Source: Limnohabitans planktonicus II-D5
GTDB lineage: Bacteria > Pseudomonadota > Gammaproteobacteria > Burkholderiales > Burkholderiaceae_C
DNA: 64,000 nucleotides
Assembly (NCBI RefSeq): GCF_001270065.2
Contig: NZ_LFYT02000024.1
Span: 1 to 64,000 of the forward strand
Direction: 5' to 3'
The notes beneath the pieces are model-generated. The model saw nothing but the letters and a program-made list of their open reading frames with translations. It made no database searches and was not told the origin of the DNA. The position numbers and the translations under genes are program-made. Positions 1 to 64,000 of this stretch are shown in pieces (position 1 is the first letter of the stretch; each line of letters begins with the position of its first letter).

Positions 1-289
1 TCAGGTCCGACGATTTTCCGCTTTGGAGCAGGCCCATGTCGGGGTCTTCGACCGCCGACCTACAACTGCACGGCCCCCGTAGGTCGGCACCTTCAGGTCC
101 GACGATTTTTTGCTTTGGCGCAGGCCCATGTCGGGGTCTTCGACCACCGACCTACGAATGCACGGCCCTCGTAGGTCGGCACCTTCAGGTCCGACGATTT
201 TTTGCTTCGGCGCAGGCCGCTGGTCGGGGTCTTCGACCACCGACCTACGAATGCACGGCCCCAGTAGGTCGGCACTCGCAGAGTCCGAC
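1..289. repeat. REPIN array A (downstream of pobA)
   Basis: Tandem copies of a GTAG-headed palindromic repeat. Full GTAGGTCGGC starts lie at about 79, 171 and 264, giving a period of about 92-93 bp; a partial copy runs off the window start. Each unit is a hairpin (GTCGG...CCGAC with inner ACC/GGT-type pairing), a short core ending GCGCAGGCCCAT, an inverted hairpin GTCGGGGTCTTCGACC..CCGACCTAC, and a linker GAATGCACGGCCC. The last half-unit ends one base before the pobA stop codon. No coding potential is credited to it. Confidence 0.85.
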
Positions 290-290
290 G

Positions 291-1613
<1,323 letters not shown>

Positions 1614-1733
1614 TTGATGCGCATCAACGCGCTTGCACAGCGCAGCATGTTGGCTCTGTTGCTATTGGCCTGCGGGGTCTGACTCTGGTAGGTCGGCGGC
1701 AAGAGAGCCGACATTTCACAACCAAGGCCCCCC

Positions 1734-2504
1734 ATGACCATCGCCAAAGCTGACTACATCGAAGGCCTTGCCAAAGGCCTGGCCGTGCTCGAAGCCTTTG
1801 ACACCGAACGCCAGCGCTTGAACGCCACGCTGGCCGCGCAGCGCACGGGCATCACCCGGGCGGCGGCCCGGCGGCATTTGCTCACGCTGGCTGAGCTGGG
1901 TTATCTGGAGACGGATGGCAGCCATTACTGGTTGTCGGCACGGGTGCTGCGCTTTGCGGGCAGTTACATGGCCACTTCGCGCCTGCCGCGCACGCTGCAG
2001 CCCACGCTCAACCACCTGGCGCAGGAAACGCAGGCGGCTTTCAGCGCCGTGGTGCTGGACGGCGGCGAGGGCGTGATCGTGGCGCGCAGCGCAGGCGTGG
2101 CCGAACCCGTGCGGCACCTGGCTTATGGCCTGCACCTGGGGGCACGTCTGCCCGCGCACGCCACGTCCACAGGGCGGGTCTTGCTGGCCAATTTGTCCAA
2201 GGCCGAGTTCAACGCTTGGCTTAAAGGCCGCGAGCTGGCCCGAATCACGCCGCAAACTGAGGTCAATGCCACCCGGTTTAAGGCACTGATTGAGCAGGTG
2301 CGGCAGGCAGACCACTGCCTGGCCCGTGATGGCCACGAGCTGGGCATCCATGCGCTGGCGGTGCCCCTGCGCAACATGCAGGGCCAGACCTTGGCCGCGT
2401 TGAATGTGGTGGGCACCGCCGAGCAGTTGTCTGATGCGGCCGTGCAGCGCAAGTGGCTACCGCTCTTGCTGGAGTCTGCGCGGGCGTTGCGTCCCTTGCT
2501 GTGA
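1734..2504 (+). CDS. IclR-family transcriptional regulator, probable activator of pobA
   Basis: 256 aa. The N-terminal winged helix-turn-helix (about residues 10-70, with RTGITRAAARRHLLTLAELGYL) is followed by an effector-binding IclR domain (about 80-250, with HLGARLPAHATSTGRVLLA and the C-terminal LAALNVVG). The proportions fit the PcaR/PcaU/PobR subgroup, which senses protocatechuate-pathway compounds. It is divergent from pobA, and the operator repeats lie between them. Family membership is clear; the inducer (4-hydroxybenzoate or protocatechuate) is inferred from context. No strong Shine-Dalgarno is seen upstream of ATG 1734. Confidence 0.85.
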   Translation: MTIAKADYIEGLAKGLAVLEAFDTERQRLNATLAAQRTGITRAAARRHLLTLAELGYLETDGSHYWLSARVLRFAGSYMATSRLPRTLQPTLNHLAQETQAAFSAVVLDGGEGVIVARSAGVAEPVRHLAYGLHLGARLPAHATSTGRVLLANLSKAEFNAWLKGRELARITPQTEVNATRFKALIEQVRQADHCLARDGHELGIHALAVPLRNMQGQTLAALNVVGTAEQLSDAAVQRKWLPLLLESARALRPLL

Positions 2505-2510
2505 TGGGCC

Positions 2511-3224
2511 TCAAACCCCCAAATGCTGCTCCAGCACACTCGGGTCGTTCAGCAGGATTTGCGAGGAGCCTTCGAACACCACCTGGCCTTTGACCAGGAT
2601 GATGTTGCGGTCGGTGATCTGGGTGACGTGTTTCCAGTTTTTGTCCACGATGATCGAGCTGATGCCACTTTCCTTGATGAGGCTGCAGATGCGCCAGATG
2701 TCTCGGGCGATCAGCGGGGCCAGGCCTTCGGTGGCTTCGTCGAGGATCAGCACGTCGGGGTTGGTCATGAGCGCTCGGCCGATGGTGAGCATTTGCTGCT
2801 CACCGCCGGACAGTTGCTGGCCGCCGTGGCCCAGGCGTTCTTTCAGGCGCGGGAAGGTCTCGAGCACGCGCTCATAAGTCCAGTCGCGTTGCCCTTGGGT
2901 TCCGGTGCGCGCCGCCATTTGCAGGTTTTCCACCACGTTCAGGTTCCCAAAAATACCCCGGCCTTCGGGCACGTAGGCGATGCCCAGTTGCGCCACTTCA
3001 AACGTGGGGCGATCGTTCATGCGCTGGCCTTTGATGTCCACCGTGCCCGAGCGTGGCGGCACGATGCCCATGAGGGTTTTGAGCAGGGTGCTTTTGCCCA
3101 TGCCGTTGCGGCCCATGAGGCCAATCGTCTCGCCCCGGCCGACAGAAAAGTTCACGCCGCGCAGGATGTGGCTCGCGCCGTAAAAGGTGTTCAGGTCTTG
3201 GGCCTGGATCAACAAGTCGCTCAT
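2511..3224 (-). CDS. livF: LIV-type ABC transporter ATP-binding protein (LivF-like)
   Basis: 237-aa cytoplasmic ATPase of the HAAT (branched-chain amino acid type) uptake family. Walker A is GRNGMGKST, the signature is LSGGEQQM and Walker B is VLILDEATEG. ATG at 3224 starts one base after the stop of the upstream livG-like gene, so the two are translationally linked. It is the last gene of a minus-strand run that begins with the ring-hydroxylase genes, which suggests an aromatic acid rather than leucine as substrate (inference). Confidence 0.9.
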   Translation of the reverse strand: MSDLLIQAQDLNTFYGASHILRGVNFSVGRGETIGLMGRNGMGKSTLLKTLMGIVPPRSGTVDIKGQRMNDRPTFEVAQLGIAYVPEGRGIFGNLNVVENLQMAARTGTQGQRDWTYERVLETFPRLKERLGHGGQQLSGGEQQMLTIGRALMTNPDVLILDEATEGLAPLIARDIWRICSLIKESGISSIIVDKNWKHVTQITDRNIILVKGQVVFEGSSQILLNDPSVLEQHLGV

Positions 3225-3225
3225 C

Positions 3226-3993
3226 TCAATGTTCCTCACCCAGGTAAGCGGCCTGCACACCCGCATCGGCCCGCACCGCCACAGGCGTGTCGCTCGCAAT
3301 CACTTGTCCGTTGACCATCACCGTGAGGTGGTCGGCCAGCGTGAACACGGCGTCCATGTCGTGCTCCACCAGCAAGATGGCGTGTTCTGTTTTGAGGCGC
3401 AGCAGCAGCTGCACCATGCGCTCGGCCTCGGCCTGGCCCATGCCGGCCAGGGGTTCGTCGAGCAGCAGCACCCGGGGCTCGGTGGCCAAGGTCATGGCGA
3501 TTTCCAGTTGGCGTTGTTCACCGTGGCTGGTGGCCCCGGCTTGGGCGTGGCGGCGGTCTTGCAGACCAGCCAGTTCCATTGCGCGCTCGGCCCGAGCATT
3601 CACGGCCTGCATGCGCGCCGCTGCCTTCAACCAGCCCAGCGGGTTGAAGGGGGAGGGCTGCACACGCGATTGGGCGGCCAGGCGCACGTTGTCCCACACG
3701 CTGAAGGTGCTGAAGATGTTGGTCTTTTGGTAGCTGCGGCCCAGGCCGTGGCGTGAGATTTTTTCGGGCGTCCAGCCGCTGATGGGGTGCTCACCCAAAG
3801 AAATGCTGCCGCTGGTGGGCGGCAGATCGCCCGAGAGCAGGTTGGTCAGCGTGGACTTGCCCGCGCCGTTGGGGCCAATCACTGCGTGGATGTGGCCCAG
3901 CCACAAATCCAGCGAGACGTCGTTCACAGCCGCCAAGCCGCCAAAGCGCTTGGTCAGGGCGCGTGCGGACATCAAGACTTGGCGCTCAGTCAT
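3226..3993 (-). CDS. livG: LIV-type ABC transporter ATP-binding protein (LivG-like)
   Basis: 255-aa ATPase with Walker A GPNGAGKST, Walker B VLLLDEPLAG and the LivG-type C-terminal tail ending AYLGEEH. The signature motif reads TSHGEQRQLE where LSYGEQRQLE is usual; the core GEQ is kept. ATG at 3993 overlaps the end of the permease gene by 8 bases (stop at 3986), indicating translational coupling. It pairs with the LivF-like ATPase downstream to form the heterodimeric motor. Confidence 0.9.
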   Translation of the reverse strand: MTERQVLMSARALTKRFGGLAAVNDVSLDLWLGHIHAVIGPNGAGKSTLTNLLSGDLPPTSGSISLGEHPISGWTPEKISRHGLGRSYQKTNIFSTFSVWDNVRLAAQSRVQPSPFNPLGWLKAAARMQAVNARAERAMELAGLQDRRHAQAGATSHGEQRQLEIAMTLATEPRVLLLDEPLAGMGQAEAERMVQLLLRLKTEHAILLVEHDMDAVFTLADHLTVMVNGQVIASDTPVAVRADAGVQAAYLGEEH

Positions 3994-4993
3994 GACCCGC
4001 CTCCTTGGCCGATGGGCTGCCAAAAGCCCGGTTGATCAGGCCCAAAATGCCTTTCGGGGCAAAGATGATCAGCGCCACGATGAACAGGCCCATCCACATC
4101 TGCCAGTGTTTGCCGGTTTTGAAGCTGCCCACATCGGGTAAATCCTTGAAGACATGCAGCAAATACTCAAAGCTGAAGGCGCCCACAATGGCCCCCGCAA
4201 AATTGCCCATGCCGCCCAAAATCACCATCATGATGGCGTGTGCGCTCATGTGAAAGCCCATGAGCTCGGGGTTCACAAAACCGGTTTGTGCGGCCCACAA
4301 ATAACCCGCCAGACCCGCCAAGGCCCCCGCCAAGGTGAAGGCTGCCAACTTGTGGCTGAAAGTGTTGAAGCCCAGCGCCCGCATGCGGTGTTCGTTGACC
4401 CGAATGCCCGACAGCGCCCGGCCAAAGGGGCTCCAGAGCAGGCGGCGCAAAAACACATACACCGCCAGCAAACAGCCCAGCGTGAAGTAATAAAACACCC
4501 GCTTGTTTTCCAGGTCGATGATGCCCGCATCGGGGCGGAAGTTCAGGAACAAACCGTCCGAGCCGCCCAGCGCCTTGTTGTCAAAGAAGATGTAAAAAAT
4601 CATTTGGGCAAAAGCCATGGTCACCATGATGAAGTAGATGCCGTGCGTGCGCACCACCAAAAAGCCAATGACCAAAGCCGCCAGCGCAGCCCCACCCACG
4701 GCCAGCGGCAAGCTGGTGAACAAGCTGATGGGCTCGTTTTGCGGCGTGACAAAAGCCAGCACATAACCGGCCAAACCAAAGTAAGCGGCATGGCCCAGCG
4801 AGACCAGGCCCGTGACGCCTTGCAGCAAATCGAGGCTCATGGCCAAGATGGCCAGGATCATCATGCGCACGACCATGGCCGTGTAAAAGTCGGAGCCGAC
4901 AAAGGGGAAGGCGGCGAGCGCCAAAAAGCCCAGCACCATCACCAGCTGGATGCTGCGCGGCAGGGTTTCAAGGTGAATTTGGGGCATGCTCAT
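3986..4993 (-). CDS. livM: LIV-type ABC transporter permease (LivM-like)
   Basis: 335-aa inner-membrane permease with about nine hydrophobic segments. It carries the family core GLVSLGHAAYFGLAGY near residues 65-80 and the EAA-like loop GIRVNEHRMRALGFNT, then GGMGNFAGAIVGA near the C-terminus. ATG codons at 4993 and 4987 are both possible. It follows the LivH-like permease by 16 bases and overlaps the LivG-like ATPase. Confidence 0.9.
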   Translation of the reverse strand: MSMPQIHLETLPRSIQLVMVLGFLALAAFPFVGSDFYTAMVVRMMILAILAMSLDLLQGVTGLVSLGHAAYFGLAGYVLAFVTPQNEPISLFTSLPLAVGGAALAALVIGFLVVRTHGIYFIMVTMAFAQMIFYIFFDNKALGGSDGLFLNFRPDAGIIDLENKRVFYYFTLGCLLAVYVFLRRLLWSPFGRALSGIRVNEHRMRALGFNTFSHKLAAFTLAGALAGLAGYLWAAQTGFVNPELMGFHMSAHAIMMVILGGMGNFAGAIVGAFSFEYLLHVFKDLPDVGSFKTGKHWQMWMGLFIVALIIFAPKGILGLINRAFGSPSAKEAGHD

Positions 4994-5009
4994 GTTGTTC
5001 TTCTCGTCG

Positions 5010-5873
5010 TCATTGCTTGAACAGGCCTTCGGGTTTGTACAGCAGCACAGCGGCCATCAGCACATACACCAGCATGCCTGAGGCCTGGGGCAGCAGCACC
5101 TTGCCAAAGGTGTCGACCAGGCCGACCAGCAGGGCGGCAATCAAGGCACCGCGCACCGAGCCGATGCCGCCAATGACCACCACCACAAAGCACATGATCA
5201 AGACCTGTGAGCCCATGTTCGGGTAGACGCTGGACACGGGCGCGGCGATCATGCCCGCGATCGAGGCCAGGCCAATGCCCAGAGCGAACACCACCGAGTG
5301 GATGAGTTTGATGTTCACGCCGAGCGACTCGGTCATCTCGCGGTTGAAAGCTCCCGCACGGATCTTCATGCCCAAGCGGGTTTTGGAGATCAGCAAATAC
5401 AGGCCCAAAGCCAGCACCAAGCACACGCCCGACATGAACAGGCGGTACACCGGATAAGACAGGTTTTCGGTCAAGGGGATGGATGCGGCCAGCAACTCGG
5501 GCACGGGCAGGCCGTGCACATCGTCGCCCCAAATCATGGAGCGAAGTTCTTCAAACACGTAAATCAGGCCAAACGTCAGCAGCACCTGGTCCAGGTGGTC
5601 GCGGTGGTAGAAGTGGCGAAACAGCAAACGCTCAATGAGCAAGCCAAAGGCCACCGATAGGGCCGTGCCCACAATGATGGCCAAAGTGAAGCTGCCCAGC
5701 TGCGCGGCCAAAGACCAGGCCAGGTAAGCCCCCAGCATGTAAAAGCTGCCGTGCGCCAAGTTGACCACGCCCATGATGCCGAAGATCAGTGTCAGGCCCG
5801 CTGCCAGCATGAACAGCAGCAGCCCGTACTGGACGCTGTTGAGCAGCTGGATCAAAAAATTCACAAAGTCCAT
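5010..5873 (-). CDS. livH: LIV-type ABC transporter permease (LivH-like)
   Basis: 287-aa inner-membrane permease. The typical N-terminus (MDFVNFLIQLLNSVQYGLL) leads into GLTLIFGIMGVVNLAHGSFYMLGAY, the family's diagnostic region, and a later GGIGSVRGALIAALLVG. I start it at ATG 5873; a TTG at 5888 in frame is the alternative. Only about 90 bases separate it from the ferredoxin gene upstream, so it probably belongs to the same transcript as the ring hydroxylase. Confidence 0.9.
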   Translation of the reverse strand: MDFVNFLIQLLNSVQYGLLLFMLAAGLTLIFGIMGVVNLAHGSFYMLGAYLAWSLAAQLGSFTLAIIVGTALSVAFGLLIERLLFRHFYHRDHLDQVLLTFGLIYVFEELRSMIWGDDVHGLPVPELLAASIPLTENLSYPVYRLFMSGVCLVLALGLYLLISKTRLGMKIRAGAFNREMTESLGVNIKLIHSVVFALGIGLASIAGMIAAPVSSVYPNMGSQVLIMCFVVVVIGGIGSVRGALIAALLVGLVDTFGKVLLPQASGMLVYVLMAAVLLYKPEGLFKQ

Positions 5874-5966
5874 CAGATCTGCGTCCAAAGGAAAGAGTCA
5901 AGCAAAAGCGCTTGTAAAAACGGCGGAACAAGTCCGCCGAAGGCTAGTTTAACGGTTGCTTTGCAG

Positions 5967-6284
5967 TCACTGGTCGAGCTTCAGCAGAACTCGGTCATTC
6001 TCAATCTTGACAGGCCAAGACTTGACCGGCTCGGTGGCCGGGCCGCAGCTGACGGTGCCGTCACGCACATCAAACAGCGCCTGATGAAAGGGGCACTCCA
6101 CCCTGTGGCCTTCGACGAAGCCATCGCAGAGTTTGGCGTTGCCATGGCTGCACAGGTTATTGATGGCGAAAACGCCACCATCTTCGAGTTTGAAGACGGC
6201 AATGTCTTGGTCTTCGGGGGTGACAGCGATGCCTGCGCCTTCAAACAAATCGGCCTCGGCGGCCACGTCAATCCATAGGGTCAT
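5967..6284 (-). CDS. nagAb: Rieske [2Fe-2S] ferredoxin of the ring hydroxylase
   Basis: 105-aa soluble ferredoxin that carries electrons to the oxygenase. The Rieske ligands are C45-S-H47 and C64-P-F-H67 with an 18-residue span between the pairs, as in naphthalene/salicylate/biphenyl-type ferredoxins. It lies 13 bases after the beta-subunit gene. No dedicated reductase gene is present in the window, so the electron donor must be encoded elsewhere. The name nagAb is by analogy with the salicylate 5-hydroxylase system; the family assignment is firmer than the symbol. Confidence 0.8.
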   Translation of the reverse strand: MTLWIDVAAEADLFEGAGIAVTPEDQDIAVFKLEDGGVFAINNLCSHGNAKLCDGFVEGHRVECPFHQALFDVRDGTVSCGPATEPVKSWPVKIENDRVLLKLDQ

Positions 6285-6297
6285 AGGGGCTTCACGA

Positions 6298-6783
6298 TCA
6301 GATGGGGTAAATGATGGAGTTGGGAATCATCTCGCTGTCGTACACGCAAAGGCGTTCAGCGAACTTGAAGCCTTCGGGGGTTTGCACGATGGTGTCGATG
6401 TAGCGGCCCACATTGAACACGGTGCTTTCCTTGTCGAGCTTGGTGCGAAACACCGCGTAGTTGGCTTCTGTGTGGATGCGGCCGTCTTCAACGCGCAGCA
6501 CCATGGGGGCACCCACCACATGCCGCTGGTAATAGGGGTCGTGGAAAAGCGTCTCTTGGATGCCATACGCGCGGTCCTTGAGCATGCCCTTGCTGGTGAA
6601 TGACAGCGTGCACAGCGGAAAGCCGCGCTCAAAGTTTTCACGCGGTTGCAGTTTGTAGACGCACTGCTCGGTGAAAAATTCGGGCCACAAATCCCATTGG
6701 CGGCTGTCCACGGCGCTGGCGTAATCGGCATAAAGTTGCTGGATGTCGAACCAGGTTTGCAGGTCTATCAAGGGTTTGGCCAT
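6298..6783 (-). CDS. nagH: Ring-hydroxylating dioxygenase beta subunit (salicylate 5-hydroxylase small subunit-like)
   Basis: 161-aa small subunit with the NTF2/SnoaL-like fold of ring-hydroxylase beta chains. It has an N-terminal helix [21 protein letters not shown] and a beta-rich C-terminus ([20 protein letters not shown]). ATG 6783 was chosen because GGAGG sits 7 bases upstream; a TTG at 6789 overlaps the preceding stop. It starts 2 bases after the alpha-subunit stop, so the two are co-translated and form the hetero-oligomeric oxygenase. Substrate is inferred from the alpha subunit. Confidence 0.75.
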
Positions 6784-6785
6784 GA

Positions 6786-8051
6786 TCAATCCTCCATCAC
6801 TTTGCGCCAGTAGGCGTACATGCCCCTGATGAGCGTTTCGGTCACCATGTGGTCGGTCTCGCCCACATCGCGCCCACCCAGCTCCACCAGCATGTGGTGC
6901 TCGGGTTTGCTTTCAAAGGCCTGTTGCGAAAACTCGATCACTTCGCCGTCGTCGGCCGACACGAAGCCCGCCGGGCCAAACAGGTTGGACTGGCGCAAGC
7001 GGCGCTCGGTCATCTCGGGGGTGTCATCTTCAAAGCCAAAATGAGTCCAGACAAAGTCGAATGCGCCGTGCCCGTCGGGCTGGATGTGGCGGGTGGACAC
7101 GCTGTTGACCTGCTGCTGAAAGATCACGCTGGGGAACAAGGTCATCATCACCGCCGTCGGCATCTGATCACCCAGTTGCCACCAAGGCTCGGGCACGATG
7201 TCCAAAAAACTCGGGTCATTGAGCTGCATGCTGGCCTTGAAGCTGCTCACTTGCGTGACTTGGGCTTTGTCCCCCGCAGCCTGACCCGCTGAGCCACGCG
7301 TGGAAATCATGGCCGCGTGGCGGTGGTGTTCGTCCATGCGCAGCTCGGATTTGTTGTCGGCACGCCAGAGGCCAAAGGTCACAAACCAGGTATGCAGCAG
7401 ACCGGGGTGGTAAGGGTCTTTGATGTTTTCCTGCATCAGCTTCCAGTTGCCCGGAATGCGTTGGCGGTTGTAGCCCAGGATGGTGAGCTTGCGGCCGTTG
7501 AACAGGCGGTCAAAGTAACGCAGGATGGTGGGGCCCATGAAGTCTTCGAGGGACTCCACCGCATGGTCAAACGAGGCAAACACGACCCCGCCCCGTGTCG
7601 CCACTTTCAACGAGTTCAGTCCATGGTCTTTGGGGTCGAAGTCGGCGGGCATGCCGCCGTTGACCTTGCCATCTTGGCGCACGCCACGGCGGAAAGGCAC
7701 GCCTTGCAGTTGGCCATCGAGCGCATAGCTCCACTGGTGGTAGGGGCAAACCAGTTCTTTTTTGTTGCCATGGCGCTCACGGCAAAACGCCATGCCCCGG
7801 TGCGCGCAGACGTTTTCAACGACGTGAATTTGACCGTCCTGGCTGCGGGTCAGGATGACCGAGCGTTCGCCAATCACGGTGCGTTTGAAGTCGCCTGGCT
7901 TGGGAATCTCGGCCTCCAGGCCCACATAGCTCCAGTGGGCTTTGTAGAAAAAGCGATCCATCTCTTTTTTGTGGTTGTCAGGGTTCGCATAGAGGGCAAA
8001 TGGGACACGGCTTGTGCCTGCTGTTTCCCAGTGAATGGGGTGTTCCTGCAT
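6786..8051 (-). CDS. nagG: Ring-hydroxylating oxygenase alpha subunit, salicylate 5-hydroxylase/anthranilate dioxygenase-like
   Basis: 421-aa catalytic subunit. The Rieske cluster is bound by C82-x-H84 and C102-x2-H105. The mononuclear iron site is D212-x2-H215-x4-H220 within [12 protein letters not shown]. From memory, the whole chain, including the tail [15 protein letters not shown], closely resembles NagG, the salicylate 5-hydroxylase large subunit that makes gentisate; AndAc-type anthranilate dioxygenases are the main alternative. GGAG lies 5 bases before ATG 8051. It is first in the operon alpha-beta-ferredoxin-livHMGF and divergent from a NahR-like regulator, which fits salicylate as inducer and substrate. 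Confidence 0.75.
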
Positions 8052-8128
8052 GGAGACTCCTGATCAAACTTGACGTGGATCATGCGTAAATTCAAAAAAT
8101 AAGTAAATCGGATTTTTTGTATAGTCAG

Positions 8129-8145
8129 TATTTGAAAATCAAATA
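8129..8145. promoter_or_regulatory. Perfect palindrome, probable LysR-type operator
   Basis: TATTTGA-AAA-TCAAATA is a perfect 7-3-7 palindrome with the T-N11-A core that LysR-type regulators recognise. It lies in the 111-bp gap between the divergent ring-hydroxylase operon (start 8051) and the lysR-type gene (start 8163), close to the regulator, which fits an autoregulatory recognition site. Role is inferred. Confidence 0.6.
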
Positions 8146-8162
8146 TCAAAGGGCGTCTTCCC

Positions 8163-9098
8163 ATGGATATCTCCAAAATCGATCTGAATCTGTTGGTGGT
8201 CTTGCATCACTTGCTATTGAAGAAGCGGGTGTCCACGGTGGCTGAGGTGCTGGGCATGAGTCAGCCTGCCGTCAGCAGCGCCTTGGGGCGTTTGCGCAGC
8301 ACTTTGGGCGATGATCTTTTTTTGCGCACGCAAGGGGGCATGGAGCCCACGCCCTATGCCTTGCAATTGGCCGAACCCGTGGCCCTGGCTTTGGATGGTT
8401 TGCAACAAGCCTTGAATGTGCGGGCGGCATTTGACCCTGCGCTGAGCACGCGCAGCTTCACCCTGGCCATGACCGATGTGGGCGAGATGTATTTTTTGCC
8501 GGTGCTGGTGGATGCCTTGACGCGGTCAGCCCCCGGGGTGACCTTGCAGGTGGTCAGCGTGACGCAGGCCTCGCTCAAAGAGGACATGGCCACAGGCCGC
8601 ATTGACCTGGCCATGGGTTTGTTGCCGCAGCTGCAGGCGGGGTTTTTTCAGCAAGCCTTGTTTCGGCAGAAATACATTTGTTTGATGCGCCGGGGGCACC
8701 CGCTGGCTGCTGGCAATCCGCTGACCCTGAGCAGCTTCACGCAGGCCGAGCATGTGCGCATCCTGGCGGCCGGAACGGGGCATGGTCGGGTGGATGTGGC
8801 TTTGGAGAATCAGAAATTGCGTCGGCATTTTCGCTTGACGGTGCCGCACTATGTGGCGCTGGGCGATGTCCTCAGCCACTCGGACCTGATTGCCACGGTG
8901 CCCGAGCGCTTTGCCGATCGAACCCTTGGGCCGTTTGGATTGAGCAAGCGCGAGTTACCCATTCCTGTAGCTGAAAGTGCGATCCACCAGTTTTGGCACA
9001 GTCGTTTGCACCGTGACCCGGGTCACCAATGGCTGCGGCAATTGACGTGGGGTCTTTTCGGGGATGGTCAGGTGCCAGGCGAAGAAAAACCCATTTGA
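8163..9098 (+). CDS. LysR-family regulator, NahR/NagR/DntR-like
   Basis: 311 aa. The N-terminal helix-turn-helix (DLNLLVVLHHLLLKKRVS...GMSQPAVSSALGRLR) is followed by a periplasmic-binding-protein-like sensor. Stretches such as FTLAMTDVGEMYFLPVLVDAL, RILAAGTGHGRVD and the near-terminal FWHSRLHRDPGHQWLRQL match the NahR/DntR lineage, which senses salicylate-type compounds. It is divergent from the ring-hydroxylase operon. AAGGG lies 9 bases before the ATG. Its stop codon falls inside a hairpin shared with the convergent gene. Confidence 0.85.
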   Translation: MDISKIDLNLLVVLHHLLLKKRVSTVAEVLGMSQPAVSSALGRLRSTLGDDLFLRTQGGMEPTPYALQLAEPVALALDGLQQALNVRAAFDPALSTRSFTLAMTDVGEMYFLPVLVDALTRSAPGVTLQVVSVTQASLKEDMATGRIDLAMGLLPQLQAGFFQQALFRQKYICLMRRGHPLAAGNPLTLSSFTQAEHVRILAAGTGHGRVDVALENQKLRRHFRLTVPHYVALGDVLSHSDLIATVPERFADRTLGPFGLSKRELPIPVAESAIHQFWHSRLHRDPGHQWLRQLTWGLFGDGQVPGEEKPI

Positions 9099-9137
9099 CG
9101 GGTGTTCCGCCTGGAGGCGGATCACGGTCAAATGGGT
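9089..9137. terminator. Bidirectional hairpin between lysR-type gene and LIV binding protein
   Basis: ACCCATTTGAC (9089-9099) pairs perfectly with GTCAAATGGGT (9127-9137), and an inner stem CCGCC-TGGA-GGCGG sits at 9107-9120. It includes the lysR stop codon and lies between two convergent genes, so it probably terminates transcription from both sides. There is no long T-run, so strength is uncertain. Confidence 0.6.
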
Positions 9138-9182
9138 TTGATTGCACTCAACCCGGGGTGCTCCCGGTGGGCGCTTGTCGCA

Positions 9183-10380
9183 TCACATGCGGCAGCCAGC
9201 ACCTGAGTCGGCCAATGCCTTGGCGGCGATGCCAATGACTTTGTTTTCTTTGTTCGAGACTTCGCGCAGGTAAATGTCTTGCACCGGGTTGTGCGACTTG
9301 CTCATGGTCCACTTGCCGCGTGGGCTGTCGATCACGGCCACTTCCATGGCCTTGATCATGGCCGCTTTTTGGCTGACATCGCCCTTGACAGCGTTGGCCC
9401 CTTGCACCAGCAGCAAGCCGGTGTCGTAGCCTTGGACGGCGTACACGTCGGGCTGCATCTTGAATGTTTTGGCGTAGTTCAAGCGGAACTCGTTGTTGCG
9501 CTTGGTCTCGATGCCGTCACCGTAGTGCAGTGTGGTGAGCACGCCGTCGGCCGCTGGGCCTGCGGCCTCGAGCACGCCTTCGGTCAGGAACCCAGAACCG
9601 TACAGCGGAATTTTGCCCTTGAGGCCTGCGGCTGCATAGTCGCGCAAGAATTTGGCCGCGCCACCACCGGCAAAAAAAGCAGGCCACAGCGTCGGGCTTG
9701 AGCGCGGCGATTTCGGTCAGCAGCGCCTGGAACTCAACGTTGGGGAAGGGCAGTCCGAGTTCTTTAACGATGGTGCCGCCCGCTTTGGTGTAGCTTTCTT
9801 TAAAGCCCTCAAAGGCTTCGTCGCCAGCGGCATATTTCCAGGTGATCCACACTGCCTTTTTGTGGCCACGCTTGACCATGGCTTCGCCCAGCGCCATGGT
9901 GGGCTGACTGTTGGAAAAGCTGGTGCGGAACACATTGGGGGCGCACTGGGCGCGGGTGGCGATGTGCACGCCCGCATTGGGGATCAAACTGATCACACCG
10001 CTTTCGCGGGCCACGCGGTGGATACCCATTTGCACGCCTGAGTGCACGGTGCCGATCAGCACATCGACTTTGTCGCGTTGCACCAATTTGTTGGCGTTTT
10101 CGATGGCTTTGGAGGGCTCGGACTCGTCGTCCACTTTGAACCATTCGATCTCGCGGCCGCCCAGTTTGCCCCCTTGTTCGCTGATGGCCATGCGCACGCC
10201 GTTTTCAATGGCCACACCCAATTGGGCAAAGGTGCCGGTGTAGGGCAGCATCAGGCCCACGCGGATCTTGCTGCTTTGAGCTTGAGCGATTTGAGGCACC
10301 AACAAGCTGGCAGTACTGGCGCTCATCAAAGCAGCGCCTTGGGTCAGCATCTGGCGGCGGGAGGTCAACGAATGGGTCAT
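9183..10380 (-). pseudogene. LIV-type ABC substrate-binding protein, frameshifted
   Basis: Periplasmic binding protein of the Peripla_BP_6 type. The N-terminal signal peptide has a twin-arginine-like SRRQMLTQ and ends near AQAQ. The first 240 residues read normally to DAVACFF; the frame is then lost at a 7-A run (7 Ts on the coding strand) at 9672-9678. Removing one base restores AGGGAAKFLRDYAAAGLKG through to the stop. The span of 1198 bases is one more than a multiple of three, consistent with a single insertion. It could be a sequencing error or real inactivation. It probably fed the LIV permease encoded at 2.5-5.9 kb. Confidence 0.85.
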
Positions 10381-10429
10381 GTTTGTTTGCTCCTGAGGTG
10401 CAATTGGAATTGTCGAATGCCAAGATTTT

Positions 10430-10445
10430 TCCAGAAGAATCTGGA
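10430..10445. promoter_or_regulatory. Small palindrome upstream of the LIV binding-protein gene
   Basis: TCCAGA-AGAA-TCTGGA is a perfect 6-4-6 inverted repeat 50 bases upstream of the start codon at 10380. It may be an operator or part of the leader; nothing further can be said from sequence. The rest of 10381-10663 shows no gene. Confidence 0.3.
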
Positions 10446-10663
10446 CAAAGCATACCGAATGATGATGGCACTTTAAGTGCGGTATTGGGCTTGGAGCGGC
10501 CGATTTTTTCTAAGTGCATACCCTGAAAACCTTCAGGTGGATGCATGAAAAAGCATGTTTTTTGAGGAATCGTGGACTTTGAAAGCGCCCATCACGCTGG
10601 CACTTTGGCTGCTTTTTCAAACCAGGCAATTGGGGGGTGATCGCCGCACACCCTTGAGATGGG

Positions 10664-10740
10664 TGGCCTGCCCGCCTGGGATCGAACCAGGGACCCACAG
10701 CTTAGAAGGCTGTTGCTCTATCCAACTGAGCTACGGACAG
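10664..10740 (-). tRNA. tRNA-Arg (UCU)
   Basis: Cloverleaf readable on the minus strand. The acceptor pairs CTGTCCG with CGGGCAG, the D-arm contains GCTCAGTTGGATAGAGC, the anticodon loop is CCTTCTAAG (anticodon TCT), and the T-arm is CCTGG-TTCGATC-CCAGG. CCA is encoded at 10664-10666. It lies 44 bases downstream of tRNA-Pro and is probably co-transcribed with it. Confidence 0.95.
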
Positions 10741-10784
10741 ATGCTGCAAAAACAAAAGGCCCTTGCGGGCCTCAGTTCTTGGAA

Positions 10785-10861
10785 TGGTCGGAGCGGCGGG
10801 ATTCGAACTCGCGACCCTCTGCTCCCAAAGCAGATGCGCTACCAGGCTGCGCTACGCTCCG
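10785..10861 (-). tRNA. tRNA-Pro (UGG)
   Basis: Minus-strand cloverleaf with acceptor CGGAGCG/CGCTCCG, D-arm GCGCAGCCTGGTAGCGC, anticodon stem-loop TCTGC-TTTGGGA-GCAGA (anticodon TGG) and T-arm GCGAG-TTCGAAT-CCCGC. The CCA end is encoded at 10785-10787. Confidence 0.95.
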
Positions 10862-10926
10862 ACTGCCTGTATTCTAACCGTCAAAACTTGGTTTTTTGAC
10901 GCGCTGCACAAACAACTGAAAATCTT

Positions 10927-11175
10927 TCAACGTTTTTTGTACTGCGCAGGTCCAAACAGGGTTTGCTTGGCCTTGTCAGCCCGCAGAGGTGCGTGTGCGT
11001 CGGTCGGCGCGAGCAGGCTTTTTGCACAGCAGGACGTTCAGCGATTCGGTCAAACCAGGTTTTGAGTCGTGGACAGTCGGTCCAGTCAATGCCCTGGTTT
11101 TGCCAGCTGCGCAGCCCAGGGAAGATGGTCATGTCAGTGATGGCGTATTCGCTTTGGGTGATGCAGTCTTGTCGC
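10927..11175 (-). pseudogene. Glutathione S-transferase, C-terminal remnant
   Basis: Only the C-terminal helical part of a GST remains. SEYAITDMTIFPGLRSW and RLKTWFDRIAERPAVQK match the usual GST C-domain. The frame then shifts at a 5-T run (11019-11023); adding one base restores SLLAPTDAH...KAKQTLFGPAQYKKR and a stop at 10927. The 5' end is lost just where repeat element B begins (stop codon in frame at about 11180). This looks like a gene cut by the repeat insertion or by deletion. Confidence 0.75.
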
Positions 11176-11186
11176 TTGGGCTATGG

Positions 11187-11370
11187 ATCCGGCCTATTGA
11201 AGTCTTATTGATCCGTCACGATGAAGTTTGAAAGGTGTGAGGCATGTGATTTCGCAGGTCGCCACTCGCAGAGTCCGACATGATGGGTTTCGGCGCAGGC
11301 CCATGCTGGGGTCTTCGACCGACGAGCGCCAACATCTTTGTGCAATGAAAACTTCACAGGGCCGAATCCC
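11187..11370. repeat. REPIN element B with inverted terminal repeats
   Basis: A single degenerate REPIN (GCAGGTCGCCACTCGCAGAG start near 11256; inverted half GGGGTCTTCGACC) carries the shared core ATGATGGGTTT..GCAGGCCCAT. It is bounded by imperfect inverted repeats: ATCCGGCCTATTGAAGTCTT at the left and GAAAACTTCACAGGGCCGAA at the right. A second left-end-like sequence, ATGAAGTTTGAAAGG, lies inside. The left end coincides with the loss of the GST reading frame. Confidence 0.7.
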
Positions 11371-11674
11371 TAACGAAAGGCTCAGTGCGGAATTTGCATG
11401 AGCTGATCCTCGCGCGCGATGCGCGAGATACAAGCACTGCAAACCATCGCATCATGAGCATGGTTGACTATGGCTGCAAAGACGGACGCATGATCCTGTC
11501 AATCGCCGTTGGATGGGTCCGAGCTTGCCCCAAGGCTGTGTCCTTGGGTGCTTAGCACTTGTCACAAGGTGGGGGTATTTGGAGGCACAGCGCCCAGGTT
11601 GCGCAGGGAGGCTGCAGCGGCTTGAACACTGTCAACGGCGTATTCCAGGTTCAAGGCAGGAGTCTGACCTTTGC
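11371..11674. other. Intergenic stretch without a recognisable gene
   Basis: About 300 bases between element B and the acyl-CoA dehydrogenase terminator. It contains the self-complementary CGCGCGCGATGCGCG near 11415-11430 and no open frame with family resemblance. Confidence 0.5.
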
Positions 11675-11705
11675 AAAAAAAACGGCCTGCATATGCAGGC
11701 CGTTT
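11675..11705 (-). terminator. Rho-independent terminator of the acyl-CoA catabolic operon
   Basis: A perfect 26-bp palindrome at 11680-11705 (half AAACGGCCTGCAT) is followed on the minus strand by a run of eight Ts (plus-strand As 11675-11682). It sits 19 bases after the acyl-CoA dehydrogenase stop. Confidence 0.85.
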
Positions 11706-11723
11706 CGGGTGGCGGTGCAGCGA

Positions 11724-12983
11724 TCAGCTGCCTCGTGTGATGGGCATACCCAAATCACCGGGCATGGCCAGCTGTTTGGCCAGTTCCAGTTTGGCCAGCG
11801 AGTTGCGGTGCACCTCGTCGGGGCCGTCTGCCAGGCGCAGGGTGCGCTGGTGGGCGTAGGCATAGGCCAGCGGGAAGTCTTGCGACACGCCGCCACCGCC
11901 GTGGGCCTGAATGGCCCAGTCGATGATTTGGCAGGCCATGTTGGGGGCCACGATCTTGATCATCGCGATCTCGGCCTTGGCCACCTTGTTGCCCACGGTG
12001 TCCATCATGTGCGCGGCTTTGAGGGTCAGCAGGCGCGCCTGCTCGATCATGCAACGCGACTCGGCAATGCGCTCTTGCCACACGGTCTGGCGGGCCACTT
12101 CGCGGCCAAAGGCCACACGCTCGTTCAGGCGTTTGCACATCAGCTCCAAGGCACGCTCGGCAATGCCGATGGTGCGCATGCAGTGGTGAATGCGGCCAGG
12201 GCCCAAGCGGCCTTGGGCGATTTCAAAGCCACGGCCTTCGCCCAGCAAGATGTTCTCGGCCGGGACGCGCACGTTTTTGAGCACGACTTCCATGTGGCCA
12301 TGCGGCGCATCGTCGTAGCCAAACACCGACAGGGCGCGCACCACGGTGATGCCGGGGGTGTTGGCGGGCACCACAATCATGGACTGTTGCTCGTGACGGC
12401 CAGCATCTGGGTTGGTTTTACCCATGACGATGTAGACCGCACAACGTGGGTCACCCGCGCCGGACGACCACCACTTGCGGCCGTTGATGACGTACTCGTC
12501 ACCGTCGCGGCGGATTTCGCACTCGATGTTGGTGGCGTCGGACGAGGCCACATCGGGCTCGGTCATCAAGAAGGCCGACCGGATTTCGCCGCGCAGCAGG
12601 GGCTCGAGCCAAGTGTCCTTGAGCTCTTCGCTGGCATAACGCTCCAGCGTTTCCATGTTGCCGGTGTCGGGCGCCGAGCAGTTGAAGATTTCTGCGGCAA
12701 AAGGCACGCGGCCCATGATTTCGCACATCGGGGCGTATTCGAGGTTGGACAGGCCTTGGGGTGCGCGGGTGGACTTGGGCAGAAACAGGTTCCACAAACC
12801 AGCGGCCTGGGCCTTGGGTTTGAGTTCTTCAACGATCTTGGTGGGTACCCAGGCATTGCCCTTGGCCCGGTTCTCGGCGATTTCCTCGAAGAACCTCGCT
12901 TCGTTGGGGTAAATGTGTTCGTCCATGAAGGCCAACAGGCGGGCCTGCATTTCTTTGACCTTGGGGGTGTATTCAAAATCCAT
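11724..12983 (-). CDS. Acyl-CoA dehydrogenase (ACAD10/11-like)
   Basis: 419-aa FAD enzyme. [18 protein letters not shown] is the acyl-CoA dehydrogenase signature region, [16 protein letters not shown] the FAD/substrate region, and [21 protein letters not shown] the C-terminal helix. The long N-terminus ([13 protein letters not shown]) and the pairing with an APH-type kinase resemble the ACAD10/11 group, which in bacteria occurs as separate ACAD and kinase genes handling 4-hydroxyacyl-CoAs. It follows the kinase by 37 bases and is last in the operon. Confidence 0.85.
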
Positions 12984-13020
12984 GGTCTATCTCCTTGAAG
13001 TGATGGGTCGTGATGGGGGG

Positions 13021-14106
13021 TTAGGCTTTGCAGGCAAATTGCCAGGCCAGCTCGGCCATGGGACGTGCGCCTGCACCGGATGTTTTGGCCTGATCGCTGG
13101 AGGCGGTGCCGTCTTCCACGCGCTTGGCAATGCCTTGCAAGATGGCCGCGATGCGGAACATGTTGTAGGCCAGGTAGAAGTTCCAGTCCTTGGCCAGAAC
13201 TTCGGGTGTGGTGAAGCCGGTGCGCTCGCAATAGCGGCGGATGTACTCGGCTTCAGACGGGATGCCCAAAGCGGGCAGGTCCAGCCCACCAATGCCGCGG
13301 AAGGTGCCGGGGCTGATGTGCCAGGCCATGCAGTGGTAGCTGAAGTCGGCCAGCGGGTGGCCCAGTGTGGACAACTCCCAGTCCAGCACCGCCAGCACAC
13401 GTGCCTCGGTGGGGTGGAACATCAGGTTGTCCAGGCGGTAGTCGCCATGCACAATGCCGACCAAGGACTCGTCTTTGGCGCTGTCCGGGATGTTTTGGGG
13501 CAGCCATTCGATCAGCTGGTCCATCTCGGGAATGGGCTGTGTGATGGAGGCGGCGTACTGCTTGCTCCAGCGGCCGATCTGTCGTTCAATGTAATTGCCC
13601 GGTTTGCCGTAGCTGGCCAGGCCTTGCTTGTCAAAGTCCACTTTGTGCAGCGCCGCCAGCACCCGGTTCATTTCGTCGTAGATGGCGCCGCGCTCGGCAG
13701 GCGACATGCCGGGCAGAGACTGGTCCCAGAGCACACGGCCTTGCACAAATTCCATCACATAGAAGGCGCGGCCAATCACCGACTCGTCATCGCACAACAC
13801 ATGCATCTGGGCGACTGGCACATCGGTGCCGTGCAGGCCTTGCATGACGGCAAATTCGCGCTCGATGGCATGCGCCGAGGGCAGCAGCTTGGCCACGGGA
13901 CCAGGCTTGGCCCGCATCACGTACTGGCGTGCGGGCGTGATGAGCTTGTAAGTGGGGTTGGACTGGCCACCCTTGAACATCTCGACGCTCAAGGGGCCTG
14001 CAAAGTCTGGCAGTCTGGCGCTGAGCCAGTTTTCCAAAGCTAAAACGTCGAACGCGTGAGAGCCCGTGACAGGCCGGGTCCCCACGAAATGATCAAAAGC
14101 ACTCAT
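13021..14106 (-). CDS. APH-family phosphotransferase (ACAD10/11-associated kinase)
   Basis: 361 aa with the aminoglycoside phosphotransferase fold. The Brenner loop is VGIVHGDYRLDNLMFH and the Mg-binding segment VLAVLDWELSTLGHPLADFSY. The N-terminal lobe has PTYKLITPARQYVMRAKP. These proteins do not act on antibiotics; the homologous domains of ACAD10/11 and LvaA phosphorylate 4-hydroxyacyl-CoAs, preparing them for elimination by the partner ACAD. That partner is the next gene downstream, which supports this role. Not an antibiotic resistance gene in my judgement. Confidence 0.8.
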   Translation of the reverse strand: MSAFDHFVGTRPVTGSHAFDVLALENWLSARLPDFAGPLSVEMFKGGQSNPTYKLITPARQYVMRAKPGPVAKLLPSAHAIEREFAVMQGLHGTDVPVAQMHVLCDDESVIGRAFYVMEFVQGRVLWDQSLPGMSPAERGAIYDEMNRVLAALHKVDFDKQGLASYGKPGNYIERQIGRWSKQYAASITQPIPEMDQLIEWLPQNIPDSAKDESLVGIVHGDYRLDNLMFHPTEARVLAVLDWELSTLGHPLADFSYHCMAWHISPGTFRGIGGLDLPALGIPSEAEYIRRYCERTGFTTPEVLAKDWNFYLAYNMFRIAAILQGIAKRVEDGTASSDQAKTSGAGARPMAELAWQFACKA

Positions 14107-14158
14107 GAGGTACCTGTTGCCGCTGATTTAAGCGGTGATTGATGTTGAAAAAACCGGT

Positions 14159-14878
14159 TCAGTGATCCGCGTTGACGATTTGCAGCAAGCCTTCGCGGTC
14201 CAGCACCACCAGGCCACCTGGCTCGATGCGGATGATCTGCTCGCGCTCCATTTGCTTGAGTTCCTGGTTCACACGTTGCCGCGATGCACCCAGGAGTTGC
14301 GCCAGCTCTTCTTGCGCCAGCTGCAAGCTGATGCGGATCGCCTTGGCGTCCGACAGGCTGGGCACGCCGTAGCTGCGCAGCAAATGGTTGAGTTGTTTGG
14401 CCAGACGCGCACGCAGGGGCAAGGTGTTGAGGTCTTCCACCAAGCCGTAGAGCTGGCGAATGCGGCGCGACTGAAGTCGCAGCATGGCCTCGTAAAACTC
14501 GACGTGCTGCGACAGGATTTTTTTGAAGTCGGCCTTGGCCACGTTGAGCGTGGTCGTGTCGCCGTGTGCATAGCAGTCGTGTGTGCGTCGGTCCCCGTCG
14601 AAGATCGATACATCTCCAAACCAGATGCCCGGCTCCACATAGGTCAGAGTGATCTGCTTGCCGGACACCGAGGTCGAGCTCACGCGCACCGCGCCCTTGG
14701 CGCAGGCGATCCACTGCTCGGGCGGATCTCCGCGAGCCGCGAGCATGTCGCCGTCCTTGAAACGTTTGACGTAAGCGCATCGAAGTATGTCGTGACGAAG
14801 TGAAGGTGAAAGGCTGGAGAACCAGCGACCACCATTGATCGCCTCTCTTTCCTCCATTGTCAGAATTGGTTCGTCCAT
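14159..14878 (-). CDS. Crp/Fnr-family transcriptional regulator
   Basis: 239 aa. The N-terminal cyclic-nucleotide-like beta-barrel (about 30-140, FKDGDMLAARGDPPEQWIACAKGAVRVSS) and dimerisation helix are followed by a winged HTH (LAQEELAQLLGASRQRVNQELKQMEREQII). No cysteine cluster of the FNR type is seen. It lies inside the acyl-CoA operon between the enoyl-CoA hydratase and the kinase, so it is likely a local regulator. The ligand is unknown. Confidence 0.85.
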   Translation of the reverse strand: MDEPILTMEEREAINGGRWFSSLSPSLRHDILRCAYVKRFKDGDMLAARGDPPEQWIACAKGAVRVSSTSVSGKQITLTYVEPGIWFGDVSIFDGDRRTHDCYAHGDTTTLNVAKADFKKILSQHVEFYEAMLRLQSRRIRQLYGLVEDLNTLPLRARLAKQLNHLLRSYGVPSLSDAKAIRISLQLAQEELAQLLGASRQRVNQELKQMEREQIIRIEPGGLVVLDREGLLQIVNADH

Positions 14879-14935
14879 GCTCTGTCCTTTGAGTGACTGG
14901 GAATCGGTTTTTTGTCGCCTGGGGGACCAGTCGCT

Positions 14936-15715
14936 TTATTCGTATTGGGGTTTTTGCTTGTTCAAAAACGCACCAATGCCAATGCCTGCGTTGGTGTGGT
15001 GCAGATTTTTGACGAAGTGATCGCGTTCGCGGGCCAGCTGCGCATTGAGGTTGCTGGCGTCAGCTTCGCCCAGCAACTCCTTGATGCTGGCCAGCGCGTT
15101 GGGGGCCTGGGCGTTGAGTTGTTCGCACAGCTCCAAGGCTTGCTGCAGTGACTGACCGGCATCGGCCAGGCGGTTGACCACGCCCAGTTGCTGCAGGCGC
15201 TCGGCACCGATGCGCTCGCCGCACATCAGGAGTTCGGTGGCCAGCTGGCGCGGCACGGCACGCGACAGGCTCCAACTGCCGCCACCATCGGGTGACAAAG
15301 CAATGGAGCTGTAGGCCATCACAAACACGCTGTTGCGGGCTGCGACGATCATGTCGCAAGCCAGCGCCAGGGAAAATCCGGCACCGGCTGCAGGGCCTTC
15401 GACGGCGGCGATCACGGGTTTGGGAAAGGTGCGGATGGCTTCGATCCAGTTGTGCAGGCCTTCAATGCTTTGCGCCTGGTGTTCGGGCGGCAATTGGCGG
15501 TTGTTTTGCAATCGCTGCAAATTGCCACCCGCGCTGAAAATGCCATTGGCCCCGGTGATCACCACGCTGCGCACATCGGCGCTGGATTCCGCCACGCTCA
15601 GGGCTTCGACCCCGGCGGCATACATCTCTGGTCCGAGCGCGTTGCGAAACTCCGGATTGCTAAGGGTCAGGACCAGGGTCTGGCCTTCGCTGGTGCTGAG
15701 CAGTTGTGCTGTCAT
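14936..15715 (-). CDS. Enoyl-CoA hydratase/isomerase family protein
   Basis: 259-aa crotonase-fold enzyme. The oxyanion-hole segment GIFSAGGNLQRL and the second one GPAAGAGFSLALACDMIVA are intact. In the catalytic region the sequence reads ALSPDGGGSWSLSRAVP, with Asp where hydratases have Glu; this resembles PaaG-type isomerases rather than a classical hydratase. It starts 3 bases after the 3-hydroxyacyl-CoA dehydrogenase stop, so the two are probably translated together. Confidence 0.85.
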   Translation of the reverse strand: MTAQLLSTSEGQTLVLTLSNPEFRNALGPEMYAAGVEALSVAESSADVRSVVITGANGIFSAGGNLQRLQNNRQLPPEHQAQSIEGLHNWIEAIRTFPKPVIAAVEGPAAGAGFSLALACDMIVAARNSVFVMAYSSIALSPDGGGSWSLSRAVPRQLATELLMCGERIGAERLQQLGVVNRLADAGQSLQQALELCEQLNAQAPNALASIKELLGEADASNLNAQLARERDHFVKNLHHTNAGIGIGAFLNKQKPQYE

Positions 15716-15718
15716 TTT

Positions 15719-17239
15719 TCAGTCTTCCGTGTGCATCAAGGACAGGCCAATCGCACCGCGGCGGCGCAGCCAGGGGCTGGGGCGGTAACGCATGTCTCCA
15801 TAGACGGTTTGCATGTTGAACAGTACTTCCAAAATGCTGTCCGGGCCAAACCGGTTGCCCATGGCCAATGGGCCCAGCGGATAAGCCAAGCCCAAGGTCA
15901 CGGCGGTTTCCAGGTCTTCTGGTGTGCAAATGCGTTGCTGGCAGATGTCGGACGCGATGTTCACGATGGTCGCCACCACGCGTTGGGTGACAAAGCCGCC
16001 GCTGTCGCGGATGACCGACACAGCCTTGCCGTCGCGGGCAAACAGGGCGTGGGCCGCGTCGCGCATGTCGGCGCGGGTTGCAGGGTTGGTGGCCAGCACG
16101 CGGCGCTTGGTGGCGGCGTCATTGACCAGCATGTCGATGCCCACCGTGCGTGCCGGGTCCAGGCGTTCGACCACGGCCACGGTGGTGATGTCAAAGCCCA
16201 GCGGGGCGACGATGGTCAGCGCTTCAGGGGAGGGCGATGCGCCGGTTTCGATTTTGGCGCCCAGGTCTTTGAGCAGTTGCAGCAGTTCCATGCGGCGGGC
16301 TGCGCGGGGCGAGACCCACACGGGCGGTATGGTCTCCACCTCGGGCACGGGCGGCTCAGCCGGCACTTGCGCTGCGCCATCCACGTATTTGTAGAAGCCT
16401 TCGCCCACTTTTTTGCCGACCACGCCACCGGCCAGACGCTGGGCGGTGATGACGTTGGGGCGGTAGCGCGGCTCTTCGTAGTACTGGTGGTAAATCGCTT
16501 CAATGACGTGGTGCGAGACATCGAGTGCCGTCAAATCAAACAACTCGAAGGGGCCGAGTTTGAAGCCGACCTGGTCGCGCAGGATGCGGTCGATGGTGGC
16601 GAAATCGGCGATGCCTTCGCTCACAATGCGCAGCGCTTCGGTGCTGTAACCGCGCCCGGCGTGGTTGACGATGAAGCCTGGGGTGTCTTGCGCCTGCACG
16701 GGGGTGTGGCCCATCTGGCGGGCAAATTCAGACAGGCGTTGGCACACAGCGGGGTCTGTTTTGAGGCCCGCAATCACCTCGATCACTTTCATCAAAGGCA
16801 CGGGGTTGAAGAAGTGGTAGCCCGCAAACTGGGCGGGGCGCTGCAAGGCGGCAGCAATCGCAGTCACGGACAGCGAAGACGTGTTGGTTACCAGCACGGC
16901 GCTGGGGGCCAGCACTTTTTCCAGATCGGTGAACAGGCTTTTCTTGATGTCGAGCCTTTCGACGATGGCTTCGACCACCAACTCGCACTCGGCCAGGTCT
17001 TGCAAGCTGGCAGCGCCCAGCAGGCGGCTTTTGTGGCCTGCCACGGCTTCGGCTGTGAGGCGGCCTTTTTCCTGCAACTTGTCCCATTGCTGGAACACGG
17101 CATCTCGCGCTTTGGCAATGGCTTCGGGTTGGGTGTCGTACAGCCAGACCTGGCTGCCTGCTTGAGCGGCGATTTGGGCAATGCCCCGGCCCATGGCACC
17201 GGCGCCGATGATGGCAACTTTGGAAAATGCGAGAGTCAT
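15719..17239 (-). CDS. 3-hydroxyacyl-CoA dehydrogenase (PaaH-like)
   Basis: 506 aa. The N-terminal Rossmann fold (VAIIGAGAMGRGIAQIAAQAG) binds NAD. HYFNPVPLMKVIEVI contains the catalytic His, and the C-terminal dehydrogenase domain is present twice (about 185-285 and 410-500), as in PaaH/PaaC of phenylacetate catabolism. First gene of the minus-strand operon at 17.2-11.7 kb, which together could oxidise hydroxylated or aromatic-derived acyl-CoAs. No other paa genes are in the window. Confidence 0.88.
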   Translation of the reverse strand: MTLAFSKVAIIGAGAMGRGIAQIAAQAGSQVWLYDTQPEAIAKARDAVFQQWDKLQEKGRLTAEAVAGHKSRLLGAASLQDLAECELVVEAIVERLDIKKSLFTDLEKVLAPSAVLVTNTSSLSVTAIAAALQRPAQFAGYHFFNPVPLMKVIEVIAGLKTDPAVCQRLSEFARQMGHTPVQAQDTPGFIVNHAGRGYSTEALRIVSEGIADFATIDRILRDQVGFKLGPFELFDLTALDVSHHVIEAIYHQYYEEPRYRPNVITAQRLAGGVVGKKVGEGFYKYVDGAAQVPAEPPVPEVETIPPVWVSPRAARRMELLQLLKDLGAKIETGASPSPEALTIVAPLGFDITTVAVVERLDPARTVGIDMLVNDAATKRRVLATNPATRADMRDAAHALFARDGKAVSVIRDSGGFVTQRVVATIVNIASDICQQRICTPEDLETAVTLGLAYPLGPLAMGNRFGPDSILEVLFNMQTVYGDMRYRPSPWLRRRGAIGLSLMHTED

Positions 17240-17357
17240 GTCGATAAATGAAAAGTCTGGGCCCAGAAGACCAGTTGTGTAAAGCCCGGGGATTACTCGG
17301 AGGTGCCCAAGGCGGTAACTGGCACGTAACGTGGGATTATCGCCCCAGATTCAGCAC

Positions 17358-18563
17358 TCAGCCGGGGCGCGAAAGCGGGTGAAGCCGGGCATAGCGTGTG
17401 GCCAGTGCGCTCAGACCCAGGGCCAGCAGCATGCCCATCAGGCTGAAATGTGGCAGAGAGGTCAAACTTTGATGAACGATCACGGCAGCGCCAACAGTCG
17501 CCCCCAGCGCCTGCCCTGCGTAGATGGCCGAGGTGTTCAAGGCGACTGACGCCGAGGCCAACCAGGGGGCCTGGTTGACCAGTCGGGCTTGTTGGGCCGA
17601 GTTGGAGGCGAACACCCCCAAACCCCAGGGCAGCAGGGCCAGGCCCATGGCGATCCAGTGGTTTGTCCAGGGGGTCAGCAGCATGCCGCTTGCAATGCTC
17701 AACAGAGCCATGAAAACGGCGCGGGAGGCACCCACTCGTTCAATGTGGCGAGACAGCAAGGCATTGCCCACAAATCCCATGGCCCCATAGCCCAGCAGCA
17801 TGGCACTGAACTGCCCCGGACTGGTGGCAAATCGTTGGGTCATGTAAGGAGCCAGGTAGCTGAACAAGATGAATTGACCACCCCCGGACAGCACAGTCAC
17901 GCTCAGTGTGATCAGCAAAGTGCGCGATGACAAGGTCTGCCGCCAGGCCGCGGCCGACAAGGCGGGTGGCACGACCCGCTCGGGCATGCGCAGCCACAGC
18001 CAGGCTGCTCCCAACAGCGACAAAGCGGCAATCAGCGCCATGGACCAGCGCCAACCCCAGACGCCCCCAATCCAGGCCCCCAGGGGGCTGCCGATCACCG
18101 ACGCCACGGACCAACCGAGGAACACAAAAGTGATGGCTCGGCCGCGCTGGTGTTCAGGCACCAGCAGGGCAATGCACGAAGCCGCTTGGGGGGTAAAGAT
18201 GGCCGCAGCCAACATGGCCAGCACGCGACAGGCCAGCAAACTGGAAAAACTGGGTGCCAAAGCTGCCAAAGCTGCCAATGCGTGCCACAGCCCATACCAG
18301 ACCAGGCTCCAGCTGAGCAATTTTTTGCGGTCCCAACCGGCCACCCACGCGGCCAGAACTGGGGCGCCCAGACAAACGATCAAGGCGCACACCGAGATCA
18401 GCTGCCCGGCCTGGGCCACCGAGACGTTCAAAGAGGCGATCACGTCGTTCAGGATGCCGGTGGCCATCATCACGCCACTGCCAATGACCACGTTGCCAAA
18501 CATCATGGACCACAAGACCGATGGCAGATGCTCGCTCGGTGAAGATGTGGGGGCAGACCTCAC
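17358..18563 (-). CDS. MFS transporter
   Basis: 401 aa with about 12 membrane segments. The loop AAWVAGWDRKKLLSWSLVWYG corresponds to the conserved loop 2-3 region of the major facilitator family, and LLALGLSALATRYARLH closes the protein. I start it at GTG 18563, two bases after the dehydrogenase stop; the first ATG would remove part of helix 1. It resembles arabinose/drug-efflux-type (YdhP/AraJ-like) members, so export of a metabolite or drug is possible. Confidence 0.8.
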   Translation of the reverse strand: MRSAPTSSPSEHLPSVLWSMMFGNVVIGSGVMMATGILNDVIASLNVSVAQAGQLISVCALIVCLGAPVLAAWVAGWDRKKLLSWSLVWYGLWHALAALAALAPSFSSLLACRVLAMLAAAIFTPQAASCIALLVPEHQRGRAITFVFLGWSVASVIGSPLGAWIGGVWGWRWSMALIAALSLLGAAWLWLRMPERVVPPALSAAAWRQTLSSRTLLITLSVTVLSGGGQFILFSYLAPYMTQRFATSPGQFSAMLLGYGAMGFVGNALLSRHIERVGASRAVFMALLSIASGMLLTPWTNHWIAMGLALLPWGLGVFASNSAQQARLVNQAPWLASASVALNTSAIYAGQALGATVGAAVIVHQSLTSLPHFSLMGMLLALGLSALATRYARLHPLSRPG

Positions 18564-18565
18564 CT

Positions 18566-19573
18566 TCAGCGCCGCACTTGCAAGGCACCGGGATTGACGA
18601 TGTTGGTCGGGGTGCCTTTGATGTAGTTCAGCACGTTGTCAAAGGCAGCGCCCAAATACATCTCGTAGCTGTCTTTTTCCACATAGCCAATGTGCGGCGT
18701 GCAAATGCAGTTTTCCAAACGCAACAATGCCATGCCTTGCAAAATGGGCTCGGATTCAAACACATCGATCGCGGCCATGCCTGGTCGGCCCCGGTTCAAG
18801 GCCCCGATGAGGGCGTTGGCTTCAACCAGTTCGGCGCGTGAAGTGTTCACAAACAGCGCTGTGGGTTTCATGCGACCCAAATCTTCGGAGCGCACGATGC
18901 CTTCGGTGGCTTCGTTCAGACGCAGATGGAGGCTCAGCACATCCGCTTGCTCAAAAAAGGATTCGCGGCTGGTGGCAGCCTGATAGCCATCCCGCACAGC
19001 GCGAACACGGGATTCGTCACTGCCCCAAATGCGCACTTCCATGCCAAACGCCTTGCCGTAACCTGCGACCAACTCGCCAATGCGGCCGTAGCCCCAGATG
19101 CCTAGCGTTCGCCCTTTGAGGACAGTGCCCAGGCAAAAATTGGGCGGCATGGAGCTGGATTTGAGTCCGGACTGTTGCCAGGCACCGTGCTTGAGGCTGC
19201 TGATGTATTGGGGCAGCCGCCGCGAAGCGGCCATGATCAAGGCCCAGGTCAGCTCGGCTGGCGCAACGGGGGAACCCACGCCTTCTGCCACCGCAATGCC
19301 GCGCTCGGTGCAAGCGGCCAGATCAATGTGACTGCCTGCACGGCCGGTTTGAGAGATCAGCTTCAAACGGGGGAGCTTTTCAATCAGGGCTTTGGTCAGT
19401 TGGGTGCGTTCACGGATGAGGACAATGATGTCTGCATCCCTGAGCCGAACGGACAATTGCCCAATGCCCTTGACGGTGTTGGTGTATACCTTGGCGGGAT
19501 AGTTCTCGAGCTTGGTGGCGCAGTCGAGTTTGCGCACGGCATCCTGATAGTCGTCGAGGATCACAATATTCAT
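18566..19573 (-). CDS. D-2-hydroxyacid dehydrogenase family protein
   Basis: 335 aa. The NAD-binding segment is LGIWGYGRIGELVAGYGKAFGM, followed by the usual LRLNEATEGIV, the catalytic Arg region FVNTSRAELVEANALIGAL, the Glu in DVFESEPI and the catalytic His in CTPHIGYVE. It resembles phosphoglycerate dehydrogenase-like enzymes without the ACT domain. ATG 19573 gives the natural N-terminus MNIVILDDYQD. It is followed 2 bases later by the MFS gene. The substrate is not evident. Confidence 0.85.
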   Translation of the reverse strand: MNIVILDDYQDAVRKLDCATKLENYPAKVYTNTVKGIGQLSVRLRDADIIVLIRERTQLTKALIEKLPRLKLISQTGRAGSHIDLAACTERGIAVAEGVGSPVAPAELTWALIMAASRRLPQYISSLKHGAWQQSGLKSSSMPPNFCLGTVLKGRTLGIWGYGRIGELVAGYGKAFGMEVRIWGSDESRVRAVRDGYQAATSRESFFEQADVLSLHLRLNEATEGIVRSEDLGRMKPTALFVNTSRAELVEANALIGALNRGRPGMAAIDVFESEPILQGMALLRLENCICTPHIGYVEKDSYEMYLGAAFDNVLNYIKGTPTNIVNPGALQVRR

Positions 19574-19686
19574 CCCCTGATTGTGCCTTGCCAAGGCACT
19601 GATCAGGTGAGCGGTGGCCCCTTTTCAATACTTTGTGTAGCCAGATTTGGGCGTAAACCAGGCCTGCGGTGCAAGCCGGTGGTTTT

Positions 19687-20040
19687 TCAGTTGGGTGTGT
19701 GCATGGCCTCGAGGGCAGCCAATCGGTCCAGCTCGGCGCACACATCGGCCATGCGACCTGAAATGACCATGCGCCCTGCTCCCGCAGTGCGTTGCCCCGA
19801 CTCGGTGATCCGCATCACCCGCAAAGGCGGACGTGAGTAGGGCGCGGCTGCAGTGGCACTGGGTGGCATCATGCGCGGCATGGACAGGACGCCCGAAGTT
19901 GCGCACGTTGTGTGGCGGTTGGGCCAGAGCGGGCGCAAGCGTTTGGTCGTCGACGGATTCGAGATGGCCGCAGGTTTGGCGTGGTGGAAGGTCGTCAGGC
20001 CTTGAAAAAGACCCGAAAAAGCAAGCAGAGCGATTCCCAT
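19687..20040 (-). CDS. Small secreted hypothetical protein
   Basis: 117 aa. A hydrophobic N-terminus (MGIALLAFSGLFQGLTTFHHA) could be a signal peptide. The middle is rich in Pro, Arg and Ser, and the C-terminus has an ordered-looking RMVISGRMADVCAELDRLAALEA. I recall similar C-termini in uncharacterised Comamonadaceae proteins but cannot name a function. Codon use looks like the neighbours. Confidence 0.55.
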   Translation of the reverse strand: MGIALLAFSGLFQGLTTFHHAKPAAISNPSTTKRLRPLWPNRHTTCATSGVLSMPRMMPPSATAAAPYSRPPLRVMRITESGQRTAGAGRMVISGRMADVCAELDRLAALEAMHTPN

Positions 20041-20095
20041 GTGAAACCTTTCAAAATAGTGAGGTTGGACACAGGCAGGATTGCAAAGAAAGCTA

Positions 20096-20147
20096 TTTGC
20101 ACCAGGGCCGACAAAGTGATTTGTCTGCGCCCGCCACCTGGTGCAAA
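20096..20147 (-). terminator. Two-part hairpin downstream of lexA
   Basis: TTTGCACCAGG (20096-20106) pairs with CCTGGTGCAAA (20137-20147), and the loop holds a second perfect stem GACAAA-GTGA-TTTGTC (20110-20125). It starts 11 bases after the lexA stop on the minus strand. It may be a terminator; the long loop with an inner stem is unusual. Confidence 0.55.
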
Positions 20148-20157
20148 AAGCGGGGAT

Positions 20158-20829
20158 TTACATGAGCAGGGTGTTGCGGATCAAGCCCACGGCCAAGCCT
20201 TCGATGTCAAAAGGCTCTTCTGGGTTGACCACAATGGTTTGGTAGTCCGGGTTTTCGGGCAGCAACTCGATGCCAGTGGCGGTTTTGCGCAGGCGCTTCA
20301 CGGTGACTTCATCACCCAGGCGGGCCACCACAATTTGGCCGTTGCGCACATCTTTGGTGGATTTGACGGCCAGCAGGTCACCGTCCATGATGCCCGCGTC
20401 GCGCATGGACATGCCGCGCACACGCAGCAGGTAGTCGGGTTGCTCGGTGAACAGGCTGCTTTCGACCTGGTAGGTTCGGTCGACGTGTTCTTGCGCCAGA
20501 ATGGGCGAACCGGCGGCCACACGGCCCACAAGTGGCAAACTCAGCTGACCGAGGCCAGGCAGGGTCAGGCTGAACAGATCGGAGGGGGCGCGCAAATTGC
20601 TGCGTGTGCTGCCTTTGAGGCGGATGCCGCGTGAGGTGCCGCTGACCAGTTCGATGGCACCTTTGCGGGCCAGGGCCTTGAGGTGTTCTTCTGCCGCGTT
20701 GGCCGACTTGAAGCCCAACACACTGGCGATTTCAGCGCGTGTGGGAGGCGCGCCGGTGTTGGCGATGGTGTTCTGGATCAGTTCCAGAATTTCTTGCTGC
20801 CGGGCGGTGAGTTTGGGGCTGTCGATCAT
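20158..20829 (-). CDS. lexA: SOS repressor LexA
   Basis: 223 aa. The N-terminal winged HTH ([24 protein letters not shown]) is followed by the cleavage region VGRVAAGSP (Ala-Gly bond), the catalytic Ser in [17 protein letters not shown] and the catalytic Lys region GDEVTVKRL. It represses SOS genes and self-cleaves with RecA filaments. Two operator-like sites lie 29-63 bases upstream, fitting autoregulation. It is divergent from an asparaginase gene. Confidence 0.97.
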
Positions 20830-20857
20830 GGCGGTCTCCTTGTGAAGGATTGGATGG

Positions 20858-20892
20858 CTGTTTTTCTATCCAGTGACTGTATTTTTAACCAG
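20858..20892. promoter_or_regulatory. lexA: Tandem LexA boxes
   Basis: CTGTTTTTCTATCCAG (20858-20873) and CTGTATTTTTAACCAG (20877-20892) each match CTG-N10-CAG, with one departure from CTGT-N8-ACAG. They lie between lexA (start 20829) and the divergent asparaginase gene (start 20904), so LexA could affect both. Confidence 0.8.
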
Positions 20893-20903
20893 TTTTTGAG
20901 GCT

Positions 20904-21869
20904 GTGCAAGTGTTTGAGGTAAAAAAAATCGGAAAAATCGTGGTTTTGGGCACTGGGGGAACCATTGCTGGCACCGCCGCCAGTGCCAGTGACCACACCG
21001 GCTACACCGCCGGGCAGCTGGGTGTGCAGCACCTGCTGGACGCTGTTCCTGGCCTTAATGACGTGCTGCAAGACGTCGCCTTGGTGGGCGAACAGGTGGC
21101 CCAGCTCGACAGCAAGGACATGGATCACGCCACCTGGCAAATCTTGGCCCAGCGCTGCAGCCACTGGCTGGCGCAGATTGATGTGGGCGGCCTTGTCATC
21201 ACCCATGGCACCGATACTTTGGAAGAAACCGCCTGGTTTTTGCAACAAGTGCTGCACAGCACCAAGCCGGTGGTGCTGACCTGCGCCATGCGCCCGGCCA
21301 CAGCGCTGGCACCAGACGGCCCGCAAAACCTGCTGGACGCCATGGCCGTGGTCCTCGACCCGATGGCGCGGGGTGTGCTGGCGGTCAGCGCGGGCCGCAT
21401 CCACAGCGCTCGCGATGTGCAAAAAGTACACCCCTACCGACTCGATGCCTTCAGCTCGGGTGAAGCCGGTCCGCGTGGTTGGGTGGAGCAAGGACAGGTG
21501 CGCTGGTCAGGCCCATGCCATGCGCCCGAGCCGCATGCCCATGCCCCTCAGGCACTGGCCCAGGCCGTGGCCGATTGGCCGTGGGTGGCGGTCCTGCACT
21601 GCCACGCGGGTGCTGATGCCCGCCAGGTGCGCGCCCTGGTTGACGCTGGCGCTAAGGGGCTGGTGGTGGCGGGCACAGGCAACGGTACGGTGCACCGCAG
21701 CCTGCTGACCACGCTGGCCGAAGCTCAAAAGCAGGGCGTGGCCTTAAGGCTTGTCAGTCGCTGTGCCGAAGGCCAGATCGTGGGACAGCTTGCTGCGCTG
21801 CAGCTGGCACCGTTGGGGCTCAATGTGTACAAGGCGCGGATCAGCCTGATGCTGGATTTGATGCAGTAA
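20904..21869 (+). CDS. Asparaginase
   Basis: 321-aa amidohydrolase making aspartate and ammonia. Motif 1 is VVLGTGGTIAG with the first catalytic Thr; motif 2 is LVITHGTDTLEETA with the second Thr-Asp pair. The later GTGNGTVHRSLL is also typical. No signal peptide, so a cytoplasmic enzyme is likely. GTG at 20904 is the longest start, but GTG at 20910 has GAGG 8 bases upstream and may be the true one. A terminator follows immediately. Confidence 0.9.
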   Translation: MQVFEVKKIGKIVVLGTGGTIAGTAASASDHTGYTAGQLGVQHLLDAVPGLNDVLQDVALVGEQVAQLDSKDMDHATWQILAQRCSHWLAQIDVGGLVITHGTDTLEETAWFLQQVLHSTKPVVLTCAMRPATALAPDGPQNLLDAMAVVLDPMARGVLAVSAGRIHSARDVQKVHPYRLDAFSSGEAGPRGWVEQGQVRWSGPCHAPEPHAHAPQALAQAVADWPWVAVLHCHAGADARQVRALVDAGAKGLVVAGTGNGTVHRSLLTTLAEAQKQGVALRLVSRCAEGQIVGQLAALQLAPLGLNVYKARISLMLDLMQ

Positions 21870-21880
21870 GTCCAGAAAAG

Positions 21881-21907
21881 ACAAAGCCCCGCAGAGCGGG
21901 GCTTTGT
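21881..21907. terminator. Bidirectional terminator between asparaginase and adk
   Basis: ACAAAGCCCCGC-AGA-GCGGGGCTTTGT, a perfect 12-bp stem with a 3-base loop flanked by A and T tracts, sits between two convergent genes. Confidence 0.9.
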
Positions 21908-21930
21908 TGTTGGACTGAGGCTTGAAAAAA

Positions 21931-22596
<666 letters not shown>

Positions 22597-22700
22597 TTAT
22601 CGTTTGAAATCGTTTCAGCCAGGCAGGCCTGACCGCTCTTTTGAGAATATCACGCTTGGCTCTAAGCAGGCTTACGGAGCTGGCCTGCCCTTTGCGGGGA

Positions 22701-23477
22701 TCAGCGGGTCAGCAGTTGGCGCACGCGTTCGAGGTCTTCCGGGGTGTCCACGCCAGGTCCGGGCGCTTCGTCTGTGACATGCACCGCGATGCGGTGACCG
22801 TGCCACAGGGCGCGCAACTGTTCGAGTGACTCCAGGGTTTCGACGCGGGCGGGCGGCAGTTGTGGAAACAAGGCCAGAAATCCGGCGCGGTAGCCGTAAA
22901 TGCCGATGTGGCGCAGCGGGGCGGGGCTAGGCAGGGCCGTCAAGGACGGGCCCGATTGCCCGTCGCGCCACCAGGGGATAGGGGCGCGGCTGAAATACAG
23001 GGCCATCTGGCGCGCATCCATGACCACTTTGACCACATGGGGGTTGGTGAATTCCTCCAGCGAACTGATGGCGTGGGCCGCCGTGCTCATGCTGGCGTCG
23101 GGGCGTTCAGTCAGCAGGCGGGCCACCTCGTTGATGAGTGCCGGGGGAATCACGGGCTCATCGCCCTGCACATTGACCACCAGGGCGTCATTGGGCAGAG
23201 CGAGCAATTGGCAGGCCTCAGCCAGGCGGTCACTGCCGCTGACGTGGTCCTGGCGCGTCAGCAAGGACTCAATGCCATGCGCTCGGCAGGCCTGAACAAT
23301 GCGTTCATCATCGGCCGCCACCACCACACGGCTGGCCTGCGACAGCAGCGCTCTTTGCGCCACGCGCACCACCATGGGGGTGCCTGCAATGTCGGCGATG
23401 GGTTTGTTGGGCAGGCGGCTTGAAGCCATGCGCGCCGGAATCAGGACCGTGAAGCCCGAAGAGGGGGTTGTGCTCAT
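22701..23477 (-). CDS. kdsB: 3-deoxy-manno-octulosonate cytidylyltransferase
   Basis: 258 aa. Makes CMP-Kdo for lipopolysaccharide core. [25 protein letters not shown] is the nucleotide-binding N-terminus, and [13 protein letters not shown] and [15 protein letters not shown] are hallmark segments. It lies 9 bases after the Trm112-like gene, and shares lipid A/LPS function with lpxK upstream. Confidence 0.97.
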
Positions 23478-23486
23478 GGGGAGAAA

Positions 23487-23693
23487 TCAGAGAGCAGGGC
23501 GAAGGGCTGCGAGTTTGTCGATTTCTTCGTCGCTCAGGGTGCGGGCTTCGTTTTCCAGCAGGATCGGGATACCGTTGCGCACGGGATAAGCCAGTCGGGC
23601 ACTGCGCGAGAGCAGTTCCTGACGCTCGCGGTCAAAGTTGAGGGGGCCCTTGGTGACCGGGCAAACCAGCAGTTCAAGCAATTTGGTGTCCAT
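23487..23693 (-). CDS. Trm112-family protein (YcaR-like)
   Basis: 68 aa. [21 protein letters not shown] and [16 protein letters not shown] define the Trm112/YcaR family. The single CP motif remains without a second zinc pair, as in the proteobacterial members. It is conserved between lpxK and kdsB. The precise role is unknown; yeast Trm112 activates methyltransferases. ATG 23693 gives the usual start. Confidence 0.9.
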
Positions 23694-23745
23694 GCTCCGA
23701 TGATACCGGGCGCAGGCCGGGGGGTATCGCTTGCGCCAGCCCAAG

Positions 23746-24744
23746 TCAGGCGTGGGCCTGCCATTTTTGGGCAATGAGGGCGTCCAGGGCTTGCCAGAAA
23801 CCCTCTTCCGCCGTCAGTTGCAGCGGCACGGCCAAGGCATGGGGGGCGTGCGGCCACAGCTTGGCGGCATCTTTTTCGGTGCACAGCAAGGGCCGGTCCG
23901 AAGTCGATGCGGGCCACTGAGCATAGTCATGGTGATCGGGCAAGGCGATGGTCCGGGCCAAAGTCAGGCCGGACTGCCTGAGCATGTCAAAAAACGCCTG
24001 GGGCCGGGCCAGACCCGCCACGGCGTCAACGGCCTGGTGTTTCAAGTCTTGCAGCGGCACAAGGCGGCCATCGGCCCTGCGGGCATGCGAGGCCAACTGC
24101 CTGCGGGCCTGAAACCCACCCGTCACGCCCGATGCGCCGGTGTGCAGCAGCACATCCACCTTGCGCGGCCAGGGCTCACGCAAGGGGCCGGCAGGCAGCA
24201 GCCAGCCATTGCCCACGCCGCGCTCATCCATCACGCAAATTTCCAGGTCTCTGGCCAGCGCCAGGTGCTGCAAGCCATCATCACAGACGATGACGCGCAC
24301 CTCGGGGTGGGCTTGCAGCAGCGCTTTGGCGGCATCGGCCCGCGCGGCCCCCACCCACAGGGGCACGCCGGTGGCTTGGTGAATCAGCAGGGGTTCATCG
24401 CCCACGTCCTGGGGCAGGCTGTTCAGCGCCACGGGCCGGGTGTCACGGGTTTGCCGCCCATGGCCGCGAGAAATCACCCCGACCCGCAGGCCTTGCGACA
24501 GCAGGTGTTGGACCAAGGCGATGGTCGTGGGGGTTTTGCCAGCGCCACCGGCCACCACATTGCCCACCACGATGACCAGCGCCGGTACGCGCTCGGATCG
24601 GAACAGGCCCGCGCCATAGGCCCAGCTGCGCAGCGCCACCAAAGCACCATAGGCCCAGGCCACTGGCAGCAAGAGCCGGGCGACGAAACCGCGCTGCAAC
24701 CAGACTTGGGGCAAATGCTGGTGAAGGAAGGCGCTGGGCGACAT
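23746..24744 (-). CDS. lpxK: Tetraacyldisaccharide 4'-kinase
   Basis: 332 aa inner-membrane-associated kinase that phosphorylates the lipid A precursor. The N-terminal hydrophobic helix ([18 protein letters not shown]) precedes the P-loop [31 protein letters not shown] and [13 protein letters not shown] are characteristic. It starts 6 bases after the exbD-like stop. Confidence 0.96.
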
Positions 24745-24750
24745 GGCCGC

Positions 24751-25173
24751 TCAGGAGCCCGGAACTTCGGCCGATTGGGTGGCGAAAGTGATTTGCGACA
24801 GGCCACTGCGGCGGGCCGCTTCCATGGCGTTGACGACTGCTTGGTGTGTGGCCGAGGCATCAGCGCTGATGATCAGGGTCACGTCTTTGGCCGCCAATGG
24901 TGCCAGCACCGCAGCCAAGGCGCTGACCGACGTCCCGCCCACAGGCGATTTGTTGACGGCATATTGCCCCTGAGAGGTGACCGTCAGGATGATGTGACGT
25001 GGGCGCTCGGTCTGCTTTTGCGCGTCGGCCACCGGCAAGGTGAGGTTGATCTCCGTCAAGCGTGACCAGGTGGTGGTCAGCATCAGGAAAATCAGGATCA
25101 CCAGCAGCAAATCAATGAAGGGGACAAGGTTGATTTCGGGCTCGGGCGAGCCTTGGGTTTTTCTGAACTTCAC
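24751..25173 (-). CDS. exbD: Biopolymer transport protein ExbD/TolR family
   Basis: 140 aa. One N-terminal membrane helix carries the proton-sensitive Asp in INLVPFIDLLLVILIFLM, followed by a periplasmic domain. It forms the proton-driven motor with ExbB for TonB or Tol function. The start is GTG 25173, which gives the canonical MKFRKTQ. The gene order with lpxK is typical of Burkholderiales. Confidence 0.92.
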   Translation of the reverse strand: MKFRKTQGSPEPEINLVPFIDLLLVILIFLMLTTTWSRLTEINLTLPVADAQKQTERPRHIILTVTSQGQYAVNKSPVGGTSVSALAAVLAPLAAKDVTLIISADASATHQAVVNAMEAARRSGLSQITFATQSAEVPGS

Positions 25174-25184
25174 AGCACACCCAC

Positions 25185-25823
25185 TCAGTCGCGCAAATGG
25201 GCCAAGTGGCGGGCAAAGCGCTCAGAGACCTGTTCCATGGCCAGCAGGTGGCCATCGACCACCCCCCTGAAATAGCGCCAGAACATCAAGGCCGGAATGG
25301 CCACAATCAAACCCAGCGCCGTGTTGTACAGGGCCACCGAGATGCCGTGTGCCAGTTGCGCTGGCTGGTTGTTGCCAGCGGTGTGTGCGCCAAAAATCTC
25401 GATCATGCCCACCACCGTGCCCAACAGGCCCAGCAAAGGCGCAGCCGAGGCGATGGTGGCCAAGGTGGGCAAATAGCGCTCGAGCTCTTGCGCTGCAACG
25501 CGACCGGCCATTTCCATGCTCGAATGCACGTCTTCGTTGGTGGCCTGGGGGTTCATTTGCAAAGCGCGCAGGCCGCTGGCCAGCACAGTGCCTGTCAGGC
25601 CGGTGTTTTCCAGTTTGGCAATCACATCTTCATTGGGAAACCCCCGGCGCGTGGCGTCCAGGGCTTGATCCATCAATTTGGCCGGCAAAATTTTACTTGT
25701 TCGCAACTGAAAAAGGCGTTCAGCGATCAGTGCCAAGGCCAAAATGGAACACAAAATCAGTGGCCAAATCGGCCATCCGGCGGCTTGTATGATGGATAAC
25801 AAAGCAATTTCTCCCAGTTTCAT
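25185..25823 (-). CDS. exbB: MotA/TolQ/ExbB proton channel family protein
   Basis: 212 aa with three membrane helices: about residues 10-30, then APLLGLLGTVVGMIEIF, then SVALYNTALGLIVAIPALMFWRYF. This is the ExbB arrangement. Its stop is 11 bases before the exbD start. First gene of the block; it is divergent from xseA. Confidence 0.92.
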   Translation of the reverse strand: MKLGEIALLSIIQAAGWPIWPLILCSILALALIAERLFQLRTSKILPAKLMDQALDATRRGFPNEDVIAKLENTGLTGTVLASGLRALQMNPQATNEDVHSSMEMAGRVAAQELERYLPTLATIASAAPLLGLLGTVVGMIEIFGAHTAGNNQPAQLAHGISVALYNTALGLIVAIPALMFWRYFRGVVDGHLLAMEQVSERFARHLAHLRD

Positions 25824-26170
25824 AAGGGTCGTAAACGCCTGTGATTATGGACGAAGGTCGAAGGCCATGGGCTGGGCCCAGATGGGCACAAAGCGGGGGG
25901 ATTGAAGCTTGTTTTTCTGTGGATAACTTTGTGAAAAACTTCCCGATACGGTTTTTTGGGTACTTGTGTTTGTCGCGTTTCAGTTCTGATTTACTCGATT
26001 CATTAAATTAAAAAATTGTGTCAAATCAAGGACTTAAAGTGATTTTGATTTTCTTCTTCCCTGGTATATGGCTTTTTCGTGACAGCGCCTGCGCCTGTGG
26101 AGTACTTGGTGCACGCTGCATGCGCTTTTGCGCAGAAAAACGTTTCGAAACCCTTGAAAAATAAGGTCCC
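25824..26170. other. Divergent promoter region exbB / xseA
   Basis: About 350 AT-richer bases with no gene. It probably carries promoters for both flanking genes. A single consensus DnaA-box sequence TGTGGATAA lies at 25918-25926. Confidence 0.5.
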
Positions 26171-27595
26171 ATGGCACATTTTGATGATTTGACGCCCCGT
26201 GCGTGGACGGTTTCGGCGCTGTGCCGCGCTGTGGCTGACACGCTGGATGCGCAATTCAATCCCGTCACTGTTCGGGGCGAGATTTCGGGCTTCTCGCGCG
26301 CAGCCAGCGGGCATTGCTACTTCTCGATCAAGGACGATACAGGCCAGATCCGCTGCGCCATGTTCCGGCGGGCCGCCAGCCTGGTGAACTTTTCGCCCCG
26401 AGACGGTGAACTGGTCGAGGTGCGGGGCCGATTGAGCGTGTACGAGGCCCGGGGCGATCTGCAACTGGTGGTCGAATCCATGGAGCGGGCCGGGCAGGGG
26501 GCCTTGTTCGAGCAGTTTTTGCGTCTCAAAGCCAAGCTCGAGGCCGAAGGCCTGTTCGATCCGGTGCACAAACGCCCATTGCCCGGGCAGCCCCGCGCCA
26601 TTGGCGTGGTCACCTCGCTGGGTGCCGCCGCCTGGCACGACGTGGTCACCGCCTTGCAGCGGCGCGTGCCGCACATTCCGGTGCTCATGGCACCCGCTTT
26701 GGTGCAAGGCAACGGGGCCGCCGCCACACTGGTGCAAGCCCTGCAAAACATGTATGCCCTCACGGCAGAGGACAACCCCATGAGCGCGCCTGTGGACGTG
26801 ATCTTGCTGGTGCGCGGCGGTGGCTCCATGGAAGACTTGTGGGCCTTCAACGATGAAACCCTGGCCCGCGTGATGGCCCAAAGCCCGGTGCCGATCATCT
26901 GCGGCGTGGGTCACGAAATCGACTTCACCATCGCCGACTTTGTGGCCGATGTGCGGGCACCCACCCCAACGGCCGCTGCAGAGATGGCCGCGCCTGACCG
27001 GGGCGTGGGGCTGCAAAGCCTGTCCGTGCTCGAACACCGACTCAGCCGTGGCCTGCTGCGCCAGCAAGACCGCCAGGCCCAGCGGCTCGATGGCCTCGCC
27101 ACGCGCCTGGGGCACGGCTTGCAACGCCAGCATGACCGGCAATCGCAGCAGTTGGGCAGCCTGGGTGCCCGTTGGGGCGTCGGCCTGCAACGCCAGCAAG
27201 AGCGCCAGGCACAGCGCTTGAGCACCATCACCGCCCGCCTGAGTCGCCCCCAAGCCCTGCTGGGGCAGCACAGCCAGTGGCTGGACCGGCTGGCGCACCG
27301 ACTGCAAGCAGGGGCGCAAAGCGGCTTGGGCAACAGCCGCCACCAGTTAGAACGCCTGAATGACCGCCTGGGCTTTAGCCAGGGCCAAGTGGCGCAGCGC
27401 AGCCAGCGCCTGGAACTTGCCGCCTTGCGCCTGTCTTCGGTCGATCCACACCGCGTGCTCGAGCGCGGCTATGCCTGGCTCAGCGATGAAAACGGCCAGG
27501 CCTTGACCCAGGTGGCCCAGTTTCAGCCAGGTCAAAACGTCCGGGCCACCTTGGCTGACGGCGACGTGCCGCTCACGGTTCGGTCGAATCGGTGA
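26171..27595 (+). CDS. xseA: Exodeoxyribonuclease VII large subunit
   Basis: 474 aa. The N-terminal OB fold (VRGEISGFSRAASGHCYFSIKD) is followed by the catalytic core (GVVTSLGAAAWHDVVTAL, DVILLVRGGGSMEDLWAFNDE, CGVGHEIDFTIADFVADVRAPTPTAAAE). A long coiled coil with repeats of the kind RQQDRQAQRLDGLATRLGHG fills about 275-400 and makes the protein somewhat longer than usual. The C-terminal VLERGYAWL closes it. REPIN array C begins 11 bases after its stop. Confidence 0.96.
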   Translation: MAHFDDLTPRAWTVSALCRAVADTLDAQFNPVTVRGEISGFSRAASGHCYFSIKDDTGQIRCAMFRRAASLVNFSPRDGELVEVRGRLSVYEARGDLQLVVESMERAGQGALFEQFLRLKAKLEAEGLFDPVHKRPLPGQPRAIGVVTSLGAAAWHDVVTALQRRVPHIPVLMAPALVQGNGAAATLVQALQNMYALTAEDNPMSAPVDVILLVRGGGSMEDLWAFNDETLARVMAQSPVPIICGVGHEIDFTIADFVADVRAPTPTAAAEMAAPDRGVGLQSLSVLEHRLSRGLLRQQDRQAQRLDGLATRLGHGLQRQHDRQSQQLGSLGARWGVGLQRQQERQAQRLSTITARLSRPQALLGQHSQWLDRLAHRLQAGAQSGLGNSRHQLERLNDRLGFSQGQVAQRSQRLELAALRLSSVDPHRVLERGYAWLSDENGQALTQVAQFQPGQNVRATLADGDVPLTVRSNR

Positions 27596-27605
27596 TTCCA
27601 GAGGC

Positions 27606-28284
27606 TCGGACTCTTCGAGTGCCGACCTACCACCCGCCCCGTAGGTCGGCACTCGCAGAGTCCGACGATGCACGCGTGGCACAAACCGCTGGTTGCAGGC
27701 GACGGTGGTCAATCAGGCCAAACGTCGGGGTCTTCGACCACCGACCTGCGAATACATGCCCCCTGTAGGTCGGCACTCGCAGAGTCCGACGATGCACGCG
27801 TGTCACAAACCGCTGGTTGCAGGCGACGGTGGTCAATCAGGCCAAACGTCGGGGTCTTCGACCACCAACCTGCGAATACATGCCCCCTCTAGGTCGGCAC
27901 TCGCAGAGTCCGACGATGCACGCGTGTCACAAACCGCTGGCTGCAGGCGACGGTGGTCAATCAGGCCAAACGTCGGGGTCTTTGACCACCGACCTACGCA
28001 TACATGCCTCTGTAGGTCGGCACTCGCAGAGTCCGACGATGCACGCGTGTCACAAACCGCTGGCTGCAGGCGACGGTGGTCAATCAGGCCAAACGTCGGG
28101 GTCTTCGACCACCGACCTACGCATACATGCCCCCTGTAGGTCGGCACTCGCAGAGTCCGACGATGCACGCGTGTCACAAACCGCTGGTTGCAGGCGACGG
28201 TGGTCAATCAGGCCAAATGTCGGGGTCTTCGACCACCGACCTACGCATACATGCCTCTGTAGGTCGGCACTCGCTGCGTCCGAT
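27606..28284. repeat. REPIN array C (between xseA and sodB)
   Basis: Begins with one inverted REP (CGGACTCTTCGAGTGCCGAC, 27606-27630), then GTAGGTCGGC-type starts at 27641, 27765, 27889 (mutated to CTAG), 28012, 28136 and 28259, a period of 123-124 bp. Each REPIN has a long 57-base core (GATGCACGCGTGTCACAAAC ... AATCAGGCCAAAC) unlike the other loci, and a linker GCATACATGCC(CC)CT. Units differ by only a few bases. The open frames across it are artefacts of the repeat. Confidence 0.9.
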
Positions 28285-28411
28285 AACTGTGCGCTGACTC
28301 ACTGTGCGGTTGCAGTCTCTTGAGGTCAAATACCCTGAATGCGAAGGGGGGCCACTCAGCCTCTAAAATCCATGCGTTCTCTTTCAACCTGTACCTACTA
28401 GAGGATCCCTC

Positions 28412-28993
28412 ATGGAACACACCTTGCCCGCACTGCCTTACGCGATTGACGCGCTGGCCCCTCACTACAGCCAGGAAACCCTGGAGTTCCACCACGGCAA
28501 GCACCACAACGCTTACGTCGTGAACCTGAACAACCTGCAAAAAGGCACCGAATTCGAGAGCATGTCCCTCGAAGAGATCATCAAAAAATCCAGCGGCGGC
28601 GTTTACAACAACTCGGCCCAAATCTGGAACCACACTTTCTTCTGGAACTGCATGAAACCCCAAGGCGGCGGCGAGCCTACAGGCGCGCTGGCTGATGCCA
28701 TCAATGCCAAGTTCGGCAGCTACGCCGCTTTCAAAGAAGCCTTCGTCAAGAGCGCCGTGGGCAATTTCGGCTCTGGCTGGACATGGCTGGTCAAAAAAGC
28801 CGACGGCTCGGTGGACATCGTCAACATGGGCGCTGCTGGCACCCCCCTGACCACCGCCGACAAAGCCCTGCTGACGGTGGACGTGTGGGAGCATGCCTAC
28901 TACATCGATTACCGCAACCTGCGTCCCAAGTTCGTTGAGACATTCCTCGACAAGTTGGTGAACTGGTCTTTCGCGGAAGCCAATTTCGCCTGA
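28412..28993 (+). CDS. sodB: Superoxide dismutase (Fe-type)
   Basis: 193 aa. Metal ligands are in [13 protein letters not shown] (His), [12 protein letters not shown] (His) and [14 protein letters not shown] (Asp and His). The overall sequence is of the Fe-SOD type. It detoxifies superoxide in the cytoplasm. The leader between array C and the ATG is about 125 bases. A strong terminator follows. Confidence 0.96.
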
Positions 28994-29014
28994 TTGAAGT
29001 TCAGCCTTCAGCCC

Positions 29015-29042
29015 AAAGCCCGGCTAGTCCGGGCTTTTTTTT
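29015..29042 (+). terminator. Rho-independent terminator of sodB
   Basis: AAGCCCGG-CTAGT-CCGGGCTT followed by a run of eight or more Ts, 22 bases after the sodB stop. Confidence 0.92.
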
Positions 29043-29097
29043 CAACCCATTGCACCGCTTTGAACTCCATACAGCGGCGCTGAAAGGAAATTGTTTG

Positions 29098-30381
29098 ATG
29101 CGTTTATTGGCCCCGTTTCACGTTTTGTCCCGCCGTTGTTTGTTGACGACCGCTTTGTCTTTGTTGGCCTTGAGCGCAGGAGCACAATCCCCGGCCCCCA
29201 TCAAGCTGGCACTCATTGAAGGCCTGAGCGGCCCCTTTGGCAACACCGGCGAAGCCGTGGTGCGCAACATCGCCTGGGCCGTTGAGCGGGTCAATGCGCG
29301 GGGAGGGGTCAAAACTGCGCAAGGTCTGCGACCCCTGGCACTGGAACGCTACGACAGCAAAGGGCAAAGTGAAGAAGCCCTGTCGACCCTCAAGTCGGCC
29401 ATTGACGACGGCGCGCTGGTTGTCATGCAAGGCAATTCATCCGCCAATGCTGCCGCCTTGATCGATGCCATCAACAAACACAATGAACGCGAACCGGGCA
29501 AGCGCGTGCTGTTTTTGAACTATGCCGCCGTCGATCCGGCACTGACCAACGAAAAATGCAGCTTCTGGCACTTTCGCTTCGATGCCCATGCCGACATGCG
29601 CATGACCGCCTTGATGCAAGTCCTGGGTGAAGACAAGTCCGTCAAATCGGCCTACCTGATCGGTCAGGACTACAGTTTTGGCCAAGCCGTGCTGCGCGAA
29701 GCCAAGCGCCAACTGGCCGACCAGCGCCCCGATGTGAAGATCGTGGGGGAAGAGTTGCACCCCATGGGCCGGGTCAAAGACTTCTTGCCCTACGCCGCCA
29801 AAATCAAGGCCAGCGGCGCACAGGCCGTCGTCACGGGCAATTGGGGCAACGACCTCACACTCTTGGTCAAGGCCGCGCGAGAGGCGGGCTACGAAGGCAA
29901 GTTCTACACCTTTTACGGCAATGCACTGGGTGCCCCTGCAGCCATCGGCGAGGCTGGGGTTGGCCGGGTGATTGCGGTGGCCGACTGGCTGCCCAATGTG
30001 CCGGGCAAAGCCAGCGCGCAGTTTTACCAGTCCTTCCGTCAGCGTTTTCCCAAGCCGAGTGAAGACTATGCGCACCTGCGCATGCAACTCATGATCGAGG
30101 CGCTGGCGCAGGCCATAGAGCGCGCGGGCAGCACCGAACCGGTGGCCCTGGCCTTGGCATTGGAAAAAGCCCAGGTCAGCCTGGCTGGGCAAACCGGCAG
30201 CATGCGCGCTGAAGACCACCAGTTTCAACAACCCTTGGCGGTTGGCGTGATGGCGCGCCAAGGTGAGCCGGGCGTGCCGTTTGATGTGGAAGGCTCGGGC
30301 TACGGCTTCAAGGTGGTGCGCCAGATCAAAGCCGAACAGGCTCGCATGCCCACCAGCTGCAAGATGGTGCGCCCCGGATGA
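29098..30381 (+). CDS. LIV-type ABC transporter substrate-binding protein
   Basis: 427-aa periplasmic protein of the Peripla_BP_6 type. The signal peptide has a twin-Arg (LSRRCLLTTALSLLALSAGAQS). The mature part starts PIKLALIEGLSGPFGNTGEAV, with AYLIGQDYSFGQAVLREAKR in the second lobe. ATG 29098 has AAGGA upstream. It stands alone with no permease or ATPase nearby, so it may serve another locus. The ligand is unknown. Confidence 0.85.
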   Translation: MRLLAPFHVLSRRCLLTTALSLLALSAGAQSPAPIKLALIEGLSGPFGNTGEAVVRNIAWAVERVNARGGVKTAQGLRPLALERYDSKGQSEEALSTLKSAIDDGALVVMQGNSSANAAALIDAINKHNEREPGKRVLFLNYAAVDPALTNEKCSFWHFRFDAHADMRMTALMQVLGEDKSVKSAYLIGQDYSFGQAVLREAKRQLADQRPDVKIVGEELHPMGRVKDFLPYAAKIKASGAQAVVTGNWGNDLTLLVKAAREAGYEGKFYTFYGNALGAPAAIGEAGVGRVIAVADWLPNVPGKASAQFYQSFRQRFPKPSEDYAHLRMQLMIEALAQAIERAGSTEPVALALALEKAQVSLAGQTGSMRAEDHQFQQPLAVGVMARQGEPGVPFDVEGSGYGFKVVRQIKAEQARMPTSCKMVRPG

Positions 30382-30402
30382 AGGGGCTGCACTCAGGCCT
30401 GA

Positions 30403-30651
30403 TTACTGAGATTCGCCCACAGCTTCTTTGACACATTTCTTGATGTTGCTGGTTTTAGCGGCGCCAGCCAGTTTGCGTTCGGCAGCAGCCGCTTCGCATT
30501 TGGCGGTGGCGTCGGCTTCACATTTTTTCAGGAACGATGTCTTGGCTGCGCCTGCCAGTTTCTTTTCGCCCACAGCGGCGGTGCATGTGGCGTCTTGGGC
30601 CCAAACCGAGGTGCTGAGCAAGGCAATGAAGATAAATGATAATTTTTTCAT
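30403..30651 (-). CDS. PsiF-repeat periplasmic protein
   Basis: 82 aa. A cleavable signal peptide (MKKLSFIFIALLSTSVWAQ) is followed by two similar repeats: CTAAVGEKKLAGAAKTSFLKKC and CEAAAAERKLAGAAKTSNIKKC. Each has the C...L.GAA..S..KKC pattern of the PsiF family, which is known from phosphate starvation in E. coli but has no assigned biochemical role. Small and probably exported. Confidence 0.8.
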   Translation of the reverse strand: MKKLSFIFIALLSTSVWAQDATCTAAVGEKKLAGAAKTSFLKKCEADATAKCEAAAAERKLAGAAKTSNIKKCVKEAVGESQ

Positions 30652-30743
30652 GATGATGATTTTCGCTGTTTAAAAGAAAAAAATCATAATCTTGCGGGTC
30701 ATTTTTGGCAAATCTGTTCCGTTTGGGAAAGTTGTCTTTCATC

Positions 30744-31110
30744 GATCCAGCCCTGTGAAGTATTCAACGGGCAAAGCTTTTGTAGGTCGGCACTCGCAGA
30801 GTCCGACATGATGGGTTTGGGCACAGGCCCCTGTCGGGGTCTTCTACCGCCGACCTGCAACGTCAATGTGTGAGACGTGCCATTTTGTAGGTCGGCACTC
30901 GCAGAGTCCGACATGATGGGTTTGGGCACAGGCCCCTGACGGGGTCTTCGACCGTCGACCAGCAACGTCAATGTGTGAGACGTGCCATTTTGTAGGTCGG
31001 CACTCGCAGAGTCCGACATGATGGGTTTGGGCACAGGCCCCTGTCGGGGTCTTCTACCGCCGACCTGCAACATTTTTGAGCATTGAAAACTTCACAGAGC
31101 CGAATCAATG
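30744..31110. repeat. REPIN element D (three copies) with inverted terminal repeats
   Basis: GTAGGTCGGC starts at 30782, 30887 and 30992, an exact 105-bp period. The core is ATGATGGGTTTGGGCACAGG and the linker contains GTCAATGTGTGAGACGTGCC. The cluster is bounded by GATCCAGCCCTGTGAAGT (left, 30744) and ACTTCACAGAGCCGAATC (right, ending near 31107), which are inverted copies of each other. The remaining bases up to the ankyrin-like gene show nothing recognisable. Confidence 0.85.
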
Positions 31111-31235
31111 GCTTGATGGGGTTTGAGCCAGGTATGGTTTTTTTTCGGAAATACCCAATACGCAATACCCCAAAAATTGACCCCTGTGATTTTTCTGAGC
31201 TGCAAACCCAAGCTGTCGGCTGTTACTGTCGGGGC

Positions 31236-31613
31236 ATGACCGATCATGAACTCAACGAAGAATTGCTCGATGCGGTGGCTGATGCCGACCTTTTGAAAAT
31301 TCAACAATGCCTGCAAGCGGGGGCAGACATTCACCACGTCCGATCCATGGGCCAGGACCATGGCAGCCTTCAGCCGGTCACGGTGCTGAGCATGGTGCTG
31401 TTCAGAGTGTCTGACAACATGCTGGAGGAGCCCGATTTGCAGAAATTCAAGGAAATCACCGCCATGCTCCTGGCGCACGGGGCCGATACGGTCTACGCCA
31501 TGGCGTTTGCCCAAGAACGCTATGGCCGCTATGACGACAGCCTGCACGATGAGGCTTACGTGATGATGCCGGTCTGGCACCTCATTGCCCAAGCGCACGC
31601 CCGGCGCGCTTGA
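31236..31613 (+). CDS. Ankyrin-like hypothetical protein
   Basis: 125 aa. The pattern ELLDAVADADLLKIQQCLQAGADIHHV and later FKEITAMLLAHGADTVYAMAF looks like two divergent ankyrin-type helical hairpins. ATG 31236 was chosen because upstream in-frame codons lie in or near the repeat element. The function is unknown; such proteins bind other proteins. A duplicated CTTGATTGTGCG follows the stop. Confidence 0.55.
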   Translation: MTDHELNEELLDAVADADLLKIQQCLQAGADIHHVRSMGQDHGSLQPVTVLSMVLFRVSDNMLEEPDLQKFKEITAMLLAHGADTVYAMAFAQERYGRYDDSLHDEAYVMMPVWHLIAQAHARRA

Positions 31614-31741
31614 TTGTGCGCTTGATTGTGCGCTTGACCTGCATTTGCAAAGCCCCAATGGTTCACACCGGCACCCAAGTGCACCGCAGCATGGGATTTT
31701 TGCCGTCACAATGCCCGCACCCGGATTGACCCCATACCGCC

Positions 31742-33490
31742 ATGACCCTTGACGACTACCCGCTGGACGAAGACATGCAGGCGTTTTGTAAAGCCGCCAT
31801 CGACGCCATGCCCGATGCCCTTTTGATCACGGGTGCCCGCAAAATGCCGGACTTGCTCAAAGGCCTCAAGCAGGACAAACCCAATGTTGAGATGCTGCGC
31901 CAACGCGTGCAGGCCAAGCTGCAACTCAAATCGCCGCCGCCGCCCATTCTTGACATCTTGCGCACAGCCACCTTGTCGGAAGCGCTGGTAGACGTGCTCA
32001 GCAGCAAGGCCCTGCAACAAGGCCTGCCCGCGCTGGTGGCGCACTTTGGCCGTTTGCCCATCCTCACGGCCATGCTGCTCGATGCCCGCGAAACTGTTCG
32101 AAAAATGGCCCACGCTGAACTGGCCAAGCCTGCCAAAGACCTCACCAAAGCCAAGCCCCCAGAAGAAGACACCTTCAAGCAGCGGTTCAAACCGCTGCTC
32201 GATACCCTGCGCCCGGTTTTGCAAGGCGAGCCTTACCAAGCGCCCGCAGTCCGCACCCCACGCGCACCGGCACCCCAGGCCGCGCCCGCCCTGAGCAAAG
32301 AGCAGCAAGAGCGAGACATCATTTCCAGCACGCCTTACCGTCAAATCCAGAAAGAGCGCAATGCGCTGGCCAGCGAACGCGACAGGCTGCAAATCCTGAA
32401 CAGCAAAATCAGCACCGACCTGGCGGGGCAGACCAGCCGCGCCAACGTTCTGAGCAGCGACCTGAGCGCCCTGCAAAGCCAATGGCGCAACAGCATCGCG
32501 CAAGGCATTGCCGACGGACTGCAGCAGCGCCTAGCCCCCTGGCTAGCCCCCAGCGAAAGCCTGGCCAAGGGCTTGCCCGCCAGCCACAATGCGCTGGAGC
32601 GCGCCCGGCAACTGCTGGATCGACAATCCCAACAAGACCAACGCTACGGCACCCGCGCTCGAGTTGCCGAAGAACTCGCCCAGGCCCGCAGCCTGCTGGC
32701 CGCGCTCCAAACCGCGCAACAAGAAGCCCTGCGCCCCTTGCCTCAGCTGGCCGACGAAATCCGGGTGCTGTCCACCCACATCGACGCCACCGAAGCCCGC
32801 TTGAACCAAACCAGCCTGCAGCCGCAATCACCCCAACTGCGCGCATGGGCCCAAACCCTGCACACCTTGCACGACATCGACGCCCTGCAAAGCCATAAAA
32901 AAGCGCTGGAACGCACCATGCTGGCAGAAGCCTGGAGCCTGCCCGTGTGCCAACAAGCCTATGCGCTCGTCGACCGTCAGGCCATGGCCATCTATGCCGC
33001 GCACCACCCCAACCCCAAAGACACGCCACCGCCCTTCACCCCCACACAGCACCTGGCCGATTGCCTGCTGCACGCACGGCCTTGCCGCCTGCTGATCGAC
33101 GGCCACAACCTCCTGCCCAAGCTCAAACCCCTCATCGGGGCCCATTACTTCAAGCCGGGGCAGGGCCCCAATGCCCAAGCCCGCGACTTGCTGATTGATC
33201 GGGTCAAAACCCTCGCCACCTTGCACCCGCTACTGCAAGCGGACATCTGGTTCGACGGCCCGGACGAGCAACACTGGAGCGAAACCGACAACCTGCGGGT
33301 GTGGTTTTCTGGGGGGCAAGGCGCTGACCGCGCCGACGGCCGGATTCTGGAAAGCTTGCAATCGGAGATGTATCGCGGTACCCAAACCACCCGGCTGGTC
33401 GTCACCGAAGACCGCGAGCTGCTGGCGCAGGCGCAGGCCAGGGGGGCGATTGGCGTGTCTCCGCTGGAGATGTGGGCGATGGTGGGGTGA
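31742..33490 (+). CDS. NYN (PIN-like) domain protein with long coiled-coil N-terminus
   Basis: 582 aa. The C-terminal third (about 440-580) is a NYN/PIN-like nuclease fold: RLLIDGHNLLPKLKPL, then DIWFDGPDEQHW, SGGQGADRADGRILESL, and VVTEDRELLAQAQARGA. These carry the Asp residues that bind metal in YacP/Rae1-type RNases. The N-terminal two thirds is helical, with KEQQERDIISSTPYRQIQKERNALASERDRLQ as coiled coil. No signal peptide. It stands alone between accessory genes. I infer an RNase; the N-terminal part is not recognised. Confidence 0.7.
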   Translation: MTLDDYPLDEDMQAFCKAAIDAMPDALLITGARKMPDLLKGLKQDKPNVEMLRQRVQAKLQLKSPPPPILDILRTATLSEALVDVLSSKALQQGLPALVAHFGRLPILTAMLLDARETVRKMAHAELAKPAKDLTKAKPPEEDTFKQRFKPLLDTLRPVLQGEPYQAPAVRTPRAPAPQAAPALSKEQQERDIISSTPYRQIQKERNALASERDRLQILNSKISTDLAGQTSRANVLSSDLSALQSQWRNSIAQGIADGLQQRLAPWLAPSESLAKGLPASHNALERARQLLDRQSQQDQRYGTRARVAEELAQARSLLAALQTAQQEALRPLPQLADEIRVLSTHIDATEARLNQTSLQPQSPQLRAWAQTLHTLHDIDALQSHKKALERTMLAEAWSLPVCQQAYALVDRQAMAIYAAHHPNPKDTPPPFTPTQHLADCLLHARPCRLLIDGHNLLPKLKPLIGAHYFKPGQGPNAQARDLLIDRVKTLATLHPLLQADIWFDGPDEQHWSETDNLRVWFSGGQGADRADGRILESLQSEMYRGTQTTRLVVTEDRELLAQAQARGAIGVSPLEMWAMVG

Positions 33491-33604
33491 GACGAATCAG
33501 CATTGAGGCCTTTGCCTCGATGTGCGTCTGAAAAAAGCAGGGGGCTGAAGCTCGCGACTGGAGCCCGCCAGTCCGCAAGATCGGGTATTCGCAGGAGAAA
33601 ACCC

Positions 33605-33740
33605 ATGAAGATCGAAGTCATCGTTGGCCACATCCTCAAGCACTCCGACATGAAGGCGGTGGTCAACAGCGCCAATGCCAATTTGCGCTTTGACTCGGGC
33701 GTGGCCGGGGCCATCCACACGGCAGCTGGCCCCTCTGTTG
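33605..33740 (+). pseudogene. Macro-domain protein, N-terminal fragment
   Basis: MKIEVIVGHILKHSDMKAVV, NSANANLRFDSGVAGAIHTAAGP is the ADP-ribose-binding N-terminus of a macro domain (AVVNSAN and the GVAGAIH loop). After about 33740 the sequence no longer continues the fold in any frame; the next 150 bases read LAAQITAKVLARAAVVAPQL in another frame and are not recognised. A truncated remnant next to element E. Confidence 0.65.
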
Positions 33741-33944
33741 GCGGCGCAAATCACGGCCAAGGTGTTGGCGCGTGCGGCGGTCGTTGCCCCCCAATTGCAG
33801 CGCTTGAGGTTGTGCGTGGTCAGCGAGTTTTTGCGCGACCAGTACGCGTGGGGCTTTGGCAGCAGCGGGTGAGCAGGTGTTTCAGCCCGAGGCGATTGAG
33901 CCAGGAGCAGCCGATACAGTCAGCGCGTTTGGGCTTGGGTTATG

Positions 33945-34107
33945 GGTCCGGCACGCTGAAGTTTGAAATGTTTGAAAAAAGTCATCTCGCAGGTCGCCAC
34001 TCGCAAAGTCCGACAGGATGGGTTTGGGCGCAGGCCCATGTCAGGGTCTTCGACCGCCGATCTGCAACATCTTTGAGCAGTGAAAACTTCACCGGGCCGA
34101 ATCAATC
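33945..34107. repeat. REPIN element E with inverted terminal repeats
   Basis: A single degenerate REPIN: GCAGGTCGCCACTCGCAAAG start near 33990, core ATGGGTTTGGGCGCAGGCCC, inverted half GGGTCTTCGACCGCCGATC. Ends are GGTCCGGCACGCTGAAGTTT (left) and AAAACTTCACCGGGCCGAAT (right), inverted with respect to each other. Sequence left of the element (TTGGGTTATGGGTCCGG) is shared with element B. Confidence 0.75.
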
Positions 34108-34163
34108 AGAAGGCACATAGGAGCGCCAGGTGGTGGTGGGTTGACTTGGCGGTGATGTTGCAC

Positions 34164-35231
34164 TCAGCCTCGTCCACACACCGTTTGTTGCGCCTGCGCC
34201 GTGCTTTGCTGGTGGGGCAAGGGGATGTTTTGCAGCCAGCGGGCCATGTCTTGCAGCGGCTCGCGGGTGCGCAGTTGGCGTGTCAGCAGGTGCCAGCCAT
34301 CCGGGTACACGACGACATCGGTCGCACCGGGCTTGGTCACCGCGGTGTTCAGGTGCGTCAGCCAATCGCACACGGGTTGCGGCGGGATGATGCGGTCGCG
34401 CAGGCCGTACAGCACCAGGGTGCGTTGGGGTGGCAGGACTCTTTGGCTTTGGGCGCGGCCCATGAGTTCGGTCACTCCGGCCAGGCTGCCCACACGGGTG
34501 GCTTTGATGAACAGCGGGTCGCGGCTCAAGTCGCGTGAGACTTCGGGGTCGTCGGTGGGACGGATGCCCAGCGAGGGCAAGCCCCGGCCGGTGAAGCTCA
34601 TGTCAGGCACCAGCAGGTTCATGGTGTACAGACTCAGGCGTTGGTACCAGGGCATGCTTTGCGCACCCCAGACGGCGGGGGCTTTGAGGATGATTTGGTC
34701 GGCGGCCAATCCGGGTGCTTCGCTGGCGGCCACCCACACGACCGCACCGCCCATGCTTTCGCCCACCACCGTCAGGGGCAGGCCGGGGTGGCGCTGGCGA
34801 AGTTGGGATGCGATGTGGCGCAAGTCTGCCAGCAGTGTGGGCGATCCTGGCCAAATGCCCGGTTGGGGGTTGCCACCAAAGCCGCGTTGGTCGTAGGCGT
34901 ACACCGTGGCTTGCAGTTCGGCCACCAGGTGCTGGGCGAGGGGGGCAAAGGCTTTGCTGTAATCGTTAAAGCCATGCACGCCCAGCACGATGTGTTGTGG
35001 CTGAGTACTGGCCCAGACCCTTGCTGCCAAGGGAGGCCCACTGGGCGAACTGAAGGTGGTGACGCTGGCGGGTACCGGCTTTGCAGTCGTGATTTTGTCC
35101 GGCATTGCAGGCGCTGGGTTGAGCGGAGCGGGTGTCGAGCAAGAGGCCAGCAGCACGAGGCACGCACAGGCGAGGCCACGAAGGGTGATTTGGCGAGGGC
35201 TTGAGTGGGGGTGGTGCTGTTGTTGGGTCAT
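34164..35231 (-). CDS. Alpha/beta hydrolase lipoprotein (lysophospholipase-like)
   Basis: 355 aa. A lipoprotein signal with lipobox LLASC (Cys at about 31) anchors it to a membrane. The hydrolase domain has VLGVHGFNDYSKAF (oxyanion region), the nucleophile elbow VVGESMGG (Ser), an Asp in VLYGLRDRIIPP and a His in YPDGWHLLTRQL. The monoacylglycerol lipase/lysophospholipase group is closest. The substrate is unknown. Element E lies just beyond its 3' end. Confidence 0.85.
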   Translation of the reverse strand: MTQQQHHPHSSPRQITLRGLACACLVLLASCSTPAPLNPAPAMPDKITTAKPVPASVTTFSSPSGPPLAARVWASTQPQHIVLGVHGFNDYSKAFAPLAQHLVAELQATVYAYDQRGFGGNPQPGIWPGSPTLLADLRHIASQLRQRHPGLPLTVVGESMGGAVVWVAASEAPGLAADQIILKAPAVWGAQSMPWYQRLSLYTMNLLVPDMSFTGRGLPSLGIRPTDDPEVSRDLSRDPLFIKATRVGSLAGVTELMGRAQSQRVLPPQRTLVLYGLRDRIIPPQPVCDWLTHLNTAVTKPGATDVVVYPDGWHLLTRQLRTREPLQDMARWLQNIPLPHQQSTAQAQQTVCGRG

Positions 35232-35372
35232 GGTGCGGCGAACCGGTCATCAAACGTTCGATTGTCTTTTGGAGTGATGGCTTTCATCCCTTGTGCAGCG
35301 GGGCTGTTGGGTGGGTGCTTGACCATGGGGCTGGGTTGCGTTCGCATCGCCTCGAAGCCATGCGCTCATCAG

Positions 35373-35714
35373 TCAGGCGCTGCCAAGCTTGCAGACGAAA
35401 CGCCCCATGCCACATCCGTGTTGTCCCATTTTTGTCCATTGATCTCGCATTGTGCAAGAGTCGCCTTGGCGTGCTCGGCACCCAGCCAGCAAAATGCAGC
35501 ACCACATTGCAGACAAGCCAGCCAGCGCCCGGGCCGCCGTGTCGCTGAGCACCATGTCCACGCGCTTTTGAGCACGGGGCAGCCCAACGAAGAGTTTGCG
35601 TTTGTCGTGGTCGGTCAGGTTTCCAAAATCGACGTCGCACAGCACCACGGTGGGGGCGCTTTGGTCATTTAACCGGCACAGGTTTTTGGCCTGCAGCGGG
35701 CCGTCGCTCCACAA
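35373..35714 (-). pseudogene. Possible helicase/ATPase C-terminal remnant
   Basis: The stretch APTVVLCDVDFGNLTDHDKR, KLFVGLPRAQKRVDMVLSD resembles the C-terminal motif of UvrD-like ATP-binding proteins (VVL.D.D..., K.L.VGLTRAQ). No motor motifs are found in any frame around it, and the frame downstream has no family resemblance. I regard it as a decayed scrap with low confidence. Confidence 0.35.
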
Positions 35715-36097
35715 GGGGTTGCCTGCGCTGTCTTATTGGCCGATGAGTCGTTTGGTGGCAGGGCTTGGGACGGCGGCATGCCCCGGGCGTTGATGACGGC
35801 GACTTGGCTGGGCGTGTGGCCGCTTTGCCCAGCTTGCCATACATGAAACTGCGGCAGTTCTGCGGCGTGGGCTCTTTGTGCCAGCACGGCGTTGGGGCTT
35901 CGGCCCATTGGCTTGATCATGTGCATCAAGCCGATTGCGCAGGGGCTGCAGCTTGGGGTCGAGCAAGTCACGGATTCAGGCGTGTCGTGCCCACACCCAT
36001 GGCATCAGACAATTTTTTCCCGGATTGGCCAAGAGCCTTGAAGAGGCAATTCGTGAACAGGCCCCTAGGCCAATGACGCGTCAAACTGCAAAACAAG
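35715..36097. other. Accessory stretch with no recognisable gene
   Basis: About 380 bases between the helicase-like scrap and flgN. Short frames exist on both strands, for example a plus-strand run LAKSLEEAIREQAPRPMTRQ near 36030-36090 that looks protein-like, but no family is recognised and no start or ribosome site supports them. Confidence 0.4.
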
Positions 36098-36460
36098 TCA
36101 TGCGTGAACAGATGTGCTTGGGCTTGTAGCGGCGGCGCGCTGGCCTGAGCTATTGGCATACAGCCCATTGGACCAATCTGGGAGCAGTACTTTCAGTTGT
36201 TTCTCAACTTGTGCTTTTTGTTGCTGCAAATGGCTTTGTTGAAGCTTCAATTGCTCAATGACAATTTCTAAATGAGACAGCTTGTCTTTGAGTGGAGCAG
36301 TTCCTTGACCATCCAGCTCAGACCTGTGCCATTTCGTCATCATTTGACTTAAGGCCTCGGATGACTTGAGGAGCAAAAGAGGTTCAGCCTTGCGAAGTGC
36401 ACAGGCGCTTTCACCCACTGAACGGTTCACCTCAGCCAAAAAATCTATCGCTTGCTTCAA
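36098..36460 (-). CDS. flgN: Flagellar export chaperone FlgN-like
   Basis: 120 aa, almost entirely helical, with KDKLSHLEIVIEQLKLQQSHLQQQKAQVEKQ as coiled coil. FlgN proteins are small helical chaperones for hook-associated proteins FlgK and FlgL, and the gene normally follows flgM, as here. The start is TTG 36460, overlapping the flgM stop (TTGA), so translation is coupled. Sequence similarity in this family is weak; the assignment rests on position and shape. Confidence 0.7.
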   Translation of the reverse strand: MKQAIDFLAEVNRSVGESACALRKAEPLLLLKSSEALSQMMTKWHRSELDGQGTAPLKDKLSHLEIVIEQLKLQQSHLQQQKAQVEKQLKVLLPDWSNGLYANSSGQRAAATSPSTSVHA

Positions 36461-36747
36461 GCTTGCCTCCGCAATTGTTCGCGTGTGCCTTCAAGCAGCC
36501 TATCGGCAATCACCTCCGGGTTGACCCGAAAAGTGCCCTTCTGAAACTCGGCTCGAACGGAATCGACCTTGGCCATGTTCATCACGCCGGCAAGAGTGTC
36601 CACATGGGCCATGGACTGCACTGCACTGGACAAAGAGACCACCCAACTTTTGCTTGTGGCGGGGGTTTTGCCGCTGCCAGCCGCCTCGACTTTGCTGGTG
36701 GGCAAACTGCTTGTCGCGTGAGATTCTGACAGTGGGGTGATTTTCAT
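36457..36747 (-). CDS. flgM: Anti-sigma-28 factor FlgM
   Basis: 96 aa. A disordered N-terminus rich in Ser and Thr leads to the sigma-28-binding C-terminal helices: VDTLAGVMNMAKVDSVRAEF and GTFRVNPEVIADRLLEGTREQL, the latter being the FlgM signature. It holds FliA inactive until the hook is finished and FlgM is exported. ATG 36747 gives the usual MKI start. Upstream lies flgA on the same strand. Confidence 0.9.
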   Translation of the reverse strand: MKITPLSESHATSSLPTSKVEAAGSGKTPATSKSWVVSLSSAVQSMAHVDTLAGVMNMAKVDSVRAEFQKGTFRVNPEVIADRLLEGTREQLRRQA

Positions 36748-36838
36748 GATTTCTCCAAGTGACTTGCGCACCTATGCCCCTTTATCGGCCATGCGCAGTC
36801 CTGATTTAGGTCTTTTGTGGAACGATTTGAAAAATAAT

Positions 36839-37570
36839 TCAAAAAGGTATCCAGACTGTTCGTTCGTCCACCACCTTGCCTGTGACGATCCGACCGTTGT
36901 CCAAGCGCACACGAATTGGCTCCCCCAATTTTCCGGGGCTCAAAGATTGGCCCTCGCTTGCCAGTTCAAATCCAGGGGCCTGCAACAGCAACTTGACTTT
37001 GGTGCCTGCTGCAAAAGCGGGGGGGGACTGGAGCAGGGAGGCTCGCAAGGCCTCGCCCATGGACACATTGCGTGACAAGCTTTTCCCAAGCCAGTCCTGA
37101 CTGGCCAGCACGATCGGAGAAGCGTTGGCTGCCCAATCCACCTCAGCTTCTTGAACATGCTCAGATGTGAGTAAGGTGCCCGCAGGCAAGTACCTGACCA
37201 CAGTCAATGCCGGGCCATACGCCTTGATGGTGATGGGCATGAAGACTTGCCAACGCGCATCGTGCGAAGCACAGCGCAAGCCGATGCGCGAGCGCCCCCA
37301 CAGCACCGTGCCAGCCGGCAAAAAGGGTTCGACCTTTTCACAGGGGCTCAAGCTCAGTCGGGTGTCCAACTGGCCGACTTGAATGTCCATCCGCAAATTT
37401 TTCGGAAGTTTTGACTTGCTCGATTGCAGTTCAGACGCGATCCAGCTTTGCGTCAACGCACGCCAGTCATTGTCTGTTTGTGCCGTGCTCAAGCAAGCAT
37501 ACAAACCCAAGGCAGCCAGGGTGGTGTTTTTGTAAATCCAATTCAAGGCGAACTCCTCAAGGGTTTTCAT
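36839..37570 (-). CDS. flgA: Flagellar P-ring assembly chaperone FlgA
   Basis: 243 aa exported protein. An N-terminal hydrophobic segment (LNWIYKNTTLAALGLYACLSTAQ) acts as signal. The SAF-type domain shows YLPAGTLLTSEHVQEAEVDW and the C-terminus has VKLLLQAPGFELASEGQSL and GKVVDERTVWIPF, typical of FlgA. It chaperones FlgI in the periplasm; flgI is not in the window. It is divergent from flgB. Confidence 0.92.
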   Translation of the reverse strand: MKTLEEFALNWIYKNTTLAALGLYACLSTAQTDNDWRALTQSWIASELQSSKSKLPKNLRMDIQVGQLDTRLSLSPCEKVEPFLPAGTVLWGRSRIGLRCASHDARWQVFMPITIKAYGPALTVVRYLPAGTLLTSEHVQEAEVDWAANASPIVLASQDWLGKSLSRNVSMGEALRASLLQSPPAFAAGTKVKLLLQAPGFELASEGQSLSPGKLGEPIRVRLDNGRIVTGKVVDERTVWIPF

Positions 37571-37731
37571 GAAACAAGTGCGCCATCAAGGCGGTGCTGG
37601 CGTGCGAAGACCCTGGAAATGTAGGCGCACATCAGACATTGAAAAGCTTGAACTGAAGGAGAAAAACCGATGTATTCAAAGCAATGAAATTCACAAAAAT
37701 TTTGATACTAGAGCGCAACGAGGATTTAGAC

Positions 37732-38136
37732 ATGCTTGCACAAATGATGACAAATCTGGACTTCCAAGGCCAAGCCTTGTTGCTTCGATCGCAAAGGCAA
37801 CAGGTACTGGCCTCCAATATCGCCAATGCCGACACCCCCGGCTATGTCGGTCGTGAATTTCATTTCACGCAAAAACTGTTGGAAGCCACTGGCCAAGGCG
37901 CAGCACCAGGCGCTGGCGTGCAGTCAACGCATGCGGCCCACATGCCCTTTCGGTCCCCAGTGCTGAGCACGCAGGAGCTCTACGCCATGCCCAGCCAGCT
38001 CAGTGCAGACAAAAACACCGTCGACATGGACCGCGAGCGTGCGAGTTTTTCCGACAACGCATTGCACTACGAAGCCACTTTGCGCTTCATCAATGGTCAA
38101 GTGCGAACGCTGTTAAGTGCCATTCAAGGGCAATGA
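37732..38136 (+). CDS. flgB: Flagellar basal-body rod protein FlgB
   Basis: 134 aa. The N-terminal motif RSQRQQVLASNIANADTPGY is the rod-protein signature; the C-terminal helix DNALHYEATLRFINGQVRTL pairs with it in the assembled rod. ATG 37732 has GAGG 8 bases upstream; an ATG at 37684 lacks such a site. First gene of flgBCDEF. Confidence 0.93.
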   Translation: MLAQMMTNLDFQGQALLLRSQRQQVLASNIANADTPGYVGREFHFTQKLLEATGQGAAPGAGVQSTHAAHMPFRSPVLSTQELYAMPSQLSADKNTVDMDRERASFSDNALHYEATLRFINGQVRTLLSAIQGQ

Positions 38137-38154
38137 CTCTGAAGGAAAACAGCC

Positions 38155-38559
38155 ATGTCCATGCTTTCAATTTTTCAAGTCTCCAGCAGCGCCATCAGCG
38201 CACAGTCGCAGCGCCTGAACGTGGTGGCCAGCAACTTGGCCAATGCCGATGCCGTGGCGGGCCCAGATGGGCAAGCCTACAAGGCGCGTCAAGTGATGTT
38301 TCAGTCGATCCCCATGGGTTCTGACGCCACGGTGGGGGTTCAAGTCAGCGACATTGTTCAAAGCAATGAACCGAGCCGAAAGAACCATCAACCCAGTCAC
38401 CCCAGCGCAGATGCCCAGGGCATGGTGACGTACTCCAACGTGAACCCCATCGAAGAGATGGTCAACATGATTTCAGCTTCACGGGCCTATCAAAACAACG
38501 TCGAAGTCATGAACACGGCCAAAACCTTGCTTCTCAAAACCCTGCAAATGGGCCAATGA
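38155..38559 (+). CDS. flgC: Flagellar basal-body rod protein FlgC
   Basis: 134 aa. SAQSQRLNVVASNLANADAV at the N-terminus and VNPIEEMVNMISASRAYQNNVEVMNTAKTL at the C-terminus are both typical. It begins 18 bases after flgB with AAGGA upstream. Proximal rod component. Confidence 0.95.
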   Translation: MSMLSIFQVSSSAISAQSQRLNVVASNLANADAVAGPDGQAYKARQVMFQSIPMGSDATVGVQVSDIVQSNEPSRKNHQPSHPSADAQGMVTYSNVNPIEEMVNMISASRAYQNNVEVMNTAKTLLLKTLQMGQ

Positions 38560-38581
38560 ACTTTTTCCAAAAGAGCACACC

Positions 38582-39235
38582 ATGATCGCCAGCGTCTCCA
38601 GTCTCAATGCAAGCACGCCTGCAGCTGCTCCTTTGGCTCCCAGCAGGGCGCAAAGCGGCGCCGAAATGCAGGACCGTTTTTTAAAACTGTTGGTGGCACA
38701 GCTGAACAACCAAGACCCCATGAATCCGATGGACAACGCGCAGATGACCTCCCAAATGGCGCAGATCAACACCGTCACGGGGATTCAAAAAATGCAGCAA
38801 AGCATTGAACTGATGACCGGGCAAATGCAGGCCTCACATAGCCTGCAAGGTCTGCAGATGATCGGCCGTGATGTGCTGGTCAACGGCGACCGCCTGTCTG
38901 CACAAGCCTCAGGCGTGTCACGTGGCGCATTTGAGCTTGCCAGCAGCGCGGAGCAAGTTCAGCTGGAGGTCTTCAATGCAGCGGGTCATAAAGTGGGCAG
39001 CAAAGATTTGGGACCTATGAATGCAGGGCGTCAGGACTTTTCATTGAACGCCAGTGATTTTCCGCAAGGCACGCATTTCAAAATCAAAGCCAGTCAATTG
39101 GGCCAAGCTGTTCAAGCCCAAACGATGGCCTATGACAAGGTGGTCTCGACCGCAAACAGCACGGCAGCGGGTTTGTCGTTCAGGCTGCAAAACAGCGGTG
39201 ATGTGAGCTATTCACACATCAAGTCGGTTTATTAA
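38582..39235 (+). CDS. flgD: Flagellar hook assembly protein FlgD
   Basis: 217 aa. The N-terminal MQDRFLKLLVAQLNNQDPMNPMDNAQMTSQMAQINTV contains the FlgD signature needed for export. The C-terminal part is a tudor/FlgD Ig-like fold ending GDVSYSHIKSVY. It caps the growing hook. Confidence 0.95.
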   Translation: MIASVSSLNASTPAAAPLAPSRAQSGAEMQDRFLKLLVAQLNNQDPMNPMDNAQMTSQMAQINTVTGIQKMQQSIELMTGQMQASHSLQGLQMIGRDVLVNGDRLSAQASGVSRGAFELASSAEQVQLEVFNAAGHKVGSKDLGPMNAGRQDFSLNASDFPQGTHFKIKASQLGQAVQAQTMAYDKVVSTANSTAAGLSFRLQNSGDVSYSHIKSVY

Positions 39236-39259
39236 TTCCAAACAGTCAAGGAGTCATTC

Positions 39260-40498
39260 ATGGGTTTTCAATACGGTTTGTCTGGCATGAATGCGGCCAG
39301 CAAAAATCTCGATGTCATTGGCAACAACGTGGCCAACGCCAACACCACTGGATTTAAATCTTCGCGCACCGATTTTTCGCAAATGGTGGGTTCGGCCACG
39401 GGTTCGAGCAGCAACCTGTTCGCAGGGCAAGGTGTGGCAGTGGGCGCTGTTTCGCAGCAATTCTTGCAGGGCAATGTCTCGGCCACCGGCAACGCGCTGG
39501 ATGTCGCCATCAATGGCAATGGTTTTTTGCAATTGGAAATGGCCGACGCCAGCACGACTTACACCCGCGCGGGCAGTTTGCAAATTGACAAAGATGGGCA
39601 ACTCGTGAACCGACAGGGTGCGAAGGTCATGGGCTTCAAAACCGATCCGACCACTGGGGCTGTCGTAGGCCGGACACCCTCAGCCATCACTGTGCCTCTT
39701 GATAAAGGCATTGTGGGTCAAAAAACTTCTGCCATCACGGCCAAAGTCAATCTTGATGCGCAAGCGCCTGCGTATGACACAGCCACCAATACACCGGCCT
39801 ACACCACCTACAGTTCATCCTTCGATGTGTACAACAGCCAGGGTGAAGCCAAACCTGTCAATTTGTATTTTGTCAAATCGGCCCCAGCAATCCCCAACTC
39901 ATGGGAAGTTCACTATCAGGTGGACAACGCCACCCCATTTGCAATGGCTGCTGGTAATTTGCTGAGCACGGTCACTTTCAACAATGATGGATCGTTTAAA
40001 TCAGCAACACCTGCCTTGCCGACCATTCCATTCAAAGAAGCTGACAAAACAACCGACATCCATGCATCGGTTGACCTGAAAGGCCTGACCCAGTTGGCCG
40101 CTCGTTTTTCCGTCAGCAAGCTGAGCCAAGATGGCTACGCTGCAGGCAATTTGAACAGCGTGTCGATTGAGCCCGATGGCAGCGTCTATGCGCGCTACTC
40201 CAACGGCAAGAGTCAATCGCAAGGCCAGTTGGTCTTGGCCAAATTCAACAATTCACAAGGGCTGGTCTCCACCGTTGGCGGCAATTGGATAGAAAGCCCC
40301 TCTTCGGGAAAACCGGTCAAAGGCACGCCCAGCAGCGAGAATTTCGGCAGCCTTCAATCGGGTTCTTTGGAAGAGTCCAACGTGGACCTGACGGCCGAGT
40401 TGGTCAACATGATGACGGCGCAGCGGGCCTATCAAGCCAACGCTCAAACGCTCAAGACGCAAGACCAGGTCATGTCCACGTTGGTCAATCTGCGTTGA
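39260..40498 (+). CDS. flgE: Flagellar hook protein FlgE
   Basis: 412 aa. N-terminal GLSGMNAASKNLDVIGNNVANANTTGFKSSRTDF and C-terminal LTAELVNMMTAQRAYQANAQTL are the D0 helices of hook proteins; the middle forms the exposed domains. SD AAGGAG lies upstream of the ATG. Length fits betaproteobacterial FlgE. Confidence 0.96.
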   Translation: MGFQYGLSGMNAASKNLDVIGNNVANANTTGFKSSRTDFSQMVGSATGSSSNLFAGQGVAVGAVSQQFLQGNVSATGNALDVAINGNGFLQLEMADASTTYTRAGSLQIDKDGQLVNRQGAKVMGFKTDPTTGAVVGRTPSAITVPLDKGIVGQKTSAITAKVNLDAQAPAYDTATNTPAYTTYSSSFDVYNSQGEAKPVNLYFVKSAPAIPNSWEVHYQVDNATPFAMAAGNLLSTVTFNNDGSFKSATPALPTIPFKEADKTTDIHASVDLKGLTQLAARFSVSKLSQDGYAAGNLNSVSIEPDGSVYARYSNGKSQSQGQLVLAKFNNSQGLVSTVGGNWIESPSSGKPVKGTPSSENFGSLQSGSLEESNVDLTAELVNMMTAQRAYQANAQTLKTQDQVMSTLVNLR

Positions 40499-40523
40499 TG
40501 GATCAGACACGGAAAGTCTCACC

Positions 40524-41261
40524 ATGGACCGATTGATCTACACCGCCATGTCCGGTGCCAACGCCGCGATGCAAAGGCAAAGCGTGCTGGCCAGCAATTT
40601 GGCCAATGTTTCCACGCCTGGTTTTCGTTCTGAATTTTCCACTTACCGCTCAGTTCCCTTGGAAGGTGAGGGCCCCAGCACGCGTGTTTTTGCACTCGAA
40701 ACCACAGCGGGTTACGCCGACACACCTGGCCTGGCGCAATCGACGGGCAATCCCCTGGATGCGATGGCCAAAGGGGGTGCCTGGTTTGCTGTGCAAGGCC
40801 TTGATGGTGTTGAGGCCTACACGCGGGCTGGTGCCATGCATGTGAATGCAGAGGGTGCCCTGGTCAATGCCCAAGGTCTGCCCATGCTCGACGATTCGGG
40901 GGCACCGCTGAATATGGCGGCCCATGCAGAACCCAGCATCGGCACCGATGGAACTGTGACGGCAAAAGTTGCGGGCCAAACGGGCGTCGTTGTGGGGCGG
41001 CTCAAACTGGCCACCCCGGAACCCGATCAGCGCTTGCTTCGAGGAGCAGATGGTTTATTCAGAATGCCAGATGGGGCATCTTTGCCAGCCGACGCCACGG
41101 CACGCATGGAGACGGGGGTGCTCGAGGGCTCCAACGTGAACGCTGTGGAAGCCATGGTCGGAATGATTCATGCAGCCCGTCAATTTGAAATGCAAATGCG
41201 GCTTTTGCAAAACGCAGAAACCAACGACAAAAGCGCCGCCAATTTATTGGGTCTGGGTTGA
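40524..41261 (+). CDS. flgF: Flagellar rod protein FlgF
   Basis: 245 aa. MDRLIYTAMSGANAAMQRQSVLASNLANVSTPGF starts it and LEGSNVNAVEAMVGMIHAARQFEMQMRLLQNAE ends it. In most relatives flgG follows directly; here the stop codon is one base from an inverted-repeat element and no flgG is found. Confidence 0.95.
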   Translation: MDRLIYTAMSGANAAMQRQSVLASNLANVSTPGFRSEFSTYRSVPLEGEGPSTRVFALETTAGYADTPGLAQSTGNPLDAMAKGGAWFAVQGLDGVEAYTRAGAMHVNAEGALVNAQGLPMLDDSGAPLNMAAHAEPSIGTDGTVTAKVAGQTGVVVGRLKLATPEPDQRLLRGADGLFRMPDGASLPADATARMETGVLEGSNVNAVEAMVGMIHAARQFEMQMRLLQNAETNDKSAANLLGLG

Positions 41262-41262
41262 A

Positions 41263-41497
41263 CCTAGAAAACGCAGTTGACCGCTTTGAACCCGCTGGAA
41301 ACCCTGATGTATTCTGAATTCTGTGAGCACGAAGACGCTCACCTTGTGGGTAATCCCGCTACGCACCCGATGGCACAGCCCTGGGGGGCACTGGCGGCGT
41401 TGCTCGTCGTTGCAGGGGTGCAGCCTGCGGCCTCCTCGCGCCTGGCCATTGCCCCCCATGGCTGCACCCTCGGGCGCGTTCAACTGCGTTTTCTAGG
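41263..41497. mobile_element. 235-bp MITE-like element with perfect 18-bp inverted repeats
   Basis: CCTAGAAAACGCAGTTGA (41263-41280) and its exact reverse complement (41480-41497) bound 235 bp that carry no convincing gene. It fills the whole gap between the flgF stop and the response-regulator stop. No clear target duplication is seen. The inside contains a short GC-rich frame on the minus strand with no family resemblance. The type of mobilising enzyme is unknown. Confidence 0.65.
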
Positions 41498-41498
41498 A

Positions 41499-42197
41499 TC
41501 ATTCCAAGCGATACCCCAAGCCACGTACCGTGTGGATCAGGGCGCGGCCCTGCCCCTCGTCAATCTTGCTGCGCAGGCGGCGGATGTAGACATCCACCAC
41601 ATTGGTGAGCGGGTCCTCATGGGTGCCCCAGACATTGGCCAAAATGCGTTCTCGGCTGAACAAACGCCCGGGGTGGCGCATCAGCAACTCCAGCAAAGCC
41701 AGTTCGCGGGCGGTCATGTCCAGCGGCTTTTCGCCCCGGCGAGCGCGCATGGTGGTCAGGTCCAGCAAGAGGTCGTCGACTTGCAAGGCCTCTGCTTTGA
41801 GCTGGGGTTCGCTGTGGGCACGCCGGGCCAAGGCGTCGATGCGGGCCAGCAGCTCTTCAAATGCAAAGGGCTTGGGCAGGTAATCGTCCGCCCCCAACCG
41901 CAGACCTGCCACCCGGTCTTCCACCGTGCCCAAGGCGGTGAGCATGAGGATGGGCAGGCCCACCCGGGCCGCGCGCAGGCTCTGACACACCTCCAGCCCG
42001 CTCAGCCCCGGCAGCATCACATCCAGCAGCACCACCGTGGGCGGGTCGGCGCTTTGGCGTTCGCGGTGCGCGCGCTGCGCCAGCGCCAAGCCGTCGGGGC
42101 CATTGCGGGCCACATGCACCACATGGCCTTCGGCACGCAAGCCGCGTTCCAGAAAGTCGGCCACGCGGCGGTCGTCTTCCACCACCAGAATGTTCAT
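41499..42197 (-). CDS. OmpR/PhoB-family response regulator
   Basis: 232 aa. The receiver has the acidic pair VVEDD, the phospho-acceptor Asp in VVLLDVMLPG and the Lys in YLPKPF. The C-terminal winged helix (LTARELALLELLMRHPGRLFSRERIL, DVYIRRLRSKID) is of the OmpR type. It overlaps the kinase gene by 4 bases (ATGA), so the two form a coupled pair. The stimulus is unknown. Confidence 0.93.
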   Translation of the reverse strand: MNILVVEDDRRVADFLERGLRAEGHVVHVARNGPDGLALAQRAHRERQSADPPTVVLLDVMLPGLSGLEVCQSLRAARVGLPILMLTALGTVEDRVAGLRLGADDYLPKPFAFEELLARIDALARRAHSEPQLKAEALQVDDLLLDLTTMRARRGEKPLDMTARELALLELLMRHPGRLFSRERILANVWGTHEDPLTNVVDVYIRRLRSKIDEGQGRALIHTVRGLGYRLE

Positions 42198-43789
42198 GCG
42201 TTTTCTCTCTGCTTCAGGGGCAGGCTCAAGCTGACTGTGGTGCCCCGTCCGGCGACCGAGGTGATGTCGAGTGTTCCACCGTGGGCCTCGGCCAGCGCAA
42301 GCGCCAAAGACAGGCCCAGGCCCACGCCATCGGCCCGATGGCGGCGTGCCTGCTCACCGCGAAAGTGCCGCTCGAACACGCGAGGCAGTTCGTCGGCCGA
42401 TATGCCAATGCCCTGGTCGACCACATGGGCGTGCCAGTCCTTGCCATCGGTCGAGGTCTGCAAGCTCACCTGTGCGCCTTCATTCGAGTAGCGGATCGCG
42501 TTGTCCAGCAGCAAGACCATCAGCTGGCGCAAACGGGGGCCGTCGCACCACAGGGTCAAATCCGGCGAAGCCATGTTGTCCCACACCACCGACACCTGCC
42601 GCTGCTGGGCCAGGGCCTGCACCTGCGCAAGCGCTTCATTCACCGGTGCGGCGACAGGCAGGGCCTGGGTCTGCACCCACAAGGCATGGGCATCGCTGCG
42701 GGCCATGGTGAGCAGATCGTCAATGACCTGCCCCAGCTGAGTAGAGATCTCCACGATCCGGCGCAGGCTGTCCTGGTAGTTGTCGCTGGTCTTGGTTTTG
42801 CCACGCAGCGCGATTTCGGCCTCACCGCGGATGGCGGTGGTGGGCGTGCGAAGTTCGTGGCTGATGTCGGCAAAAAGCTGGCGGCGAGACGCATCCACCT
42901 GCTGCAGCGCATGCAAAGCCTCTTGAAGCTCGGCGGTGCGGGCATTCACTTGGCGCTCCAGTTCGTGCCGGGCTTGTGTTTCGCGCTCGCGGTGTTGCTG
43001 CAACTCCACGGCCATGGTGTTGAGTGTGTGGGCCACGGCGGCAAACTCGTCGGTCCCGCGCTCGTCCATGCGGTGGTGAAGTTCTCCTCGCTGCAGGGCT
43101 TGCGCACCACTGTTCAGGTTGTTCAGCGGCCTGCGCAGTGCTTGGGCGAAATACAGCGCAAAAGTGGCGGCCAGCAGCGCAATGGCCAAAGTGGCCAGCA
43201 GCACACCCCCTGCCAGTTGCAGCAGGGCGCGGTCGGCGGCGTTGCGTTCACGCATTTCGGCAGCTTGCTCGCGCGCAATGGTTTGCCTGACGTGCTCTCG
43301 CAAATCTTGGCCTTGTGAGGTGTCGAACGTTCGTTTGAACGCATCCCAGGTGGCGGCGGGGTCGGCGTCAGCAGGCAATGGGCGCACAGTGCGCAAGGCG
43401 ACATCCAGTTCGTCCACGCTGTGCCGCAGCATCGCCAGGGTGTCTTGCCGATCACGCCAGTCGCGCTGCGCGCGCGCTTCGTCCGTGTCCAGAGCCAAGG
43501 CTTTTTGGGTCAAGGCTTGCAAACTGTCGAGGGTTTTGCGCATGTCGCTGATGTGTGCGTCACGCTCGGCCGGGTTGGGGTTGGGCAGCAACAAGGCTTG
43601 TGAGGTCCAACTGCGCAGACGCTGCTTGCTGGCGGCCAGTTGCCAATGCCCTTTGACCAGGTCACTTGCCACCCTTCCGCGGGTCACTTGCGCCGAAGCC
43701 GATTCAATCGCCCACCATGCCAGTGCCCCTTGCAGCAAAGCGGCCAAGGCCAGACAAACCAGCGCCAGACTCAGACGTCGACCAAACAT
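42194..43789 (-). CDS. Sensor histidine kinase
   Basis: 531 aa. One N-terminal helix (10-30), a long helical periplasmic sensor (about 30-185), a second helix (LAGGVLLATLAIALLAATFALYF), a HAMP domain (LRRPLNNLNSGAQAL), a coiled coil, the H-box FADISHELRTPTTAIRGE, and the ATPase boxes LVLLLDNAIRYS, VVDQGIGIS and GVGLGLSLALALAEAHGG. The sensor resembles a four-helix bundle. Partner of the downstream regulator. Confidence 0.92.
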   Translation of the reverse strand: MFGRRLSLALVCLALAALLQGALAWWAIESASAQVTRGRVASDLVKGHWQLAASKQRLRSWTSQALLLPNPNPAERDAHISDMRKTLDSLQALTQKALALDTDEARAQRDWRDRQDTLAMLRHSVDELDVALRTVRPLPADADPAATWDAFKRTFDTSQGQDLREHVRQTIAREQAAEMRERNAADRALLQLAGGVLLATLAIALLAATFALYFAQALRRPLNNLNSGAQALQRGELHHRMDERGTDEFAAVAHTLNTMAVELQQHRERETQARHELERQVNARTAELQEALHALQQVDASRRQLFADISHELRTPTTAIRGEAEIALRGKTKTSDNYQDSLRRIVEISTQLGQVIDDLLTMARSDAHALWVQTQALPVAAPVNEALAQVQALAQQRQVSVVWDNMASPDLTLWCDGPRLRQLMVLLLDNAIRYSNEGAQVSLQTSTDGKDWHAHVVDQGIGISADELPRVFERHFRGEQARRHRADGVGLGLSLALALAEAHGGTLDITSVAGRGTTVSLSLPLKQRENA

Positions 43790-43942
43790 GCACCGATTGT
43801 GACGGGGCGGCGAGCACCCACATGAACCTCAGATGAAAAAAGCATGAAGAAAGCAGGCTTTGCTTCATATGCGTCGCCATCGTCTGCATGAATGGCCGAA
43901 CAATTCACCAAAATCAAGGCCATCCCATAAATAAGGTGAAGC

Positions 43943-44416
43943 ATGAACCCCTCAAGCCCAGACATTGACCGCACCGACCGCCGCATCCTGGACCTGCTGC
44001 AACGTGATGGCCGCATCAGCAACCTCAAGCTCGCCGAAGGCGTGGCCCTGTCGCCCACGGCGGTGCTGGCGCGGGTGCAGCGCCTCACACGCGAAGGGTT
44101 CATCCTGGGCTACGAGGCGCGGCTGAACCCGCTCAAACTGGGTGCGGGCATGATGGTGTTTGTGGAAATCTTGCTCGACCGCACCAGCCCCAATGTGTTC
44201 GAGCAGTTCAAGGCGGCGGTGCAGGTGCGCCCCGAAATCATGGAGTGCCACATGGTGGCCGGGGGCTTTGACTACCTGCTCAAGACCCGCGCCGCCGACA
44301 TGAACGCCTACCGCGAATTTGCCGGCACCGTGCTGTGGCAACTGCCCGGCGTGCGCGAAACGCGCACTTATGCGGTGATGGAAGAGGTCAAGAACACGAC
44401 GGCGCTGGCCTTGTAG
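43943..44416 (+). CDS. Lrp/AsnC-family transcriptional regulator
   Basis: 157 aa. N-terminal HTH (DRRILDLLQRDGRISNLKLAEGVALSPTAVLARVQRL) and a C-terminal RAM domain (MVFVEILLDRTSPNVFEQFKAAV ... ECHMVAGGFDYLLKTRAADM). Closest in style to BkdR/Lrp regulators of amino-acid catabolism. No obvious adjacent target; the divergent kinase gene is 153 bases away. Confidence 0.92.
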   Translation: MNPSSPDIDRTDRRILDLLQRDGRISNLKLAEGVALSPTAVLARVQRLTREGFILGYEARLNPLKLGAGMMVFVEILLDRTSPNVFEQFKAAVQVRPEIMECHMVAGGFDYLLKTRAADMNAYREFAGTVLWQLPGVRETRTYAVMEEVKNTTALAL

Positions 44417-44434
44417 CGGCTTGTTCTGCCACCC

Positions 44435-44596
44435 GATTGATTCGGCCCATTGAAGTCTTGAGCAACAGGCAAGGGATGAATTTTTGTAGGAGCCCACCCT
44501 GTGGGCGATGGGTGCGCAGCACACCCAACAAGCCATCCCTGTCTTCGCTTAAGCTTTGACAACACCTTTGACCATTGAATCCTTCAAAGGGCCGAC
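44435..44596. repeat. Repeat element H1: second REP family inside inverted ends
   Basis: GTAGGAGCCCACCCTGTGGG starts at 44486 and forms a hairpin GCCCA/TGGGC; only one half of the pair is present. The element is bounded by GATTCGGCCCATTGAAGTCT (left) and the inverted TGAATCCTTCAAAGGGCCGA (right). The ends match those of elements B, D and E although the REP inside is a different family. Confidence 0.65.
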
Positions 44597-44650
44597 CCGA
44601 CACCTTCAATTCAGCAAAGCTGGATGAAGGTGACTTTTTGGAGATTTGTC

Positions 44651-44975
44651 ATGACGCCTAAACCCAAATTCAAAAGCGATGCCCTGCAGGCGGCCCATGC
44701 ATCGGCCAAAGCCTTGCTCAAAGTCGGCGGGATCGACAAGGCCACCCTGCGTCAATTGGATGCTTCTTGCTGGGTCACGCCCCACCTTGCTGGCACCCGA
44801 TCAAATCAAACAATTGCGTGAGCGTGAGCATGTGAGTCAACCGGTCTTCGCCCTGTACCTCAACACCAGCGAATCCACGATTCAAAAGTGGGAAACCGGC
44901 AACAAGCAGCCCAGCGGCATGGCCTTGAAGCTGCTGGACATTGTGCAAAAACACGGATTGCAAGTGCTGACCTGA
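44651..44975 (+). pseudogene. XRE-family (HigA/antitoxin-like) regulator, frameshifted
   Basis: The first part MTPKPKFKSDALQAAHASAK, ALLKVGGIDKATLRQLDASC leads into LLAPDQIKQLREREHVSQPV, FALYLNTSESTIQKWETGNK (HTH) only if one base is removed at a C4 run at 44780-44783. The span of 325 bases is one more than a multiple of three. Such proteins are HigA-type antitoxins normally preceded by a toxin; none is found upstream, where element H1 lies. Confidence 0.75.
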
Positions 44976-45084
44976 ACGCTTGATTTCAGGGGTACTGAAG
45001 GCCGTCTCCGGCTGCACAGGCGACAGCCCCATCCTGTACTTTCTCCCAGAATGACCGCTCATTCACCACACACCAGAGACTCAC

Positions 45085-45978
45085 ATGCAACACATCGGAT
45101 TTGTCGGCGCTTCGGGTTTGATGGGCCATGGCATGGCCAAGAACATCCGGGCCAAGGGTTTTGATTTATCGATCACGGTGCACCAACGCACCGCGCCTGT
45201 GCAGGACTTGCTGGCGGCAGGGGCGCGGCAGGTCAGCGCTTATTCCGACTTGGCGGCATGCGACGCGGTGCTCATTTGTGTGACCGGCTCACCCCAGGTC
45301 GAGGCGGTGGTGGCCGGGCCGGGCGGCATTTTGTCCCAGGCACGCGCGGGCCTGATCGTCATCGACACCTCCACCAGCGAGCCCGAGTCCACACGCCGCC
45401 TCGCAGCCTTGTGTGCTGCGCAAGGCGTGATTTATGTGGACGCACCGCTGACGCGCACGCCCATCGAGGCCGAGGCGGGCAAGCTCAATTCCATGGTGGG
45501 CGCATCACCCGAAGTGTTTGCCCGCATCGAGCCCGTGATTCGCGCCTACAGCGAAAACGTGTTCCATGTCGGCGAAATGGGCTCTGGCCACGTCATCAAG
45601 CTGCTCAACAACTTTGTGGCGCAGGCCATTTGCACGGCCACGGCCGAAGCTTTTTCGGTGGGGGCCAAGGCGGGCGTGGACCTGGACAAACTGGTGCAGG
45701 TCATCTCGGCTGGGGGCGTGAATTCGGGCCTGTTCCAGCTGATGAGCAAAACCCTGCAGGGCGACTACGGCGCGATGAAGTTCGAGCTGAACAACGCGGC
45801 CAAGGATTTGCGTTACTACTCGCACCTGACCGAGAGCGTGAAAGTGCCCTCCATGATTGGCACCAGCGTGCACCAGGCCTTGAACACGGCCGTGGCTTTG
45901 GGCTACGGCAGCGAGATGGTGCCCTCGCTGGTCAAGGCGCAGGCCCAGCTGAATCAGGTCACGATCGTCAAGGCTTGA
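45085..45978 (+). CDS. NAD(P)-dependent beta-hydroxyacid dehydrogenase family protein
   Basis: 297 aa. N-terminal Rossmann motif IGFVGASGLMGHGMAKNI, substrate motif VDAPLTRTPIEAEAGKL (usual DAPVSGG replaced by DAPLTRT), catalytic Lys in GSGHVIKLLNNFV, and a helical C-domain. Family includes 3-hydroxyisobutyrate dehydrogenase and tartronate semialdehyde reductase; the altered substrate motif suggests another substrate. Its end overlaps the convergent kinase gene by 11 bases. Confidence 0.88.
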   Translation: MQHIGFVGASGLMGHGMAKNIRAKGFDLSITVHQRTAPVQDLLAAGARQVSAYSDLAACDAVLICVTGSPQVEAVVAGPGGILSQARAGLIVIDTSTSEPESTRRLAALCAAQGVIYVDAPLTRTPIEAEAGKLNSMVGASPEVFARIEPVIRAYSENVFHVGEMGSGHVIKLLNNFVAQAICTATAEAFSVGAKAGVDLDKLVQVISAGGVNSGLFQLMSKTLQGDYGAMKFELNNAAKDLRYYSHLTESVKVPSMIGTSVHQALNTAVALGYGSEMVPSLVKAQAQLNQVTIVKA

Positions 45979-47341
45979 GGGTTTGGAGGGCTTGGGCCAC
46001 CTCCACCGCAGTGGGTCGCTGACGCGGCTGATCTGACAGGCAGGCACGGGCCAGTGCTTGCAGGGTTTGGACGGCTGCGTCGGCTGATGAGTCATCTGCT
46101 GTTGAGGACGTGCCTGACTCGTGATGCCAAGGTGTCATGGCAGAGGCTGGCGATGGGGGCTGCACCGCAAGGGCCAATTCTTCCAGCAAACACCCCAAAG
46201 CCCGCACCTCCAGCGCCAGCAGGCTTTGTCGCAGCTCGGGTGTGTCCCCGGGCAATCGCGTGGCCGCGCCAAAGTCACCCAGCCGCGCCTGACCGTGCAC
46301 CGGGTCCATCAGGATGTTGTGGGCATACAGGTCGCCGTGCATCACACCACGCTGGTGCAGGTGCGCCAGCGCATGGGCCACATCGTGGGCAATGCCCAGT
46401 GCCAAAGAGGATGAGAGTTGAAAGCCCGGCGGGTACACGTCGCGGGTGCAGCTTTGCAGACTGGGCGGCCCCGCCAGATTGATGTGTGCGGCGGGAATCA
46501 GCGGCATCAGCAAACCCTGGGCTTGCGTGGGGTGGTCTGTGAGCCGTGCCACCGGCGTGGTCAGGCTCGGGTGCTGGCCCGCCGCCAGACAGGCGGCCAG
46601 TTCGTCTTCGGGCAGGCCATCACTGGTGACAGCCCCTTTGAACAGCTTGAGCGCCAAGGCGTGTGGCCAATCCGTGGCCAGCACGCGGTGGATGTGGCCC
46701 GAAGCGCCCTCGCCCAGCAGCGGGCCGTGCGTCAGATCGGGCCAAGCGATGCCTGGCAAGTCAGACCCTGCGGGACAAACCCAGCCCAGGGCATTGCCCG
46801 CCAAGGCCAACCAGGACAGGCGCGGTAATTCGGTCAGCCAGCCGGGCACCTTGCCCAGACGGTTGGCCGAAACGCGCAGCAATTCCAGTTTTTGAGCAGC
46901 CTGCAGGCTATCGGGCAGCCCGGTGAGTTGGTTGCCCGCCAGCATCAGCTTTTGCAAAGCGGGGCGTCGGCCCAATTCGGTGGGCAAATGGCCGATGGCG
47001 TTGTCCGTCAGGGTCAGCCATCGCAAGGCAGGGGGCAGCGAGGCGGCAGGCACATGGGCAATCCGGTTGGCCTTGAAGCCGACCATTTGCAAAGCCGGGC
47101 AATCGCCCAGCACTTCGGGCAGCACTTCAAATTCGTTGTCCGAGGCAAACAGCACCTGCAACTTGTGCAGTTGGCTCAGCTGGTGCGGAAAATCGCGCAG
47201 GCGGTTGCCGCTCAGGTTGAGCACCTCCAGCGTGTCGGCCAGGGCAAAAACCTCGTCCGGCACTTCGGTCAGGCCGCAAGACAGATCTAGGCGGCGTGTG
47301 CCCGCCAGTGCGCCGCTGCGCAGTTGTTCAAGGGTGTGCAT
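45968..47341 (-). CDS. Leucine-rich repeat protein with C-terminal Ser/Thr kinase domain
   Basis: 457 aa. Residues about 15-200 are leucine-rich repeats with the pattern LEVLNLSGNRLRDFPHQLSQL. From about 215 a protein kinase follows: glycine loop LLGEGASGHIHRV, Lys in ALALKLFKG, catalytic loop GVMHGDLYAHNILMD (HxD....N) and DFG in RLGDFGAATRL. The key residues for activity are present. No signal peptide or membrane helix. ATG 47341 gives the natural N-terminus; upstream sequence belongs to array F. The target is unknown. Confidence 0.85.
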   Translation of the reverse strand: MHTLEQLRSGALAGTRRLDLSCGLTEVPDEVFALADTLEVLNLSGNRLRDFPHQLSQLHKLQVLFASDNEFEVLPEVLGDCPALQMVGFKANRIAHVPAASLPPALRWLTLTDNAIGHLPTELGRRPALQKLMLAGNQLTGLPDSLQAAQKLELLRVSANRLGKVPGWLTELPRLSWLALAGNALGWVCPAGSDLPGIAWPDLTHGPLLGEGASGHIHRVLATDWPHALALKLFKGAVTSDGLPEDELAACLAAGQHPSLTTPVARLTDHPTQAQGLLMPLIPAAHINLAGPPSLQSCTRDVYPPGFQLSSSLALGIAHDVAHALAHLHQRGVMHGDLYAHNILMDPVHGQARLGDFGAATRLPGDTPELRQSLLALEVRALGCLLEELALAVQPPSPASAMTPWHHESGTSSTADDSSADAAVQTLQALARACLSDQPRQRPTAVEVAQALQTLKP

Positions 47342-47436
47342 GCCGGAAAGTGTGTTCGGTGTGTGTCGTTGCAAAGGGCTTGATTGTGACTTGAGTGCAC
47401 TTGACGCTTTGGGTGGATGAAACCAACTGCACATTT

Positions 47437-48746
47437 GTAGGTCGGTGGTCGCAGACCTCGACAAATGCTTGCTCACCGCAACTGCCAGAGAAGTGCTTGT
47501 GCTTGATGGGAAACGTCGGACTCTTCGAGTACCGACCTACGGGAGGCGGTCATGCGGGGGTGGTTTCCATAAAGGCCAGCACCGCGTCCAGCATGCGCTG
47601 CACATTTGTAGGTCGGTGGTCGCAGACCTCGACAAATGCTTGCTCACCGCGACTGCCAGGAAAAGGGCTTGAGCTTGATGGGAAACGTCGGACTCTGCGA
47701 GTGCCGACCTACGGGAGGCGGTCATGCGGGGTTGGTTTCCATAAAGGCCAGTACCGCTTCCAGCATGCGCTGCACATTTGTAGGTCGGTGGTCGCAGACC
47801 CCGACAAATGCTTGCTCACCGCGACTGCCAGCAAAAGGGCTTTTGCTTGATGGGAAACGTCGGACTCTGCGAGTGCCGACCTACGGGGGGCGGTCATGCG
47901 GGGGTGGTTTCCATAAAGGCCAGCACCGCTTTCAGTATGCGCTGCACATTTGTAGGTCGGTGGTCGCAGACCCCGAAAAATGCTTGCTGACCGCGACTGC
48001 CAGGAAAAGGGCTTTTGCTTGATGGGAAACGTCGGACTCTGCGAGTACCGACCTACGGGGGGGCGGTCATGCGGAGGTGGTTTCCATAAAGGCCAGCACC
48101 GCTTCCAGCATGCGCTGCACATTTGTAGGTCGGTGGTCGCAGACCCCGACAAATGTTTGCTCACCGGTTTTGCCAGGGAAAAGGGCTTGCGCTTGATGGG
48201 AAACGTCGGACTCTACGAGTGCCGACCTACGGGAGGCGGTCATGCGGAGGTGGTTTCCATAAAGGCCAGCACCGCTTCCAGCATGCGCTGCACATTTGTA
48301 GGTCGGTGGTCGCAGACCTCGACAAATGCTTGCTCACCGCGACTGCCAGGAAAAGGGCTTGAGCTTGATGGGAAACGTCGGACTCTTCGAGTGCCGACCT
48401 ACGGGAGGCGGTCATGCGGGGGTGGTTTCCATAAAGGCCAGCACCGCTTCCAGCATGCGCTGCAAATTTGTAGGTCGGTGGTCGCAGACCCCGACAAATG
48501 CTTGCTCACCGCGACTGCCAGCAAAAGGGCTTGTGCTTGATGGGAAACGTCGGACTCTACGAGTGCCGACCTACGGGAGGCGGTCATGCGGAGGTGGTTT
48601 CCATATAGGCCAGCACCGCTTTCAGCATGCGCTGCACATTTGTAGGTCGGTGGTCGAAGACTCCGACAAATGCTTGCTGACCGCGACTGCCAGGAAAAGG
48701 GCTTGTGCTTGATGGGAAACGTCGGACTCTTCGAGTGCCGACCTAC
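47437..48746. repeat. REPIN array F containing copies of the hutG 3' end
   Basis: Eight units starting GTAGGTCGGTGGTCGCAGAC at 47437, 47608, 47780, 47952, 48125, 48298, 48470 and 48642 (171-173 bp period). Each unit is a REP half, a 52-53-base core ending TTGATGGGAAAC, the inverted half ending GCCGACCTAC or ACCGACCTAC, then about 60 bases (CGGTCATGCGGGGGTGGTTT ... CAGCATGCGCTGCACATTT). On the minus strand that last segment encodes [15 protein letters not shown] and a stop, matching the true hutG end [15 protein letters not shown] at 48757. Confidence 0.92.
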
Positions 48747-48756
48747 AAGTGGGCGG

Positions 48757-49578
48757 TCATCCCGGGGAGGTTTCCACAAGGGCCAGCACGGCCTCCAGCA
48801 TGCGCCGTACATGGGGTTGTACGCCTTTCGCCACCTCAGGCAGATAGTCAAACGGCCAGCTTTCCTGCATGTAGCTGCACTGCGTCATTTCCAGCTGCAC
48901 GGCGTGGATGCCTTGCGCCGGATTGCCATACTGGCGCGTGATGTGCCCGCCCTTGAAGCGGCCATTGAGCACGGCGGTGTAGCTCGGTGCTGACTGGCCA
49001 ATGGCCAGCAGCTGCTCGGCCAGCAAAGGTGAGCAGCTGGTACCGTCTGCCGTGCCCAGGTTCAGGTCGGGCAAACGGCCTTCAAAAAATCGCGGAACCA
49101 CCGAGCGGATCGAGTGCGCGTCCCACAAGGCCGCGACGCCATGCTGCGCCTTGATGCGGGTCAGCTCTTGCGCCAGTTGCGCGTGATAGGGTTGCCAAAT
49201 GGCTTCGCGGCGCTCGGCAATTTCGGCCTCGCCTGGCACATCGGCCGGGTCGCGGTACAGCGGCTGGTCGTCAAACAAGTCCACCGGGCACAGGCCCGTC
49301 ACGCTTTGCCCGGGGTACAGACTGGCTCCGTCTGGCGGGCGGTTCAGGTCGATCACAAAGCGCGAATGCGTGGCCACCAGCACCGAGGCCCCCAGCGCGT
49401 CGGCAAAGTCGTACAGGCGTTCCAGATGCCAGTCGGTGTCGGGCACGCGCTGGGCCTCGTCGGTGAACCGTGCGGCCAATGCGGGCGGCACATGCGTGCC
49501 CACATGCGGCATCGAAATCAGCAAAGGTCGCGTGCCTTGGCGAAAGCGAAAAGGGGGTTCGGTGGTTTGAAAAGTCAT
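48757..49578 (-). CDS. hutG: N-formylglutamate deformylase
   Basis: 273 aa zinc-type amidohydrolase that splits N-formylglutamate into formate and glutamate, the last step of the formyl route of histidine degradation. [37 protein letters not shown] and LWDAHSIRS are the family motifs, with His and Asp/Glu ligands. ATG 49578 overlaps the hutI stop by 4 bases (ATGA). Its C-terminal codons are copied seven times in array F downstream. Confidence 0.93.
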
Positions 49579-50885
49579 GCTTGATGAGGAGACAAGGGTG
49601 GATGTTCGGGCAAGGGGCTCATTCGGTGCAGGCCCATGCCATCGACCGCCAAACGGCCCTGGCGCACCACGCTGCAGGCCGGGCGTTGGCCCAGCCAATA
49701 GGCGAGTTCTGCCACATCGCCCAATGGCCACAGCACAAAATTGGCAGGGCACCCGGCTGAAATGCGGCCATGTGTGGCCTGCAGGCCCAACGCCTGCGCG
49801 GCATGGCGTGTCACGCCCGCCAAGGCCTCGGGCACTGTGAGGCGAAACAAGGTACAGGCCATGTTGACCATGAGCAGCAAACTCAAAGCAGGCGAGGTGC
49901 CCGGGTTGTGGTCGGTGGACACGGCCATGGGCACGCCAGCAGCACGCAGGTCGGCAATGGGCGGCAAGTGGGTGTCGCGCAGGGTGAAGTAAGCGCCGGG
50001 CAAGAGCACGGCCACTGTGCCCGCTTGACGCATGGCGGCGATGCCTTCGGCGCTCAGGTGTTCGATGTGGTCGCACGACAGCGCCCCGAAGCGTGCCGCC
50101 AGCGCCGAGCCACCCATGTCCGACAGCTGCTCGGCGTGCAGCTTGACCGGCAAGCCCAGCGCTTGCGCGGCCTGGAAGACTTGCTCGGTCTGGGCCAGCG
50201 TGAAGCCAATGGTTTCGCAAAACACATCCACCGCATCCACCAGGCCTTCGGCAGCGAGCGCGGGCATCATCTCTTCACACACCAGACGGATGTAGTCGTC
50301 GCTGCGTCCGGCGTATTCGGGTGGCAGCGCATGCGCCCCCAAAAACGTGGTGCGCACCGTGACGCCAAACACCTCGCCCAGCCGCCTGGCCACACGCAGC
50401 TGTTTGCGCTCGTGCGCCAGGCTCAGGCCATAACCCGATTTGATCTCGATGGCGCACACGCCTTCGGCCAGCAAAGCCTGCAAACGGGGCACGGCCGCGT
50501 CGAACAAGGCTTCTTCGCTGGCCTGGCGCGTGGCCTTGACGCTGGACACAATGCCGCCCCCCGCTCGCGCCACCTCTTCGTAACTGGCACCGGCCAAGCG
50601 CATGGCAAATTCGTTGGCGCGTTGGCCGCCGTACACCAGGTGCGTGTGGCAGTCGACCAGGCCGGGCGTGACCAAGGCACCTTGGCCGTCGTGTGAGGGC
50701 AGTGGCCGGTAAGCGTCTGGCAAATCGGTGTGTGCACCCACCCAGGCGATGGCCCCTTGCGCGACCACGATGGCCCCATCGGGCAGGGCTGGTGTACCTG
50801 CACCCAAGGCCTCAGGGGCCAGGTGCAAGTGATGCCAGACGCCGTCGGCACTGGGCATGGCCGCCAAGTTGAAACCGTCAGTCAT
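49575..50885 (-). CDS. hutI: Imidazolonepropionase
   Basis: 436 aa metal-dependent amidohydrolase. Opens imidazolone propionate to formiminoglutamate. Metal-binding [11 protein letters not shown], the [11 protein letters not shown] segment, [20 protein letters not shown] and [10 protein letters not shown] are diagnostic. I start at ATG 50885 (MTDGFN); a GTG five codons earlier is in frame. It begins 16 bases after the hutU stop. Confidence 0.95.
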
Positions 50886-50901
50886 GGTTCGCTTCACCAC
50901 A

Positions 50902-52599
50902 TCACTTGATCATGGGCAACTTCAGCCCTTGCTTTTTGGCGGTGGCCACGGCCAGCTCGTACCCGGCATCGGCGTGGCGCATCACGCCTGAGGCGCTGTC
51001 GTTGACCAGCACACGCGCCAGGCGCTCGGCCGCTGCGTCGGTGCCGTCGGCCACGATGACCATGCCCGAATGTTGTGAATAGCCCATGCCCACGCCGCCG
51101 CCGTGGTGCAGGCTGACCCAGCTGGCGCCGCCTGCGGTGTTGAGCAAGGCGTTCAGCAGCGGCCAGTCGCTCACGGCGTCGGTGCCGTCTTTCATGGCTT
51201 CGGTCTCGCGGTTGGGGCTGGCCACCGAGCCGGTGTCCAGGTGGTCACGGCCGATCACGATGGGGGCTTTGAGTTCGCCCGTGCGCACCATCTCGTTGAA
51301 GGCCAGACCGGCCAGGTGCCGCTCACCCAGGCCCAGCCAGCAAATGCGTGCAGGCAGGCCCTGAAAGCTGATGCGTTCACGCGCCATGTCGAGCCAGCGG
51401 TGGGTGTGCGTGTTGTTCGGAAACAGTTCCTTGATTTTGGCGTCGGTTTTGTAGATGTCTTCGGGGTCACCCGACAAGGCCACCCAGCGGAACGGGCCCT
51501 TGCCTTCGCAAAACATGGGGCGGATGTAGGCGGGCACAAAGCCGGGGAAGTCGAATGCGTTTTTCACGCCATGGTCAAAGGCCACCTGGCGGATGTTGTT
51601 GCCGTAATCCACCGTGGGGATGCCCATGGCCTGAAAGTCCAGCATGGCTTGCACCTGGGTGGCGCAGCCTTGTGCAGCTTCGGCCTTCAGGCGGGCGTGC
51701 TGTGCGGGGTCGTGCTGGGCGGCTTTCCACTGCGCCACGGTCCAGCCCGGGGGCAGGTAGCCGTTGATCAGGTCGTGCGCCGAAGTCTGGTCGGTCACCA
51801 GATCGGGGCGCATGCCGCCTGCCTTGGCGCGACGCACCAACTCGGGCAGGATCTCTGCCGCGTTGCCCAACAGGGCAATCGAGATCGCCTCTTTGGCGGC
51901 GGTGTGGTGTGCGATCAGGGCCAGAGCATCGTCCAGGTCTTTGGCCTGCTTGTCCACATAGCGGGTGCGCAAACGGAAGTCGATGCTGCTTTGCTGGCAT
52001 TCGATGTTCAGTGAGCACGCTCCGGCCAGCGTGGCGGCCAAGGGCTGTGCGCCGCCCATGCCGCCCAGTCCGGCCGTCAAAATCCAGCGGCCTGTCCAGT
52101 CGTTGTGGTAGTGCTGGCGACCCGCCTCCACAAAGGTCTCGAACGTGCCTTGCACGATGCCTTGGGTGCCGATGTAAATCCACGAGCCCGCCGTCATCTG
52201 CCCGTACATGAACAGGCCCTTGCGGTCGAGTTCGTTGAAGTGCTCCCAATTGGCCCACTTGGGCACGAGGTTGGAGTTGGCAATCAGCACACGCGGCGCG
52301 TTGGCGTGCGTCTTGAACACGCCCACGGGTTTGCCCGATTGAATCAGCAAGGACTCGTCTTCGTTCAGGTCTTTGAGAGAAGCCAGGATTTGGTCAAAGC
52401 AGGCCCAGTCGCGGGCGGCGCGGCCAATGCCGCCGTAGACCACCAAGCTTTGCGGGTTCTCGGCCACCTCGGCGTCCAGGTTGTTCTGGATCATGCGGTA
52501 AGCGGCTTCGGTGACCCAGTTCTTGCAAGTGAGCGTGCTGCCACGCGGCGCACGCACCACGCGGGTCGGGTCGAGGCGGGGGTCGATGGAGGGGGTCAT
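50902..52599 (-). CDS. hutU: Urocanate hydratase
   Basis: 565 aa NAD-dependent enzyme. N-terminal [23 protein letters not shown], the NAD region [27 protein letters not shown], and the active-site Cys region [20 protein letters not shown] with [17 protein letters not shown] and [26 protein letters not shown] lies 5 bases before the ATG. Full length. Confidence 0.97.
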
Positions 52600-52640
52600 G
52601 GGGTCTCCTTGAGGGTGAGCAATGGATACATAAGAGGCGT

Positions 52641-54179
52641 TCAGCGCAGGCCGGGCAAATCAAGGCCCGAGCCGCATTGCAGCAAGGCACCGCTTTTGAC
52701 CATGTCGATGGCCGCTTGCATGTCGGGCTGGATGTGGCGGTCGTCGCTCAGGTGCGCTACGCGTGTGCGCAGCAAAGCCATGGCGCTGGCCAGGGGCGCA
52801 CTGGTGTGCAGCGGCGCATGAAAGTCACAGCCTTGGGCCGCGGCCATCCACTCGATGCCGATCACCGCCATGGCGTTGTCGGCCATGGGCAGCAGGCGGC
52901 GTGCACCGTGCGCGGCCATGGACACATGGTCCTCTTGGTTGGCCGAGGTGGGGATCGAATCGACACTGGCCGGGTAGGCGCGTTGTTTGTTTTCTGAGAC
53001 CAGCGCAGCCGCGGTGACCTGCGGGATCATGAAGCCCGAATTGAGTCCCGGCTTGGGTGTCAGAAATGCGGGCAGCCCCGACAGCGCCGGGTCCACCAGC
53101 ATGGCGATGCGGCGCTCGGCCAAAGAGCCGATTTCGCAAATGGCCATGGCGATCATGTCGGCGGCAAAGGCCACCGGCTCGGCGTGGAAGTTGCCGCCCG
53201 ACAGCGATTCGTCGGTGTCGCTGAAGATCAGCGGGTTGTCGGACACGCCGTTGGCCTCGGTCTCCAGCAACTGGGCGGCGTTGTGCAGCACATCGAAACA
53301 CGCGCCCATGACCTGCGGCTGGCAGCGCAGGCAATACGGGTCTTGCACGCGCTCGTCCCCCTGCAAATGCGAGGCGCGGATGGCGCTGCCGCTGAGCAAC
53401 TGGCGCAGGGCCTCGGCGGTGGCGATCTGCCCCCGGTGCTTGCGCAGGCGGTGGATGCGGGCATCAAAAGGCGCGTCCGACCCCTTGGCCGCATCGGTGG
53501 CCAAAGCACCGGTGAGCAGGGCCGACTGGAACAGGCGCTCGGCTTCAAACAAACCGGCCAATGCGTTGGCGGTGGAAAACTGCGTGCCATTGAGCAGGGC
53601 TAAGCCTTCTTTGGGGCCGAGCGTCACCGGGGTCAGGCCCACGCTGGCCAGCGCTTGTTCGGCGGGCATGCGGCCTTGGGGCGTGTCGGCATCGCCCATG
53701 CCGATCATCACGGCCGTCATGTGCGCCAGCGGGGCCAGATCGCCCGAGGCCCCAACCGAGCCCTGACAAGGCACCACCGGGATGATGCCCTGGGTCAGCA
53801 TGGCTTCCAGCAAAGCCAGCGTGGCCGGGCGAATGCCCGAAGCGCCTTGGGCCAGACTGGCGATTTTCAAAGCCATCATCAATCGGGTGATGGCCACCGG
53901 CGTGGCTTCGCCCACACCCGCAGCGTGCGAGAGCACGATGTTGCGTTGCAGGGTTTCCAGGTCTTCGGCAGGAATGCGCACGCTGGCCAATTTGCCAAAG
54001 CCGGTGTTGATGCCGTACACAGGCTCGCCCTTGGCCACGATGCGGGCCACGCTGTCGGCACTGGCTTGAATCGCCGTGGCGCAAGCCGTGTCCAGCACGG
54101 GAGTAGCGCCCCGGTAAATGGCGCACCAATCGACCAAAGGCACCTGGCCGGGAATGAGGTTCAAAAATGTGTGTGTCAT
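52641..54179 (-). CDS. hutH: Histidine ammonia-lyase
   Basis: 512 aa. Deaminates histidine to urocanate. The MIO cofactor forms from Ala-Ser-Gly in [19 protein letters not shown] (about residue 145); the catalytic Tyr lies in [12 protein letters not shown] and further signature is [17 protein letters not shown] chose ATG 54179 for its family-like N-terminus; an ATG nine codons earlier (54206) is possible. A REPIN of the second family sits upstream, between it and hutC. Confidence 0.95.
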
Positions 54180-54218
54180 GTGCTGGGTGCTGAGGGGATG
54201 GGTCATGACCAGCTTATT

Positions 54219-54342
54219 CAGCCGGCCTGTTGAAGTCTTGAGCGAAAGGCCTGTCGCAGGTGTGTTGGTGTAGGAGCCCACCCTGTGGGCGATGGGCGTG
54301 GCACACGCCCCTGAAACCATCGCCCACAGGGTGGGCTCCTAC
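54219..54342. repeat. Element H2: complete REPIN of the second family between hutC and hutH
   Basis: GTAGGAGCCCACCCTGTGGG at 54270 and its exact inverted partner ending at 54342 bracket a 21-base core, giving a 73-bp REPIN. Left of it is CAGCCGGCCTGTTGAAGTCT (54219-54238), the same end sequence seen at element H1. In RNA it would form a long hairpin inside the hut transcript. Confidence 0.8.
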
Positions 54343-54413
54343 ACGAGAGGCAGAACGCGTGAAACGGAGGAGAGAACTGGCAAACATCATGGGCCTTCAG
54401 TTTCGTGCAGGCA

Positions 54414-55241
54414 TCAGGTCGACATCGGGTTGCCACTGGCGCTGTAGCGGCTGCCCAGGCGGTAGCGGCTGGCCGGGTGCAGGCAGCGCACCAGGGTCAC
54501 CGGCACGCCCTGGGTCCAGGTGCGGCGTGTGAGCAGCAAGCAGGGCTCGGCCGCGTCCATTTGCAGGCGCTGCGCCTGCTCGGGTGTGGGCAGCACCGCA
54601 TCGACCACATGCTCGATTTCGTCAAACGGCACGGTGCGCACCAAAAATTCCGAAGGCTGTTGCTGCGTGAAATCTTGCTGCGCAAAGTCGGGCACCACCT
54701 GCGGGTTGACAAAGCGGTCTTCGAGCTGAATGGGCACGCCATCTTCCAGGTGCACACACACCGAATGGAACACCGACTCGCCGGTGCGCACATTCAGGGC
54801 GGCAGCCACTTCCAGGGTGGCCGCCACGCGTTCGACCACCAACATTTCGCAGGCGTAGTCGTGCCCGCGTTGGCGGATTTCGCTGGCCAGGTTGACGATT
54901 TGCAGCAAGTTGGCCTGCGGTTTTTGTTCGGCCACAAAACTGCCCACACCGGCCACGCGCACGATGCGCCCCTGAGTCACCAACTCGCGCAAGGCCCGGT
55001 TGACGGTCATGCGCGAGATGCCAAACTGCGCCACCAGCTCGTGCTCGGACGGCAGGCGGTCACCCGCACGCAGCGTGCCGTCTTGAATCTGGCGGGCAAT
55101 GTGGTCCTTGACCTGCTGGAACAAGGCCACATCGCCCGAGGCCGGCCGCGCCGCCCGCGCTTTGTGCGGGCGGTGGGCGGTGGCCGTGTCAGTGGCCATG
55201 TGTGTGGCCAACTGGGCGGGAGAAGGAGCAAGGCGGGTCAT
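54414..55241 (-). CDS. hutC: GntR/HutC-family repressor of histidine utilisation
   Basis: 275 aa. N-terminal winged HTH of the GntR type (LRAGDRLPSEHELVAQFGISRMTVNRALRELV) and a C-terminal UTRA ligand domain (YACEMLVVERVAATLEVAAALN ... FVNPQVVPDF). The ligand in the family is urocanate. It lies between the ABC transporter genes and hutH on the same strand. ATG 55241 is preferred over a TTG at 55259. Confidence 0.93.
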   Translation of the reverse strand: MTRLAPSPAQLATHMATDTATAHRPHKARAARPASGDVALFQQVKDHIARQIQDGTLRAGDRLPSEHELVAQFGISRMTVNRALRELVTQGRIVRVAGVGSFVAEQKPQANLLQIVNLASEIRQRGHDYACEMLVVERVAATLEVAAALNVRTGESVFHSVCVHLEDGVPIQLEDRFVNPQVVPDFAQQDFTQQQPSEFLVRTVPFDEIEHVVDAVLPTPEQAQRLQMDAAEPCLLLTRRTWTQGVPVTLVRCLHPASRYRLGSRYSASGNPMST

Positions 55242-55277
55242 GAAGGGCGTCGGTTTCAAAGCAGCGTGAAAGCTGAC

Positions 55278-56060
55278 TCAGTGCAGATCGGTGGCCATGG
55301 CTTCGGCACGAATTTCTTCGGTCAGCCGCGCCTTGAGGGCCATGAACTCGGGCGAGGTCTTGATCGTGTAATGCCGGGGGTGCGGAAAGTCCACCGCCAG
55401 CTCGGTCTTGATGCGGCCAGGCCGGGCGCTGAACACCGCCACGCGGTTGGCCATGAAGATGGCTTCGTCGATGTCGTGCGTGACGAACAGCACGGTTTTT
55501 TGGGCGGACTCCCAAATGCCCAAGAGCAGCTCTTGCATCAGCACGCGGGTCTGGTTGTCCAGGGCACCAAAGGGCTCGTCTAGCAACAAGATTTTGGGGT
55601 CGTTGGCCAGCGCCCGTGCAATCGCCGTGCGCTGCTGCATGCCGCCCGACAGCTGCTTGGGGAAGTGCTGCTCAAACCCGCGCAGCCCCACCTTGGCGAT
55701 GAAGAAATCGGCCCGTTCTTTTTGCTCGCGCTCGGGCATGCCGCGCTCGCGCAGGCCAAAGCGGATGTTGTGCTCGATGGTCAGCCACGGAAACAGCGTG
55801 TAGCTCTGAAACACCATGCCCCGGTCGGCCCCCGGCCCTTGCACCGGTACACCGTCCAGCAGCACCTGCCCGGTGGTGGGCTGGTCCAGCCCCGCCACGA
55901 TGCGCAGCAAGGTGGATTTGCCGCAGCCCGATGGCCCGAGGATGGTGACGAAATCGTTTTCGCGCACCTCAAAATCCACCGGCGTGAGCGCCTGGGTTGT
56001 TTGGCCTTTGGGCGAAGTGAAGACGCGTGAGACGCCTTGAATGGACAGTTGGCTGCTCAC
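55278..56060 (-). CDS. ABC transporter ATP-binding protein (SsuB/TauB family), hut-linked
   Basis: 260 aa. Walker A GPSGCGKST, signature LSGGMQQR, Walker B ILLLDEPFGALD, switch His in FVTHDIDEA. Belongs to the nitrate/sulfonate/taurine-type importers. Start GTG 56060 overlaps the permease stop (GTGA). Position at the head of the hut operon suggests uptake of histidine, urocanate or a related compound (inference). Confidence 0.9.
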   Translation of the reverse strand: MSSQLSIQGVSRVFTSPKGQTTQALTPVDFEVRENDFVTILGPSGCGKSTLLRIVAGLDQPTTGQVLLDGVPVQGPGADRGMVFQSYTLFPWLTIEHNIRFGLRERGMPEREQKERADFFIAKVGLRGFEQHFPKQLSGGMQQRTAIARALANDPKILLLDEPFGALDNQTRVLMQELLLGIWESAQKTVLFVTHDIDEAIFMANRVAVFSARPGRIKTELAVDFPHPRHYTIKTSPEFMALKARLTEEIRAEAMATDLH

Positions 56061-56890
56061 AGTGAACTCCAGGCAAACAGGCGGCGGTTGAGCGCCTTGA
56101 ACGCAAAGTCAGACACCAGCCCGATCAGGCCGATGACGATGATGCCGAAGATGATTTGCCCAGTGTTGAGCAGCGCCTGGCTGTCGGTGATCATGTGGCC
56201 AATGCCAGACGACGAGCCGATCAACTCGGCCACGATCACATAGGTCCAGGCCCAGCCCAGCACCAGGCGCAAAATTTCGGCGATCTCGGGCGCAGCACCT
56301 GGAATCAACACCCGTTTGACGATGCCCGCCGGGTTGGCCCCCAGGGTGTATGCGGCTTCGACCAGGTCACGCCGGGCCGCGCCCACACACACCGCCACCA
56401 TCAACACGATCTGAAACACCGAGCCAATGAAGATGACCAGCACCTTTTGCAATTCGCCAATGCCGGCCCACAAGATCAACAAGGGGATGAAGGCAGAGGC
56501 GGGCAAATAACGACAAAAGGACACGAAGGGTTCCAGAAAAGCCTCGACCCCCTTGTGCGCGCCCATGGCAATGCCCAGCGGCACGGCGATCAGGCTGGCC
56601 AAAATGAAGCCCGCCAACACGCGCCAAATCGTCATGCCGATGTCGAACATGAAGTTGAATTCGGTGAACAAGAGGATGGCCTCTTGCACCATGGTCACCG
56701 GGCTGGCCAAAAAGGTGGGCGAGACATAACCGCCCAACGTGAAAAACGCCCACGCGGCAAAAAACAAAATGAAAAAACCGATGCCCAGCAACCACCGCGA
56801 CTGCGCGCGCACGGGCTCCAGCGGGGCCAGTGCGCGGCGGCGTGGCCGCACAGCGATCGATGGGGTCGAAGTCGGGTGTACGCTGGCCAT
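56057..56890 (-). CDS. ABC transporter permease (SsuC/TauC family), hut-linked
   Basis: 277 aa with about six membrane helices after a basic N-terminus. FMFDIGMTIWRVLAGFILASLIAVPLGIAMG and the EAA loop EAAYTLGANPAGIVKRVLIPGAAPEI are diagnostic of the BPD_transp_1 family. ATG 56890 starts 4 bases after the binding-protein stop. Confidence 0.9.
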   Translation of the reverse strand: MASVHPTSTPSIAVRPRRRALAPLEPVRAQSRWLLGIGFFILFFAAWAFFTLGGYVSPTFLASPVTMVQEAILLFTEFNFMFDIGMTIWRVLAGFILASLIAVPLGIAMGAHKGVEAFLEPFVSFCRYLPASAFIPLLILWAGIGELQKVLVIFIGSVFQIVLMVAVCVGAARRDLVEAAYTLGANPAGIVKRVLIPGAAPEIAEILRLVLGWAWTYVIVAELIGSSSGIGHMITDSQALLNTGQIIFGIIVIGLIGLVSDFAFKALNRRLFAWSSL

Positions 56891-56894
56891 GGCT

Positions 56895-57860
56895 TTACTT
56901 GATGAAGCTGGTGTCAAACATGGCGTTGAAGTCGGTCGGTGCCCTGCGGATCACACCGGCTTCCAGCAAGATGGCGGCGGCGTCTTTCATGAAGGTTTGC
57001 AACTCGCCCGCAAAGAACTTCTGGTTGGCCGCTTTGTCTTGCCAGCGCAGGAAGGATGAAGATTTGGCAAAAGCCTCGCCGGTTTGCTTGACGGCCGCGC
57101 CCATGATCTCGTTGGATTTGGCCGGATCGGTCTTGATCATCTCCAAGGCATCAAAGTAGGCATTGGCCAAGCTTTGCGCAGCCTTGGGGTTGGCCTTGAG
57201 CCAATCCGGCGCGCAACCCACGGTGTCCATCACCATGGGGTAGTCGAGCGTGGTGGCCAAAATCTTGCCGGCCTGTGGGTTGTTGCGCACGGTGGACAAA
57301 TAGGGCTCGTAGGTCATGGCCGCATCGTTTTGACCCGCCACAAAGGACTGCGCAGCGGCCTGGGGCGACAAGGTGGTGATCTTGACGTCTTTCATGCTCA
57401 TGCCGTTTTTGCTGAGCATCCAGGCCAAGCCGAAATAGGGTGCCGTACCGGGCGCATCCACGCCAATGCTTTTGCCCTTGAGCTCGGCAAAGCTGTTGAT
57501 GTTGCCCCGCACCGCAATGCCATCGGCCCCAAACGACTTATCGAGTTGAAAGATCTGGACGATGGGCACGCCATTGGTGTTCCAGGCCACATGCGTTTCC
57601 ACCGTGGTGGCCGCGCACTGAATGGCCTTGGAAGCCAGGGCCAGGTGGCGGTCTTTCTGGGGAATCATTTTGATGTCGACATCCAGGCCGTGTTTCTTGA
57701 ACAAACCGGCCTTGTCGGCCAGGGTCAGCGGGGCAAAGCCGGTCCAGCCGGACATGCCCAAAGCGAGCTTGACCTCTTGGGCCTGGACGGGGACCGCCAA
57801 CGTGGCGGCGAAGGCACCGGCCAGGATCAGCGATGCGAATTTGACAGGGGATTTGCGCAT
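56895..57860 (-). CDS. ABC transporter substrate-binding protein (NMT1/SsuA-like), hut-linked
   Basis: 321 aa periplasmic protein. Signal peptide MRKSPVKFASLILAGAFAATL..VQAQ. The mature part begins EVKLALGMSGWTGFAPLTLADKAGLFKKHGLDVDIKMI, typical of NMT1/SsuA-like binding proteins, with ELKGKSIGVDAPGTAPYF in the hinge region. First gene of a run that continues with permease, ATPase and hutCHUIG. Substrate inferred from the operon. Confidence 0.88.
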   Translation of the reverse strand: MRKSPVKFASLILAGAFAATLAVPVQAQEVKLALGMSGWTGFAPLTLADKAGLFKKHGLDVDIKMIPQKDRHLALASKAIQCAATTVETHVAWNTNGVPIVQIFQLDKSFGADGIAVRGNINSFAELKGKSIGVDAPGTAPYFGLAWMLSKNGMSMKDVKITTLSPQAAAQSFVAGQNDAAMTYEPYLSTVRNNPQAGKILATTLDYPMVMDTVGCAPDWLKANPKAAQSLANAYFDALEMIKTDPAKSNEIMGAAVKQTGEAFAKSSSFLRWQDKAANQKFFAGELQTFMKDAAAILLEAGVIRRAPTDFNAMFDTSFIK

Positions 57861-57948
57861 GAAGGAACTCCTTGTGTTGACCGCGACCCGCAGGTTTGAA
57901 GCATGCGTGGCCGAAAACCGAAGACTCAGGGTAAGGCCGTCAGCTGTA

Positions 57949-57960
57949 CTTGTATAGACA
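57949..57960. promoter_or_regulatory. HutC-type operator, site 1
   Basis: CTTGTATAGACA lies about 90 bases upstream of the binding-protein start. The 11-mer TTGTATAGACA recurs exactly, inverted, at 58085-58095. From memory it resembles known HutC operators of the TTGTATAGACAA type. Confidence 0.5.
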
Positions 57961-58084
57961 GGATGGACTCAAGAAAAACCGTGCAGCACATTCACATGAA
58001 CCCTTTCACAGCAATGGACTGCAACAGCATCTCACATCATGCGCCTGCAGTCCACCCCAAGCATCAGTGCATGCACCATCTTGT

Positions 58085-58095
58085 TGTCTATACAA
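58085..58095. promoter_or_regulatory. HutC-type operator, site 2
   Basis: TGTCTATACAA is the reverse complement of site 1 and lies 125 bases further upstream, just before REPIN array G. Two distant copies could allow looping; this is inference. Confidence 0.45.
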
Positions 58096-58111
58096 ATAAA
58101 TGCTAATGAAT

Positions 58112-58887
58112 GGCACGCTGAAGTTTGAGACATGTCATCTTGTAGGTCGGCACTCGAAGAGTCCGACATTTTTGGTTTCGGCACAGCCCCATGTCGGGGT
58201 CTTCGACCGCCGACCTACGAACCGCCCTCCCGCAGGTCGGCACTCGCAGAGTCCGACGTTAGGGGTTTGGACACAGGCCCATGTCGGGGTCTTCGACCAG
58301 CGACCTACGAACCGCCATCTTGTAGGTCGGTACTCGCAGAGTCCGACGTTAGTGGTTTCGCCAAAGGCCCATGTCGGAGTCTTCGACCACCGACCTACGA
58401 ACCGCCATCACGCAGGTCGGCACTCGCAGAGTCCGACGTTAGTGGTTTCGCCAAAGTCCCATGTCGGGGTCTTCGACCGCCGACCTACGAACCGCCCTCC
58501 CGCAGGTCGGCACTCGCAGAGTCCGACGTTATGGGTTTCGGCACAGGCCCACGTCGGGGTCTTCGACCGCCGACCTACGAACCGCCATCCTGTAGGTCGG
58601 CACTCGCAGAGTCCGACGTTATGGGTTTGGGCACAGGCCCATGTCGGGGTCTTCGACCGCCGACCTACGAACCGCCATCTCGCAGGTCGGCACTCGCAGA
58701 GTCCGACGTTAGGGGTTTGGGCACAGGCCCATGTCGGGGTCTTCGACCAGCGACCTACGAACTGCCATCTTGTAGGTCGGCACTCGCAGCGTCCGACGTT
58801 ATGGGTTTGGGCACAGGCCCTTGTCGGGGTCTTCGACCGCCGACCTACGAAACGCCATCTTGTAGGTCGGCACTCGCAGAGTCCGAC
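58112..58887. repeat. REPIN array G (exact 90-bp period)
   Basis: GTAGGTCGGC or GCAGGTCGGC starts at 58142, 58232, 58322, 58412, 58502, 58592, 58682, 58772 and 58862, every one 90 bp apart: eight full 77-bp REPINs with a 13-base linker (GAACCGCCATCTT or GAACCGCCCTCCC) and a final half. The core is ATGGGTTTGGGCACAGGCCC. The left flank GGCACGCTGAAGTTTGA (58112) is the end sequence shared with element E. Two long open frames cross it only because 90 is a multiple of three. Bases 58888-59053 hold no gene. Confidence 0.93.
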
Positions 58888-59053
58888 GTTTCACAGCAAA
58901 CCAAGGGCATTCCCTGAGTTCTGGAATCCGAAAGCCCCGCTTTGGCAATCGCAGATTGTTCAAAATCAGTGGGCACAGCAAGATACAGAACAACCCTCCG
59001 GTGGTGATGCCGCCCATGACGGGTGCGCGCCCCGAGCTTCCCCAGGAGAAAAC

Positions 59054-59974
59054 ATGAGCAGTACAGGATTGGTCACCGGCAAGGTGGTCGTGGTGACCGG
59101 TGCAGGCGGCGGCATTGGCCGCGACATTGCGCTGGCCATGGCCCGCGAAGGGGCCAAAGTGGTCGTCAATGACATTGGCGCTTCGGTCTCGGGCGAAGGC
59201 CAAGACGCAGGCCCCGCACAAAAAGTGGTGGACGAAATCTTAGCCATGGGCGGTCAGGCAGCGGCCAACACCGACAGCGTGTCCGACGCCGCAGGCGGGG
59301 CCCGCATCATCCAAACGGCCATCGACAGCTTTGGCCGCATCGACGTGGTGGTCAACAACGCAGGCATCTTGCGTGACCGCTTCTTCCACAAGATGAGCAT
59401 GGACGAATGGGACGCGGTGCTCAAGGTGCACCTGTATGGCGCTTTCTACGTCAGCCGCGCCGCCGCCCCGCACTTCAAGGAGCAGGAAAGCGGCAATTAC
59501 ATCCACATGACCTCGACCTCCGGGCTGGTGGGCAACTTTGGCCAGGCCAACTACTCGGCGGCCAAGCTGGGCGTGACCGCGCTGTCCAAGTCGATCGCGC
59601 TCGACATGCAAAAGTTCAAGGTGCGCTCGAACTGCATTTCGCCTTTTGCCTGGAGCCGCATGATCGGCTCGATCCCGACCGAGACACCCGAAGAGCAGGC
59701 CCGTGTTGAACGCATCAAGCAGATGACGCCCGCCAAGATCGCGCCCATGGCCGTGGCCCTGGCCAGCGACGCCTCGGCCCATGTGAACGGCCAGGTCTTT
59801 GCCGTGCGCAACAACGAAATCTTTTTGATGAGCCAGCCGCGCCCCATCCGCTCGGTGCACCGCAGCGAGGGCTGGACGCCGCAGTCGGTGCTGGACCAAG
59901 CCATGCCCGCCCTCAAGTCGAGCTTCTTTGACCTGGAGCGTTCGGGAGATGTGTTCAGCTGGGACCCGATCTGA
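59054..59974 (+). CDS. SDR-family NAD(P)-dependent oxidoreductase (MFE-2-like)
   Basis: 306 aa. NAD motif VTGAGGGIGRDIALAMA, NNAGILRDRFFHKMS, catalytic Ser in HMTSTSGLVGNFGQ, and the Y-x3-K as YSAAKLG. The NDIGASVSGEG insert and FFHKM resemble the 3-hydroxyacyl-CoA dehydrogenase part of peroxisomal MFE-2 and its bacterial relatives. ATG 59054 has AGGAG upstream; the frame is open through array G but that part is not protein-coding. First gene of an acyl-CoA operon. Confidence 0.9.
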   Translation: MSSTGLVTGKVVVVTGAGGGIGRDIALAMAREGAKVVVNDIGASVSGEGQDAGPAQKVVDEILAMGGQAAANTDSVSDAAGGARIIQTAIDSFGRIDVVVNNAGILRDRFFHKMSMDEWDAVLKVHLYGAFYVSRAAAPHFKEQESGNYIHMTSTSGLVGNFGQANYSAAKLGVTALSKSIALDMQKFKVRSNCISPFAWSRMIGSIPTETPEEQARVERIKQMTPAKIAPMAVALASDASAHVNGQVFAVRNNEIFLMSQPRPIRSVHRSEGWTPQSVLDQAMPALKSSFFDLERSGDVFSWDPI

Positions 59975-59984
59975 GGAAAACACG

Positions 59985-61598
59985 ATGAGCGACAACGCAA
60001 AAGGTGTGCTCGCGCAGCACCAAGCCGCCCTCGATGAAGGCCACTTTATGGTCCAGCATTGCAAGGGCTGTGACCAGCACATTTATTTCCCGCGAGAGGT
60101 CTGCCCGCACTGCGGCAGCAACGACCTGAGCCTGGTGCCCCCCTCGGGTCTGGGCACGGTGTATTCGGTGACCACCGTGCGCCGCAAACCCGACGCGGGC
60201 GGTGACTACAACGTCTGCCTGATCGACCTGGACGAAGGCGTGCGCCTGATGAGCCGTGTGGACATGGACCCTGTCGACGCCGTGCAGGTGGGCCAGCGTG
60301 TGCAGGCCCGCGTGGCGGTCGACAAGGGTCAAGGCATGGTGGTGTTTGATCCAGTCAGCACAGCCGCTGCCTCGGCCAAGCCCGTGCCTCGCGGCCCCGC
60401 CGCATCGGCAGCGGTGCATTCTTCCACCGGCCTCAAGGCCCTGCGCGGCAGCGCGGCGATTGCGGGTGTGGCCACCTTTGGTTGCGGCGAAGCCACGGGC
60501 TTTTCCGAGATGGAAGTGCTGGCCCGTGCCGCGCACGCCGCCGTGGCCGATGCCGGTTTGAAGATGAGCGACATCGATGGCCTGTGCACCGCCAGTGTGC
60601 TGTCCACCATGTGGCCCATGCCCGTGACCGAATATTTGGGCATCAACCCGCGTTACATCAACGGCACCATGCTGGGCGGCTCCAGCTTTGTGGCGCACTT
60701 GCTTCCCGCCATGATGGCCCTGCAGTCGGGCCAGTGCAACGCTGTGCTGGTGTGCTACGGCAGCACGCAGCGCACCTCCACCTTTGGCCGCGCCGAGATC
60801 GCCCAGGCGCGCCGCGTGATGGACCCGCAGCCTTATGAAACCCCCTACGCCCCGATGCAGCCGCTGAGCGCCTACGCGCTGGCCACGCGGCGGCACATGC
60901 ACCAGTACGGCACCACCCGCCGCCAGTTGGCCGAAGTGGCCGTGGCTGCCCGCGCTTGGGCGCAGCGCAACCCCGAAGCCTTCATGCGCGATCCGCTGTC
61001 GATCGACGATGTGCTCAAGGCCCGCATGGTGTCCGACCCCTTGTCCGTGCGCGACTGCTGCCTGGTCACCGACGGTGGGGGTGCCTTTGTGCTGGTGCGC
61101 GCCGACCGTGCGCGTGACCTGCCAAAGAAACCGGTGTACGTGCTGGGCAACGCCACCGCCAACTGGAACCGCCAGATTTCGGCCATGCACGACCTCACAG
61201 TGACTGCCGCCAGCCAGTCCGGCCGCGAAGCCTTTGCCATGGCAGGCCTCACGCCTGCCGACATGGGCGTGGTGCAGCTGTACGACGCTTTCACCATCAA
61301 CACCTTGATGTTTCTGGAAGACCTGGGCTTTTGCAAAAAAGGCGAAGCCGGTGCCTTTGTGGAAGGCGGCGGCATCGCGCCCGGTGGCCACCTGCCGGTC
61401 AACACCAACGGCGGCGGCCTGTCGTGCACGCACCCGGGCATGTACGGCATCTTTACCCTGATCGAAGCCGTGCGCCAGTTGCGCGGCGAAGGCGGCGAGC
61501 GCCAAGTGTCCGGCGTGCAGACCGCTCTGGCCCATGGCAACGGCGGCACGCTGTCGAGCCAGTCAACGGCCATCCTCGGCACCTTTGAAACTTTGTAA
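59985..61598 (+). CDS. Fusion of DUF35 OB-fold protein and thiolase-like enzyme
   Basis: 537 aa. Residues 1-125 are a DUF35 protein: zinc ribbon C26/C29/C40/C43, then an OB fold (GTVYSVTTVRRKPDAGGDYN). From about 150 to the end is a thiolase fold. The usual nucleophile position reads TMLGGSSFVAHLLPA without Cys, and the C-terminal region reads AHGNGGTLSSQSTAIL without the second Cys; NTNGGGLSCTHPGMYG keeps the His. The YDAFT motif is present. Known DUF35/thiolase pairs without these Cys act as aldolases (Ltp2/ChsH2 type), so a retro-aldol or carrier role is possible. Confidence 0.85.
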   Translation: MSDNAKGVLAQHQAALDEGHFMVQHCKGCDQHIYFPREVCPHCGSNDLSLVPPSGLGTVYSVTTVRRKPDAGGDYNVCLIDLDEGVRLMSRVDMDPVDAVQVGQRVQARVAVDKGQGMVVFDPVSTAAASAKPVPRGPAASAAVHSSTGLKALRGSAAIAGVATFGCGEATGFSEMEVLARAAHAAVADAGLKMSDIDGLCTASVLSTMWPMPVTEYLGINPRYINGTMLGGSSFVAHLLPAMMALQSGQCNAVLVCYGSTQRTSTFGRAEIAQARRVMDPQPYETPYAPMQPLSAYALATRRHMHQYGTTRRQLAEVAVAARAWAQRNPEAFMRDPLSIDDVLKARMVSDPLSVRDCCLVTDGGGAFVLVRADRARDLPKKPVYVLGNATANWNRQISAMHDLTVTAASQSGREAFAMAGLTPADMGVVQLYDAFTINTLMFLEDLGFCKKGEAGAFVEGGGIAPGGHLPVNTNGGGLSCTHPGMYGIFTLIEAVRQLRGEGGERQVSGVQTALAHGNGGTLSSQSTAILGTFETL

Positions 61599-61616
61599 AA
61601 CCTCCCCGCATTCACC

Positions 61617-62771
61617 ATGATCCGAGACCCCGAAACCTTTGAAGCCCTGCTCGATTCCGTGCGCCGTTTTGTGCGCGAGCGTTTGGTGCCCGCCGAGAAC
61701 GAAGTCGCCGACACCGACGAGATCCCCGAAGCCATCGTGCAAGAGATGCGCGAAATGGGTCTGTTTGGTTTGACCATCCCCGAATCCTATGGCGGCTTGG
61801 AGCTGACCATGGAAGAAGAGGCGCGTCTCTTGTTTGAGCTGTGCAAGACCTCGCCCGCTTTCCGTTCGGTGATCGGCACCACGGTGGGCATTGGCTCGCA
61901 GGGCATCTTGATGGACGGCACCGAAGCACAAAAAGCCTATTACCTGCCCAAGCTGGCCACGGGCGAGTTGTCATCCTCGTTTGCATTGACCGAGCCCGAC
62001 GCGGGCTCTGACGCCGCATCGTTGCGCACCACGGCCATCAAGGACGGTGACCACTACGTGGTCAACGGCACCAAGCGCTACATCACCAACGCGCCGCATT
62101 CCAAAATTTTCACGCTCATGGCGCGCACCAACCCGGCCGACAAGGGCGCGGGCGGCGTGTCGGCCTTCATCGTCGATGCCCAATCGCCCGGCATCAGCTT
62201 GGGCAAGAACGACCAGAAGATGGGCCAAAAAGGCGCGCACACCTGCGACGTGATGTTTGACAACGTGCGTGTCCCGGCCGCCAACCTGATCGGCGGCCAA
62301 GAAGGTCAGGGCTTCAAGACCGCGATGAAGGTGCTCGAAAAAGGCCGCATCCACTTGGCCGCCGTGTGCGTGGGCGTGGCCCAGCGCATCCTGGATGACG
62401 CGCTGCGTTACGCCATTGACCGCAAACAGTTCGGCCAGCCCATTGCCGAGTTCCAGCTGGTGCAGGCCATGCTGGCCGACAGCAAGGCGGAGCTGTATGC
62501 CGCCGAGTGCATGGTGATCGATGCCGCCCGCAAGCGCGACGAAGGCCGCAGCGTGTCGACCGAGGCCTCGTGCTGCAAGATGTTCGCGTCCGAGATGTGC
62601 GGCCGCGTGGCCGACCGGGCGGTGCAGATTTTGGGTGGCGCGGGCTACTTGGCTGAATACGGCATTGAGCGCTTTTACCGAGATGTGCGCCTTTTTCGCC
62701 TGTATGAGGGTACGACCCAGATACAACAAATCATCATTGGCCGCAACATGGTGCGTGAAGCACGCGGTTGA
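61617..62771 (+). CDS. Acyl-CoA dehydrogenase
   Basis: 384 aa. SSFALTEPDAGSDAASLRT, VNGTKRYITNAPHSKIF, and the C-terminal RAVQILGGAGYLAEYGIERFYRDVRLFRLYEGTTQIQQIIIGRNM; the Glu in YEGTTQIQ is the catalytic base of short/medium-chain enzymes. It begins 18 bases after the thiolase fusion. It introduces the alpha-beta double bond in the operon's acyl-CoA substrate. Confidence 0.93.
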   Translation: MIRDPETFEALLDSVRRFVRERLVPAENEVADTDEIPEAIVQEMREMGLFGLTIPESYGGLELTMEEEARLLFELCKTSPAFRSVIGTTVGIGSQGILMDGTEAQKAYYLPKLATGELSSSFALTEPDAGSDAASLRTTAIKDGDHYVVNGTKRYITNAPHSKIFTLMARTNPADKGAGGVSAFIVDAQSPGISLGKNDQKMGQKGAHTCDVMFDNVRVPAANLIGGQEGQGFKTAMKVLEKGRIHLAAVCVGVAQRILDDALRYAIDRKQFGQPIAEFQLVQAMLADSKAELYAAECMVIDAARKRDEGRSVSTEASCCKMFASEMCGRVADRAVQILGGAGYLAEYGIERFYRDVRLFRLYEGTTQIQQIIIGRNMVREARG

Positions 62772-62864
62772 GCCAAGGGTGGGTTCGTTTTGCGGCGAAA
62801 GCCGCTCCAATGCACCCACCCCGTCAGCGTGACCCCTTTCGACAACAACACAAGGAGACAAGAC

Positions 62865-64000
<1,136 letters not shown>

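Follow-up and report, generated by a model that had tools for sequence, protein, structure and literature searches.

A tandem REPIN array at hutG of Limnohabitans planktonicus II-D5 that probably duplicated the adjoining gene end

Introduction

REPINs or REP dimers repeated together with flanking DNA have already been published, according to the parts of two papers considered here (PMC3116915, PMC3733652). Pseudomonas fluorescens SBW25 contains ordered REPIN clusters, and clusters are found beside RAYT genes (Bertels and Rainey 2011, PMC3116915); its largest REPIN cluster holds four REPINs, and arrays of single REPs reach 12. The sections of that paper drawn on here do not mention gene ends inside the repeated unit, whereas the array described below has eight units, seven of them with codons of hutG. 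For GTAG-tagged REP families, it has been described that REP ends supply stop codons (Di Nocera and others 2013, PMC3733652). The hutG locus differs from the REPs described in the portion of that paper used here, as its stop, a TGA, lies in an arm extension by the tag, and the flanking DNA that is repeated is coding sequence from a gene end; neither Variovorax nor Comamonadaceae occurs in its main text. In the open-licence literature covered here, no paper was found that describes gene ends within REPIN arrays, or REPs from Limnohabitans, which is weak evidence of absence.

The hutG array of this freshwater bacterium is an array of a known kind and not a new system, with a source, unit number and history that are unusually clear. 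Our main reading, to which we assign a probability of roughly 0.8, is that it is a tandem array of GTAG-tagged REPINs that was duplicated once together with the adjoining gene end. If so, the readable breakpoint shows REPIN arrays duplicating the DNA next to them, coding ends included, with the copy then ageing apart from the gene, and the locus documents recombination in a class of arrays for which growth had been inferred from order.

Results

Eight REPINs alternate with copies of the hutG 3' end

The window is the whole 64,000-nucleotide stretch of DNA analyzed. Between hutG and the start of an LRR-kinase gene it contains eight REPIN-like units of 171-173 bp (47427-48812), which start at 47427, 47598, 47770, 47942, 48115, 48288, 48460 and 48632 (Table 1). 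TRF reported a period of 172, 8.0 copies and 93% matches. Each unit is made of a ~105 bp REPIN with GTAG outside both arms, followed by a spacer of 67-68 bp that we call the tail. The repeat begins at 47427, 10 bases further left than the original prediction had placed the left end of the array.

Table 1. Features of the hutG array and its flanks (window positions)
Feature	Position	Strand	Sequence or evidence
LRR + protein-kinase domain protein, downstream neighbor	45968..47341	-	PF13855, PF00069; also here in DM1 and T6-5
Left flank, common to tail/REPIN junction	47427..47436	+	CTGCACATTT; proposed short-homology breakpoint of a putative founding duplication
REPIN 1	47437..47540	+	left arm GTAGGTCGG..., right arm ...CCGACCTAC
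Tail 1, hutG 3' end copy	47541..47607	-	RMLDAVLAFMETTPA, then stop
REPIN 2	47608..47712	+	
Tail 2, hutG 3' end copy	47713..47779	-	
REPIN 3	47780..47884	+	
Tail 3, hutG 3' end copy	47885..47951	-	RILKAVLAFMETTPA, then stop
REPIN 4	47952..48056	+	
Tail 4, hutG 3' end copy	48057..48124	-	
REPIN 5	48125..48230	+	
Tail 5, hutG 3' end copy	48231..48297	-	
REPIN 6	48298..48402	+	
Tail 6, hutG 3' end copy	48403..48469	-	
REPIN 7	48470..48574	+	
Tail 7, hutG 3' end copy	48575..48641	-	RMLKAVLAYMETTSA, then stop
REPIN 8, adjoins real hutG end	48642..48746	+	
hutG, N-formylglutamate amidohydrolase	48757..49575	-	PF05013 FGase, E 7.7e-78
Last 56 bases of hutG, tail source	48757-48812	-	sequence match

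Each of the seven spacers matches the 56 bases at the hutG 3' end, including the stop codon; the eighth copy is hutG itself beside the last REPIN. This agrees with the original prediction, which had described a match to the gene end in each ~172-bp unit, seven copies between REPINs and the true end as the eighth. Aligned to the unique hutG flank in a pairwise search, the spacers were 80-87% identical over 54-62 bases (E 3e-16 to 2e-12), and the best spacer-hutG score was 77, compared to a maximum of 27 among 100 shuffles. Read on the minus strand, each of the seven gives the last 15 residues of hutG, with TGA where the hutG stop sits. The stop was thus correctly foreseen for every tail, but the peptide that had been quoted for them is exact in one of seven, and the others are 1-3 residues off.

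We make no claim for a function of the tails, which lack the start region and whose frames run to the stop. We rejected a coding repeat, since a unit length of 172 is not divisible by three and each tail frame closes at a stop. Strong RNA folding of the unit was also discarded, with unit 6 on the minus strand scoring z -0.38 and 64 of 200 shuffles folding at least equally well. Short gene-end fragments of this sort between repeats are not genes, which is a warning for annotation.

hutG supplied the codons and the REPIN arm probably the outer bases

The original prediction had named recurrence of the 60-bp segment with REPINs at unrelated loci as the sign that it is part of the element. One unit used as query against the II-D5 genome gave 210 matches, and past query position 138 only the eight local units are present among the matches listed. 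With hutG as query there were six matches, all local. Neither the unit search nor the hutG search found a hutG-end match elsewhere in the genome, among the matches listed. Alignable hutG codons were present in all 24 relatives compared (L060-L083), and 22 of these have no GTAGGTCGG in the next 33 bases after hutG. Relatives without a REP at hutG have the same codons, and therefore the gene is the source of the coding part. From these alignments, we interpret the tails as a captured gene end of hutG.

Directly after the REPIN, the outer ~14 bases, which contain the stop triplet, read GGGAGGCGGTCAT and resemble the GAGATGGCGGTGAT or GAGGTGGTGGTCAT that occurs past the same REPIN arm elsewhere. 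In counts where copies inside one array are not independent, this arm extension was present in II-D5 on 43 of 218 A arms (GGACTC type), 1 of 305 B arms and 1 of 60 unassigned arms, in T6-5 on 4 of 146 A arms (2 of 32 bins, one being hutG), and in DM1 on 1 of 37 A arms, located at hutG; with arms mixed, the motif was found at 47 of 651 flanks versus 2.35 for shuffles. In II-D5, the A arms bearing the extension fall into 12 of 55 position bins, among them the hutG array, with seven other stretches; in T6-5 and DM1 the extension is rare. Several relatives without a REP have a hutG that stops at ...VET, and in the three genomes with a REP at hutG the frame continues for a few more residues and ends at a TGA within the arm extension, a pattern suggesting that the element probably gave hutG its present stop.

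A REP at hutG is shared with two relatives

Ninety genomes of the genus, II-D5 included, were searched with the REPIN plus hutG end; 35 matched, 30 of them in hutG (II-D5 again included). The other 55 genus genomes had no match to this query, hutG being absent, too different or unassembled there. REP cores lie 19 bases from hutG in two of the 29 relatives with the hutG locus, Limnohabitans DM1 and T6-5, and 55 or more bases from it in four others. The remaining relatives have no REP core within the hutG flank searched (600 bases, or ~180 for relative G007, where the contig ends). The number of REPINs at hutG varies, from eight in II-D5 to one half-REP in DM1 and, in T6-5, a half-REP separated by a 47-bp spacer from a REPIN that another repeat interrupts; the LRR-kinase gene is beside the REP in both relatives. 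A second hutG end beside a REP was found in none of the 29 relatives, and the extra hutG-end matches seen in relatives were 13-16 bases long and on the gene side. The REP at hutG therefore probably predates the array.

A single duplication could explain the unit boundary

We propose that a REPIN inserted at the hutG 3' end before II-D5, DM1 and T6-5 diverged, and that its arm extension became the new stop region of the gene. In the II-D5 lineage, one tandem duplication would then have fused a site within hutG with the sequence to the left of the REPIN, at a match of 6-8 bases (CTGCACAT / GCACAT), giving the order REPIN-tail-REPIN-hutG. Judging by the pattern of the units, recombination among them, possibly in part involving blocks, presumably raised the number of 172-bp units to eight. 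Comparison with relatives suggests that the last bases of hutG and the junction changed after the capture, and that the tails keep the older version there.

The tail-to-REPIN junction is GCGCTGCACATTTGTAGG and the left edge of the array is CAACTGCACATTTGTAGG; the matching place in hutG is CTGCACATG in relative WS1 and GCACATG in most other relatives. CTGCACAT is common to the left flank of the array, the tail junction and hutG of WS1. Since the junction, the left edge and WS1 hutG share this short match, a single duplication explains the unit boundary; the match may also be due to chance. A second duplication, at fitA (described below), shares about 1 base at its junction as judged by eye, and therefore short homology is not required. 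The original prediction of growth by tandem duplication that included the neighboring gene end is supported by a coding tail that is found only locally, among the matches listed, and by the codons of the relatives.

Among the REPINs, numbers 2 and 6 differ at 1 of 117 columns and numbers 3 and 7 at 3 of 117. The sum of REPIN distances at lag 4 had a permutation P of 0.0095 (0.067 when units 1 and 5 are left out), and at lag 5 the mean distance, 6.0, equalled that at lag 4. This weak pattern suggests exchange in blocks among units. About 10 kb away, an array of 90-bp units (window:58136-58890) has 17 cores here versus 9 at the orthologous site of DM1, showing that arrays here do change length.

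The tails and hutG have diverged

Of 57 columns, 1-5 differ between any two tails and 10-13 between a tail and hutG, in line with the earlier claim that the copies resemble each other more than they resemble the gene. REPIN 8 differs from the other REPINs at 6-12 of 117 columns, with a range of 1-13 among the others. Over the last ~22 bases, the tails have 1-3 substitutions relative to DM1 hutG, 5-7 relative to II-D5 hutG and 5-7 relative to T6-5, while the genes themselves differ by 9 (II-D5 and DM1), 8 plus gaps (II-D5 and T6-5) and 4 (DM1 and T6-5). II-D5 hutG is here the most distant of the set and the tails are nearest DM1 (Fisher P 0.046, for the most favorable tail); the two tails tested match the DM1 hutG end at 86-88% over 65 bases.

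Alignment of the tails with hutG ends from relatives, which had been suggested as a check for an older hutG sequence, gave a divided result: the last ~22 bases are DM1-like, but the 44 coding bases upstream are equally derived in tails and gene. Within these 44 bases the tail consensus and II-D5 hutG differ at six sites, and relatives mostly side with the tail at three and with hutG at three. Position 32 is C in II-D5 hutG and in all seven tails, and in 1 of 24 relatives. The tails thus seem to keep an older version of hutG, with the terminal ~22 bases as the basis. The alternatives first offered, divergence of hutG or homogenization of the copies, probably both apply, in that the tails share a more recent ancestor and the last ~22 bases of hutG changed.

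Local hypermutation of the hutG end was also considered, and no clear excess was seen: the final 60 bases of II-D5 hutG show 3 private changes among 36 scored sites, the gene overall has 23 in 642, and other segments have up to 4 in 48. The tails could form a local archive of the lost hutG end, from which recombination between tail and gene might write the former terminus back. We consider this improbable; if true, the repeat array would be a small store of alternative gene ends.

Alternative explanations

Two alternatives concern the array itself. One holds that the mobile element carries the tail as a fixed component and passed it to hutG. The ~14 bases after the REPIN, with the stop triplet, do resemble the arm extension at other loci and likely belong to the element, but the codons preceding them belong to normal hutG in relatives that have no REP at this site, and no other REPIN locus of II-D5 carried them, among the matches listed; for the coding part we reject this explanation, which as a whole is hardly credible. 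The array might also be an artefact of short-read assembly, given that the copy number was taken from an assembly in 152 contigs and that some contig ends fall in such arrays (C11, C21, C36). We regard this as very unlikely, as the units differ from one another, the array sits inside a 71.7-kb contig and DM1 has a like-made array at the orthologous site, although the copy number may still be wrong.

Two further readings address how hutG came to differ from its copies. Tentatively, the locus may be a mosaic in which, after the array had formed, hutG (with hutI) was replaced by the allele of another lineage in an exchange that ended near the last REPIN, leaving the tails as a relic of the replaced resident allele. 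The left side, with the LRR kinase and the REP at the hutG stop, is shared with DM1 and T6-5 and has no match in the 9 kb of WS1 searched; II-D5, WS1 and G007 have no hutF-like gene between hutI and hutG, unlike DM1, T6-5 and G043; and the tail termini are DM1-like. WS1 identity exceeds DM1 identity in 5 of 9 windows of 250 bases across hutG-hutI, but DM1 is closer in the other 4, and a hutI tree that groups II-D5 with WS1 at a support of 0.94 is set against a support of 0.11 for the same pair in the hutG tree. Tail distances over the 44 coding bases (DM1 6, II-D5 6, WS1 5, T6-5 4) also speak against replacement, the C at position 32 points to one lineage for gene and tails, and a nearly identical donor was not found. 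Allele replacement is not established, and we keep it as a rival. Homogenization alone, in which the array is old, unequal exchange keeps the tails alike and hutG simply drifted, has about an even chance of being right. It agrees with REPIN 8 falling within the range of the other REPINs while the hutG end attached to it stands well outside the range among tails, and with the lack of a clear local excess of private changes in the last 60 bases of hutG, but by itself it leaves unexplained both the 5-7 changes in the last ~22 bases and the different gene order.

The hutF-like gene, which we take to be formimidoylglutamate deiminase (hutF), lies between hutI and hutG in DM1, T6-5 and G043. A 69-70% identical copy is located elsewhere in II-D5, WS1 and G007. 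The loci concerned are window:49575-49630 and L160:17132-18526.

REPIN family and other arrays in the genome

The repeats at hutG consist of a pair of REP arms in inverted orientation, flanked by the GTAG tag (GTAGGTCGG ... CCGACCTAC); the arms are 34 nt long and 82% complementary in unit 8. They are abundant, with the 210 matches to one unit in II-D5, and matches to one REPIN number 203 in T6-5 and 94 in DM1. The genome also has a REP-flanked transposase, a Y1_Tnp gene (PF01797, 32.3 bits, cut-off 23) at L141:7322-7828 between REPIN arrays, which from its motifs we assume to be of the RAYT kind; there are four Y1_Tnp matches in total, one inside a REPIN cluster. As in the published arrays, a REPIN and a unique flank form the unit, and at hutG this flank occurs once more outside, in the gene at the array edge.

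Arrays of at least two REPINs numbered 34 in 21 stretches of II-D5 and 41 in 30 stretches, these stretches having been chosen from the REPIN matches listed and not as a random sample. The median spacer was at most 20 bp in 26 of the 41 arrays, 21-40 bp in 2 and more than 40 bp in 13. A broader scan gave 88 clusters in stretches of three genomes; it missed the hutG array, because a false core within hutG, at 48979, had enlarged that cluster, and perhaps missed others. Five of the six flagged open frames tested had no Pfam match, and the sixth (L196:1608-2363), which lies across repeats, had one match at 30.6 bits (cut-off 27) and one below. Among the 88 clusters no further gene-end capture was counted except fitA.

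At L157:2931-3319 (contig C3), a 194-bp duplication covers a partial REPIN together with the first codons of a FitA-like antitoxin gene and the region upstream of it. The duplication has 101 identical bases, the intact antitoxin gene and a PIN-domain gene follow, and DM1 gave a single match. We read the locus as a second, recent capture in II-D5, in which the start of a fitA-type antitoxin gene was duplicated once.

Two arrays 10 kb apart on contig C16 (L141:2022-2643 and L140:2147-2541) share a 62-bp spacer in inverted orientation, 84-85% alike; one of them sits directly behind queC, and the spacer was not found in the four relatives searched. An inverted spacer in a second array indicates that units with captured DNA may sometimes move. 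At window:30740-31100 and at several REPIN flanks, a longer element surrounds some REPINs, with outer ends like TTGATYCGGC..TGAAGTTT; a similar element interrupts the REPIN at hutG in T6-5. At L171:2609-3472, next to a large repetitive gene, long open frames of both strands overlap a REPIN array of 90-bp units.
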